NCBI RefSeq assembly: GCF_000970325.1
Contig: NZ_CP009518.1
Coordinates: forward strand, 1,922,001-1,986,000
Origin: Methanococcoides methylutens MM1
Lineage (GTDB): Archaea; Halobacteriota; Methanosarcinia; Methanosarcinales; Methanosarcinaceae
DNA length: 64,000 bases
Direction: 5' to 3'
Part shown: positions 1 through 64,000 of the stretch, one piece after another
Layout: each line of letters begins with the position of its first letter
How positions within the stretch are numbered: position 1 is the first letter of the stretch
Made by a program: the position numbers and the translations under genes
Notes under the pieces: generated by a model
Told to the model about the DNA's origin: nothing
Databases searched by the model: none
Seen by the model: only the letters and a program-made list of their open reading frames with translations

Positions 1-2220
1 ATTAAAGATGTGAAAGCAACCTATCAGGTATTCCAAAAAGTACGGGAAGAGTTCAATAAATATCAGTTGAACATCCCGATGACAGAGGTGTATTCAGCCG
101 CCTCTTTGGGAAAGCAAGCGTTGAGGCAGTGTGGCATTAGATCATTTTCAGAGCAGAACCCTAAATTTTCCAGAAAAATCATAGGCAACATCATGGGTGC
201 ATACTATGGAGGTAGGTGTGAAGTGAAGGTACGCAAGACTCCAGTTAAAGTAACAGTACTTGACTTCTTCAGCATGTATCCTACCGTGATGCTTCTCCTG
301 GGCCACTGGGATTTCCTCATTGCAGCAAAAATGGGACACAAAACCGATACCAAAGCAGTACAGGAATTCATTGACGGTTTCACACTGGAAAAGGCCTTGG
401 ATAAAGATTCTTGGAAGCAAATGAATGTACTCGTTGAATTGCGACCTGATGGCGATATCTTTCCAGTGAGAACCAATTACGGAGATCAAGATACACGTAA
501 TATAGGGATAAATCATATCACATACAAAGATTCAGTTTATTATTTCCTGCCAGACGTGCTTGCTTCAAAGCTTCTCACAGGGAAATCACCACAGATCAGG
601 AAAGCGATCAGATTTATTTCGGAAGATGTTCAGAAAGGCCTGACTAAAACACAGATCTATGGAATTCCAATAGACCCGAAAAAGGACAATCTCGTCAAAC
701 ACTTAGTGGAACACAGGCAGGGAATAAAAAATGCAATGAGGGAAGTTGCAAAAGATTCACATGATTACGATAGACTGGATTCCCAGCAAAAAGCAGTAAA
801 AATTGTTAATAACTCAACGTCATATGGAATCTATCTGGAAGTGAACCCTGAAGAAGATGTTGAAGAATTGGAAATATTCAGCAATGCCAATTTTGATTCA
901 ATCGGTAAATATGAGCCACCTGGAGTTTATTTCCACCCCATAATCGGAGCTAATATAACCGCAGGATCTCGTCTTCTGCTTGCAATTGCTGAAAGGTTTG
1001 TTCTGGACAAAGGAGAGGTTCACACATACATGGACACGGACTCGATCTTTGTCCCTCCTCATCTTGCAGAGGAATTGAGCCATCTGTTCGATCCCTTAAA
1101 TCCTTACGACTTTGAGAAAACCATCCTTGAGATTGAAGATGGGATGGAAGATGTCTGGTTCTATGGAATCAGCTCAAAGAGATACTGCTTGTTCAATAAG
1201 GATGGGAATAAGATTGACATTCCTGATGGTAAGAAGCTGTTCTATAAACTTCATGGATTAGGACATATCACCAATCCTTTCAGCAGAGAACTTTGCGAAA
1301 AGGATCATTGGCACAAACAGATCTGGTTGGATATACTCAAAGTCCATTACAATCCTGAACTTTTGGATGGAATCTTGGAAAAGTATGACAACTATTCAGT
1401 AATATCAAACCTTTCAATAACCACAGCAAACCTCCACCGCAGATTTAAAAAAGTGAACGAGGGAAAACCTTTTGGTGAACGGATCAAGCCGTTTAACTTT
1501 ATGCTTGTAGGTCAGGGGACCATATCAAATAAAAAAGGCAGATCATCTGCGCCTATTAAACCTATTGCACCGTTCAGCAAAAATCCTCAAGAGATTGTTG
1601 AACTGCCTTTTATAGACTATAAATCAGATAATATTCTTCAGGGGAGACATTACTGGAAACCGCTCAGCGATGTTTTTGATAATTATATAAGTCACCCTGA
1701 ATCCAAATTCGAGGGGAGTATTGGTGTTCTCAAAAGAAGACATCTGAAGCCCAAAGGATGCATATATGTTGGAAAGGAATCCAACAATATCGATATGCAA
1801 TGCCTTGAACAGTCACAGCTTGAAACATTCTATGATCTAAAAGCACTGGAGGAGTATATACTTAATTTGACTCCTTCGAAGGCTAAAGAAATGGGGATTA
1901 GCAAGACTACTCTGTTTAGTATGAAAAAAAGAATAAAATCCCAAAAACTAAGTCTCAATACTTCAGCGGTGAAGAAAGTTCTGGAGCACTTCCATAATGA
2001 AACAGAGAGTGTCTGTCCTGAAAAAAGGTTGCTTCAAGCAGGTTATCATATGAACGATGTGATTAACTATGTTCACAATCTGACCCCAAAAGAGGCGAGA
2101 TCAATTGGGATAAGGTACAGGAGTACACTACAAAATTTAAAGAAAAAAGCTGAGCAGGAGCAATTAAACCTTAACTCATCAATGATGGATAAAGTTGTCA
2201 CGCATCTTCTGAATTGTTGA
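1..2220 (+). CDS. Family B DNA polymerase, 5' end cut by window edge, with two C-terminal HTH-like modules
   Basis: Template-directed DNA synthesis by a family B polymerase. The frame is open through base 1 and the first residues (KDVKAT) resemble the end of the Exo III motif, so the exonuclease domain and true start lie outside the window. Numbering from the GTG at base 10, motif A is DFFSMYP at residues 85-91, motif B is KIVNNSTSYG at 264-273 (one residue longer than the usual NSxYG), and motif C is YMDTDS at 340-345. All catalytic aspartates are present. After the thumb come two similar modules of about 50 residues (around 612-662 and 683-735), each with a LTPxxAxxxGI...TLxxxKKK pattern, probably HTH DNA-binding units. 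This is not the replicative PolB layout. Neighbouring cas genes suggest an accessory or mobile-element polymerase, such as a casposon type. The family call is firm; the role is inferred. Confidence 0.88.
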   Translation: MKDVKATYQVFQKVREEFNKYQLNIPMTEVYSAASLGKQALRQCGIRSFSEQNPKFSRKIIGNIMGAYYGGRCEVKVRKTPVKVTVLDFFSMYPTVMLLLGHWDFLIAAKMGHKTDTKAVQEFIDGFTLEKALDKDSWKQMNVLVELRPDGDIFPVRTNYGDQDTRNIGINHITYKDSVYYFLPDVLASKLLTGKSPQIRKAIRFISEDVQKGLTKTQIYGIPIDPKKDNLVKHLVEHRQGIKNAMREVAKDSHDYDRLDSQQKAVKIVNNSTSYGIYLEVNPEEDVEELEIFSNANFDSIGKYEPPGVYFHPIIGANITAGSRLLLAIAERFVLDKGEVHTYMDTDSIFVPPHLAEELSHLFDPLNPYDFEKTILEIEDGMEDVWFYGISSKRYCLFNKDGNKIDIPDGKKLFYKLHGLGHITNPFSRELCEKDHWHKQIWLDILKVHYNPELLDGILEKYDNYSVISNLSITTANLHRRFKKVNEGKPFGERIKPFNFMLVGQGTISNKKGRSSAPIKPIAPFSKNPQEIVELPFIDYKSDNILQGRHYWKPLSDVFDNYISHPESKFEGSIGVLKRRHLKPKGCIYVGKESNNIDMQCLEQSQLETFYDLKALEEYILNLTPSKAKEMGISKTTLFSMKKRIKSQKLSLNTSAVKKVLEHFHNETESVCPEKRLLQAGYHMNDVINYVHNLTPKEARSIGIRYRSTLQNLKKKAEQEQLNLNSSMMDKVVTHLLNC

Positions 2221-2248
2221 AAACTTTGCAAGTGGGTTTACAATAAAA

Positions 2249-2281
2249 GGTGCTATCTCATTTCACGTATGGGATAGTGCC
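2249..2281 (+). terminator. Hairpin terminator after the polymerase gene
   Basis: A 12-bp imperfect inverted repeat (arms 2249-2260 and 2270-2281, 9-nt loop, three G-U pairs on the plus strand) lies 28 bp after the stop codon and is followed within 10 bases by a T-rich run. It resembles an intrinsic terminator and would separate the polymerase gene from the genes downstream. Confidence 0.5.
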
Positions 2282-2388
2282 CTATAGTTATTTTTAAATT
2301 ATTTTATTGGTTTTCTATCTCAGTATCCCTATTGATAGTTAATTTAATATGGTTAATGATACATACTTTAATACGTATAGGAATATTG

Positions 2389-2407
2389 CTTATCTGCCTT
2401 AGATAAG
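2389..2407. promoter_or_regulatory. Inverted repeat upstream of the RHH gene
   Basis: A perfect 7-bp inverted repeat (CTTATCT / AGATAAG, 5-nt spacer) sits in the 246-bp AT-rich gap before a ribbon-helix-helix gene. RHH proteins commonly bind short palindromes in their own control regions, so this is a candidate operator. Nothing else in 2282-2527 looks coding. Confidence 0.25.
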
Positions 2408-2527
2408 TATAGTCATAGGATTTCGAATAAAATTCACTAAAATGCTGATTAAGAGACTTAAAATTCAAGAGAGGATACGTAAATGTTCGCAAATGAAATA
2501 TCATACAGTACATATGTGGTGATCTAA

Positions 2528-2668
2528 ATGCGTTCTAAAGTAACTACGCAGATAGACGGCAACCTTAAGTTGCTATTTGATTCCACAAAAAAAGCACATG
2601 GTAAATCTTACAGTGAAGTGCTTGAAACTGGAATACAAGAAATGTTACGTGAGATTAAACCAATATAG
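2528..2668 (+). CDS. Small ribbon-helix-helix protein (46 aa)
   Basis: Not recognised beyond its fold. It starts MRSKVTTQID, a basic strand, followed by two predicted helices with the RHH-like sequence KSYSEVLETGIQEML. The length (46 aa) and pattern fit a MetJ/Arc-type DNA-binding dimer, typical of small archaeal repressors and antitoxins. The stop is 3 nt before the ATG of the next gene, so the two are almost certainly co-transcribed. No strong ribosome binding site is visible. It could regulate the adjacent polymerase or cas genes, or be the antitoxin-like half of a two-gene module; the sequence does not decide. Confidence 0.7.
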   Translation: MRSKVTTQIDGNLKLLFDSTKKAHGKSYSEVLETGIQEMLREIKPI

Positions 2669-2671
2669 ATA

Positions 2672-2992
2672 ATGAAAACCGAAGTGTCATATCTTAAAAG
2701 TTTGATCGGTTTAGAGGAAGATAGATATCAGTATTTAAAGGGAACTAAACTGCAAAAGAATGATGATTCAGCTATAAAAGATCAGATCGAACAATTGAAA
2801 CAACAGATAGAATACGAATTGGAAACAATGCGATTCCATCTGTTTAATCTTACAAAAGACTTGATGTTAAGTATTGTAAAGGACGATTCAACAGACTGGT
2901 ATTTTTACGCTCGCATTTACTCTTTTGATTCAGGGAACAAGGCAAAAGAATGGGTTGTTGATAGACTAAAATCTGAAGGAATGCTTCAATAA
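2672..2992 (+). CDS. Unknown 106-aa coiled-coil protein paired with the RHH gene
   Basis: No family recognised. The N-terminal two thirds is rich in E, K, Q and L with a likely coiled-coil segment around residues 35-60 (KDQIEQLKQQIEYELETM). The C-terminal part has aromatic residues (DWYFYARIYSF) and ends soon after an amphipathic helix. No signal peptide or membrane segment. It begins 3 nt after the RHH gene, so the pair behaves as one unit. A toxin role is possible by analogy with RHH-led pairs, but no catalytic motif supports it. It ends 57 bp before cas6, which has its own promoter. Confidence 0.6.
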   Translation: MKTEVSYLKSLIGLEEDRYQYLKGTKLQKNDDSAIKDQIEQLKQQIEYELETMRFHLFNLTKDLMLSIVKDDSTDWYFYARIYSFDSGNKAKEWVVDRLKSEGMLQ

Positions 2993-3016
2993 CAAATTAT
3001 TTTATTTTTTTCAAAA

Positions 3017-3025
3017 CTTATAAAT
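3017..3025 (+). promoter_or_regulatory. TATA box of cas6
   Basis: ACTTATAAA lies about 25-30 bp before the cas6 ATG at 3049. The expected start of transcription falls within a few bases of the start codon and no ribosome binding site is present, so a leaderless cas6 mRNA is likely. Confidence 0.5.
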
Positions 3026-3048
3026 TCTAATACTCTGTTGTAAAATAT

Positions 3049-3783
3049 ATGAGATGCAAGATCACCATCCAAAAAACCACTTCTAATCCAATTCACTATG
3101 ACTATCAATATGGATTAGCTTCAATGCTCTATAAGCGCCTTGCTAAAGCAAACATAAATCTTGCAAATGAAACTCATAGCCACCAAGGATTTAAGTTCTA
3201 TACCTTTTCAAATCTTGTCATCGAAGACTGGATACCTGATAAAAGGGGACTGAATTTTTCTAAAGCTCATTTTTTCATATCATCTCCAGATTCTGGCTTC
3301 ATAAAAAGTTTTGCCGAAGGGCTGTTCCTTGAGCCCGAATTCTTTCTTGGAAGAGGCGACAACAAAGCAAATTTCATAATCGAACGCATGGAAATCCTTT
3401 CCAATCCCACTTTTGGAGATGACTGTACATTCAAAACCCTCTCTCCGGTCTATGTAAAAACACAAAGGAAAAAAGGAGATAAACTTGTTGAAGTTGATCT
3501 TTATCCAAAAGATTCAAAATTCTATGAGAATTTGCACAAAAACATAACTGCCAGGTATAAAGAATACTATGGAAAAGAGATTGAATATGATAACTTTGAA
3601 GTATTAGAAGTAACGGACGTAAAGCCTAAACGTATCTCAATAGGTAACAGTTATAGGCGCTGCAATCATTTGAATTTGACCTTACAAGCAAATCCTGATC
3701 TTATAGCTTTTGCATATGATGCTGGGCTCGGGGAAAAAAATGCTATGGGATTTGGATGTGTTGACTTGATTGAATTACATTAA
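3049..3783 (+). CDS. cas6: CRISPR repeat endoribonuclease Cas6
   Basis: Cuts the long CRISPR transcript within each repeat to release crRNAs with an 8-nt 5' handle. The protein has 244 residues, normal for the family. The N-terminal ferredoxin-like half has the YQYGLASMLYKRL helix and candidate catalytic histidines H43 or H45 just before GFKFYTFS, the usual position for the catalytic His of Pyrococcus-type Cas6. The C-terminus ends in the glycine-rich loop GLGEKNAMGFGCVDL. It is separated from the other cas genes by 176 bp with a second promoter, so it can be expressed independently. The adjacent array has variable repeats, so this enzyme would have to accept many repeat sequences; conserved repeat ends and a conserved hairpin fit that. 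Confidence 0.9.
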   Translation: MRCKITIQKTTSNPIHYDYQYGLASMLYKRLAKANINLANETHSHQGFKFYTFSNLVIEDWIPDKRGLNFSKAHFFISSPDSGFIKSFAEGLFLEPEFFLGRGDNKANFIIERMEILSNPTFGDDCTFKTLSPVYVKTQRKKGDKLVEVDLYPKDSKFYENLHKNITARYKEYYGKEIEYDNFEVLEVTDVKPKRISIGNSYRRCNHLNLTLQANPDLIAFAYDAGLGEKNAMGFGCVDLIELH

Positions 3784-3888
3784 TTTTAGAGTCAAATTAT
3801 TTTTTAGAAATGTATATAAGCAATGAATAACATGCACATATTAAAAAAGATGTGCTTTACCGTTCATAAATTAAATATGAGATGTATG

Positions 3889-3938
3889 TGAGACATTCAA
3901 AAAATCAATGATTAGTGCATGTCTCATACAATATATAA
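3889..3938 (+). promoter_or_regulatory. Promoter and candidate operator of the cas8-cas7-cas5-cas3 operon
   Basis: A TATA box (ATATATAA, 3931-3938) lies about 25 bp before the cas8 ATG, implying a leaderless mRNA. Immediately upstream is a perfect 8-bp inverted repeat, TGAGACAT (3889-3896) and ATGTCTCA (3919-3926), separated by 22 bp. A related half-site, ATGAGATGT, lies just before the left arm. The placement against the B-recognition/TATA region suggests a regulator site controlling the operon. The regulator is unknown; the RHH protein upstream is one candidate. Confidence 0.45.
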
Positions 3939-3959
3939 ATTTGGTAATGGAAGTAGAGT

Positions 3960-5297
3960 ATGGAAGATGAGGTTTTTTACCAGTTAACAGGAAATCCATT
4001 TGTTGATGCGGGAATCTGGGCTATATGTGGATGGGTTGAAAAAGAAAATCCAGAGGATCTTACTAAGGATGACCTGAAAAAAATAACAAAGGACATCGTT
4101 CCTTTATATTTAACTCAAGAATGGTCAAAGAACTTATTTTCTATTTTTCCAAATAATCCTGTCACAAACCCTTCAATCAAAAACAAAGAAGAAAAATTAA
4201 GGCAAATTTACAGTGATTTAATAGACCAGCTAGAACCTGTAAATGAATCCGGAAACTGTATCAGTTGTGGAAGGCGTGAAGTAAGCGACATAAGAACAAA
4301 AAGTGAAATCCCCCTTATAGGTTCAGGGAAGTTAATCAATTTCTTCCCAAATGGTCAACCAGGGGGAGATTATTGTCCATCTTGTACATTAGCCGTTCAG
4401 TTCTCACCTCTAGCCCTCTACTCTTGTGTAAACTTTTTACTGCTACAAACAAACTCCGGGAAAGTGATGCATTACTGGTGTAAGAGTTCAATTCAGGATA
4501 TTAGAAGCCAGATTTTAACAAGAAATTATACCGGGTGTTTTAATGAAGATTATAAGAATCCGGTTAATGCCTTGTTCCATATTATTGAAGATATTATACT
4601 CAGATATGAAGAAAGGTGGGTAGAAGAAAATCCTTCAATAACACTGTATCATTTTACAAATTATAACCAGAACCCTGATCTTAATATCTATAGAGTTCCA
4701 AACTCAGTATTTAGATTTTTAGCTGATGTTAAAAATGAACCAGAGTGGAAAACAAAGATTGTAAGAAGGGGATACAATTGGAACAAGATCAAAGATAAGG
4801 AAAACTACAAAAACAGATGGAATGGGGTGTATAGCAACCTTTTGAACGGTAAATCTATTGTTGGCTATTTTATAAATCGACGTAATAAGCAGTCATATGG
4901 TGGGTGGAATCTTTTAGAATACTATCTAATGGAGGTAAGAAATATGGATAGCAAAAGACTTGAGACTCTCAAGAAAGTTGGTGATGCTCTATCCGAGTAC
5001 ATAAAGGAAACTCAGAACATAAAAAGATTAACTCAATTGGAAACAGCAAGCAATTTTGCAACATTTAGAAATCTGCTGAGATTGATAGAGAAAGAGAGAA
5101 TCAAAAATGCCTCAATAGATCCTATCTTTACATTAGAGGATTTCATGACGGGTCTATTTCCAGAAGGGAATTTGGGATGGAAAGAAACTCAGGACTTGCT
5201 ACTTTTCAGAATCTACGAAAATTTACATAACTGGCTCATTGAACAAGATGAATTAAGAGAAGAAATTTCTGTCGAAGAGGAAAAATTGGAGGAGTAA
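3960..5297 (+). CDS. cas8: Type I CRISPR large subunit Cas8 (CXXC-CXXC / Cst1 family)
   Basis: Large subunit of the type I Cascade complex, expected to recognise the PAM and recruit Cas3. The protein has 445 residues. It carries the two zinc-binding knuckles that name the family: CISC near residue 100 and CPSC near residue 140, in the context GGDYCPSCTLAVQFSPLALY. The N-terminus FYQLTGNPFVDAGIWAI also matches this family. The remainder is helical and charged, as is usual for fast-evolving Cas8 proteins. It is first in a tight operon with cas7 (4-bp gap), cas5 and cas3. Gene order and the CXXC-type Cas8 point to subtype I-B of the Tneap kind; the I-A/I-B assignment is less certain than the family. 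Confidence 0.88.
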   Translation: MEDEVFYQLTGNPFVDAGIWAICGWVEKENPEDLTKDDLKKITKDIVPLYLTQEWSKNLFSIFPNNPVTNPSIKNKEEKLRQIYSDLIDQLEPVNESGNCISCGRREVSDIRTKSEIPLIGSGKLINFFPNGQPGGDYCPSCTLAVQFSPLALYSCVNFLLLQTNSGKVMHYWCKSSIQDIRSQILTRNYTGCFNEDYKNPVNALFHIIEDIILRYEERWVEENPSITLYHFTNYNQNPDLNIYRVPNSVFRFLADVKNEPEWKTKIVRRGYNWNKIKDKENYKNRWNGVYSNLLNGKSIVGYFINRRNKQSYGGWNLLEYYLMEVRNMDSKRLETLKKVGDALSEYIKETQNIKRLTQLETASNFATFRNLLRLIEKERIKNASIDPIFTLEDFMTGLFPEGNLGWKETQDLLLFRIYENLHNWLIEQDELREEISVEEEKLEE

Positions 5298-5301
5298 AAT
5301 C

Positions 5302-6309
5302 ATGACAAGGATTGTAAATGGCTTCATGCTAATAGACGCACCTCATTCAGCTTTAAACAATGCTGGGAATGACGCCGGAGAAAGAACTGAAAACATTGTG
5401 AGGGTTAAAAAAATTCGAAAAGGAAGATCAGTTTACCCATATGTTTCAGGACAAGCCTTAAGGTATTGGTGGCGTTCCACACTTGCAGAAAAATATAACT
5501 GGAATCTCTCTCCAATCAGCAGGGAGAAAAAAATTGCATTTACGAGTGCAAACCCAGTTGAATATGATGATGATGATATTTTTGGATATATGAGAGCTCT
5601 CAAGAAAGCAGATGGTGGCACTGTTTCAAGGAGTTCTGTATTAAAGAATTCCCCACTGGTTTCAGTAGTGGGTCAGACTCCTACATCAGATTTTGGCGTA
5701 ATGGCCCGTCAAAAGGAAGGAGATCCTGTACCTTATGAGCATGAATTTTATTCAGCAGTCTTAAAGGGAATTTTTTCTCTTGATTTGGATAATGTTGGAG
5801 TCATTTACAGAAGCGAAAAGGGTGGATACCAAAACATGTATCCAAAACTTGAGGAAATTGCTGCGGAAAAGGGAGCAATTGAGGATGAAGGTAAATGGAT
5901 CATGCCGGAGGAAGTTCGAGTTAAAAGAGCTACTGAAACTATAAACGTTCTTCCATATTTAAGTGGTGGAGCTAAACAGGCAGCCCACTTAACTGATGTA
6001 GCACCAAAATTGTTGATTTTAGCAGTTATTGATGGAGGCAACCATCTATTTATGAACATAGCAAAGGAGGATGGTGGAGAACCTACTATAAACATGGACG
6101 CATTATATGACGTCATCTCAGATTATTCTGAACTCCTTATCAGTGATATCTACATTGGCAGACGTAAAGGTTTCATGGATGAAAGTGAAGAAGATTTCCA
6201 AAAGCTTGTAGAAGACCATGGGAAGAATGACAAAAAAGTTATCTATGGTTCAATAAACGAGATAGTCGAATCCTTTGTAAAAATAGTCCCTGAAATGATG
6301 ATACAATGA
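5302..6309 (+). CDS. cas7: Cascade backbone subunit Cas7 (Cst2/DevR family)
   Basis: Backbone protein that coats the crRNA spacer in type I complexes. The protein has 335 residues, typical of the Cst2/DevR family. The N-terminus reads FMLIDAPHSALNNAG, followed by the conserved YPYVSGQALRYWWRSTL segment near residues 46-62. The central glycine-containing stretch (LPYLSGGAKQAAHLTDVAP) and the C-terminal DIYIGRRKGFMDE region also fit. It overlaps cas5 by 4 bp (ATGA), so translation is probably coupled. An AGGAGTAA sequence at the end of cas8 precedes the start by 8 bp and can serve as ribosome binding site. No sign of decay. Confidence 0.9.
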   Translation: MTRIVNGFMLIDAPHSALNNAGNDAGERTENIVRVKKIRKGRSVYPYVSGQALRYWWRSTLAEKYNWNLSPISREKKIAFTSANPVEYDDDDIFGYMRALKKADGGTVSRSSVLKNSPLVSVVGQTPTSDFGVMARQKEGDPVPYEHEFYSAVLKGIFSLDLDNVGVIYRSEKGGYQNMYPKLEEIAAEKGAIEDEGKWIMPEEVRVKRATETINVLPYLSGGAKQAAHLTDVAPKLLILAVIDGGNHLFMNIAKEDGGEPTINMDALYDVISDYSELLISDIYIGRRKGFMDESEEDFQKLVEDHGKNDKKVIYGSINEIVESFVKIVPEMMIQ

Positions 6310-6926
6310 AAGCTCTGAGGGTTAAGATCGAAGGGTGGACTGCCTCCTTTAGATATCCTGGATTCATAAGTGGATTTCAACCTACATTACCAGTTCCACC
6401 CTTAAGTACTATCTATGGGTTAATTTCAGCTGCCAAAGGTGAACTCATAGGTCCAGAAGATGTTTCAGTAGGCTACGTTTTCGATTGTGAAGCAAAAGCT
6501 GTCGATCTTGAAACCATCTATGAATTAGGAAAAAATCTTTCAGCTAAATCAAATGTTGTAAAGAGGGAATTCCTGTATAACCCAAAGCTATATCTGTATC
6601 TTGACAAACTGGAATTTGAGAAGTATTTCTCAAAACCTACCTATCCATTAGTCTTGGGGCGATCTGGGGATTTGGTAACAGTCTCAGAAATAAAGACTGT
6701 AGAATTAAACAAAGCTGATGGAAAGAGACTTGGAAAGACAATACTACCATTCGGCGTAGATGAAGCTTATGGGATATTACAAGCTCTACCAACCCATTTC
6801 ACGGATACCATTCCAAGAAAAGCCATTGGTGTAAAACCATATCTACTCATGGATGAATTCTTTACATATTCAAAGGAATGTAATTATGATGAAGAAATGG
6901 ATTGGTTGATTTGGTTCCATAAATAA
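6306..6926 (+). CDS. cas5: Cascade subunit Cas5 (Cas5t-like)
   Basis: Caps the 5' handle of the crRNA in the Cascade complex. The protein has 206 residues. The N-terminal RAMP fold is recognisable by MKALRVKIEGWTASFRYP, followed by the Cas5 signature LPVPPLSTIYGLISAAKGE near residues 29-47, the helix that in Cas5 proteins follows the first strand. The start overlaps the cas7 stop by 4 bp. cas3 follows after 17 bp. The 5' handle expected here is AUUGAAA plus one variable base, as seen in the array repeats on the minus strand. Confidence 0.88.
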   Translation: MKALRVKIEGWTASFRYPGFISGFQPTLPVPPLSTIYGLISAAKGELIGPEDVSVGYVFDCEAKAVDLETIYELGKNLSAKSNVVKREFLYNPKLYLYLDKLEFEKYFSKPTYPLVLGRSGDLVTVSEIKTVELNKADGKRLGKTILPFGVDEAYGILQALPTHFTDTIPRKAIGVKPYLLMDEFFTYSKECNYDEEMDWLIWFHK

Positions 6927-6943
6927 GTCTCAAAAATCAACAG

Positions 6944-9139
6944 GTGACTATTTTGGTCCTGCTTGCAAAACCGGATGAAACTTTAATAGACCATACGGAA
7001 AATGCCCTTAAAGTTTTTAAGAGCATCAAGGAAACATATCCACAAGTCCCGGAAATCTGTGAAGTTCCTGATTTCTGGGAGCATCTTTTTTATGCAATAT
7101 TCTTTCATGATTTTGGGAAAGCAGCCGAAGGTTTCCAAAATGTGCTTATAAGCGATGCGAAATGGGACTATAGACATGAAATCCTTTCCGCAGGTTTTGT
7201 ATCAGGGTTAGAATATGAAAATAAACTGTTTAATGACGCCATCGCAATGGCAATTATTACACATCATAAGGATGTGCTTCTGCTAAGGGACAAATATCAA
7301 ACATATCCGAGGCGACTTGGAGAAAAAAGATATAATCAAAAATTACAGGAATTGGACTCCAACATTTTGGAATTGAGTGAAATTCAAAGTAGAATCCCTA
7401 GTCTAAGCAGGGAATATTTAGGTATTGAGCTAAAAAATTTTCAAATTATTGATTCAATTGAAAAACTGAGAGATTCATATAAAGAGGTTGTTTTACCTTA
7501 TTACAATCAATTTGAAGATAACGAATTAACCGCACTTCACGGTAGGTATGGTGTATTCCTTAAAGGATTTTTAACAGCTTGCGATCATCTCGCATCAGGA
7601 AGTAAATATGAAATTTTGAATGGAATTCAGGATATGAAAGCCATCTATGACTTCCCTGAAATGCGAAAGACCCAAAAAATAGCTTCCGAGACAATAGGTG
7701 ATGCTTTCTTAATTGCACCTACTGGGAGTGGAAAAACCGAAGCCTCACTGTTTTGGAGCAATTCAAATCAGAATAATAATAGATCAAAGCGCACTTTTTA
7801 TCTTCTTCCATATACAGCAAGTATCAATGCAATGTACAAACGTCTTCAGAGAGATTTCAAAGACCCCGATCTTGTAGGCATACAGCATGGAAAAGCACTG
7901 TATTATCTCTATAAAGCATTTGCAGAAGATGAAGACTATATTGAGTCTAAAAAGAAAGCCAAAGATATTAAGAATTTAACTAACAAGATATACAGACCAT
8001 ATAAGATATTAACTCCACACCAAATTCTCAAAGCCTTTTTTGGGGTTAAAGGTTTTGAGCAACGTCTCGCTGAAATGTCAAATGGCTTATTTATTATAGA
8101 TGAAATCCATGCCTATGATGCCCATACCACTGCTCTGATTCTTGAAACCTTCAAGATCTTGAAAACTAATTATAACGCTAACTTTTTGATTATGTCAGCA
8201 ACTTTACCTACTTTTCTAAAAGAGCTGTTCAAAAAGGAGCTTAAAATTACAAATGAGATAGCACTTAATGAAAGTGAATTAAAAGAGTTCACACGCCACA
8301 AAGTAAAGGTCTTAGAAAAAGATATTTTTGAAAATTTCGACCTGATTCGACAACAATTGGCTAACAACAAAAAAGTATTAGTTGTCTGCAATACGGTTTT
8401 TCAGGCCCAGAATATCTATAGCATACTTTCTGAGGGTGTGGATAAATCAAGGTTGCTCCATGGGAGATTTATGCTAAGGGATAGGGAAGAAATTGAAAAA
8501 GAACTGCAAGACCTAGATCTTCTCGTTGGTACTCAAGCAATAGAAGTCTCCCTTGACATCGATTACGATGTGTTATTTTCGGAACCTGCTCCTATTGACG
8601 CATTAATACAGAGATTTGGGAGAGTCAACAGAAAAGGATGGGAAGACAAAGTGCTTAAGCACGTCTATGTCTTTGAAGAAGGTTCTGAAAAAGACAAATT
8701 TGTTTATAAGAACCAGGAAATTATATCAAAAACTCTTGAGCTTTTAAGAGATACGGATGTTCTTGAAGAAAGCAGAATTCAAAAGTTTGTAGATGAGATC
8801 TATTCCAATGGTTATCAGGGTTCTGATTTGGATGATTTTGATAAAGTAATGAGAATTTTCCCTAGCTTCCTCAAGAATATTGTTCCTTTTATCAATAATA
8901 AGCGGAATGAAGAAGATTTTTATTCATTATACCAGTCTGTAGAAATCGTTCCTTTGCAATTTAAGCTTGAATATCTTGAGGAGATTGAAAATAAAAGGTA
9001 TTTTGAAGCAATGAAATACATCGTTACTATAAGTCTGGGCCAGTATCAAAAATTAAAGAGAGGAGAGCAGATCGAAAAAGATTCTGATATGCTCTTTGCT
9101 AATGTGGAATATGACAAAAGATTAGGACTTTTGCTATAA
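6944..9139 (+). CDS. cas3: CRISPR effector nuclease-helicase Cas3 (HD domain fused to SF2 helicase)
   Basis: Recruited to target DNA by Cascade, it unwinds and degrades the displaced strand. The protein has 731 residues. The N-terminal HD nuclease shows DHTENAL (about residue 16), FHDFGK (about 54), YRHE (about 76) and ITHH (about 103). The helicase core shows Walker A PTGSGKTEAS (about 260), motif II IIDEIHAYD (about 385), motif III MSATLP (about 417) and motif VI QRFGRVNRKG (about 555). All metal-binding and ATPase residues look intact, so interference could be functional. The GTG start leaves 17 bp after cas5 and no strong ribosome binding site. The stop codon lies inside the first, degenerate CRISPR repeat. 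Confidence 0.92.
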   Translation: MTILVLLAKPDETLIDHTENALKVFKSIKETYPQVPEICEVPDFWEHLFYAIFFHDFGKAAEGFQNVLISDAKWDYRHEILSAGFVSGLEYENKLFNDAIAMAIITHHKDVLLLRDKYQTYPRRLGEKRYNQKLQELDSNILELSEIQSRIPSLSREYLGIELKNFQIIDSIEKLRDSYKEVVLPYYNQFEDNELTALHGRYGVFLKGFLTACDHLASGSKYEILNGIQDMKAIYDFPEMRKTQKIASETIGDAFLIAPTGSGKTEASLFWSNSNQNNNRSKRTFYLLPYTASINAMYKRLQRDFKDPDLVGIQHGKALYYLYKAFAEDEDYIESKKKAKDIKNLTNKIYRPYKILTPHQILKAFFGVKGFEQRLAEMSNGLFIIDEIHAYDAHTTALILETFKILKTNYNANFLIMSATLPTFLKELFKKELKITNEIALNESELKEFTRHKVKVLEKDIFENFDLIRQQLANNKKVLVVCNTVFQAQNIYSILSEGVDKSRLLHGRFMLRDREEIEKELQDLDLLVGTQAIEVSLDIDYDVLFSEPAPIDALIQRFGRVNRKGWEDKVLKHVYVFEEGSEKDKFVYKNQEIISKTLELLRDTDVLEESRIQKFVDEIYSNGYQGSDLDDFDKVMRIFPSFLKNIVPFINNKRNEEDFYSLYQSVEIVPLQFKLEYLEEIENKRYFEAMKYIVTISLGQYQKLKRGEQIEKDSDMLFANVEYDKRLGLLL

Positions 9140-12100
9140 TCCCCATAAGGTCTGATTTTAATTGTCAGTTTATCGGATCTTGGGAATGATGTCCCAATTC
9201 ATTCAACCACCTCTGATTATTTTCCTTGCGATTTTTCAATCCCTCAAAGGTCTGATTTAAACATCCTGAGCGGTCTCGGTGTTGTAACTTTTGTGCTGTT
9301 TCAATCCCACTATGGTCTGATTTTTATGACGGCACAAATGCTTGATTGTGTTTACATGTTTTTTCAATCCCTATAAGGGCTGATTTTAACAGAATTTGTT
9401 GAAGGTTTAGGATTTGTTGTGATTTAATTTCAATCCCAATATGGTCTGATTTTAACGTATCATTGTGACACTTGCAGTGATTGGTTTTATCACATTTCAA
9501 TCCCACTATGGTTTGATTTTAACAATTGATACATAAAGCTGGTAAACCTGTAACTTGGGTGTTTCAATCCCTTATAGGTCTGATTTTAGCTACAGATATT
9601 GCAGCTGGTGCAGGAGATGCATTCGAATTTCAATCCCTCAAAGGCCTGATTTTAACTCTTCGGTACTCTAATCGCTACAACAGCCTTTGCGACATTTCAA
9701 TCCCACTATGGACTGATTTTAACTATCATGCTGGATACTACTGGAGATAATTGGTTCCCATTTCAATCCCTAAAAGGTCTGAGTTTAACTCTTAAGGCTA
9801 GAATGGGTATAGTTTACCCTGGAATCTTTCAATCCCAATATGGTCTGATTATGTCTAAATATTTTTGATTCTGCAGAGTTTGCCGCAACCTACTTTCAAT
9901 CCCTATAAGGACTTATTATAATCTTACAGTTGTTGCTGATGCTGTTACGATGGGTGTGTTTCGATCCCTAAAAGGTCTTATTTTAACTGAAACAATTCTA
10001 AAAGTAGTTTCAGGTCTGGCAATATTTCAAACCCACAATGGTCTGATTTTAACTGATGCCATAGTACAGACTCTGGATCGAAATGTCGGTTTTCAATCCC
10101 TATGAGGGCTGATTCAAGTTATCGTGGAGATCAATATAAACAAATCCGAGTGTGTCATTTCGATCCCCATAAGGTCTGAGTTTAATAGTAATCCGACTGA
10201 ACGGCCATGGCTTGAGTATGGTATTTTTCAATCCCTCAAAGGCCTGATTTTAATGCAGCACAGGAAATGCACAATGTAACAGCAATGTAATTTCAATCCC
10301 TACAAGGGCTGATTTTAATCCTCCATGCGTATGCAGCATATTTTCGCATAAGTTCATTTCAATCCCAATATGAGCTGAGTTTAACGATTTATGGTATGCG
10401 GAGATCTTCATTAGTGCAAGATTATTTCAATCCCAATGTGGTCTGATTCTAACTAAGTGATCCCATAAGATTCAAGAATCCTCCCACGATAGTCTGATTT
10501 TAACTACAGTCATTGCTTTTATAGCTTTGGAGACTGTGTCGTTTCAATCCCAATATGGTCTGATTTTAATATTTTGCTTCATTGGAATTGTCGATATGTA
10601 TGTCGGATTTCAATCCCAGTATGGTCTGATTTTAATGCCACAAGAGCTACAAGGAGTATTGCCCAATGTTTATTTCAATCCCACTATGGTCTGAGTTTAA
10701 CAGAAACAGCAACCGATATGCCGCGCGACTTGGGTACGTTTCAATCCCACTGTGGGCTGATTTTAAAGAGGCAGTGACGGCAAGTACAAAACTGTGCCAA
10801 ACTTATTTCAAACCCTCGGATGTCTGATTTCAACTTGCGACGCATACCTGATTCTTCTAAACCTTATCCGTTTCAATCCCATTATGGTCTGATTTTAATC
10901 CACCATGCGTATGCGACATATTTTCGCATGAGTTCATTTCAATCCCTACAAGGCCTGATTTTAACTGACTCCACAGCTTTGCGAGTGCGGTAAGATAAAG
11001 ATATTTCAATCCCAATGTGGTCTGATTTTAACTGGATTGAATTCATACAGATAACCTACAATATCGTGATTTCAATCCCCCAAAGGTCTGATTTTAACGA
11101 GAAGTCCTCGTTCCTGAATGGAGATGTATCTTCATTTCAATCCCACAATGGTCTGATTTTAATATAGTGGATGATTCTGGCGAGGCTCAAGAGGTTATGC
11201 TGTTTCAATCCCTCTAAGGGCTGAGTTAACACAGAGCTTAAGCTTGCAGGTGCAACGATGCCAGTATTTCAATCCCAGTATGGTCTGATTTTAAAATACT
11301 TCGACTCAGCTGCCTGCAAATGCCGTGGCGAATTTCAATCCCTTAAGGTTTGATTATAATAGTATCAGACGGTAACAATGTTCATTATTCACTTAAATTT
11401 CAATCCCTTAAAGGGCTGGTTTTAACGGGAGTGCTGACAACAAACGACAGCCTGACGATAGAGTTTCAATCCCAATATGGTCTGATTATAACAACTATAA
11501 CCGGGGAACCCGCACCTTATAATCCTCCATTTCAATCCCACTACGGTCTGATTTTTATTTATAACGGCGCAAATGCTTGATTGCGTTTACATGTTTTTTC
11601 AATACCTCATAGGGCTGATTTTAACCGTCACCGGAACATTTCAGGATGATGAGACAATCACATTTCAATCCCACTATGGTCTGATTTTAACGACGACCGA
11701 AATCATGACCGACACTATGGGTCAGTTATTTCAATCCCATTATGGGCTGATTTTAAACTATACTTATGCTAAGAGTTATCGCAACAGCAATTCTATTTCA
11801 ATCCCTGTAAGGCCTGATTTTAATTTAGGTGCAGGGCTGAAACACCCATATTCTTTTAAGTTTCAATCCCTATGAGGGCTGATTTTAACTCTTCGATACT
11901 CTGATCGCTACAACCGCCTTTGCGACATTTCAATCCCAATACAGTCTGATTTTAACATTATTCTATTACTTACGATAATGCAAGCATCACGGGAATTTCG
12001 ATCCCTCTAAGGGCTGAGTTAACAATCGGAGCTATTGACTTTGAAACTGGAGTCACCTTCTTTCAATCCCAATGTGGTCTGATTTTAACTAGTTACTACT

Positions 12101-12221
12101 CAACGCTTCAAATACCGTTTTCGAAATTTCAATCCCTATTAGGTCTGATTTTAACTCTGAAAACCTGTACACTCTACAACGTCGTTTTCGAATTTCAATC
12201 CCAGTATAGCCTGATTTTAAC
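9133..12221 (-). CRISPR. CRISPR array of about 48 units with variable but structure-conserving repeats
   Basis: I count 47 recognisable repeats of 29-30 bp plus one remnant (about 9199-9223); one further copy (about 10475-10504) is truncated. Apart from the two defective places, spacers are 33-38 bp. In plus-strand orientation the repeat is (R)TTTCAATCCC, then five variable bases, then GGnCTGATTTTAAC. The reverse complement starts GTTAAAATCAG and ends GGGATTGAAA(Y), which matches the usual crRNA orientation of Pyrococcus- and Haloferax-like repeats, so the minus strand is the sense strand. Ends are conserved; positions 12-16 vary strongly while bases 12 and 16 co-vary as a pair. The cas3-proximal end is the most decayed, consistent with a trailer end there. 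No leader-like AT-rich block is seen at either end. Confidence 0.95.
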
Positions 12222-12289
12222 CTTTGGAGTGCTAAAATTCATATTCCCGGTTATTTTCATCTGCATACTGCACTTTGAAAACTCCGCCA
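12222..12289. other. Short gap where the CRISPR leader would be expected
   Basis: Only 68 bp separate the last repeat from the stop of the minus-strand lipoprotein gene. On the minus strand I see no good TATA box, no A/T-rich leader and no terminator between that gene and the first leader-side repeat. Either the leader is lost, or array transcription comes by read-through from the surface-protein operon. Confidence 0.5.
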
Positions 12290-13720
12290 TCACTTAACGA
12301 TAACAGTACTGTTCATACTGTTCCATGGAGGGACAATGAAATTATACGTTCCTGCCTCCGTGAAGGTATAGCTGAACTCCATTCCGTAATTAATACTCTG
12401 TTCCTCCCAAAGACCATCTTCACTTATAACTTCAAATATGTACTTACTTTCCTCCTGCTCATTTCTCCAGATAACAGTGTCCCCTCTGTTGACCTCAAGA
12501 GTGTTAGGAATCGCAGCATATCTATCCAGCTTTATTACGTAGGCCTGAGACTCGATAACCTCACCGTTCTCATCATCAGGAACTTTTTCTTCACCGGTGA
12601 CCGTTATTACAGGTCTATTAGAGGTAGCCTGTGGGAAATCCATTTCTGCATCATTAGAATAGGTTGCTACAGTGGGCATAAGTTCAAATGTTCCCGGTTC
12701 ATTCGCCTGCAGTTTATAGAGGTAAATGATCCTTTCCTCATATTTGTCTATTAACATTGGACCGGCTTCTTCAAGAGTAATCTCCTGCAAGATGAAACCA
12801 GCAGGTTTCGGATCAGTGAAGCGAACATCTGTGGCTCTGCTATCCCCATCGTTCCTGACCACGACTGTGACCGTGACAATATCACCTTGTTCTACACTAT
12901 AGGAACTTACTTCCTTTGTGATTATTATTTCAGGTATACCTGAAAACTCTGCCTTATCATGACCACCATCAACTATCTTGTCCAGATAAACTTGGTCATC
13001 GTCCGTGATGGTTATGAATATAGTTGCCCTCGGAACGATCCCACCAGAAACGTAGTCTAAGGTTATCTCAATTGTTTCACCTTCTGCATCAAAAGAGAAT
13101 GAATCGCCTTCATTAAGCAGTTTGTCGTGGATCAGTTCACCTTGATCATATACTTTGAAAACACAGGTTTCGGCGTCAGCAAAAACTTCTGCCACATCAA
13201 TCACAACATTATTGATCTGGTATCCATCCCCTTCTTCTATATTTCCATTGAACAGGACATCTTTACCAGACACGGGATCTTCTACTGGATTTTCAACAGG
13301 GCCTTCTATTGGATCTTCAACAGGAGTTTCTACTGGATCTTCAACAGGAGTTTCTACTGAATCTTCAACAGGATTAGCAACATTTTCAGTACTAGTGTAT
13401 AGTGCAATCTGTGATTCAGCGTCAATCCATGAAACAACTCTTATATTACCTTCACTTGCTTCCACTTTGTACATAGCAGTTGGAGTTACCGTTTTCCCCC
13501 ATTCTTGACTAAGTTCGTCTGCTATTTCTGTTATTTCACTTTCCGACCAATATGTAATGGTGATCTTAGCATCAGGGTGCTCTTCCATAAATTGTTGAAC
13601 TTGTGGTAACGTTTCGAAAACAGTAGCAATATCATTTTCTTCAGCACAGCCTGACGCAAAAACAGCAATAAATATGAAAGTGATGGAGATGAGTAGTGTA
13701 CTTAGATTATTTTTAATCAT
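12290..13720 (-). CDS. Secreted lipoprotein with Pro/Glu repeat linker, CARDB/DUF11-like domain and cupredoxin-like C-terminus
   Basis: Membrane-anchored extracellular protein of unknown function, 476 residues. A signal peptide ends in the lipobox FASGC (Cys about 25). After about 90 residues comes a linker built of PVE(D/T)P repeats (about 118-148). Then follow a beta-rich region, a CARDB/DUF11-like segment (ITKEVSSYSVEQGDIVTVTVVV) and a C-terminal domain shaped like a plastocyanin (NTLEVNRGDTVIWRNE ... FTEAGTYNF). The usual copper ligands are absent: the first His is not present and the Cys/His of the C-terminal loop are replaced, leaving only a Met. It is the last gene of a three-gene minus-strand set and ends 68 bp from the array. 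Confidence 0.7.
   Translation of the reverse strand: MIKNNLSTLLISITFIFIAVFASGCAEENDIATVFETLPQVQQFMEEHPDAKITITYWSESEITEIADELSQEWGKTVTPTAMYKVEASEGNIRVVSWIDAESQIALYTSTENVANPVEDSVETPVEDPVETPVEDPIEGPVENPVEDPVSGKDVLFNGNIEEGDGYQINNVVIDVAEVFADAETCVFKVYDQGELIHDKLLNEGDSFSFDAEGETIEITLDYVSGGIVPRATIFITITDDDQVYLDKIVDGGHDKAEFSGIPEIIITKEVSSYSVEQGDIVTVTVVVRNDGDSRATDVRFTDPKPAGFILQEITLEEAGPMLIDKYEERIIYLYKLQANEPGTFELMPTVATYSNDAEMDFPQATSNRPVITVTGEEKVPDDENGEVIESQAYVIKLDRYAAIPNTLEVNRGDTVIWRNEQEESKYIFEVISEDGLWEEQSINYGMEFSYTFTEAGTYNFIVPPWNSMNSTVIVK
13275..13375. repeat. Short tandem repeat encoding the PVEDPVETP linker
   Basis: About four imperfect copies of a 24-bp unit (core CTTCAACAGGAGTTTCTAC) inside the lipoprotein gene. 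Copy number can change by slippage or recombination without shifting the frame, because the unit is a multiple of three. Confidence 0.6.
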
Positions 13721-13763
13721 AGATTGCCCCCCATTATATTACAATTCTCATTACACATAATCT

Positions 13764-14978
13764 TCACTCTCTTCCTTTCAAGAATGAGATTATTGTAACT
13801 AACACAACACCTGTTAAAAACACACTGAATCCAGGGATGGTATTGGATTCTGTTCCAGAATCATCTTCAACGTCCTCATTTTCAACGTATTCCTTGCTAA
13901 CTTCCTCTGATGGCAGTGTGCTGTCCATCACATTACCTTCTTCCACTACTGCGGATATAACAAAAGGTGAGAAGCCAGGGGTTCCCGCCTCAAAGTAGAC
14001 GTATTCACTGTCTTCGTCGATATTGATTGTAGAAAGCTGGTTCCATTTTCCATCACTATAGCGGTATAATGCAATGCTGGATGTGCCAATACCATTTTCA
14101 GAGAGCCATTCTTTACTTACCCTAAAGCCTATAACAGCATCTTCGATCTTGTCATCACCAAATGCCGCATTACCGACCCAGATATTCATGTTCTGATACA
14201 CGATGCCCGGAGCCGGAGAATCTACAAGCGTTGAAGTATCTTTTAGGATTTCAATCAGAGTACTGATCTGACCTGCGTTGGATACACCCTTAAACTGAAT
14301 ATAGACAATGTGACATTTTTCTTCACTGAAGTCGTATCTGGACAGCACTCCTGCAACGACATTAGAAGCTGCAGCATCTTTCACAAGAATATTCTCAAAA
14401 GCTTCACCAGTAGCACCTCCGCCACCGCCTCCACCACCGCCATTATTTGGAGAAGAAGGTTTTGTTGACTCTGATCTACTTTCACTCAATGAGATCATAA
14501 GTTCATAAAATCCGGTTTCAAAAGATGTGGTACTTTCGCCCCTCATGTCAATAGTTTCACTACCGGTATTCATTTTTACATTTTTATCGGAGGGGATGTT
14601 GTAAATATCCCATTGAATGGAAACATTCGAGTCTGCGGGTACATTAAGCATTAGAGTCCAACTATCAGCGTTCTCTCCTTTTATATCAGTTGCAAGTCGA
14701 GTTACAACTTCGTGATCACATGGGAAATAGGATTCAAGTGCATCTACCTGTGGAACAGGAGGTGCTGTCACATCTATATCTTTATCAAAGCCTTCTGTGG
14801 CATTCTCACTAACACCAAAGGTGCATACATAGATAGCAGGTGGAGGTGGGGGACTTGTTGTATTATCGGAATGTGGAAAAGAAGTTATGTAAATATCAGA
14901 ATTCCATGAAGCTGTTGCACTACAACTAAAAAATAAAATGAAGAGGATCATACCTAATGCAAGTTTTTTTACTGACAT
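13764..14978 (-). CDS. PGF-pre-PGF domain surface protein with PGF-CTERM anchor
   Basis: Cell-surface protein expected to be processed by archaeosortase A at its C-terminus. The start chosen is the ATG giving MSVKKLALG, with AAAGGTG just upstream and a signal peptide ending near ATASWN; a longer frame exists but lacks these. The middle has a poly-Pro segment, a beta-rich region and a Gly9 linker ending in GATGE. The PGF-pre-PGF domain follows (about 200-345; it includes VVAGVLSRYDFSEEK and GTPGFSPFVISA). The C-terminus is an acidic spacer, then IPGFSVFLTGVVLVTIISFL and a basic tail, the PGF-CTERM signal. It begins 10 bp after the large surface protein gene and is clearly in the same operon. 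Function is unknown. Confidence 0.8.
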   Translation of the reverse strand: MSVKKLALGMILFILFFSCSATASWNSDIYITSFPHSDNTTSPPPPPAIYVCTFGVSENATEGFDKDIDVTAPPVPQVDALESYFPCDHEVVTRLATDIKGENADSWTLMLNVPADSNVSIQWDIYNIPSDKNVKMNTGSETIDMRGESTTSFETGFYELMISLSESRSESTKPSSPNNGGGGGGGGGATGEAFENILVKDAAASNVVAGVLSRYDFSEEKCHIVYIQFKGVSNAGQISTLIEILKDTSTLVDSPAPGIVYQNMNIWVGNAAFGDDKIEDAVIGFRVSKEWLSENGIGTSSIALYRYSDGKWNQLSTINIDEDSEYVYFEAGTPGFSPFVISAVVEEGNVMDSTLPSEEVSKEYVENEDVEDDSGTESNTIPGFSVFLTGVVLVTIISFLKGRE

Positions 14979-14988
14979 GATCACACCT

Positions 14989-17900
14989 TTATCCCGTGTA
15001 CGGAGTTCCCGTAAAGCTAACCTGAGTATCATTCAATACCAGGACCCAATAACCAGTTCCAATTTCAAGACTTTCTGCTTCATAGTACTGCTTGCTTGCA
15101 GTGTTCCATGTGTAGACCGGGAGAAGAATATCATCATTCGAACCGAAGATGGAAGTTACTTCCGGTGTATCCGGTGTTATTGGGGTAGAGACCAGATTCC
15201 AACCTTTTTGGAGTGACATAGTGTAAGTTTCACCGGTAGCACCTCCGCCACCGCCTCCACTTGAACTACTTCCATTAGAAACGTATTTTTCAATGAACGG
15301 ATAGTATCTGATCTCAGTTGAGTCTGCTACTCTTATTTGCAAATCTCTGGCTATGCCTATTGTGCTATCCATCTCAAGAGTCAATGGTTCCGGATTGTGA
15401 TATTGAATATATTCATTGGTCACTGCATCCATTTCAAGGAGACCATTCCTTTCACCTAATGAAATCTCATTTACATTCATCCAATCGATCAGCCATATGC
15501 CCTCAATCTGACAGAAAGTCGAATTCTCATCTTGTGTTACATTAGTAGCTCTAACCTTAAGAACTACCACGTCACTTTCACCAGCAACGTCCTTTTCAAC
15601 ATTCCAGATGTCTTCTCCAATTGTGGATGGATACAAAATATGGTCATCTATGAAATTGGAATCTTTGAAGAGTTGTATCCATACTTTTTCGCCTTCTACA
15701 TCAAAATCGTACACAAGCAATTCATACCCATTGCCAAGATCCAAATGATCATTTTTCATTAATGTATGGGTTTCATTGCTATCAACAAGGAGTTCAGCAA
15801 TTTTGTTTGGATTATTGACTATAGGAACGTATTTTTCCCCGAACAACCCAATGGCATTGTAGACACCCCATTCTTTATGATCGTACTGTGAATTCACAAT
15901 TCTTGCTTTATAAACCAAATTATCTTCAGCAATAACTCTGCCAGTGCAATCTATTACTTCAAGGGATTCGCTTAGACCACCATCATCAATTTCATAATAC
16001 AAACCTTCGAAGTTCATAGGTGTCCAGATAAAACTTGATTCCTCTGCCACCGTGCCTCTTAGTTCATAATATCCAGGTTCGGTCATATTTGTAAAAGGTG
16101 CAAATCTCAGAGTAACATCATCTGCGACAACGATCTTGATGTCGCCCATGAGATCAATAATATTGCCTTTTGCAAGGTTAATATCGATTGGATTCTCCAT
16201 CTCTATTTTAGTGGAACTAATCGATGTTATTTCCATAAGCCCATAATCAGTGCCAGCAGCTATCTGTTCATAGTCATCTGAAACTTGGAAGATTCCATCG
16301 ATGAAAATAGCACTTGTCTCAACACCACCGAAAATCTCACCGAAGTTAACAGCAATTATAGGTGCATCATTGATTCCTCCAAGATCCTTCTCGTAGATGT
16401 AAGTACCTCCTGACGACAATAAATCTGAATCAACCACACTACCATCCTTCAAAAGATTCACAAATACCCTGTCATTATTTGTGTAGATTTCAATGATAGC
16501 CAACTGATAGCCTTCTTCCAAAACAATTGATGAAGCATTGTAAACGAACTGTTGTTCATCGTCATCAACAAGTACCTTTGAGAGCTGACCCGCAGACATC
16601 AAACTAATAGCATCAAATCCAAATTCAAATGCATCATCAGGGTATCCTGCAAGATACTTTTCTCCCATAAAACCTATGGACTCATACTCTCCCCAGCCAT
16701 TGTACTCAAATCCGGTTTGCATAGCAGCTGCCATATATGTCAGATCTCCAGCATTGATAACTCTGTCAATGTCTACTATAGTCATTGATTCTGAACCTTC
16801 ATTCGTATCAAGATCATAGTAGAAGCCAGAATAAGTCAAATAGTCCCAGACATATTGGTCAGCTGACTGGTTTGTAGTTTCATCCCAAATACGATCACCT
16901 GAATAGTAAGTATTTGATTGGACTTCCCATTCCCACTCCTTAGCACCCTCTCCGTTTGCATTTGAAACATTGACAGTGACAGTGTAAGTTCCAATTGAAG
17001 GATCTGTGACACTATAGAGAGACGATGTCACGGAAGATTCAGTTTTTACAGCTGAACCATCAATATACCATTCAACATCGCAAACTTGATCAATGTCTAT
17101 ACTAAATTCTTGAGAAGTACCTTCTGTAGATTCTGGAGTTAAATCCGATGGATTAAAAGAGGTGATCTGAGGACCAGCAATTGCAAAAACTGTCCAGTCC
17201 CAGGATAGTTCAACGCTCCCGTTTGCAGATGTAGCATTTGCAACTACAGTATAAGAGCCTTCAGTTGCACTAGTATTAGTGTAGGTACTTGAAGTAACTC
17301 CTGTATCAGAATCGACAGCTAAACCATCAATATACCATTCAACATCGCAAACCTGATCAAAATCTATGCTAAATTCTTGAGAAGTACCTTCTATAGATTC
17401 TGGAGTTAAATCCGATGGATCAAAAGAGGTAATCTGTGGACCAGAAGTTGCAGAAACTGTCCAGTCCCATGTCACTTGATCCGATCCATTAGAGTTGGTC
17501 ACAACTGCAGTAAGGTTATGAGTTCCAAGTTCTGCAGAGTTGTTAGTATAAGAAGATGTGGTCACGGAAAGTGCACTGAGAACTAAGTTACCATTAAGAA
17601 GCCAGTTTACATTAACACTTTGATTAACATCTATTGTGAATGTAACTGAATTACTGATATCACTTGATATTGATGTAGATGGATTGTAACCTATTACTGT
17701 AGGAGGTTGTGGAGAAGGTTGTGCAGCTTCTAAATCACTTGTATTGCTGATTAAGATACCAATATTACCTTCGGACAACTGATAGAAATTTCCAAAGAAA
17801 GCAATTGAATCGACTTGCCCTTGGAAGATATTATCAACTGTCCCAAAACAAATTAAGGCCTCTGATCCATTTATATTATTAGTAAAATCAAAAAAAGATC

Positions 17901-19473
17901 CCTTAGTTATGATTTTGTCATCAATAAATACCCCATTTTTCTCAAGTTCAATCCATACTTTAGAACCATCAACATCTGTCTGCTTTAAGCAAAAAGAATA
18001 CCCTTCATAGAGATCAACGTTTTCTCCTGCTTTCAAGGAAAAATTTGCACCGTCACCCATTTCATTATTATCCCAAGGTTGCATACTTGGATATTTATCC
18101 ACAGAGTCTCCAGATGGTGGAAGATAATATGATACATCTCCGATATTGTTGTTGTTAGAGTCGGTTCCTGTATAATCACTATAATAATTTAGAATCCATG
18201 TGCTATAACCATAGGTATCATATGCATTATAGATGATATTGTCAATTAAATTATTTTTTAAGAGCAATCCATGTGTACTCCCATATGCATTAATTCCATA
18301 ATCATTGTATGAAGCATTATTATTTGCTAAAAAAGAAATTTCAGCAAAATATAGGTAGATTCCACAATCATTATATGAAACATTATTATTTGCTAAAAAA
18401 GAATTGTAACTTCTAGATATATGAATCCCATTATTTGTATTGTCATATACGACATTGTCTTTTAATTTGGTAGAGTCTGAACTAGATATTTCAATTCCAT
18501 TAAGATTGTTTACTGCAAAATTATTTTGTAATATATTGTGGTGGGAACCACTCCATATATAGTATCCACGACCAAGATTATTGGAGGCAATATTTTTTGT
18601 AAATATGTTATCAGTAGAGGAAGAATACAAATAAAACCCATCGTGGTTGCTGGTGAGGGTGTTTCCAGTTAATGTATTACTACAAGACGAACTTAAATAG
18701 ATTCCATCTCCTGAATTTTCAAAAACTGTGTTATTGATTAATGCATTAGTATAAGATACTCTTAACCATATACCATCAACGTTTGAAAAAACAATATTGT
18801 CCTCTAAAACGCAATTAGCAGATTGATCCAAATATATGCCGTAAGAGTTGCTTGATACCGTATTATTATAAACAGATATATTATCCGAACTTGATATATA
18901 TATTCCTTTATTGCTATTGTAGCTAAGAGTATTGTTATCAATAAAATTCATAGGTGAAATAAATGTGTATATTCCTTCTTCATTATTGGATATTGTATTA
19001 CTTTCGATAGTGTTGTTAGAAGCTGTAAATATGAATATACCATATTGATTTGAATTCACTTTGTTATTCAAAATTGTATTATTGGCAGATTTTATTTTTA
19101 TTCCACTGTCTGCATCACCACCATTCCAATCAGTACCACTTTCCGTAATATTAAATCCTTCAATAGTACAATTGTTAGCAATCACAGAAATTCCAGTACC
19201 ATTTCCATTAGCATCTATAAGTGGAAATCCAATTCCTTTCAAAAAAAGCTCTTTGTCCAGAACAACGTTTTCATAATAGATACCACTTTGAACTTCAATT
19301 GTGTCTCCTAGAGTTGCGCTAATAACTGCTGCTTGTATTGAGGAATAATCTGAAACCCCATCATCATCTACAGTAATAACTGCTGCATTTGCAGGAACAA
19401 GTAAAGTTATCAAAAGCAAAAACGTAAAAGCCACACTCTTAAACATTAATTTTGAGCAATTGGAATACATCAA
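14989..19473 (-). CDS. Giant surface protein: NosD-like beta-helix, Ig/PKD-like repeats and S-layer duplication domains
   Basis: Secreted protein of 1494 residues. After a signal peptide (ending VPANA-A) comes a right-handed parallel beta-helix of the NosD/CASH kind (about 30-470, repeated NNT-x-x-N-x-GI motifs). Next is a first half S-layer-like module (about 505-590), three related Ig/PKD-like domains with GPQITSF(D/N)PSDLTPES repeats (about 600-870), and two S-layer duplication modules of the methanosarcinal type (about 890-1400, with WGEYESIGFMGEKY and WGVYNAIGLFGEKY). The end is a Gly-rich linker plus a GWNLVSTP...GTGYWV module. There is no C-terminal anchor; the next gene supplies a PGF-CTERM and shares the Gly-rich GATGE linker. 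It may attach to the S-layer or be part of it. Confidence 0.8.
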   Translation of the reverse strand: MMYSNCSKLMFKSVAFTFLLLITLLVPANAAVITVDDDGVSDYSSIQAAVISATLGDTIEVQSGIYYENVVLDKELFLKGIGFPLIDANGNGTGISVIANNCTIEGFNITESGTDWNGGDADSGIKIKSANNTILNNKVNSNQYGIFIFTASNNTIESNTISNNEEGIYTFISPMNFIDNNTLSYNSNKGIYISSSDNISVYNNTVSSNSYGIYLDQSANCVLEDNIVFSNVDGIWLRVSYTNALINNTVFENSGDGIYLSSSCSNTLTGNTLTSNHDGFYLYSSSTDNIFTKNIASNNLGRGYYIWSGSHHNILQNNFAVNNLNGIEISSSDSTKLKDNVVYDNTNNGIHISRSYNSFLANNNVSYNDCGIYLYFAEISFLANNNASYNDYGINAYGSTHGLLLKNNLIDNIIYNAYDTYGYSTWILNYYSDYTGTDSNNNNIGDVSYYLPPSGDSVDKYPSMQPWDNNEMGDGANFSLKAGENVDLYEGYSFCLKQTDVDGSKVWIELEKNGVFIDDKIITKGSFFDFTNNINGSEALICFGTVDNIFQGQVDSIAFFGNFYQLSEGNIGILISNTSDLEAAQPSPQPPTVIGYNPSTSISSDISNSVTFTIDVNQSVNVNWLLNGNLVLSALSVTTSSYTNNSAELGTHNLTAVVTNSNGSDQVTWDWTVSATSGPQITSFDPSDLTPESIEGTSQEFSIDFDQVCDVEWYIDGLAVDSDTGVTSSTYTNTSATEGSYTVVANATSANGSVELSWDWTVFAIAGPQITSFNPSDLTPESTEGTSQEFSIDIDQVCDVEWYIDGSAVKTESSVTSSLYSVTDPSIGTYTVTVNVSNANGEGAKEWEWEVQSNTYYSGDRIWDETTNQSADQYVWDYLTYSGFYYDLDTNEGSESMTIVDIDRVINAGDLTYMAAAMQTGFEYNGWGEYESIGFMGEKYLAGYPDDAFEFGFDAISLMSAGQLSKVLVDDDEQQFVYNASSIVLEEGYQLAIIEIYTNNDRVFVNLLKDGSVVDSDLLSSGGTYIYEKDLGGINDAPIIAVNFGEIFGGVETSAIFIDGIFQVSDDYEQIAAGTDYGLMEITSISSTKIEMENPIDINLAKGNIIDLMGDIKIVVADDVTLRFAPFTNMTEPGYYELRGTVAEESSFIWTPMNFEGLYYEIDDGGLSESLEVIDCTGRVIAEDNLVYKARIVNSQYDHKEWGVYNAIGLFGEKYVPIVNNPNKIAELLVDSNETHTLMKNDHLDLGNGYELLVYDFDVEGEKVWIQLFKDSNFIDDHILYPSTIGEDIWNVEKDVAGESDVVVLKVRATNVTQDENSTFCQIEGIWLIDWMNVNEISLGERNGLLEMDAVTNEYIQYHNPEPLTLEMDSTIGIARDLQIRVADSTEIRYYPFIEKYVSNGSSSSGGGGGGATGETYTMSLQKGWNLVSTPITPDTPEVTSIFGSNDDILLPVYTWNTASKQYYEAESLEIGTGYWVLVLNDTQVSFTGTPYTG

Positions 19474-19488
19474 ACAACACCATTCAAA

Positions 19489-19509
19489 ACTATATACTAA
19501 ACCTATAAA
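19489..19509 (-). promoter_or_regulatory. Probable promoter of the surface-protein operon
   Basis: Two TATA-like elements on the minus strand (CTTTATAGG at 19501-19509 and GTATATAGT at 19489-19497) lie 16-36 bp upstream of the 19473 start. Either would give a very short 5' leader. Confidence 0.35.
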
Positions 19510-20220
19510 GGCATGTTGATATTATTATCTGTAATAAAAACTTATTTCAAATGTAATGTAGAACTCGTATTCGCATCCTTATCAACTGATCCCTGCGACT
19601 TCAATAGGACCATATACGTAATATAGAGACCTATAGAGAGGAGTTCGGATGAAGTCCAACCTCATCTACCTCTGTCTTTAAAAATGGTTATAAGATCACT
19701 CTGTATACCACAAAAACATTGAAATCTGCAATATCACCCAGACTGATATCTTACTCGAAAAAGATTTTGTAATTAAAAGTTGTGCGTTGATGAGAAATTT
19801 TAGTATTAAAGTATGTATGGTCAAATGCTGCAATATAGTATGGATATAAACTTACTGTTTTTTAGCAAATCGAAAATAATTTTATACTTGTGGATAACGC
19901 ACTCAAAAATATACTTCATAAAAAATTAGCGTACAAAAAAGTCCGATTTTTCAATCTCCTATATATCCCCGCATTTTAAGAATGGGATATAGGTATGCAC
20001 GAAAAACCGACCTACCTCTATATTATAATTAAGTTTTCCTCCCAAGTACTTCTATATTTAATCCCAATTTCTCTAATCTCCCCTCATATGAGCATTGAAA
20101 ATAAACGTTTCATCACTTCTGCCATTCTGCTTCATGTAATGCCCTGACAGGCAAAATCTATATTTTGTGGACGCATAAAGCAATTGGATGACAATATTTT
20201 AAATTAAGAGGGGCGAGTAC
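19510..20220. other. 711-bp gap with no gene; one structured inverted repeat
   Basis: AT-rich sequence with stops in all frames and no tRNA-like or repeat-like element that I can recognise. The only structure of note is a long imperfect inverted repeat at 19941-20011, listed separately. Confidence 0.5.
19941..20011. repeat. Imperfect long hairpin in the intergenic gap
   Basis: Outer arms (around 19941-19952 and 20001-20011, TTTTTC/GAAAAA with GTC/GAC at the ends) and inner arms (CCTATAT..CCC at 19958-19969, GGGATATAGG at 19984-19993) form one nested hairpin with a 14-nt loop. There is no adjacent T-run and no gene within 200 bp downstream. It may be a structured RNA or a remnant. Confidence 0.3.
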
Positions 20221-21093
20221 ATGAAATTATTTTACAAATTAATTACAGTTCTACTAATTTTGGTATCGATGACTGCAATTGGTTGCACAGATGTTGCAGG
20301 AAATAATCCAATAGAAGAAAGTGTATCAGACACTGAACCCACAAACATCTGTACATATGATTGGGAATTGGAAACGACTGATCGCATTGGTTACGATTTC
20401 TATGCACCAATTGGATACAAATATGCAATCGTAAACCTGTACATCCAGAATAATGCTGATACACCTATATCGACAGACCCAAACAATTGGATATTTGTTG
20501 GAAATAGCGTGGCCTACACTCATGATAGTGCAACCTACGCAGATGAAATTGCACACCAGTCTGTAGATATCCTCCCAGGTGGAGAATTTACTACAAAAAT
20601 CGTGTACCTTGTGGATGACGATATTAGTACCTCTGAAATGTCCTATAGCGACACACAGATCCAATTGAAGAAATCTGACTATTTCGATAAACTTCGAGCA
20701 GAGAACAAGCAACAGACCGAAGAGGAAGTGTATGCAGCCATAGCAGCTGATCTTAGAAGTGCCGGATACAATGTCGTATCTGTTGATATCCGCGATGAAG
20801 CTCTGGAAGTCAATAATAGATTCGGAACTTACAAAACTATGGTATTCACCATCCCTACTGAAGAAGACGCCAAACACATCCTCGATATGAGTGGAATGTA
20901 CATCGACAGCGCTGATGCTTTCATGACTGTCGCAGAAGAAGACACAAGTTCAGAACTATACTCTGAATATTTTGTGTCAAAAAATGATGTATATGCCTAC
21001 AAGCATCACACGGTTACATATGAAAACATTGAGATATGCACATATAGGAAAGCTCCCCTCGACCAAGAAGACTTCCTCCAACTGTTCGAATAA
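20221..21093 (+). CDS. Lipoprotein, DUF4352-like
   Basis: Exported lipoprotein of 290 residues with unknown function. The signal peptide ends in the lipobox TAIGC (Cys 22). Residues about 42-140 fit the DUF4352 immunoglobulin-like pattern: a strand pair (YAIVNLYIQNNADTPIST) followed by a late strand (GGEFTTKIVYLVDDD). The C-terminal half is alpha/beta and not recognised. The ATG has GAGGGGCGAGT just upstream. It stands alone, with long gaps on both sides. Confidence 0.65.
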   Translation: MKLFYKLITVLLILVSMTAIGCTDVAGNNPIEESVSDTEPTNICTYDWELETTDRIGYDFYAPIGYKYAIVNLYIQNNADTPISTDPNNWIFVGNSVAYTHDSATYADEIAHQSVDILPGGEFTTKIVYLVDDDISTSEMSYSDTQIQLKKSDYFDKLRAENKQQTEEEVYAAIAADLRSAGYNVVSVDIRDEALEVNNRFGTYKTMVFTIPTEEDAKHILDMSGMYIDSADAFMTVAEEDTSSELYSEYFVSKNDVYAYKHHTVTYENIEICTYRKAPLDQEDFLQLFE

Positions 21094-21686
21094 CGAGCAT
21101 ATCTACCAAAACAGCCTGCTCAAAATGTAAAAACCAGAACTATTATGACATTGCAGTCGATGTTCTGGAACATATCAAATCATACTCCGATTAATCTCAA
21201 TCGTTCACTTTAGTAGTAATCAGTACAGAAGATGAAGATTGAGATAAAGGAGTGGACATCCATGGCTACCAAAGAAGACTAATAGAAGCTCTTAAGACGT
21301 GCTACTATCCCTAGATTCCCATCAATATTATGGCCTGGGTTGTGGATCTAATTGGTGTTTTATTGATTGCGCATTTGGGCAGGAGGACTGTGTGAAGAAC
21401 CCGCCGAGTCCACTTTTGGATAAAATAATATTATTAAATTATGAATTTGATCCTAATTTCATCAATTAAACCTATTTTATTTTTACAAACTATTGATCTA
21501 TTTCTTAGAGATAATATTATCACGTTGAGAGATAATTACTAGTCAATACCTTGAAAGAAAACAAATGTTAAGATATTAAGTGATAAGAATGGAAATTGTT
21601 TGTGCAAATAATCGCAACTTATTTATTATTCGTGTTACTTCATGTGTACGAATTAATGAGTAGTCTTACTAAAAAGAGGATGAAAC
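21094..21686. other. 593-bp gap; short coding-like remnant and a palindrome
   Basis: Around 21099-21195 an uninitiated frame reads TACSKCKNQNYYDIAVDVL and stops after about 30 codons, possibly the end of a decayed zinc-binding protein. A perfect 12-bp palindrome, GATAATATTATC (21510-21521), lies 165 bp before the nickel/cobalt transport genes and is a candidate operator. The rest is AT-rich with no supported feature. Confidence 0.3.
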
Positions 21687-22646
21687 ATGAAGAAAACAAT
21701 AGTAATAGGAGCAATTATTGCACTGGTCTGCCTGACAGGCCTTTCAAGTGCACACTTTACCATGGTATTCCCAAGCGACAGTGAAGATACTGTATGGGAA
21801 GTAACCCCTGAAGATTACATTGCAGAACTTGGAGATACAAAGACATTATACATGATGTGGGGACACCCATACGAACACATATCATTTGACATGTCTAACG
21901 TGCCTGAGGTAACAATAACAAAGCCTGACGGCACAGTTGAGATCCTGACACCTGAAGAGATCATGCTTGAGAGCATGGATGAAGAAGGAAACATGGGAAC
22001 TTTCCTTTCATACAAGGCATCATTTACAGTTGACCAGTACGGAGATACAATTGTAGGGGTCAAGTATGAAGATGTGGACGAAGACATGATCGACTACACC
22101 AAAGCAGTGATCCACTGTGGAGAAGAAATGTGGTTTGGATGGGATTCAATGGTCGGTCAGGAAACAGAGATCAACCCATACATGCGCCCATACGGAATGG
22201 AAGAAGGTTTTGTCTTTGCAGGACAGGCACTTTACGAGGGTGAGCCACTAGCCGGCGCAGATGTTGAGATCGAGATCTACCACGATCTGGAAGCAGGTAT
22301 TGAGATCGTTGAACAGGCCGAGGAGCTTTACCCATATGATGCACCAATGGTCTTCACAAGGGTCACAAAATCCAATGCTGACGGAGAGTTCATGTACACA
22401 CTCGATGAGCCTGGAATCTGGTTCGTTGGTGCAACCATGGAACCTGAAGAAGGCCAGCCTGTAAGAGGAGTTTTCATAGTCCCTGTTATTGAAGAGTTCC
22501 CTGCAGAAGAAACAGAAGTTGTAGCTGCTGAAGAACCTGAAGCTGAGACCGAAACAGAAGAAGGTCCATCCACACCAGGATTTGAATCTGTGTTCGCAGT
22601 TGCAGGACTTATTGCAGCACTGTTCATTGCAGGTAGAAAATTATAA
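21687..22646 (+). CDS. DUF4198 periplasmic-side component of Ni/Co ECF transporter, PGF-CTERM anchored
   Basis: Probable surface metal-binding accessory protein of the transporter encoded downstream. The protein has 319 residues. The signal peptide is cleaved before HFTMVFPSD, leaving a histidine at the mature N-terminus (a common metal ligand position in this family). The DUF4198 domain (about 25-270) contains MMWGHPYEH and a transthyretin-like part with LAGADVEIEIYHD and TKSNADGEFMYTL. An acidic linker then leads to STPGFESVFAVAGLIAALF and a basic tail, a PGF-CTERM signal. The start has AAAAAGAGGATGAAAC around the ATG. The next gene is 121 bp downstream. Nickel is the likely substrate but cobalt cannot be excluded. 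Confidence 0.78.
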   Translation: MKKTIVIGAIIALVCLTGLSSAHFTMVFPSDSEDTVWEVTPEDYIAELGDTKTLYMMWGHPYEHISFDMSNVPEVTITKPDGTVEILTPEEIMLESMDEEGNMGTFLSYKASFTVDQYGDTIVGVKYEDVDEDMIDYTKAVIHCGEEMWFGWDSMVGQETEINPYMRPYGMEEGFVFAGQALYEGEPLAGADVEIEIYHDLEAGIEIVEQAEELYPYDAPMVFTRVTKSNADGEFMYTLDEPGIWFVGATMEPEEGQPVRGVFIVPVIEEFPAEETEVVAAEEPEAETETEEGPSTPGFESVFAVAGLIAALFIAGRKL

Positions 22647-22767
22647 GGTGAAGAATGGGGATGACCTCCCCATCAATCTTTTTTTATACTTTATCATCAA
22701 TTACCCAAATTAAATTCGACAAAGCACAAAACTTGTCATAACAAATATTACAAAGGAGAAAACAAGT

Positions 22768-23388
22768 ATGCATATATCCGACGGCGTACTATCCCCTGCA
22801 GTAATAGCTGCAGGGTGGGCAATAACGATCCTTCTACTCCTTGCAACTCTCTGGTGGAGCAAAAAGGACAGCGATATCTCCGAGGATATCCCAAAGATCT
22901 CCGTCATGACAGGAGCTTTCTTTGTGGCATCACTGATACATGTATCAATCGGGCCCACCAGCATCCACCTTGTTCTTAACGGACTTCTTGGAGTGGTTCT
23001 TGGAACTCTTGCATACCCAGCCATCTTTATCGGCCTTGTTCTCCAGGCACTGCTCTTCCAGCACGGAGGAATAACAAGCATTGGAATCAATGTCATCAAC
23101 ATGGGAATACCTGCACTGATAGTCTACTGGATATTCAAAAAAGGCTATTCTGCAGGGATCAGCCCATCCATTCTCGGAGCAATATCCGGCTCAATGGCAG
23201 CACTGCTCTCAGCTGTGATGCTTGCCATAGTACTGATATCAACAGGAGAGGAATTCACAGAAGTTGCCTACGCAGCCGCTGCTGCCAACGTACCGATAAT
23301 GATCATCGAGGGAATACTGACAGGCTCAGTAGTAACATTCCTTCTAAAGGTCAGGCCTGAACTACTACCCATAAAAAAGGAGAAATAA
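22768..23388 (+). CDS. cbiM: Nickel/cobalt ECF transporter S component CbiM/NikM
   Basis: Substrate-binding membrane subunit of a group I ECF transporter. The protein has 206 residues and about six membrane helices. The N-terminus MHISDGVLSPAVIAAGWA is diagnostic: Met1, His2 and the following residues ligate the Ni or Co ion in CbiM/NikM. The conserved GPTSIHLVLNGLLGVVLG and LQALLFQHGGITSIGINVINMG segments are present. Good ribosome binding site (AAAGGAG). It forms an operon with the next three genes. Methanogens need Ni for F430 and CODH and Co for corrinoids; motifs alone do not separate the two. Confidence 0.93.
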   Translation: MHISDGVLSPAVIAAGWAITILLLLATLWWSKKDSDISEDIPKISVMTGAFFVASLIHVSIGPTSIHLVLNGLLGVVLGTLAYPAIFIGLVLQALLFQHGGITSIGINVINMGIPALIVYWIFKKGYSAGISPSILGAISGSMAALLSAVMLAIVLISTGEEFTEVAYAAAAANVPIMIIEGILTGSVVTFLLKVRPELLPIKKEK

Positions 23389-23390
23389 AA

Positions 23391-23840
23391 ATGACCAATT
23401 ACAGGATAATATGGACACTGGCATTTGCCTGCATCCTCCTAACAGCAATTGCACCTGCTGCATCCGCACATCGCGTTTATGCCCAGGAGCAGGTCACTGA
23501 AGTTCAGATAAAATCATGGTATGGAGGAGGAGACCCCATACCAAACGCCGATATCAATATCTATGCCATAAAGAACGGCGAAGAAGAACTTTATATTACA
23601 GATGTGACCGATGAAGACGGACTATACTACTTTGAACCAAAACTTGGCGTAGTTGAATACAGAGTAATCGTTTCCCAGAACGGACATCAGAAAGAGATCA
23701 CATTCAACGTTGCAGGATCAGAAGGTTCATCCGGTGAAGAGGCTGAACTTCCACTCTCAGCAAGCATAATTGCAGGATTTGGATACCTTGCCGGACTTAC
23801 AGGCATTGGAATGTATTTCTCTGCACGCAAAAAAAGATAA
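23391..23840 (+). CDS. Small membrane partner of the Ni/Co transporter (CbiN/NikN-like)
   Basis: 149-residue protein with a signal peptide (ending AASAHRV), a short extracellular carboxypeptidase-regulatory-like beta domain (ADINIYAIKNGEEELYITDV; DEDGLYYFEP) and one C-terminal membrane helix. The position between cbiM and cbiQ is that of CbiN or NikN. The mature N-terminus again begins AHR, close to a metal-binding arrangement. It starts 2 bp after cbiM with AAGGAG overlapping the end of that gene. Sequence similarity to classical CbiN is not obvious, so the name rests on context. Confidence 0.7.
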   Translation: MTNYRIIWTLAFACILLTAIAPAASAHRVYAQEQVTEVQIKSWYGGGDPIPNADINIYAIKNGEEELYITDVTDEDGLYYFEPKLGVVEYRVIVSQNGHQKEITFNVAGSEGSSGEEAELPLSASIIAGFGYLAGLTGIGMYFSARKKR

Positions 23841-23878
23841 AAGATAACTACTGAAAAACGATACAGGAGAATAATAAA

Positions 23879-24640
23879 TTGCGTTACCCTGAAATTGACA
23901 GGTATGCTTCGATCAGGTCACCGATCCATGATCTCGATCCACGTGCCAAGATCGTTACCTTCATTGTAATGATATTCTCCTTTGTTTTTCTGGACAGCAT
24001 TACAAAAGCCCTTGCTGGAATGGGAATCGCAATTCTGATATACCTTATAGCAAGGCTCCCAAAAGAATTCGTGATGCATCGATTGAAAGTTGTTTTCCTC
24101 TTCCTGGCACCATTACTTATTATCATGCCACTGACTGTTGAGGGAGAAGCCATTGCACAATACCATAGCATAGCGATCACAATGGAGGGAGTGGAATACT
24201 CAACCCTTGTCATCATAAGGGCACTCTCAGCCGTCACCCTCGTACTTATAATGTTGGGGACCACACGTTTTGACATCACCATCAAAGCCCTCTACATGCT
24301 CAGGATGCCCGGATCACTTGTACAAATGTTGATGTTCACATACAGGTATATATTCGTAATAATGGACGAGTTCCAGAGAATGTGGAAGGCCATGGAATCG
24401 AAAGGTTTCAAGCTGAAAGCCAACAGGTACGGATTATCGGTCCTCGGAAACATAATCGGGATGCTCATCATAAAAAGCTATGACAGGGCACATCGTGTTT
24501 ACCAGTCAATGATAGCAAAGGGCTATACAGGCAACTCCGGAACAATAGTGAACTTTAAAATGCAGGCAAAGGATTACGCCATCGCCCTGCCCATGATACT
24601 CATTGCACTCTTTATGCATACCTACCACCTGGTGTTATAA
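23879..24640 (+). CDS. cbiQ: ECF transporter T component CbiQ/NikQ
   Basis: Transmembrane coupling subunit linking the S component to the ATPase. The protein has 253 residues with four to six hydrophobic segments, starting at TTG (AGGAG 9 bp upstream). The N-terminal DRYASIRSPIHDLDPRAKIV and the cytoplasmic coupling helices with MESKGF and IAKGYTG (A-x-x-x-RG-like motifs) are typical of CbiQ. The stop overlaps the cbiO start (TAATGA). Confidence 0.9.
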   Translation: MRYPEIDRYASIRSPIHDLDPRAKIVTFIVMIFSFVFLDSITKALAGMGIAILIYLIARLPKEFVMHRLKVVFLFLAPLLIIMPLTVEGEAIAQYHSIAITMEGVEYSTLVIIRALSAVTLVLIMLGTTRFDITIKALYMLRMPGSLVQMLMFTYRYIFVIMDEFQRMWKAMESKGFKLKANRYGLSVLGNIIGMLIIKSYDRAHRVYQSMIAKGYTGNSGTIVNFKMQAKDYAIALPMILIALFMHTYHLVL

Positions 24641-25566
24641 TGACAGAAGCTATTCGTGTAAAAGGACTTTCATATTCATACCCTGACGGCACCCCTGCAC
24701 TGGAGGATATTGACCTTACCATAAACGAAGGGGAAAAGATAGTCATCATCGGACCAAACGGTGCCGGAAAAACCACATTCTTCCTGCATCTTAACGGCAC
24801 CCTCAAAAGCCAGGATGACAGGATACTGATAAAAGGAAAAGACATAAACGATATGGATAACACCGAAAGAATCCATAAGGTAGGTATCGTTTTCCAGGAT
24901 CCAGACGATCAGTTGTTCATGCCAACGATATTCGATGATGTGGCATTTGGACCCATTAACATGGGCCTTCCCGAAGACCAGGTAAAGGAAAGAGTGAAAA
25001 AGGCACTTTCAAAAGTAGCACTTGAAGGATTCGAAGAAAGGGTCCCGCACAACCTGAGCTACGGACAGAAAAAGAGAGTTGCTCTTGCAGCTGTACTTTC
25101 AATGGAACCGGATATCCTGATACTTGACGAACCCACTGCAAACCTTGACCCAAAGAGTAGAAGTGACTTTATCAAGGTCATAAACAAACTAAACAGGGAA
25201 GGCATTACCACGATGATCGCCATGCATGATGTAAATGCATTGCCGGACCTTGCGGACAGGGTATATGTGCTCAATAAAAGGATCATTGCCGAAGGCTCAC
25301 CAATGGAAATATTCTCTGACTGGGACCTCCTGAAAGAGAATAACCTTGAAGCACCTGATATTTTTAAATTCTTCAAGGTCCTGAACTGTTTTGGATATAA
25401 TTGTGATGATCTACCACTGTCATTCGACGAAGCTGTAGAGGTCCTTACAAGGACCATTGAAAAAGAGAATGGACATGTCCACCTGCATATCCATGAGCAT
25501 ACACATGAAAAAGTAAAGGATGTTATGCACTCATACAACCATCATTCCACAAAGGTCGATGAGTGA
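24640..25566 (+). CDS. cbiO: ECF transporter ATPase CbiO/NikO with histidine-rich tail
   Basis: ATP-hydrolysing subunit that drives metal uptake. The protein has 308 residues. Walker A GPNGAGKTTF (about 38), Q-loop VFQDPDDQLF (about 84), signature LSYGQKKR (about 142), Walker B ILILDEPTANLDP (about 160) and the switch His in MIAMHDVN (about 195) are all present. The extra C-terminal region ends in a histidine-rich stretch (HVHLHIHEHTHE, then HSYNHHS), probably a metal-binding or storage tail. Last gene of the operon; the next gene is convergent and only 11 bp away. Confidence 0.93.
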   Translation: MTEAIRVKGLSYSYPDGTPALEDIDLTINEGEKIVIIGPNGAGKTTFFLHLNGTLKSQDDRILIKGKDINDMDNTERIHKVGIVFQDPDDQLFMPTIFDDVAFGPINMGLPEDQVKERVKKALSKVALEGFEERVPHNLSYGQKKRVALAAVLSMEPDILILDEPTANLDPKSRSDFIKVINKLNREGITTMIAMHDVNALPDLADRVYVLNKRIIAEGSPMEIFSDWDLLKENNLEAPDIFKFFKVLNCFGYNCDDLPLSFDEAVEVLTRTIEKENGHVHLHIHEHTHEKVKDVMHSYNHHSTKVDE

Positions 25567-25577
25567 TTAACTAAATT

Positions 25578-26756
25578 TCACTTCTCTTTTACAAAGAAAG
25601 ACTTTGCATTCGTAACAGCTTCCTGCACCATATCCTCAATGTCGAGATTTTCCTCCTCCCTGACGATCAGGTCGAACTTAGCATTTATCTCGGGGTGTTC
25701 AGGAACCGCTCCACATCCGGATGTTGGCATAATGGAAATATCATAGGTACCAATACGCCTTGCAAGATCTATGATCTCGGTCTTGTCAAGTCCGATCAAT
25801 GGATGATACAATGGGATTCCAAGCCCGTATATCTCAGCATGCATATTAGGAGCTGTCTGTGAAGCTACCTGACCGATGGAAGAACCGGTAATAATACCAT
25901 CAGCACCTTCTTTTTTCATGATCTCGTATGCCATGCGGTACATGGTACGCTTGCAGAGAAGGCAGGTATTCTTTTTATTACAGAGAGTAAGGAAGGTATC
26001 AAGGTTGCTTCCATGAGGAACATCGTACATCTTGATAGGATCTGCAGGAGACCACCTCTGTAAGACTTCCACACATTTCACCGCCCTTTCAAGAGCTCTG
26101 TCATCGGAGAACGGTGCATTGTTGGCATAAACAGGAATGATCTTTACACCACGCCTCATCATGAGCCAGGCTGCGACCGGAGAATCAATACCACCGGACA
26201 TAAGAACGATCATCTTGCCCTGCGTCCCGAGAGGCAATCCTCCAACGCCTTTCACAGTGTCAGTGAATACATATGCCCTGTTCTGCCTCATCTCAACGAA
26301 GATCTCATGATCAGGTTCGGAAAGGTCTACTTTCGGAGTCCTTCCAAGAGATTCAAGACGGTGCCACACTGCATCTCCGCAAAGACGACCAATGTCTGTG
26401 GAAGAGAGACCGGTTTTACCTGACCGGCGTGCACGGATGCCAAATGATTCACCATCTTTGATGAGATCTGCACCAATATCAGCACATACATTTGCAGCAA
26501 CATCAACATCAGCTTCGACCATTATAGCGGAAGATGTGGACACAACCCCAAATACATCTGCTGCTGCCTTTGCAGCATTAGGATCATCAGACTCTATGAA
26601 AATTCGTCCCCATTCCCGATAGACCCTTGAGAACGATACATTTTCCTGCTTCAGCATGGCTTCAATATTGCGGACCAGTATCCTTTCGTACAGGTTCCTG
26701 ACACCCTGGCTCTTGAGAGCCAGTTCACCATACCTTACAATGACCACATCATACAT
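25578..26756 (-). CDS. thiI: tRNA 4-thiouridine synthetase ThiI
   Basis: Forms 4-thiouridine at position 8 of tRNA. The protein has 392 residues, the archaeal length without a rhodanese domain. An N-terminal ferredoxin-like/THUMP region (about 1-165, with FGIRARRSGKTG) precedes the PP-loop ATP pyrophosphatase (VLMSGGIDSPVAAW, about 183-196). Two CxxC-like cysteines (NTCLLC, about 266) and GCGAV near the C-terminus may bind a cluster or carry sulfur, as proposed for methanogen ThiI. Monocistronic, with a promoter region shared with the divergent zinc-ribbon transcript. Confidence 0.93.
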   Translation of the reverse strand: MYDVVIVRYGELALKSQGVRNLYERILVRNIEAMLKQENVSFSRVYREWGRIFIESDDPNAAKAAADVFGVVSTSSAIMVEADVDVAANVCADIGADLIKDGESFGIRARRSGKTGLSSTDIGRLCGDAVWHRLESLGRTPKVDLSEPDHEIFVEMRQNRAYVFTDTVKGVGGLPLGTQGKMIVLMSGGIDSPVAAWLMMRRGVKIIPVYANNAPFSDDRALERAVKCVEVLQRWSPADPIKMYDVPHGSNLDTFLTLCNKKNTCLLCKRTMYRMAYEIMKKEGADGIITGSSIGQVASQTAPNMHAEIYGLGIPLYHPLIGLDKTEIIDLARRIGTYDISIMPTSGCGAVPEHPEINAKFDLIVREEENLDIEDMVQEAVTNAKSFFVKEK

Positions 26757-26854
26757 GGAGCATAGTATTCATACATCTTTTTTAAGCTATTTGGTAAAGG
26801 CAAAAGTGACCAAAACAGCCAGACCATAGAAAAGTATAAATATTCATGAGTTAT

Positions 26855-26863
26855 CTATATAGG
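26855..26863 (+). promoter_or_regulatory. TATA box for the zinc-ribbon transcript
   Basis: CTATATAGG; a second TATA-like element, AGTATAAATA, lies about 25 bp upstream. The closer one would start transcription near 26885, right at the structured leader. Confidence 0.4.
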
Positions 26864-26888
26864 TTTACTGTCCCGTCAAAGAATGGGG

Positions 26889-26988
26889 GGCCACAATGTC
26901 AATATCGACATCATGTGGGGATATGAGCGTGTTTGGGGAGTGGGAAACTCACACACACTTATGCTTATCATTGTAGCCATATCCCCGC
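26889..26988 (+). ncRNA. Structured 5' leader or small RNA with two competing stems
   Basis: Hairpin A pairs CCACA-ATGTC (26891-26900) with GACAT-TGTGG (26907-26918, 2-nt bulge). A long-range stem pairs 26915-26925 (GTGGGGATATG) with 26978-26988 (CATATCCCCGC), 11 bp with one G-U. Inside that, GTGT/ACAC (26929-26932, 26951-26954) and GAGT/ACTC (26938-26941, 26947-26950) form an inner hairpin. Bases 26915-26918 are used by both hairpin A and the long stem, so the two folds exclude each other. It ends 34 bp before a 45-codon zinc-ribbon gene. No known riboswitch class recognised. A 26-codon ORF (26896-26976) overlaps it and is probably accidental. Confidence 0.45.
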
Positions 26989-27022
26989 AATGCAAAACAT
27001 ATTCAAAAAGGGGAAAAGTAGT

Positions 27023-27160
27023 ATGAAAACATTACACAAGTGTCCAAAATGTAGCTCAAGGCTGGAAATGAAAGGGGAAAACATACAGGTTTGCAATGTC
27101 TGCAAATACTGGACAGAAGCAGGGACTGCAAGGCTCGACTCGATAACAATTCTCGAGTGA
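27023..27160 (+). CDS. Tiny zinc-ribbon protein (45 aa)
   Basis: The protein is 45 residues: MKTLHKCPKCSSRLEM then VCNVCKYW, i.e. two CxxC knuckles about 17 residues apart, enough for one zinc ribbon. The ATG at 27023 has GGGGAAAAG upstream; a longer frame starting at 26933 would run through the structured leader and is unlikely. Function unknown; short zinc ribbons in archaea often act in transcription or as protein adaptors. It is followed after 9 bp by another zinc-ribbon gene, so the two form an operon. Confidence 0.65.
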   Translation: MKTLHKCPKCSSRLEMKGENIQVCNVCKYWTEAGTARLDSITILE

Positions 27161-27169
27161 GGAGATACT

Positions 27170-27325
27170 GTGGGAAATATTACCATGAAATGCCACATGT
27201 GTGATGTGGACCTTAAAATAATGCGGATTGGCGATAATGCCATGTACTATTGTCAGAAATGTGGAAGAACAACCTCCATTGACTCTGCATACAACATTTC
27301 AGAACAATCCGCTTATACCGCCTGA
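27170..27325 (+). CDS. Tiny zinc-ribbon protein (51 aa), second of the pair
   Basis: Starts at GTG with GGAG 5 bp upstream. The 51-residue product has CHMC near the N-terminus and CQKCGR about 20 residues later, a single zinc ribbon, then a polar tail (SIDSAYNISEQSAYTA). It begins 9 bp after the first zinc-ribbon gene and its end overlaps the end of the convergent Toprim gene by 13 bp. Function unknown. Confidence 0.6.
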   Translation: MGNITMKCHMCDVDLKIMRIGDNAMYYCQKCGRTTSIDSAYNISEQSAYTA

Positions 27326-27789
27326 TGTGGGTTACCTGCGAGCTTCCTCAATTTCGCTACATAGGAATGGAGGCTCTCCACATCTTTAATCTCTTTTTTT
27401 ACCATTGAACTCAAGCGTTCACGAATATACATATCAACATCAACATCAAAATACCTGAGATCCTCTGATATCTTTGAAGCCAGAAGATCACCACGACGGT
27501 CCCAGTCAGTCAGAATTATTGCCCTTTTACCACTATCAACGACCTTTGATGTAAGATGTGTAAGAGGACCATGGGTCGCAAGCTCAATATCCCCGGAGAA
27601 ACCTAATTTTCTCAAAGAGATGATGTCCCTTTTCCCTTCAACAATAATAATATCACCATTATTGGAACATTCAAGAAGGTCATTTAGAAGGTCCTCAACC
27701 ATTTCAAGTTTTTTTTGATATACGAAGAAAGGTGCCTTTAGTCCGGACCTTTTCACCGAAACATTTCCACTTTGCTCATGTGCTGACAT
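27313..27789 (-). CDS. Small Toprim-domain protein (UPF0292-like)
   Basis: 158-residue protein dominated by a Toprim fold: IIIVEGKRDIISLRKLGF carries the conserved Glu of the first motif (about residue 52), and IILTDWDRRGDLLA carries the DxD motif (about 94-96). This is the size and layout of the archaeal UPF0292 family, stand-alone Toprim proteins related to those of primases and RNase M5. Metal-dependent nucleotidyl transfer or cleavage on nucleic acid is likely, but the substrate is unknown. Expressed alone. Confidence 0.8.
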   Translation of the reverse strand: MSAHEQSGNVSVKRSGLKAPFFVYQKKLEMVEDLLNDLLECSNNGDIIIVEGKRDIISLRKLGFSGDIELATHGPLTHLTSKVVDSGKRAIILTDWDRRGDLLASKISEDLRYFDVDVDMYIRERLSSMVKKEIKDVESLHSYVAKLRKLAGNPHQAV

Positions 27790-27936
27790 TAAGAGATGAT
27801 ATTGAACTCAAACCTAAATAACCATCCCATAAAAATAAAAAGCGATCAACACAAACATCGATAACGTTATATATGGACATTAATTAAACTTTATACAGAT
27901 GGAAGGGGTGACAGATCCATCAAGGAGTGGTAGAAC

Positions 27937-28143
27937 ATGGGATGCATCTTTTGTGGAAAAATTTGTGCAGAAGCAGGGGTCGAAGGCGAATATGGAGAAG
28001 AGGTCGCAGAAGGTCGTATTGTCGGACACACCCACATTTGCATGGACTGCCTGGCAGAACTAAAAGAAATACTTGACATCGAAGAAATCGAAAAGAAACT
28101 GGCTGAAACCGAATACGAGATCTTCGAAGAGGTCAGTCACTAA
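27937..28143 (+). CDS. Small protein with CxxC zinc knuckles (68 aa)
   Basis: Starts MGCIFCGKIC and later has ICMDCLAEL, giving two CxxC pairs about 30 residues apart that can bind one zinc. The rest is acidic with a helical C-terminus. A TATA-like element (TTATATATGG) lies around 27867-27876, with a 60-bp leader. No partner gene and no recognised family. Confidence 0.6.
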   Translation: MGCIFCGKICAEAGVEGEYGEEVAEGRIVGHTHICMDCLAELKEILDIEEIEKKLAETEYEIFEEVSH

Positions 28144-28277
28144 AGTAAACCATATTTAAAAGTGGTCGAATAAGGTCAGGTAATAGTAGCCAGAAAGTTT
28201 CAACTATAGAGTAATCTGTAGAAAAAATAACACCGCTGCAGAGACGTTAAAGAAACTGCAGAACGATCATAGACAAT

Positions 28278-28568
28278 TCATCTTTTGATAAAGAATTCAG
28301 TGAACTCATCAGAAGGATAGATCCATTTAATACCGACATCCTCAACATTTGAAAGTTCAGGCCCTATTCGCAGGTTGTCCAGCAACTCGGATATCAGAGC
28401 CTTTTCGCCCTGCGCAATTACCTTCACCCGCCCGTCCGGAAGATTTTGGGCATAGCCAACCAGACCAAGCCCTGACGCCACTTTTTGGGTAAAACCCCTG
28501 AAGTATACACCCTGAACCCTGCCGGAGACATAGATCTCCGCACAGGTGTTATCATTATTTCCAGACAT
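28278..28568 (-). CDS. acyP: Acylphosphatase
   Basis: Hydrolyses acyl phosphates in the cytoplasm. With the ATG at 28568 the product is 96 residues; a longer version would need a TTG start. Key features are VSGRVQGVYFRGF, which has the catalytic Arg in the phosphate-binding loop, and GYAQNLPDGRVKVIAQG, with the catalytic Asn. It lies 56 bp from the thrS 3' end and could be transcribed with or after it. Confidence 0.9.
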   Translation of the reverse strand: MSGNNDNTCAEIYVSGRVQGVYFRGFTQKVASGLGLVGYAQNLPDGRVKVIAQGEKALISELLDNLRIGPELSNVEDVGIKWIYPSDEFTEFFIKR

Positions 28569-28624
28569 GAGTTCACTTCTGTTACTAAGCAATCGTCTAT
28601 TACCAAACTTTGTTGCTAACTTGT

Positions 28625-30532
28625 TTAGAGGAACTTTGGCCTCATTGAAAGCAACTTTGCAAGAGGTAAGCTACGGTACGGCATGTCTCCGATCTCGGAC
28701 AGGACACGCTCATTGAGCTCCTCAGCAGCCATTTCCACTTTCTTTGGCTTCTTTGGCTCGGACTCGGCACGAATGGTAACGTTAACCTTACCGCTTTCCA
28801 CCTCGGAATCTCCAATAACTGCTACGTATGGGACCCATTCACGACCTGCATCACGGATCTTCTTACCAACGGTTTCCTCACGGTCATCAATGTCCACACG
28901 GACCTGAAGAGCATCTGCAACCTTGTTGGCAAACTCCATATGCCTCTCTGCAATAGGGATCACACGGACCTGTGTTGGAGAGAGCCATACAGGAAGGTTC
29001 GGAACCTTGCCAGCCTCTGCATCCATTGCTGCTTTTTCAAGGAGAGCATAGATACACCTCTCGATCGCTCCGCTCGGGGAGCAGTGAAGCAGAACCGGAC
29101 GCTTTGTATCACCATTGGAATCAATGTAATTGATGTCATAGCGCTCAGCATTCTCCACATCGATCTGCACGGTAGACAACGCACTTGCCTTTGCTATGGC
29201 ATCCACGAAATTGAACTCGAACTTAAGGACGAAGTAGAAGAACCTTGTATCCCACATCTCCACAAGAACAGGCTTGTTGACCTTTCTTGCAAGGTCTGTG
29301 ATGAAGTCAGTGTTATTCTCATAGAAGTCGCGTGTAAAGCGAATAGCGACCTCAAAGTCACTCACGTCGATACCGATCTTGTCCAGCGTGTTGATGCACA
29401 TACTGTATTGCTCACCGAATTGGGAAACAGAACCTTCCATGTCAGGACACAGGGTGTGCATGTCCGGCATTGTGAAAGCACGCAACCTTCTAAGACCAAC
29501 AAGTTCACCGCGCTGTTCTTTCCTGAAACTGTACCTGGTCATCTCGATCATCTTGAGTGGAAGATGCCTGTATGAGATGGTCATATCATGGTTCATCAGG
29601 AACTGACCGAAACAGGCGGCGAACCTGAGGAACATGTGACGTTTATCTGACTCAATGGAATACTGGCGTGCAGGGAACCTGTCTAGATACTTCTTCAATG
29701 TAGGATGGTTCATATCATACATCAGAGGAGTCTCAACCTCCATTGCACCCATCTTTGTAGACTCATCGATAACGAAGTTCTCGAGAAGGGACTTCATCAG
29801 CCTTCCCTTAGGATAATAGCGCATGTTACCTGAATCAGAACCTGGCTCATAGTCCGCGATCTCAAGCCTGCGCATCAGTTCCACATGAGGTGGTGCCTTG
29901 TCGATATTCCTGTTCTTGGTGATCTCATAGTCCACGAACTTCCTGAGATTATCATATCCTGTAAAATCAAAACTTTCCGCATCATGAAGCTCCCCATCAG
30001 GAGTAAGGATGCGCCAGTAGGACTTTGCAGTATCCTCTGCTTTAAGTGCTTCTGAGACCACTTCCTCTTTCTTCTCTTCGACCACCACTGCTTCACCGCA
30101 GGAAGCAGATCCTTCCGGCCTGATTGTACGTGAAAGCTCTGAGAGAGGATGACCTTTACAGCTGATGCTGAATGCCTTGTACCAGCCGAAAGGTGCCCTC
30201 ATGACATTGTACTTGCCGGTCAGCTCTTTCTCAATGCTCTTGAGTACGGACACTGCGACCTTAGGGGAAGAGAGATCGGAGCTTAAATGTGCATAAGGAT
30301 AAAGCATCACACTTTCGGCCTTTACCTGAGTAGCAACCTTCTCAATTTCAGCAACTGCCTGCTTTACCACCTGCTGCGTATCAGCCTCGTCAAAGCTCTC
30401 CACAGCCATGAATGCCGTAAGTGCTTCCTCAAGCCGTCCCTGTTTGAACGAATCTTCGATCTTTTCAGCAACAGGAGTGCTCTTTTTTACCTCATATTCA
30501 ATGTAATCAGAATGGATAAGTAATAACTGCAT
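28625..30532 (-). CDS. thrS: Threonyl-tRNA synthetase, archaeal type
   Basis: Charges tRNA-Thr. The protein has 635 residues. The N-terminal domain (about 1-140, [16 protein letters not shown]) is the archaea-specific D-aminoacyl-tRNA deacylase-like editing domain rather than the bacterial TGS/editing pair. The class II catalytic core follows: motif 1 around [13 protein letters not shown], motif 2 around [18 protein letters not shown] (about 375), motif 3 around [17 protein letters not shown] (about 500). The C-terminal anticodon-binding domain (from [12 protein letters not shown]) completes it. Intact and typical. Confidence 0.96.
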
Positions 30533-30633
30533 GATCTCACCGGTTAAATAATCCTGTGCTTTAATTAAACCAATCCTTATTAACCTTTTTCAGCTAAACG
30601 TTCCTGAACCAGGCCTGAACTTGATAAAAAGAT

Positions 30634-31722
30634 TTATTCATCTGAAGCCTGTGCTGCTTCCACTTGCTCAGCCTCAGCTTCGTCAAGGTTTTCCACATAT
30701 ACCTTATAGGCCGCTATCAGGGAACCCAGAAGTATCGGTGCTGCAAAGAACCCGGCGATACCACCAACGAAAGCACCCCCAAGGAATGCAAGGAAAATAA
30801 GGAACGGATGAATGTGCGACTTCACGCTTGCGAGATACGGACGCAGGAAAAGCTCCGGTGGAACATAGATGATGATCGAACAGACAACAAAGAATATCAC
30901 AGCACTTTCCAGCCCAAGACTGAAATAGCGTATAACGGAAAGAACCACCAGTACCATGTACCCGGCAAACATGGGTATTGCAGATGCAATAAAGATGAGT
31001 GTGGCCAGCGCAAGCACATGTGAAAGACCAAAGGCGGTGAATACGATCACGGAAAGAGTGCTTACCGAAAGTGCAGCATATGCATTGCCGATGAAAACAC
31101 CACCCAGAATAACGTCCATATGATGAACGTATCTTTTGACAACAGACTGGTTCCCATCCGGGACCACCTTGAGGAATGAACGATAAAGAGCATCACCGTC
31201 TGCAAGAAGGAAATAGCATACAAAGATAGCTACCAGAAGATTGATCACGAACATCGCTATCCCACGAGCATAGGAAACAAAAACGAGGTTTCCAAGAAGA
31301 GGCAGGATGGAAAGGGATGAATCCCATATGGTCTGCTGTATCTGCTCATAGTATCCCTGAGGAATGTTCAGGCTGCGTACGAACTCGAACAATGACTCAA
31401 CAACAATAGACTGGTTCTCGGTTATCCAGACAATCTGGTTAACGATCTCGATGATACCCATACCAAGTATCAGGATGATAGGTGCCACAATGAACATCGT
31501 GGCTACGAAAGCACCTATATGACGTTTCCTTTGAAGCACCATATAGATCGGACGTGCAATATATGCAAAAACAAGGCCCAGCATAATCCCATCAGCAAGT
31601 GGCAGCAAAATGTAAATGAATGTGGAAAAGAGTATGACCAGAGCTATGATTACGAGAACCTTCCATCTGGAACCTATCTGCCGGGACAGCTCATTAGATA
31701 TATCCGTGACCATCGAAAACAC
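30634..31722 (-). CDS. AI-2E family (UPF0118) membrane transporter
   Basis: Multi-spanning membrane protein of 362 residues with eight or so hydrophobic segments arranged as in the AI-2E/PerM family: two N-terminal helices, a soluble middle part (about 105-150) and a cluster of helices, ending in a charged tail (EAEAEQVEAAQASDE). FLGGAFVGGIAGFFAAPILLG near the C-terminus is the family's conserved signature. The substrate is unknown in archaea; family members are exporters of small molecules or Na+/H+ antiporters. The start could also be the ATG 9 bp downstream. Confidence 0.85.
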   Translation of the reverse strand: MFSMVTDISNELSRQIGSRWKVLVIIALVILFSTFIYILLPLADGIMLGLVFAYIARPIYMVLQRKRHIGAFVATMFIVAPIILILGMGIIEIVNQIVWITENQSIVVESLFEFVRSLNIPQGYYEQIQQTIWDSSLSILPLLGNLVFVSYARGIAMFVINLLVAIFVCYFLLADGDALYRSFLKVVPDGNQSVVKRYVHHMDVILGGVFIGNAYAALSVSTLSVIVFTAFGLSHVLALATLIFIASAIPMFAGYMVLVVLSVIRYFSLGLESAVIFFVVCSIIIYVPPELFLRPYLASVKSHIHPFLIFLAFLGGAFVGGIAGFFAAPILLGSLIAAYKVYVENLDEAEAEQVEAAQASDE

Positions 31723-31790
31723 ATACAGTAATTTTAACGAATAATAATATTATTAAGCATATAATATAACTGTGACACACTATTAATAAT

Positions 31791-33833
31791 TCACTCAATA
31801 GAACTTCTTGTAGCTTTACTACTTAGATCAAGGACATCTGAGAGAAGCCTGTCCGAATATTTCAGGACAACACATGCTTCAGTACACCTGCCACAGCGTA
31901 TGCATTCATCACTTATGAACAACTTTCCTTTTTCAGACCCGAGAGTGATTGCATTCACAGGGCAGACCTTCAGACAGATACCACATTCAGTGCACTTGTT
32001 AAACCGCATCAGTTGTTCTGCAGTCCTTTTGAGAAGTTCCCGGGCATCGCCTTCTGACCCTGCAGTGACCTTAAGGCTGCCTGAGGAGAAGAATTTTACC
32101 GAATCCTTACCCGTCCTGACAAGTAACATTCCAAGATCCTCTGAAAAAACAGTAGACCCCAGTATGGTCATCACTGCAGCAGCTTCGCTTAAAAGTACTC
32201 CACCGACATTCGCTTCAACGGTATAGCCACCTTCCCTGCAGGGAGAGAAACCTGAGGTAAGGACGATAGCAAAGTCCTCATCGACACTGACCTGTTCGGT
32301 ATCAATTCCAAGCTCCTTAGCAAGAATTACCATCTTGGGAGGTAACTCCTTCCAGCGCCACAGGCCGTGCTTCACATATTCATCCGAGAGGCCACGGGAA
32401 CGTGCCCACTTCAGGAGATAGTCGTTCCACCTTTTGTACATATCCGGATGGATCTCACGTAACCTCTCATACTCTGCAGAGAGTTCTGCAGGGCAGAGAT
32501 AGCAACCCACACGCTCAAAGCCCCTGTCGTAGAGAGGATTGTAATCCAGGCCGCGCCAGTGTATGTAAAGCCACACCTCAATGGCACGCCAGTCACGTAT
32601 AGGGAAAATGTTCAGCTGGTCAGGAACAAAGGGATTCTTCTCGCTGGCAGCGATATTAGCCCTTGAAAAAGACTCATGCCTGCGCTTGCCATCTATGGTC
32701 AGACATACCCCACCGTCTTGAGTACAGCGGTCGATAACACTTCCCGCAGGAGCAAGTTTGCAGACCTTGCAGCACCAGCGGAAATCCTTTGCAGGCGGAC
32801 CAAAACTCTCAACATTATCCCAGAAGGCATTTCCTGCCTTTGCTTCGGTAAGTTCGATACCACGCTTTTCACAATATTCATGCACAAAATCCACTGTTTC
32901 CGGGAACTCGATCCCGGTGTTCAGGAAAAAGGCACTTACTTCCCTGTTCTTAAGAGCACTCAATGTAAGGTCCAGGACCACAAGACTATCCTTCCCACCA
33001 CTGAAAGAAACGTGCACCGGGAGATCGCGGTATTCTTTCTGGTTCGCAATACCCTTGATGGTGTTCATTGCATTCTTCCCAAGCTGCCTGAGATGAGGCA
33101 GGTTGGCCTTTACAACATCATCCATGGAGGAGACCTTCGGATGCAATTCCATGTTATCACTCATGACCTTTCGGACCCTGACGACCGGACCCTCAGTACG
33201 ACCCATCTCATCACTGTCGCACAAAGCGATCCCGGATCCCACAAGCTTGCCGGAGACCACAATTACAGGGTCCCCTTTTTTGATATCGCCACTAAATCTT
33301 TCCAGGACCCCAGCCTTCACTTTCTTCCCATTGAGATGGGAACCTGCTTTTTTCAGGACAACGGTCTTGCTCTCGGTCAGGCCATGGAGTAACTGTGCAC
33401 CAATTTCAGATGGCTCGAAACGATGGGCCATACGATACATATCATAGAGCAGCACGCCAACTTTCAGTCCGTCAACGATCACCTCATCGGTCTTATCATC
33501 ACCAGGGATCTTGTTCAAAAGGACCATATGCAGACCAATGGGATCACACCCATATTCGGACAGGAGCAGATCTGCGAGTACTTCACGTTCGTAAGGTGAG
33601 CAAAAGCGAATATCACCGGTTCCCGAAAGTTTCACTTCAAGCACGTTTCCGCCACAAGACCCACATTCCGCTTTAATAAGAGGTACATTACATTCCTTGC
33701 ACCAGAATATCACAGGATGCTTATCAACTGCAGGTTTTCTGAACGTTTTTTTACTGCCTCGAGCATTCATCTTGTTTTTTTTAGAAGGAGATTTATGCAT
33801 TTGGGAGTCGGCCTTTTTTAAGTGCATTGTCAT
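31791..33833 (-). CDS. PAPS-reductase-family protein fused to PUA-like and 4Fe-4S ferredoxin domains
   Basis: 680-residue fusion of unknown substrate. After a basic N-terminus come a zinc-ribbon-like CxxC pair (WCKECNVPL, CGSCGG), a PUA-like domain (about 160-220), then a phosphoadenosine-phosphosulfate reductase/PP-loop domain (HVSFSGGKDSLVVLDL, about 276; FRWCCKVCKLAP, about 350; GCYLCPAEL, about 450). It ends in a dicluster ferredoxin (CTECGICLKVCP and CIRCGRCTEAC, about 615-660). Methanogens that do not reduce sulfate assimilatively still carry this fusion, so a sulfur-transfer or tRNA/cofactor thiolation role is more likely than PAPS reduction. That is inference. Confidence 0.85.
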   Translation of the reverse strand: MTMHLKKADSQMHKSPSKKNKMNARGSKKTFRKPAVDKHPVIFWCKECNVPLIKAECGSCGGNVLEVKLSGTGDIRFCSPYEREVLADLLLSEYGCDPIGLHMVLLNKIPGDDKTDEVIVDGLKVGVLLYDMYRMAHRFEPSEIGAQLLHGLTESKTVVLKKAGSHLNGKKVKAGVLERFSGDIKKGDPVIVVSGKLVGSGIALCDSDEMGRTEGPVVRVRKVMSDNMELHPKVSSMDDVVKANLPHLRQLGKNAMNTIKGIANQKEYRDLPVHVSFSGGKDSLVVLDLTLSALKNREVSAFFLNTGIEFPETVDFVHEYCEKRGIELTEAKAGNAFWDNVESFGPPAKDFRWCCKVCKLAPAGSVIDRCTQDGGVCLTIDGKRRHESFSRANIAASEKNPFVPDQLNIFPIRDWRAIEVWLYIHWRGLDYNPLYDRGFERVGCYLCPAELSAEYERLREIHPDMYKRWNDYLLKWARSRGLSDEYVKHGLWRWKELPPKMVILAKELGIDTEQVSVDEDFAIVLTSGFSPCREGGYTVEANVGGVLLSEAAAVMTILGSTVFSEDLGMLLVRTGKDSVKFFSSGSLKVTAGSEGDARELLKRTAEQLMRFNKCTECGICLKVCPVNAITLGSEKGKLFISDECIRCGRCTEACVVLKYSDRLLSDVLDLSSKATRSSIE

Positions 33834-33958
33834 AAAAATAGGAGTTGGTGTTCATAAATACTTCCATGACAAAACCATGTCACTGATGAAATACAAAAAA
33901 TACGGACAAAATGAAAAAGAGAGCATGCAGGTCACTATGACCTGCTCTAAAATTGCCT

Positions 33959-35335
33959 TTATTTTGAAAGGTAATCGTTAATGGTCTGTGCAGCCTGTTT
34001 GCCTGCACCCATTGCACTGATGACCGTAGCCGCGCCGGTCACAGCATCCCCACCTGCGCAAACACCTTCAAGGGATGTCATACCTGCCTCGTTCACTACA
34101 ATGGTTCCCCATGGAGTGACCTCAAGACCTTTTGAACCATCGAAGATGATAGGGTTAGGTGAAGTGCCGATAGCCATGATGACAATATCAGCATCAACAA
34201 CGTGTTCTGAACCTTCAACTGCTACTGGTCGCCTGCGTCCTGAGTCATCAGGTTCCCCAAGCTCCATCTTTATGCATTCCACACCATTGACGGTCATGTT
34301 CTCGCCTTCAAGGATGCGGACGGGATTGGCCAGGAGACGGAATACAATACCCTCCTCCTTTGCGTGCTCGATCTCCTCACGCCTTGCAGGAAGTTCATCG
34401 TCACTACGCCTGTAGACAATGCTTACCTCATCTGCACCAAGCCTTAAGGCACTGCGTGCAGCATCCATTGCGACATTACCTCCACCCACTACGATGACAT
34501 TGCTGCCTCGCTTGATAGGAGTGTCATACTCAGGGAAGCGATATGCCTTCATCAGGTTCACACGGGTCAGGAACTCGTTCGCAGAGTATACACCATTGAG
34601 GTTTTCTCCCTCGATTCCCATGAACTTTGGAAGACCTGCGCCGGTTCCGAGGAAAACTGCGTCGAACTCATCCTCAAGCTGATCAAGGGTCTTTATGCGA
34701 CCAATGACATAGTCCACTTTCAGTTCTGCTCCCAGCTTTATGATATACTCGACCTCTTCCTTCACAATGGCCTTTGGAAGCCTGAACTCAGGGATACCGT
34801 AGATCAGTACACCGCCTGCTTCATGCAAAGCCTCGAACATTGTGACAGAGTGACCTGCCTTTGCAAGATCTGATGCTGCAGTAAGTCCGGCAGGACCGGT
34901 ACCTACGATAGCAACTTTCTTCCCGGTTGGCTCAGCAACTACAGGGTCCTTGACACCTGCCTCACGCTCACGGTCCGCACAGAATCTCTCAAGACGACCG
35001 ATGGAGATCGGTTCGCTCTTCTTGCCGAGGATACAGAGTTGTTCACATTGCTCTTCCTGTGGGCAGACACGTCCGCACACTGCAGGAAGGGTGTTCGTTC
35101 GCTTTATAACATCGATAGCTTCGCCGAACTTGCCTTCTTTCATACTGGAGATAAAGCCAGGGATATCGATGTTAACAGGGCAGCCTTCCACACACTTTGG
35201 TTTCTTGCACTCAAGACAGCGTTCTGCCTCAAGGATTGCCTGTTCTTCAGTATACCCTAATGCAACCTCTTCGAAGTTGTGGATACGTACTTCAGCAGGC
35301 TGTTCTGGCATTTCCTGTGTTATTGACATTTGCAC
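33959..35335 (-). CDS. NADPH-dependent flavoprotein, GltA/NfnB/SudA-like large subunit
   Basis: 458-residue flavoprotein with an N-terminal cysteine-rich iron-sulfur domain (CLECKKPKCVEGCPVNIDI, then CGRVCPQEEQCEQLC). It then has an FAD Rossmann motif (VGTGPAGLTAASDLAKAG, about 144) and an NAD(P)H Rossmann motif (VVGGGNVAMDAARSA, about 275). This is the layout of the small subunit of glutamate synthase and of NfnB/SudA. Paired with the preceding gene (16-bp overlap), it most likely forms a ferredoxin:NADP oxidoreductase of the Nfn (electron-bifurcating) or sulfide dehydrogenase type. Without glutamate synthase large subunit nearby, the Nfn/Sud assignment is preferred. Confidence 0.88.
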   Translation of the reverse strand: MQMSITQEMPEQPAEVRIHNFEEVALGYTEEQAILEAERCLECKKPKCVEGCPVNIDIPGFISSMKEGKFGEAIDVIKRTNTLPAVCGRVCPQEEQCEQLCILGKKSEPISIGRLERFCADREREAGVKDPVVAEPTGKKVAIVGTGPAGLTAASDLAKAGHSVTMFEALHEAGGVLIYGIPEFRLPKAIVKEEVEYIIKLGAELKVDYVIGRIKTLDQLEDEFDAVFLGTGAGLPKFMGIEGENLNGVYSANEFLTRVNLMKAYRFPEYDTPIKRGSNVIVVGGGNVAMDAARSALRLGADEVSIVYRRSDDELPARREEIEHAKEEGIVFRLLANPVRILEGENMTVNGVECIKMELGEPDDSGRRRPVAVEGSEHVVDADIVIMAIGTSPNPIIFDGSKGLEVTPWGTIVVNEAGMTSLEGVCAGGDAVTGAATVISAMGAGKQAAQTINDYLSK

Positions 35336-36171
35336 TCATCCCCGCAGCCTTTTTTGGAACCCTCGAGAGCGTCCATTTCCTCTTTGCGATACAATGATAA
35401 GCGGCTCATGAGGAGGTTAAAGTCAACGTCCTTTGCATTGAACTCCGGTCCGTCAACACATGCGAATTTCGTTTCACCACCGATATTCACACGGCACCCG
35501 CCACACATACCGGTACCATCCACCATGATAGGATTAAGACTTACAATGGTCTCCACATCGTAAGGATCAGTGACACCTGCGACCGTACGCATCATGATAG
35601 GAGGACCAATGGCAACGATCCTGTCTATCTTTTCATCGCCGTCGAGAAGCTGTTTGACAAGATCTGTGACAAAACCGTGGTGACCTTTAGAACCATCGTC
35701 TGTTGCAACAAGGAGTTCGTCACTTACAGAGTTCATTTCATCTTCAAGGATAAGCATTTCCTCATTACGTGCACCAATAATGGAGATTACCTTGTTACCA
35801 ATCTCACGATATGCCCTGGCCTGTGGATAAACAGGAGCAATACCAATTCCCCCACCCACGAGCACTACAGTGCCGATCTTCTCGATCTCGGATGCTTTGC
35901 CCAGAGGACCTACGAAATCCTGAAGCTCATCGCCTGAAGACATCTTTCCAAGCTGTTTTGTTGTTTTCCCCATCTCCTGGAAGATGATGGTGACAAAACC
36001 CTTGTCAACATCGTAGTCTGCAATTGTCAGAGGGATTCTTTCACCCTCTTCGTCAATACGAAGAATAATGAACTGCCCGGGCTTTGCAGCTGCAGCCACA
36101 TCAGGAGCCTCGATGTTCATCAGGTGCACATTCGGCGCCAACTGAAGTTTCTCTATTATTTTGTATGCCAT
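35320..36171 (-). CDS. Ferredoxin-NADP reductase-like small subunit (NfnA/SudB-like)
   Basis: With the ATG at 36171 (MAYKIIEKLQL) the product is 283 residues. It has an FAD-binding barrel (GQFIILRIDEEGERIPLTIADYD), a NAD-binding domain (VVLVGGGIGIAPVYPQAR, about 102) and a C-terminal 2Fe-2S cysteine set (GTGMCGGCRVNIG ... FACVDGPEFN), the organisation of dihydroorotate dehydrogenase PyrK-like electron-transfer subunits and NfnA/SudB. The final segment GCGDECKCQ adds cysteines. It overlaps the next gene by 16 bp, so the two subunits are made together. Confidence 0.88.
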   Translation of the reverse strand: MAYKIIEKLQLAPNVHLMNIEAPDVAAAAKPGQFIILRIDEEGERIPLTIADYDVDKGFVTIIFQEMGKTTKQLGKMSSGDELQDFVGPLGKASEIEKIGTVVLVGGGIGIAPVYPQARAYREIGNKVISIIGARNEEMLILEDEMNSVSDELLVATDDGSKGHHGFVTDLVKQLLDGDEKIDRIVAIGPPIMMRTVAGVTDPYDVETIVSLNPIMVDGTGMCGGCRVNIGGETKFACVDGPEFNAKDVDFNLLMSRLSLYRKEEMDALEGSKKGCGDECKCQ

Positions 36172-36375
36172 TAGATCACTTTCACAATACAATCGGAAGT
36201 ACGCGTACTTTTTACCAATATATTAATGTTACCCAAGAAATATTCATACTACATTAAGCTTTCTGTTTAAAGCAGAATACAGCCAAGGAATACGCATTTG
36301 GGAAACTGCCATAAGATGAATTGGAATTGTGCATATTAGCTCAAAGTTGATAAATATTTGTAAAAAACAGAAATT

Positions 36376-36400
36376 TTTACCGGCAGAAAACGCCGGTAAA
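36376..36400 (-). terminator. Hairpin just downstream of tRNA-Asp
   Basis: Perfect 9-bp inverted repeat (TTTACCGGC / GCCGGTAAA, 7-nt loop) starting 6 bp beyond the tRNA 3' end. Short A/T runs flank both sides. It probably ends tRNA transcription and may also insulate the divergent side. Confidence 0.55.
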
Positions 36401-36406
36401 TTTGTA

Positions 36407-36479
36407 CGCCCGAACCGGGATTCGAACCCGGGTCGGAGCCTCGACAGGGCTCCATGATAGGCCTCTACACTATTCGGAC
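36407..36479 (-). tRNA. tRNA-Asp (anticodon GTC)
   Basis: 73 nt, no encoded CCA. The acceptor stem GTCCGAA pairs with TTCGGGC (one G-U) and the discriminator is G, as usual for tRNA-Asp. Anticodon stem GAGCC/GGCTC encloses the loop CTGTCGA, giving anticodon GTC. T arm is CCGGG-TTCGAAT-CCCGG. No intron. Confidence 0.95.
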
Positions 36480-36558
36480 ATTGCGATTGATTGCTGTTAT
36501 GAGCACACCCTAATACTCATCCACCTATATAAGGTTTTTGAGCCCATAGGATGTTTGA

Positions 36559-36667
36559 TCCCGCCTCCCAGACTCGAACCGGGGACATCGCGGTGCCTGC
36601 GCGGTATGTGCGACAAGTCGCATGAACCATACTACAGCCGCGCACTCTACCACTGAGTTAAGGCGGG
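36559..36667 (-). tRNA. tRNA-Tyr (anticodon GTA) with a 37-nt intron
   Basis: Acceptor stem CCCGCCT/AGGCGGG starts with the C1-G72 pair typical of archaeal tRNA-Tyr; discriminator A, no CCA encoded. The anticodon stem is CGCGG/CCGCG and the loop begins CTGTAG (anticodon GTA). An insertion of about 37 nt follows base 37, the canonical position for an archaeal bulge-helix-bulge intron; it can form its own helix (GTGCGAC/GTCGCAT-like arms). T arm CCCGG-TTCGAGT-CTGGG is intact. Confidence 0.9.
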
Positions 36668-36931
36668 TCTTCCGCTGATTACAGCATCCTTACACCTCAC
36701 CAACGTGAGATGCAACCCCTCCATAGGCATAATAATACTTATTCTTTTCGCCGTTCGAGGATAATAAGACTAAATAACAGTGATTTTTCATAGTGAAACC
36801 TACAGGAAGTTGGATAAAACTACAAAAAGAAAAGAAAGTAAGATACAAAAATAAAAAGAAATAGCAGTTGAAGATTCAATTCCCTTCAACTGCCCGCATA
36901 TAAAGTACTGATATTAATGGCCAGATCCTTC

Positions 36932-38137
36932 TCAGAAGGTATCAAGCTCACCTTTGATGACCATATCAGTGATCTTGGTGATATTCTCAAGCCAGTCGTC
37001 CATAACAACTTCTGCCTCGGACCTTATGTTAGCGAAGTTTGCACCCTCTTCAGGAATAATCTGTGCATTTGCAACCAGTGGCTGGTCAATAGGCTGACCG
37101 ATCTGGGAGAGCAACTTTACATGAACATCGCTGAGCTCATCAACTGTACTTACGACATCTCTTGCCATCTGTGTTGCAAGCAGGTTGTAGATCTTACCAA
37201 TGTGGTTGATCGGGTTCTTACCGCTTGTTGCTTCCATGCTCATTGGCCTGCTTGGGGTAATAAGACCGTTAGAACGGTTTCCACGTCCCACTGAACCATC
37301 GTCACCCATCTCTGCAGAAGTACCTGTGACAGTAAGGAAAACACAGTCGCACCCACCTTCAACATCGTCTGCTGTATTAAGATGAGCATAGACATTCCTC
37401 TCAGTGTACTTGGTAGCAAGGTCAAGGACGTATTCGGTCATCTCTTCCTTTGCATTGATGTAATGGTCCATATCATCGATGTGCTTGCCCACCATACCAC
37501 AGCAGATGGTAAGGGAGATATCGTCTTTGTCTCTCAGACCCATGACCTTGATATCTTCACCGATTCCAGGGATCTTCTTCTTTTTGAGATCTGTGAGAAG
37601 CTGCCTCTCTGTGTTATAAACGATCTGCTCAAGTTCTGAGAAAGGAGCATGACCCACACCAAATGATGTGTCGTTTGCCATAGGCACGTGGTCCCTGTGG
37701 AAAACATCCCTGAGGTCAGAGGAACCGGTTCCAAGCTTACAGTCAATGATCATGTCACGTTCCATGTCCATATCAACGATGGTGTTCCTGACATAGTCAC
37801 GTGCAGCTTCAAGAGCTACTGACTCTACAGGGATCTCCATACCATCAAATGACTTGGTAGCCCTTCCCACAAGAAGAGTGTAGATAGGCTTGATGACCTC
37901 TCCGCCACCGAACTCCGGCTTTGATCTTCCTGCAACGATCTGGGTCTCGTCGGTGTTGTGGTGAAGTACTGTACCGCACTTGTCGATGTACTCTTTACAG
38001 AGAGCCCGGCTCACAGCCTCTGCCAGACCGTCACTGATACTGTCAGGGTGGCCAATACCTTTTCTCTCTACAAGCTCGATCTCCTGCTTCTCGATGGGGG
38101 TCTCGTGAAGGTGTTCAACTTTGATATTTCGTATCAT
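36932..38137 (-). CDS. mat: S-adenosylmethionine synthetase, archaeal type
   Basis: Makes SAM from methionine and ATP. The 401-residue length and sequence belong to the archaeal AdoMet synthetase family, which is distant from bacterial Met[25 protein letters not shown] near residue 25, [14 protein letters not shown] near 133, and [17 protein letters not shown] near 285. Intact. It is transcribed divergently from hisG, and its promoter has TTTATATAA about 90 bp upstream. Confidence 0.96.
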
Positions 38138-38227
38138 TTTTAGCCTCTTTTAATAAGTTTAAGACGAACAGGATTGGGATCCATATAAAATAACTGGTCT
38201 TTGAAATTAGCCTATAAGATGAATAAA

Positions 38228-38238
38228 TTATATAAAAT
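38228..38238 (-). promoter_or_regulatory. TATA box of the SAM synthetase gene
   Basis: Minus-strand TTTATATAA, 91-101 bp before the start codon, giving a 5' leader of about 65 nt. No riboswitch-like SAM motif was recognised in that leader. Confidence 0.45.
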
Positions 38239-38306
38239 CGTTACTACACGAGTTTTATTTAATTACTCATAGTTATAACAGGAAATATATTAACTGACCA
38301 GCCAAA

Positions 38307-38338
<32 letters not shown>

Positions 38339-38417
38339 GATGGATAGCTGAATAGCTTGGTCGAACAAACTGTCAAATGATCAACGAAAGAAAAAACTCA
38401 GTTCATCCATGCAATAC

Positions 38418-38427
38418 TTATAAAGGA
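38418..38427 (+). promoter_or_regulatory. TATA box of the hisGAB operon
   Basis: CTTATAAAGG about 92-101 bp before the hisG ATG; a match to the archaeal TATA consensus. Confidence 0.45.
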
Positions 38428-38518
38428 TAAATGTATTTGAGAACATTAATCCCAAAAAAGTTTGACAAATCAATGATCATAAAGAACACAAATATCTTGT
38501 TCTTCAGAAGGACTTCAA

Positions 38519-39373
38519 ATGATACGTATTGCAATACCTAACAAAGGAAGATTACACGACCCCACAGTTGAACTGTTCAAAGAAGCAGGCCTTCCGGTAC
38601 TCGGAGGCTCCAACAGAAAACTGTTCGCAAAGACCACAGACCCTGAAATAACGTTCCTTTTTGCAAGGGCCGCAGACATCCCTGAATATGTACAGGATGG
38701 TGCCGCAGACGTAGGGATCACCGGCCTCGACCTCATATCCGAAACAAATTCCGATGTCGAGATGCTGCTTGACCTGAAATACGGAGGAGCAGACCTTGTT
38801 CTGGCCGTTCCTGAAGATTCGGAGATCGCATCTGCACAGGACCTCGAAGGAATGAGAGTGGCAACTGAGTTCCCGGTTATCACAGCCAATTATTTCGAGA
38901 ACCTTGGCATTAACATTGATGTGGTAAAGGTAAGTGGCGCATGTGAAATGACACCACATGTTGGAATTGCCGATGCCATTGTGGATATATCAAGCTCTGG
39001 AACCACACTTGCAATGAACCATCTGAAGGTGATCGAGAAGGTATTCACTTCATCGATCTACCTCATTGCCAATCACAAGACAGCGGAAGCAGAAGAGAAG
39101 GTCCAGCACATCAAAACAGCTCTTGAAAGTGTCCTTCACGCAAAGCAGAAGAGATATCTTATGATGAACGTGCCTTCTGACAAACTTGATGATGTAAAAG
39201 AGGAACTTCCAGGACTTGCAGGACCGACTGTGATGAAAGTGGAATCCAAAGAGAATATCGTGGCAGTGCACGCCGTGGTCGATGCGGACATAATATTTGC
39301 CACCATAAACCGTCTCAAAAAAGCAGGTGCTTTCGACATACTGGTCGTGCCTATTGAGAGAATGATCCCCTAA
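38519..39373 (+). CDS. hisG: ATP phosphoribosyltransferase, long form
   Basis: First step of histidine biosynthesis. The 284-residue protein is the long form: two catalytic periplasmic-binding-like lobes (IPNKGRLHDPTVELFKEAG at the start; DVGITGLDLISE; SSGTTLAMN PRPP loop near 160) and a C-terminal regulatory ACT-like domain (about 210-284, LPGLAGPTVMKVESKENIVAVHAVV) that mediates feedback by histidine. No HisZ is required. First gene of hisG-hisA-hisB. Confidence 0.96.
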   Translation: MIRIAIPNKGRLHDPTVELFKEAGLPVLGGSNRKLFAKTTDPEITFLFARAADIPEYVQDGAADVGITGLDLISETNSDVEMLLDLKYGGADLVLAVPEDSEIASAQDLEGMRVATEFPVITANYFENLGINIDVVKVSGACEMTPHVGIADAIVDISSSGTTLAMNHLKVIEKVFTSSIYLIANHKTAEAEEKVQHIKTALESVLHAKQKRYLMMNVPSDKLDDVKEELPGLAGPTVMKVESKENIVAVHAVVDADIIFATINRLKKAGAFDILVVPIERMIP

Positions 39374-39385
39374 AGAGGTGCCATT

Positions 39386-40126
39386 ATGAGCTTTGAAGTA
39401 ATCCCTGCAGTTGACATGAAGGGAGGGAAATGCGTCCAGCTCGTCCAGGGTGTCCCGGGCAGTGAGATGGTCTCCCTCGATGACCCTGTGGAAGTCGCCC
39501 TTGACTGGGTAGCACAGGGAGCAAAGACACTTCACCTTATCGACCTTGACGGTGCGATCGAAGGAACACGCACAAATGCACCCATCATCAGGAACATTGT
39601 GGAAGAATGCAAGCCTCAGGGCATATATATACAGGTCGGAGGAGGAATACGTTCCTTTGAGGACGCCGCAACCCTCCTTGAGATCGGTGTGGACAGGGTC
39701 ATCCTGAGCACTGCCGCATTGAGAGACCCTGAACTTATCAGCAGGCTTTCCAGTGAATTCGGTAGCGACCGGATCAATGTTGCTCTGGATTCCAAGAACG
39801 GAAAGATCTCCATTGAAGGCTGGACAAAGGAGTCCGAACATACCGCGGTCGAGATGGGATCAATGTTCGAAGAAAAAGGTGCCGGGACCATACTGTTCAC
39901 CAACATAGACACTGAGGGTCTTTTGAACGGAGTCGATCCTAAACCTACCGAAGACCTCGTAAAAGCCGTCAATATCCCGGTGATCGCATCCGGCGGGGTC
40001 ACGACCCTTGATGACATCATCACGCTGAAGAATACAGGTGCAAGTGGTGTTGTGGTCGGAAGTGCCCTCTACAAGAAAAACTTCACATTGACGGAAGCAA
40101 TAAATACCATCACTGATGAAATTTAA
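39386..40126 (+). CDS. hisA: ProFAR isomerase HisA
   Basis: Phosphoribosylformimino-5-aminoimidazole carboxamide ribotide isomerase, fourth step of histidine synthesis. The 246-residue TIM barrel begins FEVIPAVDMKGGKCVQLVQG with the catalytic Asp, has the mid-barrel VGGGIRSFEDA phosphate site and the ASGGVTTLDDI site near the end. It follows hisG by 12 bp with AAAGAGGTG as ribosome binding site. Intact. Confidence 0.96.
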   Translation: MSFEVIPAVDMKGGKCVQLVQGVPGSEMVSLDDPVEVALDWVAQGAKTLHLIDLDGAIEGTRTNAPIIRNIVEECKPQGIYIQVGGGIRSFEDAATLLEIGVDRVILSTAALRDPELISRLSSEFGSDRINVALDSKNGKISIEGWTKESEHTAVEMGSMFEEKGAGTILFTNIDTEGLLNGVDPKPTEDLVKAVNIPVIASGGVTTLDDIITLKNTGASGVVVGSALYKKNFTLTEAINTITDEI

Positions 40127-40150
40127 ATACAGACCGGTAAGGGTAACACT

Positions 40151-40726
40151 ATGAGAAATGCAAAGATCGCACGAAAGACAAAAGAGACGGACATTCGGAT
40201 GGAACTTGACCTTGACGGCAAGGGTTCAGCAGAGATCAATACCGGCATCGGGTTCTTTGACCACATGCTCAATTCCTTTGCAAGACACGGGAGCTTTGAC
40301 CTGAAGATCGATGCAACAGGTGACCTGATCGTCGATGAGCACCACCTCATCGAGGATACTGCCATTGTCCTGGGACAGGCCATCGCACAGGCGGTCGGCG
40401 ATAAGAACGGAATCGCAAGATTCGGTGAAGCACGCATACCCATGGATGAAGCCCTGGCAGACGTTGTCCTTGACCTTGGCGGCCGTAGCTACCTTGTGAT
40501 GAACACTGAGTTCGAATCCCCAAGAGTTGGTGAGATGAACACGCAACTTGTGAAGCATTTCTTCGAGTCCCTGACAGAAAATGCAAAGATGAACCTGCAT
40601 GCAACGGTTACAGGCTACAACGACCACCACAAGATAGAGGCACTTTTCAAAGCCTTTGCCTATGCACTTCGACGTGCAGTGAAGATCGAAGGTGAAGGAA
40701 TCAAAAGCACAAAAGGTGTTCTCTAA
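40151..40726 (+). CDS. hisB: Imidazoleglycerol-phosphate dehydratase HisB
   Basis: Dehydrates IGP to imidazole-acetol phosphate. The 191-residue protein is the stand-alone dehydratase without a phosphatase. Both metal-binding His motifs are present: [13 protein letters not shown] and [11 protein letters not shown] in the first half, and [20 protein letters not shown] in the second. Last gene of the operon; convergent with the MutS-family gene, 46 bp apart. Confidence 0.97.
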
Positions 40727-40772
40727 GTTCGATAATTATTTCAATTTTCAGGTAGCCCTGAGGAAAAGTGGC

Positions 40773-42878
40773 TTACCGGAACTTTTCTTTTAACCTGTTG
40801 TAGAACCCCTGCTCGATACCATCGGATTTTCTTGACAGCCTTTCCACAATCAGCTCAGGAGTGCTTTTTGCCACGTAATTGTACCTAGGAGTCCTCTCCA
40901 CCACCAGATTGAGATCACTGTCAAGACCACTTGCTTCAATACCATCAACCCGAACAGGACATTCCGTATTCTCAAGGATAAGCTCCGCAAGATGGGATAC
41001 GAACACAGACATACTGTTGCTGTTCTCAGAAAGTACCTCAAGTATACCCCCGATTATCTTTGCAGAAGCACCTGGTTCGGTGATCGATTCAAGCTCATCT
41101 GCAAGCACGATCTTCGGTGAATCGTCGGCAACCACCGAGAAATCAACAAGTGTTGTCTCGAACGCACCTGCATCCAGTGTTCCCTTTGATTTCCCGAAAT
41201 AGTAGAATCCTTCTGTTAAGCCAATCTCAAGGCGTTTTGCAGGTGTCGGGAATCCCATATGAGCAAGGATTATGCATTGTGCCACAAGCTCAAGCATGGA
41301 TGTCTTACCACCGGAATTGACACCGCTCAACAGTACAACACGACTTTTGTTCCCATCCGGATCCTGGCTTGTTCCACCAACCGAATAATCGATGGGAACC
41401 ACGGAACCATGTCTTGTCTTTATGAAAAGGTTGCTGGCATCCTCAAAGGCAATTCCAGAACCTTCCATCAATTCAGGCATCTGAAGATCGAATTCCCGGG
41501 CAAAGCAACCTATTGAAAAACCAACATCGAAATCCAGTGCCTCACGCACCATCTTTTGTGCAATGTCGTGGTAACCGGAAAGGGACTTCGCAATGTTGCG
41601 TTTGTGCTCCACCTTTTTTCTCTGTACCCGGTTGGATATCTGCTGCTTAAAAGCATAAAGATGCTCATGTTGTACTTCAAGGGGATGTGAGATCTCATCA
41701 GAGAAGAAAGATTCCAGGAGCAATAGCTCGGCTTTCTCAAGACAAAGCTCCCCGGCAATTCTTTGCTTTGCATCCTTTATAACGGAATTATAGGATTGAT
41801 AAAGCTCCTTTTCAAGCAGGTCCTTTATCTCCATCTTTCCATTCATGACCTTCAGCATATCCTGACCGCTAAGGGTAAGTTTACTTTGTTCAAGGCATGA
41901 ATCAAGGGTAGAGTTGGCATCCGATATTGCCGCTGAAACACATTCGTCCACTTGTTCAGAGATCCTGACAAGGCGATCAATAGCATCATCCGAACCTGCT
42001 TTCACATCCCCACTGCTGTCGATAAGTGAAAGAGTACTTTTGAGATACTCAAGATCCTCATCTTCAAGATCTTCCAGAAAACTGATCCCTGATGAGCGCA
42101 GCATCTGCGTCATGAGAATAGTACTTTCCAGGGATGAAAGGTTCTTTGCGAAAAATGCGATCTCGAGTTCAGGAACCATGTTCCACATATCAACCTTCCT
42201 TATATCAGGTACGAACTCAGGATCAATATCTTCGGGCAGGTCGAACATCATACATTTGTCATCTGCTGCCACCACGTGTGAATAGCCTCTTGCAGTATCG
42301 ACGAATTCCCCGGGCCCTTTTACAAGCTGGACGTCCATCACGTCGCCATAGGTTTCCTTTGCAATCTCATACTGCTTGCTCTCTGTGGTAAGGATTGCAC
42401 GATCGCGTATCCGAGGAACCGCACATTTACGATCGATAGCCTTAATGCATGACAACATTGAGATGAGATCCTTATTGCCTCCCATGATACGTGCAGTTTC
42501 TATATAACCTGCCGTAGCCTTACGAACTTCCTCAATTTTATCTCTCTTGCTTTCCGGATATGGGATATAGACATGCAGTTTATCCTTTGCGTATCTTGTA
42601 TGGCTGAACTGCTTGATGATGTCAAGGAGGTGCTCATAGATATCAACACCCTCTTTTGTTTTAAGAAAATCATTCATGGTCACACCTTCGAACTGTGCCC
42701 TCACTTCATGGACCAGGGAGATAGCATAACGCTGCCCAACACCTTCAACTTCTGATATACCTGCTATATCGCCACCCAGGATCGCTTCAAGAGCTGCATC
42801 TTCACTCCCAAAGTGATCCTCGAATCTCTTTGCCATCTTCTCCCCTATACGTGGAATATCCTTTAGACCATTCATCAT
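40773..42878 (-). CDS. MutS-family ATPase with N-terminal helix-hairpin-helix domain
   Basis: DNA-binding ATPase of the MutS superfamily, 701 residues. The N-terminus carries tandem HhH motifs (LKDIPRIGEKMAKRFEDHFG; ISEVEGVGQRYA). A large helical lever/clamp region follows (about 290-480). The MutS ATPase is at the C-terminus: Walker A LLSGVNSGGKTSMLEL (about 521) and Walker B IVLADELES (about 595). There is no MutS domain I with the mismatch-reading Phe and no Smr nuclease domain, so this is neither MutS1 nor standard MutS2; it matches an archaeal MutS-like group of uncertain role. The start may be the second ATG, 3 bp in, which spaces better from GGTGA. Adjacent genes also look like DNA repair. 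Confidence 0.85.
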   Translation of the reverse strand: MMNGLKDIPRIGEKMAKRFEDHFGSEDAALEAILGGDIAGISEVEGVGQRYAISLVHEVRAQFEGVTMNDFLKTKEGVDIYEHLLDIIKQFSHTRYAKDKLHVYIPYPESKRDKIEEVRKATAGYIETARIMGGNKDLISMLSCIKAIDRKCAVPRIRDRAILTTESKQYEIAKETYGDVMDVQLVKGPGEFVDTARGYSHVVAADDKCMMFDLPEDIDPEFVPDIRKVDMWNMVPELEIAFFAKNLSSLESTILMTQMLRSSGISFLEDLEDEDLEYLKSTLSLIDSSGDVKAGSDDAIDRLVRISEQVDECVSAAISDANSTLDSCLEQSKLTLSGQDMLKVMNGKMEIKDLLEKELYQSYNSVIKDAKQRIAGELCLEKAELLLLESFFSDEISHPLEVQHEHLYAFKQQISNRVQRKKVEHKRNIAKSLSGYHDIAQKMVREALDFDVGFSIGCFAREFDLQMPELMEGSGIAFEDASNLFIKTRHGSVVPIDYSVGGTSQDPDGNKSRVVLLSGVNSGGKTSMLELVAQCIILAHMGFPTPAKRLEIGLTEGFYYFGKSKGTLDAGAFETTLVDFSVVADDSPKIVLADELESITEPGASAKIIGGILEVLSENSNSMSVFVSHLAELILENTECPVRVDGIEASGLDSDLNLVVERTPRYNYVAKSTPELIVERLSRKSDGIEQGFYNRLKEKFR

Positions 42879-42898
42879 TTCACCTTACAGCTCACCCT

Positions 42899-43738
42899 TC
42901 ATGCAAAACTGTCAAGCCTGCAGCTGGCTATACCTCTCTCGACCTTATACCGGTCCTTCTTTGCCATCTTGCTCATGGATGCTGAGAACTTTGGCTGCAT
43001 TTTTTTAGCAAGACCAATATTTCGACGCGAATCTATCATCTGGGAATCATAGTATATGTCCCATAGCCCATCAACTTCATCGTCCTCAGATGTTGACCTC
43101 AGGCTTTCAACGAAAGCCGCTGTGAGCTTTGAAAATCTATCCAGCCCCAGAAGGTCACCATTACCAACCCATGCATTCGTTTTAACGATAACAGCTACAG
43201 GAACATCAGGATTTTTTCTCGACAGCCACCTGCAGAAAAGGTCCCCGATATTATGAGGAGAATCAATCTCAACAGAAAGTATACCGCCTTTGAACTCAGG
43301 TCGTGAGAACATACACAATCTCTCATAAGCTCTTGAAACATCACGCATGTAATTGTAGTACTTTTTTGCCAGTTTTCCCTTGCCTGAATAAAGCTGGTCA
43401 GTATCTCCATTGCATGAAATAATAAGGTGCACAAGCTCAACAGGGTCACAATTCCTGTGCCTGAGAAGAAGATCAAGATATCTCAGGGGGTTAGGATCAA
43501 AACGTGCCATCCTTGCCTTTCTTTTTCCAAAGATCTCTTTTGAAAGGGCTTCGATACTGCCACATGGAGTGAATCCCAATCGCTTTACTTCCCCTTCAGA
43601 GAATGAAAAACCAAGCTTTTGATCAAGTTCATCCTGATTCTTTGCAGATATAAGCTCAGCTCCAGGATGTTTCCTGAAATAGGAACATGCAAGCAGAACA
43701 CCATCCACATTAGCATTAAAAGCTAGTATCATGAACAT
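42899..43738 (-). CDS. DUF4130 protein, partner of a radical SAM enzyme
   Basis: 279-residue soluble protein of the DUF4130 family, known to occur next to a radical SAM protein annotated as a putative DNA modification/repair enzyme. Recognisable segments are RMARFDPNPLRYLDLLL, KLAKKYYNYMRDVSRAYERLCMF and the C-terminal DGLWDIYYDSQMIDSRRN. Basic residues at the C-terminus suggest nucleic acid contact. It overlaps the radical SAM gene by 10 bp, so the pair is translationally linked, and lies 21 bp upstream of the MutS-like gene. Chemistry unknown. Confidence 0.8.
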   Translation of the reverse strand: MFMILAFNANVDGVLLACSYFRKHPGAELISAKNQDELDQKLGFSFSEGEVKRLGFTPCGSIEALSKEIFGKRKARMARFDPNPLRYLDLLLRHRNCDPVELVHLIISCNGDTDQLYSGKGKLAKKYYNYMRDVSRAYERLCMFSRPEFKGGILSVEIDSPHNIGDLFCRWLSRKNPDVPVAVIVKTNAWVGNGDLLGLDRFSKLTAAFVESLRSTSEDDEVDGLWDIYYDSQMIDSRRNIGLAKKMQPKFSASMSKMAKKDRYKVERGIASCRLDSFA

Positions 43739-44871
43739 GCCCCCAGGAAAGATGCGAGGTTAGACTGCCTGGAACCGTTGATAGAGATGTATGGACGTGC
43801 ATGTGTCACAACAACACCCATGCGTGCAAGCTCCTGCTCGGAATCTATGGGGCGGGAACGTATTATTCTGTTAGCACTTATCGGACCGATTCCGGGAACC
43901 ATAAGAAGATCAGGCATATCTGCGGAGTTAACATCAACCGGAAATCGGTCGGGTTGTGATTGGGCGAGCATTACTTTCGGATCTGCATTTCCAAGGAAAC
44001 CCTCCTCATTATAGATCTCATCAAAGTCATTTGCCCTCAGACCGTAATCCTTCAGCAGGAAAGACATCTGATACAATCTCTGCTCACGCCATTTAGGAGA
44101 GGCAACTCCGTCTTCAAGCGGTGTATCAGGGACAGGATCAAAGCTCATAAAATAAGGCCTCCGAAGCTCGTATTTGTCCATGAATTTGTCAACGGTTTTC
44201 ACAATATCCCGATCAGGTTCCGACACCGCCCCAACTACGAACTGGGTGTCATTTGCTCCTACAAGCCTGCCCATTCCGGCATATTCCCTCCTCTTTTTAT
44301 GTATGAGGTCCTTTGTCCATTTGAGCCTCTGGAGAACATCGTTCTTGTAATCGAAATTGGGACAGATCTCAGAATAGTTCACTGAATTTGTGGTCTCTGC
44401 ATTCACACCGAACTTGTTCGCATGTTCGGCTATCTGCTCAAGTAAATATTTAGGAGTGCCTGGCATCACACGGATGTTGATATAACCTTTGAAACCCTGA
44501 CCTCTCAAAAGTTCGACCACTTCCAGTTGTTTCTGTGACGTCTGCTCGGCATCACCCATTATGCCGGAAGAAAGGAACAAACCCTCGATAGCATTTCTTC
44601 TGTAAAATGACCAGGTGATCTTTGCGATCTCCTCAGGATCAAGAGTTGCCCTCATAGTATCCCGTTCACAACGGTTAGGGCAATATGCACACTCGCCTGC
44701 ACAGGAGTTAGATAGCAATGTCTTATACAGCTGTATGCATCTTCCGTCGGGACCGAACGCATGGCATACTGCACTCTGGTTGCAGCTGTCATATTTAGTT
44801 CCTGAGGAGAGCAATTGCATTCTCTCCGATAATGTCAGGTGTTGTTCGTTCCTTCTTTCCGCAATCATCAA
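43729..44871 (-). CDS. Radical SAM protein with C-terminal HhH, putative DNA modification/repair
   Basis: 380-residue radical SAM enzyme. The cluster-binding motif is CAGECAYC (Cx3Cx2C, about residues 58-65), with additional cysteines around it (CNQSAVC, CERD). The TIM-barrel part includes GLFLSSGIMGDAEQTSQKQLE and INIRVMPGTPKYLL. The C-terminus has a helix-hairpin-helix, NSADMPDLLMVPGIGPISANRI, for DNA binding. This is the TIGR03916-type partner of DUF4130. First gene of a probable three-gene repair operon. Substrate and reaction are not known. Confidence 0.87.
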   Translation of the reverse strand: MMIAERRNEQHLTLSERMQLLSSGTKYDSCNQSAVCHAFGPDGRCIQLYKTLLSNSCAGECAYCPNRCERDTMRATLDPEEIAKITWSFYRRNAIEGLFLSSGIMGDAEQTSQKQLEVVELLRGQGFKGYINIRVMPGTPKYLLEQIAEHANKFGVNAETTNSVNYSEICPNFDYKNDVLQRLKWTKDLIHKKRREYAGMGRLVGANDTQFVVGAVSEPDRDIVKTVDKFMDKYELRRPYFMSFDPVPDTPLEDGVASPKWREQRLYQMSFLLKDYGLRANDFDEIYNEEGFLGNADPKVMLAQSQPDRFPVDVNSADMPDLLMVPGIGPISANRIIRSRPIDSEQELARMGVVVTHARPYISINGSRQSNLASFLGACS

Positions 44872-44946
44872 TTGATAGATTGCAGCGTAGCTATATAATC
44901 AACTGCCAAGCGGAGTGAAAGTATTATTTAATAAAAAAAAGAGAGA

Positions 44947-45462
44947 TCATTCCTTGACATGAATATCAAGCTTGATCTTTGTAACAGGTTCCAGTTTCTT
45001 CCATTCTATTGTTGTATCCTCATCGATGATACAGTTCTGAACAGACTTCTCCGAGAACTCACCATTTATCTCATAAACGTAGAGCCCTTCATCCCCGTCT
45101 GTTGAAACGATAACTTCCCTGTCACCTTTCTTCTTAACCTTGACAGCTGCAACACCACGAAGAGCATCAAGCAAGCTCGTACCTTTTTCAACCTCAATTG
45201 ACTTTGTAGGAGCGAACACGTTCATTGCAAGATATATGTTCTCCCTGTTCGGTTTCAGAACATGGGTTTTTCCAAAGATCTTTCGCTCAACAAGGTCTGC
45301 CTCTTCAAGGATCTTAACATGTTTAGCAGCCACCGGAACGGAAATCTCCAATTCCCTTGCAAGTTCAGATATATGGCGTTCGGATTCATCAAGTAGCTCA
45401 AGCATCCTTATACGTGTATCGCTTCCCAGAGCATGGAACACTTTATTATCTATCTGACTCAT
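44947..45462 (-). CDS. ArsR-like winged-helix regulator
   Basis: 171-residue regulator. The winged-helix DNA-binding domain fills the first 75 residues (FHALGSDTRIRMLELLDESERHISELARELEISVPVAAKHVKILEEADLV). The C-terminal half (about 90-171) is a beta-rich domain of unknown ligand with no metal-binding cysteines. Single gene, 75 bp from the radical SAM gene start. Its target cannot be told from the sequence. Confidence 0.85.
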   Translation of the reverse strand: MSQIDNKVFHALGSDTRIRMLELLDESERHISELARELEISVPVAAKHVKILEEADLVERKIFGKTHVLKPNRENIYLAMNVFAPTKSIEVEKGTSLLDALRGVAAVKVKKKGDREVIVSTDGDEGLYVYEINGEFSEKSVQNCIIDEDTTIEWKKLEPVTKIKLDIHVKE

Positions 45463-45549
45463 AGTTGAAAAGAGTCTTTATTCATATATAAGCTTGTTGT
45501 TACGGCGTTAACATTCAACCTGATTTTGACCTGTTGAGAAAAAGCGAAT

Positions 45550-46278
45550 TCACTTAATGCCCATTCTTTTTAAAGCATCCAGACTGCTGAGCACATCCTC
45601 TTCACATTTATTTTCAATGATCTTGGTTGCTTTGCTTTTCTTAAGCAATCCGGAAAAAGATCCGAAATCAATATTCCCGTTCCCAATGAAAAAATGATCA
45701 TCGATATCCCCATTGTTATCATGTAGGTGGAAGTGTGAGACCGAATCCCCCATTGTTTCCAGGAATTCATTCAGGTTGCCCAATGTGTTCGCATGACCTA
45801 CATCCAGAGTGAATCCATTGCCTCCAAGGTCAAAGCCCGGGTGCCTGAACAAAAAACAATCCCATTTTGGCATATTCTCGATACATATCCTGACACCTGT
45901 ATCTTTAGATATGGCCTTAAGGTCAACTACTGATCTTTCAAATGCCTTCTGTGCATATGGCATATCAACTGGATAGGAAAAATATCCGGGATGGACCACC
46001 AGAACATCAGAATCAAGTTCATTGCAGATGTCAACCATCTGTTCGACCACACTAATAGCTGCAAGTCGCATAGGTTCCCTCAGGCTGGACAGGTTCATAT
46101 CAGTACTCGGGGCATGGACCGTGTATTTCAGGTCATAGGAGTATGCCAGTTCTTCCTCACGAAGGAGATCATGTCTTCCTTCCGAGAAGATCTCAGCGCA
46201 ATCTGCCATTGGTTCTATTTTTTCCAGTGCTTCTGAAAGTGGAAGTTCGTGAAAAGCAAAAGATGATATACCTATCAT
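45550..46278 (-). CDS. Xylose isomerase-like TIM barrel protein (sugar phosphate isomerase/epimerase family)
   Basis: 242-residue TIM barrel of the AP endonuclease 2/xylose isomerase-like superfamily. Candidate metal ligands occur at the ends of successive strands: YTVHAPS (about 55), VVHPGYF (about 98), CIENMP (about 135), LDVGHANTLG (about 162), HFHLHDNNG (about 185) and IENK near the end. The substrate is unknown; such proteins in methanogens are variously annotated as isomerases or endonucleases. Stands alone. Confidence 0.8.
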   Translation of the reverse strand: MIGISSFAFHELPLSEALEKIEPMADCAEIFSEGRHDLLREEELAYSYDLKYTVHAPSTDMNLSSLREPMRLAAISVVEQMVDICNELDSDVLVVHPGYFSYPVDMPYAQKAFERSVVDLKAISKDTGVRICIENMPKWDCFLFRHPGFDLGGNGFTLDVGHANTLGNLNEFLETMGDSVSHFHLHDNNGDIDDHFFIGNGNIDFGSFSGLLKKSKATKIIENKCEEDVLSSLDALKRMGIK

Positions 46279-46426
46279 GTTGTCAAATCCTCCATATTAA
46301 TTCAATTTCATTTATTTTCCGGAAAATATAATCTAAAGACTCTACCTATTGACCTCGATCTTTCCAGCCTACAAACAATACCTTTTTTGACATGACAAAA
46401 ACTGCCCCCATATAAGCCAAAATAAA

Positions 46427-47605
46427 TCACACAAAACCTATAGACATTTCTGAATGAATTATCCTTACCGTCTTGTTCTCAAACCAGACAGTGATTGTGT
46501 CATTATTCCTGTAGATGTTTCCTCCTGAAAGGTCGCGCATATAAATCTCAAAAGCATCGGGAGCATAGGAATACATGGTTATGGTGGTGTTCTCCACATA
46601 AGGATAAATCATCTCACGACGATTTTTGGATTCCATAGTGACAGTTGCAAGACCATTACCACTGACACTTTCCTTGTCCCCTACAAGATCAAAGAACCAC
46701 AAAGTAAGCAGACTTCCATCTTCTTCCAGTTTGATGAAAGGATTGGAACGGATCGCAGAACTGCCGCCCTGGGCAATGATCAATGCACCATTCTCAAAGA
46801 TAAGCTCCTGATCGATCCAGAAATTGTTGCTTGCCCTGTACTTGAAATATCCTGAAGAGAAGTTGAGTGATACATTCTCGGCAGGTCCTCCACGGTCTTG
46901 TAGTGTATAAAACGTTTTTTCATAGAATACATGGAAAATACCTTTAGGACCATCAAATATAAGTGTAAATGGACCAGTGTTTTCTGCATCTTCAATCATT
47001 GACTTAAACCCAAATGCAGGATTTAATAAGTCTGAAGTAATATTAGAAGTACCATTTGCGACAGATAATTTGTTTTTCGATAAGAGATTAGAATTATGAT
47101 ATAGCCTAGATTCTACACTACTACTCTCATAACTAACCTCGATCTTATCGTTACTATTGTTAATTTCAACCGAATATGGACCTGCGTTGCTTGATTCAAG
47201 AACTAGATCGGAAACTGACAATACATCCAAAATTATTTCAGAACTGCCATCAAGGTATATCTTTTCCTTTTTCGGATAAGCATTGGTCAATTCAACCCCT
47301 GTCCAGCCAGCATTCGGATCCAGTGTTAGGGTCCCGCTCGACGAAAGAGAAGACAATAAAGGAAGCCCACCATCCCCAAGAGGTATGCTGATCATATCCA
47401 CAGATGATTCAGATACTGCTACTGAAGATATTTCAGTAAAACCTCTTCTCACGTTCTGCATGTGTTCCACTTCATGATCCGCAGCAAGGGATGGGATATA
47501 ATATGCCTGAAGGGCTGTGAAGAAAGTTGTGAGAACAACAAGTACAAGTATAGCACCGATGACTGTGGATACAGCATTGTCATCAACCAGGATTCCATTA
47601 CGCAT
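46427..47605 (-). CDS. Pilin-like protein of the type IV pilus operon (large)
   Basis: 392-residue membrane-anchored protein with an N-terminal class III-like signal: DDNAVSTVIGAILVLVVLTTFF, in which the sequence after the charged stretch would be the pilin helix. The long C-terminal region is beta-rich and extracellular. It is the last gene of the minus-strand pilus operon and overlaps the preceding gene by 8 bp. It may be a minor pilin or tip/adhesin-type subunit. Confidence 0.7.
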   Translation of the reverse strand: MRNGILVDDNAVSTVIGAILVLVVLTTFFTALQAYYIPSLAADHEVEHMQNVRRGFTEISSVAVSESSVDMISIPLGDGGLPLLSSLSSSGTLTLDPNAGWTGVELTNAYPKKEKIYLDGSSEIILDVLSVSDLVLESSNAGPYSVEINNSNDKIEVSYESSSVESRLYHNSNLLSKNKLSVANGTSNITSDLLNPAFGFKSMIEDAENTGPFTLIFDGPKGIFHVFYEKTFYTLQDRGGPAENVSLNFSSGYFKYRASNNFWIDQELIFENGALIIAQGGSSAIRSNPFIKLEEDGSLLTLWFFDLVGDKESVSGNGLATVTMESKNRREMIYPYVENTTITMYSYAPDAFEIYMRDLSGGNIYRNNDTITVWFENKTVRIIHSEMSIGFV

Positions 47606-48047
47606 TCGAACTCACCTCTGATGTGGCAAGTACTGCACGGCGGTGCACTACAGATACATCAGTTATGTTCATGACATCAGTGTTGACATGGATCCTTTCG
47701 GGGAACTTCCATATAATGACCGACTGATTGGAATCCAGTGCCCCTGTCGAACTATTACATCTACAAACATGATCCTTATCAGAGAGTTCATAGATGAACG
47801 GACCACTTGCATTCGCGACCTGGATAGTTATCTCTTCGGCTTTTAAAACATCCCCGCCCACATGCGAAATATCCAGACTTGAGCCGCTCACATTTACTAT
47901 CTCGATCTCTACATAGGGTACACGCTCATCAGGAAGCATTTCGAACACACCTATAGAGAATACTGTTACAAGTGACACCATTATCGAAAGCTTAAGCATT
48001 TCACCAACTATTTCCGAGACCATCGTATATTCCTCTGATTTTTTCAA
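47598..48047 (-). CDS. Small pilin-like protein of the pilus operon
   Basis: 149 residues with one N-terminal membrane helix (EIVGEMLKLSIMVSLVTVFSIGVF) and an extracellular beta domain. A CRC pair (about 90) may form a disulfide. It overlaps the FlaJ-like gene by 4 bp. Probably a minor pilin; the signal motif is less standard than in the two upstream pilins. Confidence 0.65.
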   Translation of the reverse strand: MKKSEEYTMVSEIVGEMLKLSIMVSLVTVFSIGVFEMLPDERVPYVEIEIVNVSGSSLDISHVGGDVLKAEEITIQVANASGPFIYELSDKDHVCRCNSSTGALDSNQSVIIWKFPERIHVNTDVMNITDVSVVHRRAVLATSEVSSNA

Positions 48048-49873
48048 TAATTCATTAACAACGTAAAGACTGCATACGTAAGCAGCAAGCAGATAATAGA
48101 GTGCTTCAGACCAGACATTATGCGGCCTTCAGCCATTTGACCGGTCACAAGACCTGCAAAGAATCCAAGTACACCGCATGTCAGGAACATTGTCGAGACA
48201 ATCTCATCGACGTCCATGAGAGATTCACCCATACTGGTTACTGATGGCAGGAATTCCATGGAAATGGAATAACATACGTAAAGAAATGTACCAAATGCGA
48301 TATACACAGTTGCCAGGTAAATGAATCCCGTCTCAAAACGCATTGCTCGCATGGACATCATATTCTCAGCGTCTTCTGCTGCTATCAGAAGCACATCCTT
48401 TGTGCTATCATTGACCTCACTTGCTTTGACTATGAGTGTGACTGCACGCCTTAGTGCAGGGGTCCCCACCCTGTCCTCGAACCTCGTGAGAGCTTCTTTC
48501 ATTTCAGCTCCCCATTCAAGGTCAAGCCAGATGCGTTTTACTTCTGTAGAAAGGACGCCGATATCAGACCTTAAGATCATGCCGATAGCATGCTTAAGAG
48601 TAAGACCTATTTCATTGATCTCAGCAAGGCGGCGAAGGAAGTCAGGGATCGACTTTTCGATCTTTGCAAGACGCCTGAGCTTGTATTCAAAAGCTACCGA
48701 GGTCGGGAAAAGCACAAGTATCAATCCAAGCATTGCCTGTTTATCAAATGCTTCCTCCAGAAGGACAAAGGGAAGAACCATCAATGGCACGCCTATTATG
48801 AGAGCATAAAGAGGTTGTTCTACCATAGGTGCGAACGGGTTCTTCAATACATCAAAAATTCTCCTGAAACGTTTCTTCTTTTCGTATCCCTCTACCATCT
48901 TTTTGTACTCTTCTTCTGACATATCTTCTTCCCTGATGGAAAATGTCTTTTTGAGAAGATGATGTGTACCGTATTTCATTCCAAGATCTTCTTTGGGAGA
49001 AATAGCATCAATAATGACAAGCAATGCAATGGAACCCACAGGCAGCCCGATATATAGCATCTGGTAGAGGAAAGGGGATTGGGATGCGTTTAGCATACCA
49101 ATTGTAATAAGAGTGATCAGCAGGAAGATCGGAACTGCTACGAAAGCTACTACGTAGACCTCGCAGATCAGTTCGAGTGTCTTTATGAAACGTTCCTGTG
49201 TTTTTTTTGCATGTTCAAAATACTGGTCCATCTTGACAGAGAAATATTCATGGATATTTGCACCGCCTTCTGCCATAGGGATCAGGTTTTCCAGAAATTC
49301 CTTAAAGGTAGGTGATGGCGTTGTCCGGGACGTCTCCTTCATTGCTGAGATCAGGTCACTTCCCAGTAGTTCCACATCCCTTACGATATATCCGGCTTCG
49401 ATAGCTGCTTCCCCATAGATATGTTCCTTGGTGGATAGCTCCTTGAAAATATCATATACAGTGGTACCCCCTTTGCTCATACCATAACAAAAAGAAGCTA
49501 CATGAGGCAACATTACATCAATATTGGTCTTACGGGAAGATGCCTTGAACTTCGGGGAGTAAATATAGAGAGAATATGTCACATAACCTGCTATCAACGA
49601 ACCGATCACATAGACAAGCGGATAGGACAGAATTTTATCGAAAAGTGACAGGACCGAGAAAGCGGGTAATTTCCCCATATAAGGTACCAGATACATTAGT
49701 ACAGGTATCAGGACCATTATACCTAATGCATTCATGACGGCCTTGCTTACATGCTCATCATAGAAGAGGTCCGATCTGGCACTCTTGAGGTTCTTGCGAA
49801 GCTCAGTGTACTTCTCAGGATGTTTTCTTGCATAATCCCTGACAAACTTCAAGCTGTCAACCCCCTCATGCAT
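48044..49873 (-). CDS. Type IV pilus platform protein, TadC/FlaJ (T2SSF) family
   Basis: Inner-membrane platform for pilus assembly. The ATG at 49873 (MHEGVDSLKF) overlaps the ATPase stop by 8 bp and is preferred over a longer frame that would run into that gene. The product is about 609 residues with two T2SSF halves, each with the conserved helical hairpin (PHVASFCYGMSKGGTTVYDIF; IPDFLRRLAEINEIGLTLKHAI), and seven or more membrane helices in two clusters (about 40-120, 225-290; 365-420, 525-609). Confidence 0.88.
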   Translation of the reverse strand: MHEGVDSLKFVRDYARKHPEKYTELRKNLKSARSDLFYDEHVSKAVMNALGIMVLIPVLMYLVPYMGKLPAFSVLSLFDKILSYPLVYVIGSLIAGYVTYSLYIYSPKFKASSRKTNIDVMLPHVASFCYGMSKGGTTVYDIFKELSTKEHIYGEAAIEAGYIVRDVELLGSDLISAMKETSRTTPSPTFKEFLENLIPMAEGGANIHEYFSVKMDQYFEHAKKTQERFIKTLELICEVYVVAFVAVPIFLLITLITIGMLNASQSPFLYQMLYIGLPVGSIALLVIIDAISPKEDLGMKYGTHHLLKKTFSIREEDMSEEEYKKMVEGYEKKKRFRRIFDVLKNPFAPMVEQPLYALIIGVPLMVLPFVLLEEAFDKQAMLGLILVLFPTSVAFEYKLRRLAKIEKSIPDFLRRLAEINEIGLTLKHAIGMILRSDIGVLSTEVKRIWLDLEWGAEMKEALTRFEDRVGTPALRRAVTLIVKASEVNDSTKDVLLIAAEDAENMMSMRAMRFETGFIYLATVYIAFGTFLYVCYSISMEFLPSVTSMGESLMDVDEIVSTMFLTCGVLGFFAGLVTGQMAEGRIMSGLKHSIICLLLTYAVFTLLMNY

Positions 49874-51578
49874 CTCCTGTGGAGCCTTCCCTGTTCTGTG
49901 CCATCTTGTGCATTGCCAGTGCAACCATCACTTTCATGGGGTCTTTGTAGTAGTTATTGATCCATTCGACAATATCATAGTAATCGCGAACACCCATATC
50001 TATAAGGGTTTCCAGGACCATGCGCCTTCTGTCAAGTTCATCCTGCAGCTCCTCTTCAGACCATCCCTGCCTGTGTCTGATATCCGTAAGGATGGCAGAG
50101 CCATGGTTGATAAGTTCATCTGTTTGTGGTTCCCACAGGAAACAATCCTTCAGGATAACACCGGTACCATCCAGACCTGCGACCTCTGCGACCTGGATCA
50201 CCTTTCGTTTTTCCACACCCACTTCATAGGAGTTGTGCAGCATGCAAATAACATCAAGGGCTGAGAACATGGCTGATGGAACATCAATAGGCGGATTTGT
50301 GAACCTGTTAATGACCTCATTCGCTGTTCCTGCGTGGAAAGTGCTGCAGGTGGCATGCCCGGCATTCATTGCCTGGAAAAGGGTCTGTGCTTCACGGCTC
50401 CTTACTTCTCCCACAAGGAGGTAATCCGGACGCTGCCTGAGAGCTGCTTTGAGCAGGTCCTCGAGCTCAACGCTTCCCACCTCATCACGATTGAAGCTCT
50501 CCCTTGTGACCGTGGGAATCCAGTTAACGTGAGGAAGCTGTACCTCACGCGTGTCCTCAAGTGTGACGATACGCGTACTTGAAGGTATGAACATGCAAAT
50601 AGCATTCAATGCGGAGGTCTTTCCGGTAGCAGTCCCTCCACACATGAGAATGTTCTTTCCGTTCTCCATGCAAAGCCAGAAATACGCCATGACCTCAGCA
50701 GAGAATGTATCCCATGCGATAAGATCCAGAGGTGTAAGAGGCACTTTCTTCTGCCTTCTTATTGTGAATGAGCTTCCCTTTGGACTGATGTCATGCCCAA
50801 AAGTGATATTGATACGCGAGCCATCCCGCATAGTAGTATCCAGTATTGGAGTTGATTTGGAGAGTGAACGTGAACTTTGCTGTGAAACACGCATTACAAA
50901 GGAATCAAGAACATCGTCATCATCGAAAACAACATCGGTATTGACGTTACCGTATCCCGCATGGTACACGAAGACCGGGATCTGCGCTCCGTTACAGAAT
51001 ATATCCTCGATATGAGGATCCCTCATGATCGCACTGATCCTCTCATATTCCACATAGTCCCGCTTGACGTAGTAGAATATCTTCTCAATGGACTTTACAT
51101 CCAGCTCAGAATAGTAATCCAGCAGCTCCACCGTCTGCTCCCGGATGATACGATATTTTTCCTGTATCGTCATATTGTCAATATCCGAGACACCCTTGAT
51201 GCTCAGCACATCCTGAAGCATCATATATATCTCCTCAAGCAGAAGCTTCTCGAACCTCGTTAATTTCGGCTCGACCACATGATAACTTACAGTATGTTCC
51301 ACCATGTCACGAACAATACAGACAAATGAATAAGGCTCATCCGTCCAGTACATGTCCAGTTTTTCACAATTATCAGGTAAATAGAATGTAGCTAACTCCC
51401 CATCGACAGCCGGATCATAGACCCGCCTCTCCTTCTTAGCTTTAGAAAAGGACGGCAACCTCGAAGAACCAGACCGTGAACTACCCGATGCTCCCTTCTC
51501 ACCGGATTTTGCTTTTTTCTTCTCCTTCTTCTTCAAACCGGAAGAAAAACCCTTGATCCTGTCCTTAAAACCAGCCAT
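49866..51578 (-). CDS. Type IV pilus secretion ATPase (TadA/FlaI/VirB11 family)
   Basis: 570-residue cytoplasmic motor for pilus assembly. A basic, low-complexity N-terminus (about 1-55, K/S/G-rich) precedes the N-domain. The ATPase core has Walker A CGGTATGKTSALNA (about 310), the Asp box (VTLEDTREVQLP, about 333), Walker B DYLLVGEVRSREA (about 388) and the His box TCSTFHAGTANEVINRF (about 410). Its order, ATPase then platform then pilins, with no archaellum (fla/arl) accessory genes, supports an adhesion pilus rather than an archaellum. Confidence 0.92.
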   Translation of the reverse strand: MAGFKDRIKGFSSGLKKKEKKKAKSGEKGASGSSRSGSSRLPSFSKAKKERRVYDPAVDGELATFYLPDNCEKLDMYWTDEPYSFVCIVRDMVEHTVSYHVVEPKLTRFEKLLLEEIYMMLQDVLSIKGVSDIDNMTIQEKYRIIREQTVELLDYYSELDVKSIEKIFYYVKRDYVEYERISAIMRDPHIEDIFCNGAQIPVFVYHAGYGNVNTDVVFDDDDVLDSFVMRVSQQSSRSLSKSTPILDTTMRDGSRINITFGHDISPKGSSFTIRRQKKVPLTPLDLIAWDTFSAEVMAYFWLCMENGKNILMCGGTATGKTSALNAICMFIPSSTRIVTLEDTREVQLPHVNWIPTVTRESFNRDEVGSVELEDLLKAALRQRPDYLLVGEVRSREAQTLFQAMNAGHATCSTFHAGTANEVINRFTNPPIDVPSAMFSALDVICMLHNSYEVGVEKRKVIQVAEVAGLDGTGVILKDCFLWEPQTDELINHGSAILTDIRHRQGWSEEELQDELDRRRMVLETLIDMGVRDYYDIVEWINNYYKDPMKVMVALAMHKMAQNREGSTGDA

Positions 51579-51653
51579 ATGTTACTTTCGAAGTAATGAT
51601 TTGTAATATTTATAATTATTGACGTTTTTAAAAAAAGAAAGGATGAACCCAGG

Positions 51654-52172
51654 TTATGGGTTCACGACTACATTTGTAGAGAAGATTGTCTGACCGGAGT
51701 CGGTGTCAATCAAGGTGCACTTGAAAGAGTCACCAATATTAACTGTCTGAGAAATTTCATCACCGGCGAATTTAACACCCCAACCTGATTCTGTTGCATA
51801 AGTAGTTGGATTATATCCATCTCCAACGGCAATTGTACCAACATCCCCTGGCCTCAGGTAGTCAGCATTCGGGGAAAATGAAACTTCAGACATATTGACA
51901 TATCCAGTTATAGCAGGGAAGCTGGATTCGATTTCAATCTTCAGATTGTTTTTATAGATAGTGTCCCCACCAAGTGCTTCAATTGTAACAGCATTACTTG
52001 ATTCATCGCATGAAACTGCAAATGTTGCCTGAGGAGCAGCTTCCTGGGACTCAATACTTCCGGCGTATGAACTTACAGCAGCTGCAAGAATGACTGTGAC
52101 AACAATCATCAGCATAACACCAATAACAGGTGTTACTCCTTTCTCATCTGAAAATAATCTCTTGAAATTCAT
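51654..52172 (-). CDS. Archaeal type IV pilin
   Basis: 172-residue pilin. The class III signal is textbook: FKRLFSDEKGVTPVIGVMLMI, with cleavage by the archaeal prepilin peptidase expected near the charged-to-hydrophobic boundary, followed by a helix ending VSSYAGS. The remainder is a beta-rich head. It is 2 bp from the other major pilin and resembles it through the N-terminus, so the pair arose by duplication. Confidence 0.9.
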   Translation of the reverse strand: MNFKRLFSDEKGVTPVIGVMLMIVVTVILAAAVSSYAGSIESQEAAPQATFAVSCDESSNAVTIEALGGDTIYKNNLKIEIESSFPAITGYVNMSEVSFSPNADYLRPGDVGTIAVGDGYNPTTYATESGWGVKFAGDEISQTVNIGDSFKCTLIDTDSGQTIFSTNVVVNP

Positions 52173-52173
52173 A

Positions 52174-52779
52174 TCAGATCACCTCTGTGTCAGTCTGGAA
52201 AATAACCTTCTGGCTAGGAGTATGTACAATCTTGACATTCACGAAGTCACCATCGGATACATTTGCCCAATCAGAGAACATAACATCCAGACTTGTAGTA
52301 CCCACATCAGTTCCATACTGGGAAGCATCCATGACAGATCCTGTCTTTAAAGTGTAGTTACCGAAGTCAGTGAGAGCGTTACCCTCAAAGCCTATTCCAG
52401 GATTGTTCAAATATGGAGCTGAACCAGTCACGTCACTATATCCATTATTGTAGGCAGTAGCACCATTGTTTGGAAGAATCTCAGTAACTACACCATTGGC
52501 ATCAGTGGTCATAATCTTAAGATCTGCTGTTGGCATGGATTCACCGGTTACCTGCTTAATCTGCAAATATGAAAGCGTTGTACCAGACATCGAATCATCT
52601 ATATCTTTCACACATTTAACATCAAATGTTGCTACTGGTGCGGATTCCGTTGTATCGATCATACCACTGCTGTAAGAGCTTACAGCGGCTGCGAGGATCA
52701 CGGTCACCACTACCATCAGCATTACGCCGATGACAGGGGACGTTCCTTTTTCATTATTGAACATGTTTTCAATTTTCAT
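52174..52779 (-). CDS. Archaeal type IV pilin, first gene of the pilus operon
   Basis: 201-residue pilin with signal FNNEKGTSPVIGVMLMVVVTVILAAAVSSY (in two parts: charged FNNEKG, then the hydrophobic helix), nearly identical over the helix to the second pilin. The head domain differs and is longer. A strong promoter with TATA in the loop of a palindrome lies about 130 bp upstream. No prepilin peptidase gene is in the window, so that enzyme must be encoded elsewhere. Confidence 0.9.
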   Translation of the reverse strand: MKIENMFNNEKGTSPVIGVMLMVVVTVILAAAVSSYSSGMIDTTESAPVATFDVKCVKDIDDSMSGTTLSYLQIKQVTGESMPTADLKIMTTDANGVVTEILPNNGATAYNNGYSDVTGSAPYLNNPGIGFEGNALTDFGNYTLKTGSVMDASQYGTDVGTTSLDVMFSDWANVSDGDFVNVKIVHTPSQKVIFQTDTEVI

Positions 52780-52863
52780 TTATTCACCTTTTGAGTCGAC
52801 CCTTTCCACCACTGAACACACTGAGTGCTTAACGGGTCGTAATTGTTGGCATTAAACAAATAT

Positions 52864-52881
52864 ACTTGATTTGAATCAAGT
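52864..52881. promoter_or_regulatory. Inverted repeat in the 5' leader of the pilin operon
   Basis: Perfect 7-bp arms ACTTGAT / ATCAAGT around a 4-bp spacer. It lies downstream of the pilin TATA box and 85 bp before the first start codon. Candidate operator or RNA hairpin. Confidence 0.35.
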
Positions 52882-52906
52882 GGTTTTACCAACTGACAAG
52901 ATGCCT

Positions 52907-52935
52907 AAACCAAATACCTATATAAACTTTGGTTT
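52907..52935 (-). promoter_or_regulatory. Pilin promoter: TATA box inside a palindrome
   Basis: Perfect 8-bp inverted repeat AAACCAAA / TTTGGTTT with a 13-bp spacer that contains the minus-strand TATA element TTTATATAGG. A protein binding both arms would cover the TATA box, so repression of pilin synthesis is a natural reading. Confidence 0.5.
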
Positions 52936-53269
52936 TCGGATTATTTGTCTATAATTAATAACTAATACATATATTATGAATTTATACATATATTAGTATT
53001 AATTATAATTATCATAATGATGAAAGTACCGAAACATTGCTATTTAGTATATAAATATAATGTAAAATACGTTAAAATGGATTTATTATAGATCATACAA
53101 TATTTTTTTTAATATGAATTATAACTTAGTTACGGCACATCTAAGAATAGATCAGAAAAGAAATATTAGTAATTTTACATATATATTAAAGAGATTTGAT
53201 AGAACATAGAGATCCTGAGATGAGATTATATGTTATTAAAGGGAGATGTATGTGGATAAAATGAACTTG

Positions 53270-53293
53270 TACATATTATTAAGGTAATATGTA
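53270..53293 (+). promoter_or_regulatory. Palindromic operator upstream of the ABC transporter promoter
   Basis: Perfect 9-bp inverted repeat TACATATTA-N6-TAATATGTA. It ends about 20 bp before the TATA-like TTTTTATAG at 53312-53320, the usual place for an activator or a repressor that blocks TFB. Confidence 0.5.
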
Positions 53294-53311
53294 TAAGCAT
53301 ATTACACAAAG

Positions 53312-53355
53312 TTTTTATAGAGCTATCTTATTAGTTGGCATCATAATTGATTATG
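53312..53355 (+). promoter_or_regulatory. TATA box and start-site palindrome of the ABC transporter operon
   Basis: TTTTTATAG (53312-53320) predicts a transcription start near 53342-53346. Exactly there is a second palindrome, CATAAT-TG-ATTATG (53342-53355). GAGG follows as ribosome binding site before the ATG at 53367. Confidence 0.4.
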
Positions 53356-53366
53356 AGGAATGAAGT

Positions 53367-54461
53367 ATGTCAAAGATAGCTACTATTATCCTGGTCATAT
53401 CCATCCTGTTGATGGTATCGAACGTGCAGGCAGCAGCAGGGAGTGCAGTGGAATATCCGATAACCATCACAGATGCCTCTGGTACCACTGTGACCATCGA
53501 AAAGGAACCTGAAAGGATCGTGTCCCTGATGCCAAGTATCACTGAGATCGTGTTCACAGTAGGTGCTGGTGACAAGGTCGTTGGTGGAACCGAGGACGAC
53601 TATTATCCTCCGGAAGCTCAGAACCTTACCAAGGTCGGTAGGTACACCACTATCAATTATGAGACGGTAGCTCATCTTGAACCGGATCTTGTCCTGATCG
53701 ATGAGGCAAATGGTGAAGAGACGATCAAACGTCTCGAAGAGCTGGGAATACAGACCGTAATGATCAACCCACAGACCATGGATGAGATCATGGATAGCAT
53801 ACTCCTTGTAGGGACCATCACAAACAATGAGGACAATGCTCAGGAAATAGTAGATGGAATGAAACTGACCATCAGAGAAATTACAGATAGTGCCAGCGAA
53901 ATACCTGATAATGAAAGACCAAGGGTACTGTACATTGTATGGGATGACCCTATCTATGCAGCCGGAAAAGACACCTACCCAAGTGATCTGATCTCCATGG
54001 CAGGTGGACAGAACATAATTGAAGCAAGTGGCTGGCCTACAATAAACCTTGAAAGTGTCGTCAGTGCTGACCCGGAGATAATAATCTGTTCAGGAATGGG
54101 AGGTTTATCCTACCAGATAATGAACAACACGGTAAACAATGACGCCCTTGAAACTGTTTCTGCTCTCAAGAACGACAGAGTCTACCCCATAAAAGATCCG
54201 AACATCATTGAACTGTCAGGTCCAAGAATAGTCCAGGGACTGGAAGAACTCCACATATACATGGGAGCTGACTGGGAACAGAAGGGTTACACTACTTTAA
54301 CTGAAGAAAGCCAGACGCAGATCGTAGAAACAGATGAAGGACCAGAAAAAGAGGAAATTGTGCAGGATGGGGATAATGCAACTGCAAGGGCCCCAGGATT
54401 CGGAGTATTGCTTGCAGCCTGTATGATGGTCCTTGGATATGTGAGAATCAGAAGGCATTGA
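53367..54461 (+). CDS. ABC transporter substrate-binding protein (BtuF/FepB-like) with PGF-CTERM anchor
   Basis: Captures a corrinoid or iron chelate outside the membrane. The protein has 364 residues: signal peptide (ending NVQA-A), two-lobed class III binding protein (YPITITDASGTTVTIEKEPERIVSLMPSITEIVF in two conserved pieces, EPDLVLI, DPEIIICSGMG), and a C-terminal RAPGFGVLLAACMMVLGYV followed by RIRRH, a PGF-CTERM anchor signal. The operon continues with permease, ATPase and a lipoprotein. Cobalamin uptake is favoured by family similarity; ferric chelates are the alternative. Confidence 0.85.
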   Translation: MSKIATIILVISILLMVSNVQAAAGSAVEYPITITDASGTTVTIEKEPERIVSLMPSITEIVFTVGAGDKVVGGTEDDYYPPEAQNLTKVGRYTTINYETVAHLEPDLVLIDEANGEETIKRLEELGIQTVMINPQTMDEIMDSILLVGTITNNEDNAQEIVDGMKLTIREITDSASEIPDNERPRVLYIVWDDPIYAAGKDTYPSDLISMAGGQNIIEASGWPTINLESVVSADPEIIICSGMGGLSYQIMNNTVNNDALETVSALKNDRVYPIKDPNIIELSGPRIVQGLEELHIYMGADWEQKGYTTLTEESQTQIVETDEGPEKEEIVQDGDNATARAPGFGVLLAACMMVLGYVRIRRH

Positions 54462-54489
54462 AACATCATACCTAAAAGGAAAAGATATT

Positions 54490-55653
54490 ATGCCTAAATA
54501 CAGTGGTTCCATAAGAAATGTGCTCATCGCACTGGCAGTTATCCTGCTGGTTGTAGTGGTCAGCAACACCGCAATTGGAACCACCAACATTTCACCGGTC
54601 CTGACAGCCAAGATCATTTACATGAGCTTGCTTGAATGGCTTCAGGGAACAATATCGTGGATGTTTTCCCTTATTGGTACCTCGTTCGATGCTTCATCAA
54701 TGTTCAGCAGCATCTCCCCTGAACGCACATGGACTGATGGCCAGGAAAAGATCATCATGGGAATCCGCCTTCCCCGCGTACTTCTTGCGGTCTTTGTAGG
54801 AGCAGCACTTGCCACTGCAGGCTGTTCCATGCAGGGGCTTCTGAAGAACCCCCTGGCAGACCCTTACATAATAGGAATGTCTTCCGGTGCAGCACTTGGT
54901 GCAGCCATTGGATTTACACTGCTGCTGCCAACACAGCTCGTGTCCTTTATCGTTGCCACCATTACAATATTCGTAGTATATAACATCTCAAAGGTCGGCG
55001 GCAAAGTCCCTGTGGACACACTTCTTCTTGCCGGCGTAGCCATCAGTTTCTTCCTGTCAGCACTTACCTCCTTTTTCCTCTTCTTCTCGGAATCCCTCCA
55101 CCAGATCATCTACTGGATGATGGGAGGATTCTGGAATGCAAGCTGGGACAAAGTGAAGATCACGATGATAATTGTGCTTGCAGGAATCGCATTATCACAG
55201 AGACATGCCTGGAGCCTGAACACAATGTTGCTTGGGGAAGAACAGGCACAGTCCCTCGGGGTTAACGTTGAGAGCGTTAAAAAGCAGATCCTTATAATCT
55301 CTGCACTGATAACCGCAGCAGCAGTTTCCGTTAGCGGGATCATAGGGTTTGTAGGACTTATCATACCCCATATCATGCGTAACATAATAGGACCCGATCA
55401 CAGAGGGCTTCTGCCTGCATCAACATTAACCGGTGCTATCTTTTTAGTTCTCTCTGATACCTTTGCAAGGACATTCCCTACCAAAGTGCAAACGATACTG
55501 GAATCAAACGACATCATGTTGTTCCAGGTGATACTCGAAAGGGTAGGCTCCCTTCAGGGAGTAGACCTTCCGGTAGGCATAGTCACAGCTCTTTTCGGAG
55601 CTCCGTTCTTTGTATATCTTCTAAGGAAAAGGAGGAAGAGCCTCTATGCTTGA
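54490..55653 (+). CDS. ABC transporter permease (BtuC/FecCD family)
   Basis: 387 residues, about ten membrane helices. Diagnostic features: RLPRVLLAVFVGAALATAGCSMQGLLKNPLADPYIIG (two conserved blocks), LLLAGVAISFFLSA, the WMMGGFWNASWD loop, and GIIGFVGLIIPHIMRNIIGPDHR, the cytoplasmic loop that contacts the ATPase. It is 28 bp after the binding protein gene and overlaps the ATPase gene by 8 bp. Confidence 0.93.
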   Translation: MPKYSGSIRNVLIALAVILLVVVVSNTAIGTTNISPVLTAKIIYMSLLEWLQGTISWMFSLIGTSFDASSMFSSISPERTWTDGQEKIIMGIRLPRVLLAVFVGAALATAGCSMQGLLKNPLADPYIIGMSSGAALGAAIGFTLLLPTQLVSFIVATITIFVVYNISKVGGKVPVDTLLLAGVAISFFLSALTSFFLFFSESLHQIIYWMMGGFWNASWDKVKITMIIVLAGIALSQRHAWSLNTMLLGEEQAQSLGVNVESVKKQILIISALITAAAVSVSGIIGFVGLIIPHIMRNIIGPDHRGLLPASTLTGAIFLVLSDTFARTFPTKVQTILESNDIMLFQVILERVGSLQGVDLPVGIVTALFGAPFFVYLLRKRRKSLYA

Positions 55654-56449
55654 AGTAAACGATGTAATCGTAAAATACGGGACCCGCCAGATACTGAACC
55701 AGGTGGACCTCCAGGCAGAAGAAGGAAAATTTGTAGGGATCATTGGTCCAAATGGCTCAGGAAAGACCACACTGGTAAAGACGATCAACAACATCATAAA
55801 ACCAACTGCAGGAAGCATCACTATTGACGGAAGAAGTATTGATGACATGAGCAGTGTCGAGATCGCAAAGAACATAGCCATGGTCTCACAGGTAATATCC
55901 ATTAACTTCGAATTTACCGTTGAAGACGTGGTCCTGATGGGTCGTACACCATACATCAAAGGTGCAGAGACACACGAGGACATGGAGATCGTGCAGGATG
56001 CAATGGAAAAGACGAAGATCCTTCACCTAAAGGACAGGTTCGTTACACAACTAAGCGGTGGAGAACTGCAAAAGGTCATCATTGCACGCGCACTTGCACA
56101 GAATCCGAAGATACTGATTCTTGATGAACCTACCTCCCACCTGGACATCACCAACCAGATAGACATACTGAGCCTCGTAAAAGATGCTTCCAGAAAAGGA
56201 ATGATTGTCATAGCGGTCATCCATGACCTGAACCTGGCAGCTTACTATTGTGATAAGATCTGCCTGATCAGAGATGGGGATCTGATATCCAGCGGTACTC
56301 CGAAGGAAGTACTTACACCATCCAACATAAAGACCACATATAACATTGATGTGGAAGTCATCAATAACATCATCACGAATTCCCTTTATGTGATCCCACT
56401 GCTGGAACCGTTGCCCAGACATGAAACTGTTTTCTCAGAGGAAATATAA
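55646..56449 (+). CDS. ABC transporter ATPase (BtuD/FecE family)
   Basis: 267 residues. Walker A GPNGSGKTTL (about 34), signature LSGGELQKV (about 137), Walker B ILILDEPTSHLDI (about 157) and switch His VIHDLN (about 191) are intact. The protein starts within the permease gene (8-bp overlap) and its stop overlaps the lipoprotein start (TAATG). The long C-terminus (about 215-267) is common in this family. Confidence 0.94.
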   Translation: MLEVNDVIVKYGTRQILNQVDLQAEEGKFVGIIGPNGSGKTTLVKTINNIIKPTAGSITIDGRSIDDMSSVEIAKNIAMVSQVISINFEFTVEDVVLMGRTPYIKGAETHEDMEIVQDAMEKTKILHLKDRFVTQLSGGELQKVIIARALAQNPKILILDEPTSHLDITNQIDILSLVKDASRKGMIVIAVIHDLNLAAYYCDKICLIRDGDLISSGTPKEVLTPSNIKTTYNIDVEVINNIITNSLYVIPLLEPLPRHETVFSEEI

Positions 56450-57009
56450 TGTCCGGATCACATCCTGCAAACCTACTGATAATATCCCTTTTTCTCGTTG
56501 CCGCCGTATGTATAAGCGGATGCATGGAAGAGAAAAGTGAACAAACGACGACCGAAATAACAGATATGGCACTTCAGTCATCTGATTTTTTACAGAACTA
56601 TACTCTCAAAGAAAAAGCTGTAAAGACAGAGAATGACGTATCTGAACAAACCATAGAAAAAGGGTGGAAAGAAGGGTACTATACGATACACTACAATATG
56701 TTGAATAATGCCACCAACATAACGGTCATAGAACAGCACATATCTATTTTTGAACCGGGAAAGGCAGATGATTTTGTCAGGATCGACCTGGTATCCAATG
56801 AATTTGCAACATACAGGGAACTTTCAGACCCGGGCATCGGAGATTTGAGCAGGGCATATGAGGTCAGTCCTGCAAATGAAGATGATGTCTATTACATATT
56901 GAAGTTCTCAAAGATGAACGTTTACGAGATAATGTATCTCAAAGGAACGGACAAGGACTACATATCCTTCAAAGAGATAGCAGATATTGCGGAATCAAAG
57001 ATAGAATGA
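56449..57009 (+). CDS. Lipoprotein of unknown function, last gene of the ABC operon
   Basis: 186 residues with a lipobox (VCISGC, Cys about 25), then a polar, mixed alpha/beta domain not recognised. Four-base overlap with the ATPase gene shows co-transcription. It may assist ligand binding or be unrelated to transport. Confidence 0.7.
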   Translation: MSGSHPANLLIISLFLVAAVCISGCMEEKSEQTTTEITDMALQSSDFLQNYTLKEKAVKTENDVSEQTIEKGWKEGYYTIHYNMLNNATNITVIEQHISIFEPGKADDFVRIDLVSNEFATYRELSDPGIGDLSRAYEVSPANEDDVYYILKFSKMNVYEIMYLKGTDKDYISFKEIADIAESKIE

Positions 57010-57055
57010 CATAAAACACAAAATTTCCGGCATCTGCAAATTGGGAGTAACGGGG

Positions 57056-59020
57056 TTGATAAAGTTGGAAGTTTCAAAAAGAGCATCTTCCCGAAAGAAA
57101 ACAGCTTATTTATTGCTATCGATTATGCTGATCTTTCTCTGCCCTTCGATTGCCCACGCAGATGACTGGAATATGTGGGGTCATGATAGTCAGCATACCA
57201 GCTACTCAACGGAAAACATAGATCTCCCGCTAAAGCTACTATGGAAGACTGAGATAGAGGGACCAATATATTCTTCCCCGGTAGTCTCTGGAGATCTTGT
57301 ATACGTTGGTTCAAGTGATTATTATCTCCATACGTTTGAAGCTAAAACCGGTGACAAGAAATTTAATTATGAATCATTTAAGTATCCATTATACGCCACC
57401 GCTGCATCAACTCCCCTGGTAACTGACAATTCAATATACACAAGCTCTTACGATGACAGAGTATATGCCTACTATAAAAAGGGAGAACTGAAATGGAAAT
57501 ATTGTGTTGGAAGAGCAACATACTCATCACCAGCAATACACAACGAAACAATATACATTGGAACAAGAAACGGAATTTGTGCTTTTGGAAAAGATGATGG
57601 GAGCTTAAAGTGGGAATATGAGACCACCGGAATGGTATATTCATCACCGGCTGTTTCAGAAAATGGTGTTTATGTAGCTTCAACAGAAGGAAAAGTATAT
57701 GCACTCGACATAAACACCGGCCATCTTATCTGGAAATTTAAAACTGCAGGAAAAATAACATCATCACCTGCTATTGACCAACAAACATTGTTCTTGGGTT
57801 CATTTGACAAAAATATCTATGCAATAGATAAAAGAAGCGGAAAAGTTAAATGGAAATATGAAACCGGTGATGAGATCAGGTCATCTCCTGCAATAAACAA
57901 CAATTCGATCTACATCGGTTCAAAAGATGGATATATATATTCCCTGGAAAAGGAAACATCCAGACTGAAATGGAAATACGAAACTGGCGATGAGATAATC
58001 TCATCACCTGCTTTAGCCGGAAATTATCTTTTCATCGCTTCAATGGATGGAAATCTTTACGTTTTTAATGCCGAAGATGGTACTCTTAAAGATAAGATAG
58101 GGATAGGAGCAGGAACAAAAGCATCCCTTGCTATCAAAGACAATATAGTGTACTTATTGTCAGAAGATGATGAGCTATATGCTTTGAGCGTTAATGGCAC
58201 CAAATTCCTGACTCCGGAACAGACACAACAAATTATCGGGATTAACGCCAAAACATCAGACCCACAGAATAAGACATACTTTCAACAAATATCTGGAAGC
58301 GGTTCCCAGCCATCAAATAACCAGCTTCAGGCATCTGACCAACGAGTGAACGAAAGTAATTTAACTTCACAGGAAACGCAAGCAACTATCGGGAACAATA
58401 TCCAGGAACCTCCAGGGAGGTCATCCCCTTCCAATGAAATTTTATATGGCAGTACGGAACTATTTGGAAAAATCCCAATAAGAGATGGTGTACTTGGCGT
58501 CTTGTTCATCTTTTTGATAGCAATATCTTCATTCACACTAAAGACAAAAAACAAAAAAGGCCTTCATTCAAAAGAAGATATTGAAGAACAGGCGTCCATA
58601 AGTGGGAATATCTCAATCAAAGAACAACAGGAATCCAAACTGAAAGATATAGCAGATGAAAATAGTATGGAGTATAAGTTCCAGAAGCATCTGAAGATTC
58701 TTCAGACAAGTCAATTGTGGTCAGGGGGGCCATCTAAAACAATGCTTGATGAAGCGCAAAGGATGATAGATTCTGCTGATTTTAAAAGTGCTGATTATTT
58801 GCTGAGAAAAGCTGAAGAAATCATTGAGAAAGAAAATGAAATATTAATCGATATTACAAACCTGCATTTCAAGACCGAGAGCAAAGACATACCCTACGAT
58901 CAGGAAATAGGCCAGCTTCTGGGTAACTCACTAAATGATCTCAAAAAAGGATTTTTTGACTACTCTCAATTGTATCTGGAAAATGCCAAAAAAGTCTTTG
59001 AAAAAGAGAAGAAACATTAA
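57056..59020 (+). CDS. Membrane-anchored PQQ-type beta-propeller protein
   Basis: About 654 residues from the TTG at 57056 (GGAG 9 bp upstream); a TTG 15 bp earlier is also possible and no ATG fits. Signal peptide (LLLSIMLIFLCPSIAHA) is followed by seven to eight propeller blades (about 40-390) with the recurring pattern SSPAxxxxxxYIGSxDGxxYAxxxxTGxxxWKY. A Q/N/S-rich linker, one membrane helix (LGVLFIFLIAISSFTL, about 490) and a cytoplasmic helical tail follow. No PQQ-binding enzyme residues are evident, so it is probably a scaffold like BamB rather than a quinoprotein dehydrogenase. Downstream is a TPR protein in the same direction. Confidence 0.8.
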   Translation: MIKLEVSKRASSRKKTAYLLLSIMLIFLCPSIAHADDWNMWGHDSQHTSYSTENIDLPLKLLWKTEIEGPIYSSPVVSGDLVYVGSSDYYLHTFEAKTGDKKFNYESFKYPLYATAASTPLVTDNSIYTSSYDDRVYAYYKKGELKWKYCVGRATYSSPAIHNETIYIGTRNGICAFGKDDGSLKWEYETTGMVYSSPAVSENGVYVASTEGKVYALDINTGHLIWKFKTAGKITSSPAIDQQTLFLGSFDKNIYAIDKRSGKVKWKYETGDEIRSSPAINNNSIYIGSKDGYIYSLEKETSRLKWKYETGDEIISSPALAGNYLFIASMDGNLYVFNAEDGTLKDKIGIGAGTKASLAIKDNIVYLLSEDDELYALSVNGTKFLTPEQTQQIIGINAKTSDPQNKTYFQQISGSGSQPSNNQLQASDQRVNESNLTSQETQATIGNNIQEPPGRSSPSNEILYGSTELFGKIPIRDGVLGVLFIFLIAISSFTLKTKNKKGLHSKEDIEEQASISGNISIKEQQESKLKDIADENSMEYKFQKHLKILQTSQLWSGGPSKTMLDEAQRMIDSADFKSADYLLRKAEEIIEKENEILIDITNLHFKTESKDIPYDQEIGQLLGNSLNDLKKGFFDYSQLYLENAKKVFEKEKKH

Positions 59021-59146
59021 GCTTAAAAATTGATACATATGAGCATAAATGAAAATATAAATATAGTTAATGGTTCACAAAAGATCAAAGCATAATAGAA
59101 CAACCAGCATAAAAACATCCTAAAAACTGCAAGGCAGCTGAAAAAC

Positions 59147-60187
59147 ATGGCTCATAACCAAAAAGGTCTTCCAAATATTGAAAAAGAAGAGATAATGGAT
59201 CTCTACAAAGAAGCACTAAACGGGAATAGTGCTGATAAAGACCTGTGGTTTGAGATCGGCGTAAAGCTTGAGAATATTGCAGAATTCAGACATGCTTTAC
59301 ATGCTTTTGAAAAGGTAATTGAGATCGACTACAACAATGTTGAAGCCTGGTATTGCAAATATCTGTTACTGGACCTTCTTCTGTGCAGAGGTAAAGCTAT
59401 CTCTGCTTACAATATACTAAAAGATCTACCACGAAATATTGATCACTCAAAAGTAAAACGTCTAAAAATTGCGAATGAAAGCAATAAAAGAATATCTGAT
59501 CAAAAGAAGGTACATATCAAAAATGTGGCTTCAAGAACATTGACAATATGCCTACTTTTTTCTGTCATATGCATGCTTTCATCCGCCGGATATCTGCCGG
59601 GATTGGACGTTATAGACAACGTTTATGAAAGTAATACCCTGAGTATGACACCTTATGGGAAGCATATTGATATTACGAACTACATAAATTCCACAGATCC
59701 AACTTGGGATGAGCTCATACTTTTCATTCAAGAGGATGAAACAGACCAGATATGTTTTGATGACGACAGCTTTGTATGTGCCGATTATGCCGAGATGTTG
59801 CATGACAATGCCGAGAAGGAAGGCATAAAAGCAGCATATGTATCGATCCAATTCAAAGACAAAGATACAGGTCATGCGATCAATGCATTTAGGACCACCG
59901 ACCGTGGACTTGTATTCATAGATTGCACCGGAGCTTATGAAGAAGATAAAGAGATACTTATGAAGAATGGGCATATTAATTTAGATAAGGTCGCATACCT
60001 CAAAGAAGGAGAAAACCTGGGGCTAATACCCCTTAAAGAAGTAACTGCCGCTATTTCTCAGCAAAATCCCATCGCAAATATGGTAAAGAGCACACCACAG
60101 TTAGAGTACCAGTTCTACGAAGAATATAGTGCAGAGCACGACCATGAATCCAATAGAATCGTTGAATCCTACAGAGTATACTGGTGA
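59147..60187 (+). CDS. TPR membrane protein with transglutaminase-like domain
   Basis: 346 residues. The N-terminal cytoplasmic part has one or two TPR-like units (DLWFEIGVKLENIAEFRHALHAF). One membrane helix (TLTICLLFSVICMLSSAGYL, about 130-149) leads to an extracellular domain with a plausible transglutaminase-like triad: Cys in FVCADYAEMLH (about 207), His in TGHAINAF (about 244) and Asp in LVFIDCTGAY (about 259). The domain resembles transglutaminase-like folds found in methanogen surface proteins. It could be a protease, a crosslinker or an inactive fold. It follows the propeller gene by 126 bp. Confidence 0.7.
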   Translation: MAHNQKGLPNIEKEEIMDLYKEALNGNSADKDLWFEIGVKLENIAEFRHALHAFEKVIEIDYNNVEAWYCKYLLLDLLLCRGKAISAYNILKDLPRNIDHSKVKRLKIANESNKRISDQKKVHIKNVASRTLTICLLFSVICMLSSAGYLPGLDVIDNVYESNTLSMTPYGKHIDITNYINSTDPTWDELILFIQEDETDQICFDDDSFVCADYAEMLHDNAEKEGIKAAYVSIQFKDKDTGHAINAFRTTDRGLVFIDCTGAYEEDKEILMKNGHINLDKVAYLKEGENLGLIPLKEVTAAISQQNPIANMVKSTPQLEYQFYEEYSAEHDHESNRIVESYRVYW

Positions 60188-60445
60188 GCACTAACTGAAA
60201 TCGTGATAACAATATGAGAAAAGTGAAATGTTACAACTTACAATAATAATGTCTGCATCATTCATATGACAAGCTTCAACATCAATAAGCAAAGAAAGAT
60301 TGCTCACGTCAGAATATTGTATAAATATAAAAATAAATTTGGTTCTGAGACACCTTAAACAAGTATACGCTTAAAGGGCACAGAACTACAACATATAATA
60401 CCCAACAGGCAACTTACAAACATACATTGCCTGCTAAAGTATGCA

Positions 60446-62854
60446 TCACTTACTCTTTTTTACTCTCCTGAAGCTTACCAGCAGGATACCAAACAATGCT
60501 GTAATGGATTCAAAACCAGGGACATCATCGGTTGATACATCGCTTTCTGAAGCTTTCATATTTCCAAAAGCATACACTTTGCCGTCTGCAATGCTAAAAA
60601 GCACACCATCATAAACAGCCGGAGATGAGCCACCATAAGGGGAATTCCATAGTAGCTCACCTGTAAAGGCATCCAGTGCACATGTACCATTAAGACCAGT
60701 GTAATCATCATTAGCTTCAAGAGCAGTGCCGGAGAAAACCTTGCCGTCTGCAACAGCAACCGAGCAGAGCCATCCGCCAATTCCATCAGAAGAAGTTGTA
60801 TTCCATAAGAGGTCTCCGGTATCCGCATCAAAACAATAGGTCATAAGGTCAGTATAGCCATAGCATCCTCCTGCGACATACACATTGCCATATGCAACTG
60901 CAGGTGTTGAAGAAGTCCTCTCTATAGAACGATTCCACAAAACATCTCCGCTGCCCTTATCAATAGCATATAGATCTCCTGTATCATAGAAATTGAAAGT
61001 GGTCACATAGATGGTATCACCATATATAGTGGGAGAACTGGTACAACTGTTTTTGATACTGTCCTGGCTCCATACCAACTCTCCTGTTTCAGCATCAACA
61101 CAATAGACATGACCCTGATAAGTGACACCATATTCCCAGCTTGTCAAGTAGACCATTCCATTATCGTATGCAGGAGTTCCCTGTGCATTACCTGCAACTG
61201 TAAAATTCCAGATCAATTCCCCGGACTCTTCATCAAAGCAATAATAATATCCATCCCAGACACCCTCAAATCGCTTTCCATCAGCAATAGTACTGCCACT
61301 GTTGACCGAATCATCCAGACCGCAATACACATTTCCCATCGAATAGGCAGGAGATGCTATTGAATTATACTTGGTACTTCCATTACTATGGTTTCCAAGG
61401 AATTCGCCGGTATAAAGGTCCAGGGAACTTACGAATTCCCCACAGTTCACAAATACCCTTCCATCTGCGATCACAGGGGATGAGCCAGCAACAGCACCTA
61501 TATTTTCACTGGTCCAGAGAAGATCATTAGTGTCAGGAGCTTCAGAAGGAGAGAATCCGGTGTGTGCCACATCCTTATGGAAATGGTCCCAGTCTGATGA
61601 TACTGTTTCCCGGATACAGTAAAGATAACCTGCATCTGTTCCGAAATATAACATTCCATCCGATATTGAAGCACCCTGCAATATGTATCCGGAATCCTGT
61701 GGATCGAATTCCCATGCCAGATCACCAGCTTCCGTCAGACAGTAAAGGGAACCATCATCTTCAGCACCTGTAAAATAAATATAGGTCATTCCGTTTTCCA
61801 TTGCAAGAACAGGGGATGACTTCACACCTGCATCCGTAAAATATGACCACAGAACCTCACCACTCGCATCATCAAGACAGGTCAGATGACCCGTATAACC
61901 GTGTTCACCCTGTCCAACATAAACCTTACCTTCATGAATTACAGGAGTGGATGTACTGAACCCGTTTGGAGTGCACCATCCATCATTACCAAAATATCCA
62001 TCAGTGAACTTTACCTTCCACACGTACCCGGTAGACTGCCCTCTTTCAGAAGTAGTATAGATGTATCCATCACTATAAGTAACAGATGACCGGAACATAC
62101 CAGGATCTTCTTTTGAAAATGATAGATCATATGAGGAAAGATCCAACTCATCGATAAGCTCACCGGTGTCTTTGTTAATACTAAGCAGTTTACCCTCATG
62201 TGTGGAGTATATAATAAAATTATCCACAATGACTGCACCTTCCCACAGGAAACCGACCGAGTTTTGACTTACATGCTTCCATATCTCATTACCATCTTCG
62301 TCATAGCAATAATAATACTTGTCACCAATTCCGCCTTTAATGCCATCCCCTACGTAGATGCGATGATCATAATATGTAACAGGACATGCAAAATTACCCT
62401 CCGTTACGTCAACTTCCCATAATATATCTCCAGACACTGAATCTAATGCAACAAGGTCACCACTTGAAGTCGCAACAAAGATCTTGCCATTGCCAATAGC
62501 AGGTGTTGAGGACTGTAGTGCGGCTGACTCGGCTACCTTAGTGTCCCATACAAGGTCACCGCTGTGTTTTTCAAATGCCCATAGCGAACCATTGGTAGTA
62601 AGAACATAAACAAAGTTTCCGGAAATGACCGGAGGAACGCTTATTCCATTGTCATCGTATTCTGAAGTATGGAAAGCCCATACAAGTTCCGGGTCATGTG
62701 TTATTGCAGGCCCGGTTGCAATAGCTTTATTTTTCCAATCAGATTGGAACTGTGTCCAATCGGAAGCTACTGTGACATTCGCCATTGTAGAAATGATCAA
62801 TAGAAAAACTGAAAAAACTAATAATGCTTTAATAGACATTCTTTTTACACACAT
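60446..62854 (-). CDS. PQQ-type beta-propeller surface protein with PGF-CTERM anchor
   Basis: About 802 residues from the ATG giving MCVKRMSIKALL, which is well spaced from GGTG; an ATG 18 bp earlier is also possible. Signal peptide ends at TVASDW. Two propeller-like halves (about 35-390 and 400-760) carry repeated GNGKIFVATSSGDLVALDSVSGDILW-type blades, and the C-terminus is VPGFESITALFGILLVSF plus a basic tail, a PGF-CTERM signal. It lies convergent to the TPR gene, 258 bp apart; that gap (60188-60445) shows no gene or structure. Function unknown; probably structural or binding. Confidence 0.82.
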   Translation of the reverse strand: MCVKRMSIKALLVFSVFLLIISTMANVTVASDWTQFQSDWKNKAIATGPAITHDPELVWAFHTSEYDDNGISVPPVISGNFVYVLTTNGSLWAFEKHSGDLVWDTKVAESAALQSSTPAIGNGKIFVATSSGDLVALDSVSGDILWEVDVTEGNFACPVTYYDHRIYVGDGIKGGIGDKYYYCYDEDGNEIWKHVSQNSVGFLWEGAVIVDNFIIYSTHEGKLLSINKDTGELIDELDLSSYDLSFSKEDPGMFRSSVTYSDGYIYTTSERGQSTGYVWKVKFTDGYFGNDGWCTPNGFSTSTPVIHEGKVYVGQGEHGYTGHLTCLDDASGEVLWSYFTDAGVKSSPVLAMENGMTYIYFTGAEDDGSLYCLTEAGDLAWEFDPQDSGYILQGASISDGMLYFGTDAGYLYCIRETVSSDWDHFHKDVAHTGFSPSEAPDTNDLLWTSENIGAVAGSSPVIADGRVFVNCGEFVSSLDLYTGEFLGNHSNGSTKYNSIASPAYSMGNVYCGLDDSVNSGSTIADGKRFEGVWDGYYYCFDEESGELIWNFTVAGNAQGTPAYDNGMVYLTSWEYGVTYQGHVYCVDAETGELVWSQDSIKNSCTSSPTIYGDTIYVTTFNFYDTGDLYAIDKGSGDVLWNRSIERTSSTPAVAYGNVYVAGGCYGYTDLMTYCFDADTGDLLWNTTSSDGIGGWLCSVAVADGKVFSGTALEANDDYTGLNGTCALDAFTGELLWNSPYGGSSPAVYDGVLFSIADGKVYAFGNMKASESDVSTDDVPGFESITALFGILLVSFRRVKKSK

Positions 62855-63010
62855 AAAAACACCAACATTCATACCATACCTGGTTAAGATTTGAAATGTT
62901 TATAAAATTGGCAACATAAGTATATAATACCAACATAATATATTATCAAATAGAATAAGTAACCAATATAAGAATCTTTTGTATATATAAATAAACTAAA
63001 AAAGAACTTA

Positions 63011-63289
63011 TTGAAAGTTATGGATATAAAATATATTATCAAACCAACAAAACAGAAGATCTATATTTTTTTTATATTGCTAATAGGCTTGAACGTATTC
63101 CCCGGTCTGATAAACTTCTTTTCCACAATTTTTTTCGCAAAGGCTTTTGGACCAGAGAAATATGCAGATTTCTTGATTTTCAAAAGTACTAATATTCCAT
63201 ATATTCTAATTGTAACCACAATTTATTTTATATGGATTTATTTAATCATTTCCATAATAATAAACATGAATAAAAGAACGTCCCTGTAA
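63011..63289 (+). CDS. Small two-helix membrane protein (92 aa)
   Basis: No recognised family. Two hydrophobic segments (IFFILLIGLNVFPGLINFF and IPYILIVTTIYFIWIYLIISI) are separated by a short polar loop with FAKAFGPEKYADFLIFK. The loop wording recalls the start of polysaccharide flippases (Wzx/MATE-like: AxxFGPExYADF), so it could be an N-terminal remnant of such a transporter. Base composition is more AT-rich than its neighbours. Confidence 0.5.
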   Translation: MKVMDIKYIIKPTKQKIYIFFILLIGLNVFPGLINFFSTIFFAKAFGPEKYADFLIFKSTNIPYILIVTTIYFIWIYLIISIIINMNKRTSL

Positions 63290-63319
63290 ACCCTTATGAA
63301 TATGAATAAAAAAATCAGT

Positions 63320-64000
63320 TCATTGATAAGCAGCAGACAACTCCAGCCACCTCAAAAAAGTAGCCGAAGACACAGTATCCCCAAGCCCCACCGTGGAAAC
63401 CGGTTCCTCACAGATGATGGTCGGCAGGATGCACACCGAATATTCTTGGTACTCCCCACATACACCACCCTCGAGCTCTTCTCCCCCGATAAGATCCTGC
63501 AATCTGGTTATCTGCTTCAACCCTTCCTCACTTCTGGCAAGACCTGTTACAGAATCCCCGAGTTGTGACCTTTCAGGCAGTCTTCCTGATGCTGCAAAAG
63601 CTGCCGCGCACATCACTCCGAACTGCATACTCTCTATCTCAAGGGCCGGGCTGGAAGCTCCTTTCCCGAAAATGCTCATCATGAAATCACGTGTATGCAG
63701 GACTATCTTCTTCAGGCCCGTCGATGAAGCGCACCTCACACAGGCATCGAGGATGGCGCAGGCATCCATTTTTCGGATCATGTCCGATGGAACACCATGC
63801 AGCTCAGAAAGCATGACCAATTCATCCTCGTTCATTCCGATACTGTCCACCGTTCCAGCAAGTTCGGTGAAGATGAAAACCCCCATACCCATGCTCATGA
63901 AATGACCAAACTCAACCTGAATCAGCAGATCAGGATTGAGTTCTTTCCACCCCCTGAGCTGCGAATATGCCTTTTCAAAGCGCTCTTCGTATCCGAAACC
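63320..64000 (-). CDS. ADP-dependent sugar kinase (phosphofructokinase/glucokinase family), 5' end cut by window edge
   Basis: The frame is open to base 64000, so only the C-terminal 226 residues are visible. The ADP-dependent kinase family is recognised by VEFGHFMSMGM with the following FTELAGTVDSIGMNEDEL (the conserved NxxE metal-binding helix), and by STVGLGDTVSSA near the C-terminus, which holds the catalytic Asp of the GxGD motif. Archaeal members act on fructose 6-phosphate or glucose, using ADP. The missing N-terminus contains residues that would help decide. Transcribed convergently with the small membrane protein. Confidence 0.85.
   Translation of the reverse strand, partial: GFGYEERFEKAYSQLRGWKELNPDLLIQVEFGHFMSMGMGVFIFTELAGTVDSIGMNEDELVMLSELHGVPSDMIRKMDACAILDACVRCASSTGLKKIVLHTRDFMMSIFGKGASSPALEIESMQFGVMCAAAFAASGRLPERSQLGDSVTGLARSEEGLKQITRLQDLIGGEELEGGVCGEYQEYSVCILPTIICEEPVSTVGLGDTVSSATFLRWLELSAAYQ

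Follow-up and report, generated by a model that had tools for sequence, protein, structure and literature searches.

What is the role of the leader that precedes two very small zinc-ribbon genes in the methanogen Methanococcoides methylutens MM1? The locus lies in a 64-kb stretch of the chromosome (the window), where an earlier note had placed a structured leader with mutually exclusive stems ahead of genes for CxxC proteins of 45 and 51 residues, and had offered a metal or stress sensor, or else an independent small RNA, as explanations. Both open reading frames were found downstream of the leader, with two CxxC motifs each. ORF1 (27023-27160, plus strand) encodes a 45-aa zinc-ribbon protein (CPKC...CNVCKYWT..GTARLDSI), while ORF2 (27170-27325, plus strand), encoding a second protein of 51 aa or shorter, is probably co-transcribed with it. 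The resemblance of both products to zinc ribbons is weak (for ORF2, weak matches to zinc-ribbon models only), and neither matched a named family above its cut-off. ORF1 homologues occur at 66 loci, nearly all within the Methanosarcinaceae, and all 11 Methanococcoides genomes have the operon, two of them twice. In Methanosarcina this zinc-ribbon family occurs at several loci in a genome (L148-L201), and a Methanosarcina-like member is borne by a record titled Bacteroidales bacterium UBA1797 (L195), probably a mis-binned contig. The window encodes another small CxxC...CxxC protein (27937-28143, plus strand; 68 aa, no family match) just past a Toprim gene.

Two candidate TATA boxes precede the leader on the plus strand (26835-26861), TATAAATA at 26835-26842 and TATATA at 26856-26861, and when the leaders of the 11 Methanococcoides genomes are aligned, conserved AT-rich boxes coincide in position; judged from these boxes, the leader transcript would start near 26865 or 26885. 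The alternative pairing that had been proposed is borne out in the window sequence: GUGG at 26915-26918 can pair either with CCAC at 26891-26894, within a 10-bp local hairpin (26891-26918, plus strand), or with 26985-26988, within a 12-bp long stem (26914-26925/26978-26989, plus strand), and a smaller hairpin is indeed nested inside the 26914-26989 stem. Taken as a single sequence, the window leader has a fold only slightly better than chance would give (z = -2.35; 3 of 200 shuffles did equally well), and the opposite strand folds equally well (z = -2.65). Both stems are intact (12/12 and 10/10 pairs) only in the window leader and its 98%-identical twin within the clade nearest the window. The six other Methanococcoides leaders of this clade retain 4-7 of the 12 pairs of the long stem and 4-6 of the 10 pairs of the local hairpin, so that in relatives the stems vary without compensation, which is what the earlier note had said would count against its switch. 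Since the stems are restricted to one species pair, a metal or stress sensor built of them is unsupported. The leader had also been said to fit no known riboswitch class, and a search of Rfam 15, all riboswitch classes included, returned no gathering-level match to it even with permissive filters; the sole match in the Rfam 15 scan of the window was a tRNA.

Conservation resides instead in the inner hairpin (26929-26954, plus strand), GUGU-UUGGG-GAGU-GGGAA-ACUC-ACAC, which exposes a G-rich loop and of whose 9 pairs 8-9 persist in each of the eight sequences compared from the clade nearest the window. Its loop, UUUGGGGAGUGGG (26932-26944), is present in all 13 leaders of the 11 Methanococcoides genomes, in sense orientation and upstream of ORF1 in every copy, including both copies of the operon in each of the two genomes where it is duplicated (G001 and G007). 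The loop is near-invariant across both Methanococcoides clades while the flanking leader diverges. Zinc-ribbon leaders outside Methanococcoides are without the motif, except for one weaker, structured example, leader L143 of a sister genus, which has the related hairpin GCGUGU-UGGGGAGUAAA-ACACGC. A G-quadruplex was considered for the motif and set aside, the Methanococcoides copies having just one pair of G-tracts.

A stand-alone hairpin gene, equipped with a TATA box of its own, has as its loop the reverse complement of the leader loop, CCCACUCCCCAAA. Over its 50-90 nt, the hairpin combines a GC-rich stem of 8-12 bp with a U-rich tract and a loop rich in C (..CUUUUU..ACCCCCACUCCCCAA..). A small seeded model with realignment led to a covariance model of 27 members. 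The alignment made with this model keeps 95.3% of pairs, and both partners have changed at 9 of the 10 pairs; the covariation score was reached by none of 500 shuffles, and slid-register controls collapse. Because such an alignment is fitted to the structure and hence biased towards it, the independent swapped-arm test matters: among 21 distinct stems 96% of pairs are kept, compared with 45% when the arms are swapped.

The two strands of the hairpins differ in their signals. Among 43 hairpins, whose kinship inflates the counts, a TATA core lies 15-50 nt upstream of the stem in 40 on the C-rich strand versus 8 on the other, and a T-run follows the stem in 28 versus 5. We therefore read the family as sRNA genes with a C-rich loop that start near the stem, with transcription presumably on the C-rich strand. 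The members are stand-alone genes with their own promoter and a conserved RNA structure, as is characteristic of trans-encoded sRNAs, and their covariation, distribution and promoter placement make it very probable that they form a real RNA gene family. Representative sRNA loci had no gathering-level match in Rfam 15, even with permissive filters, and literature searches with the loop sequence turned up nothing on archaea. A conserved peptide, suggested by the frame ERVWGVG in several copies, was rejected on account of stops and frame breaks seen by eye in other copies and of arms that covary as RNA; a same-sense paralogous structure common to the leader and the stand-alone hairpins was ruled out by the strand tests. 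Thus the earlier description of a structured leader holds insofar as a conserved structured RNA element precedes the zinc-ribbon genes, although this element is the inner hairpin and not the switch stems; the suggestion of an independent small RNA came close in spirit, except that the sRNA gene lies elsewhere and its sequence is complementary to the leader.

Of 186 genomes of the order searched with the covariance model, 175 carry the family, including 117 of the 118 of high quality, at 1-17 copies per genome. Across the class Methanosarcinia, family f7 (probably Methanotrichaceae) included, 163 of 171 genomes were positive at a stricter cut-off, and directly inspected sequences confirm the sRNA pattern from Methanosarcina to f7. 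In a phylum-wide draw of 391 genomes all 112 positives belong to this class; the roughly 276 genomes from outside it yielded no family member, a result that doubles as a false-positive control. Copy number is 2-4 per genome in Methanococcoides and 3-6 in Methanolobus; four members are carried, for example, by genome G122 (C1:399461-399537(+), 2721952-2722006(-), 2751039-2751100(+) and 2877685-2877737(+)). Up to 17 copies per genome were seen in genus g19 (G093, G089, G071, G069) of family f5, which is probably Methanoperedenaceae (ANME-2d). Locus L064 of genus g11 holds three tandem members on the minus strand (1452, 1921 and 2513), about 500 bp apart and with divergent loops of 80-105 nt. Many copies in Methanolobus (g4; L213, L220, L221, L222, L224 and others) have a palindrome-like TCATCATNATGATGA just upstream of the TATA box, about 50-60 nt before the hairpin, possibly an operator; a strict pattern for this palindrome matched just 1 of 78 family members.

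The M. methylutens genome carries two copies, sRNA-A (G000:C1:26486-26544, minus strand) and sRNA-B (G000:C1:2053465-2053519, plus strand), both of which are conserved in all 11 Methanococcoides genomes. Several of these have sRNA-B two or three times over, with some 0.2-1 kb between copies (loci L121-L135; G009:C9:39135-40621, G002:C3:329145-330339, G003:C12:24597-25322, G001:C1:1751389-1751810 and G007:C14:628715-629125). The sequence GGGGAGTGGG occurs five times in the 2,394,636-bp chromosome, namely in the two sRNA genes, in the window leader and at two coding sites. Within the leader, the candidate pairing site GAGCGUGUUUGGGGAGUGGG (26925-26944, plus strand) could pair with sRNA-A at 19 of its 20 positions and with sRNA-B over 12 contiguous bases. 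A best-helix search over both strands of the 64-kb window (128 kb of strand) returned the leader as the best contiguous partner of each sRNA, with 14 bp for sRNA-A (-31.3 kcal/mol versus -21.4 for the next site) and 12 bp for sRNA-B (-28.1 versus -23.9 kcal/mol).

Predicted dimer gains point the same way. The window site gains -15.7 kcal/mol with sRNA-A and -10.2 with sRNA-B, against about -1.4 for shuffles. Over the 13 leaders, and with intramolecular structure included, the gain is -11 to -22 kcal/mol for sRNA-A, against -1 to -5 for shuffled leaders, and -6 to -17 for sRNA-B, and these leaders exceed nearly all shuffles. Some of the substitutions that separate the leaders of the two clades leave pairing intact (C to U and A to G, facing G and U); the sRNA loops are too constant within the genus for matching changes on their side to be seen.

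Taking direct regulation and titration together, we consider it likely that the leader is a pairing partner of the sRNA. The single best reading, which on these sequence data we hold to be somewhat more probable than its competitors combined, is that a class-wide trans-acting sRNA pairs through its loop with the leader hairpin and directly regulates the zinc-ribbon operon. The sRNA would be expressed from its own TATA promoter and would meet the leader RNA in the cell; in Methanococcoides its C-rich loop and the G-rich loop of the leader would then initiate a loop-loop contact that extends into the 3' arm of the sRNA, to about 20 bp. In this species such pairing would also open the 26914-26989 stem. 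The mRNA could be stabilised, or its ribosome-binding region exposed or blocked, so that pairing may alter the stability or the translation of the zinc-ribbon message; alternatively, the sRNA itself could be titrated.

Were titration the main effect, the leader hairpin would act as a sponge that frees the other targets of the sRNA and the operon itself would not be regulated. A free-loop, near-perfect complement that is the strongest site in the window would serve this purpose well, as would its position, some 80 nt before the ORF1 start and away from the ORF1 ribosome-binding site. Stoichiometry speaks against it: a genome has 2-4 sRNA genes but a single copy of the leader, or two in the case of G001 and G007. 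Moreover, the sRNA loop can pair over 11 nt with the ribosome-binding region of ORF1 itself in the related clade (GGUGGGGGUAU), which suits direct regulation; a paralogue in a sister genus carries GGGGAGUG at this region. We regard titration as the principal function as unlikely, although it is the strongest of the rival explanations.

Somewhat less probable still is that the leader element has no leader role and is a degenerate inverted copy of the sRNA, or an overlapping sRNA gene on the minus strand. The reverse complement of the window leader gives the only match of the sRNA model in the window, with 8 of 10 stem positions standard, and some other leaders have comparable weak matches. This match is weak (15.5 bits, E 0.34), and the similarity of leader and sRNA could partly reflect descent from an inverted copy. 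Scores of 13-17 bits nevertheless fall far below the 25-79 bits of real members, no minus-strand TATA box was seen by eye at the right distance in clade 1, the plus-strand boxes by contrast are conserved, and decay would not hold a motif near-invariant amid a diverging leader.

The conservation might instead be owed to a protein bound to the G-rich loop hairpin, or to a ligand-binding leader, the match to the sRNA being secondary. A small hairpin with an invariant loop does also resemble the site of an RNA-binding protein, and the downstream genes encode zinc ribbons; yet chance is an unlikely source of an exact 12-14 nt complement to two separate sRNA genes of the same genome, both conserved across the class, and we give this explanation little weight. 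A metal- or stress-sensing switch of mutually exclusive stems is very improbable. This species and its near-identical relative do have both stems, but in six other leaders of the genus both are disrupted with no compensating changes, and the leader has no Rfam match.

Direct regulation of the operon by the sRNA thus stands as our preferred account of the leader, and it would describe only part of what the family does: as the sRNA spans the class and the leader site belongs to one genus, the zinc-ribbon leader can be no more than one of several partners, and the main job of the family would lie elsewhere. The loop is not a simple mimic of the anti-Shine-Dalgarno sequence, as it forms just four contiguous pairs with the canonical Shine-Dalgarno GGAGGUGAU. 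Some individual G-rich sites do fit the loop over 7-11 nt. We tentatively propose, while judging it rather less than an even chance, that one sRNA family serves as a core and almost universal post-transcriptional regulator of the Methanosarcinia, in methanogens and ANME-2 methane oxidisers alike, with G-rich leaders and ribosome-binding regions as the targets of its invariant C-rich loop, and with a dedicated loop-loop partner in the zinc-ribbon leader of Methanococcoides.

Very few archaeal sRNAs are known to be conserved beyond the genus. A trans-encoded sRNA with its target is a known kind of system, and it is the breadth of conservation that is unusual for Archaea: practically all good Methanosarcinia genomes carry the family, and its several copies diverge from one another while keeping the loop invariant. 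The zinc-ribbon leader supplies a concrete candidate partner and with it a testable sRNA-mRNA pair in culturable methanogens, and the covariance model could be used to annotate hundreds of genomes, including those of Methanosarcina species with established genetics. In the sources searched the family is apparently undescribed as a family, and it is absent from Rfam; it differs from sRNA154 of Methanosarcina mazei in lacking the promoter operator of that RNA, and its members may coincide with sRNA41 or with conserved sRNAs of Methanolobus psychrophilus R15.

In Firmicutes, the short and conserved sRNAs of the RsaE/RoxS type use unpaired C-rich motifs to pair with G-rich ribosome-binding regions. 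Those RNAs are bacterial and differ in structure and sequence, and the present loci have no match in Rfam. Closer to home, M. mazei sRNA154 is an intergenic RNA with two stem-loops and the NrpR operator GGTA-N6-TACC in its promoter; it has a loop complementary to ribosome-binding regions, and by pairing with leaders and start regions it stabilises some mRNAs and blocks others (Prasse et al. 2017, as reviewed in PMC5867862). The new family likewise consists of intergenic archaeal RNAs, whose loop could pair with leaders or start regions; identity with sRNA154 was rejected, as the operator GGTA-N6-TACC occurs in none of the 78 members within 120 nt upstream. The intergenic sRNA41 of M. mazei is proposed to mask the ribosome-binding sites of polycistronic mRNAs (Buddeweg et al., as reviewed in PMC5867862), and the C-rich loop of the new family, compared by description only, would suit such masking. 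Nine highly conserved, cold-induced sRNAs are described for Methanolobus psychrophilus R15 (PMC5378194); on a comparison by description only, they resemble the present family in being multi-copy and conserved, and the same genus carries the new family as well.
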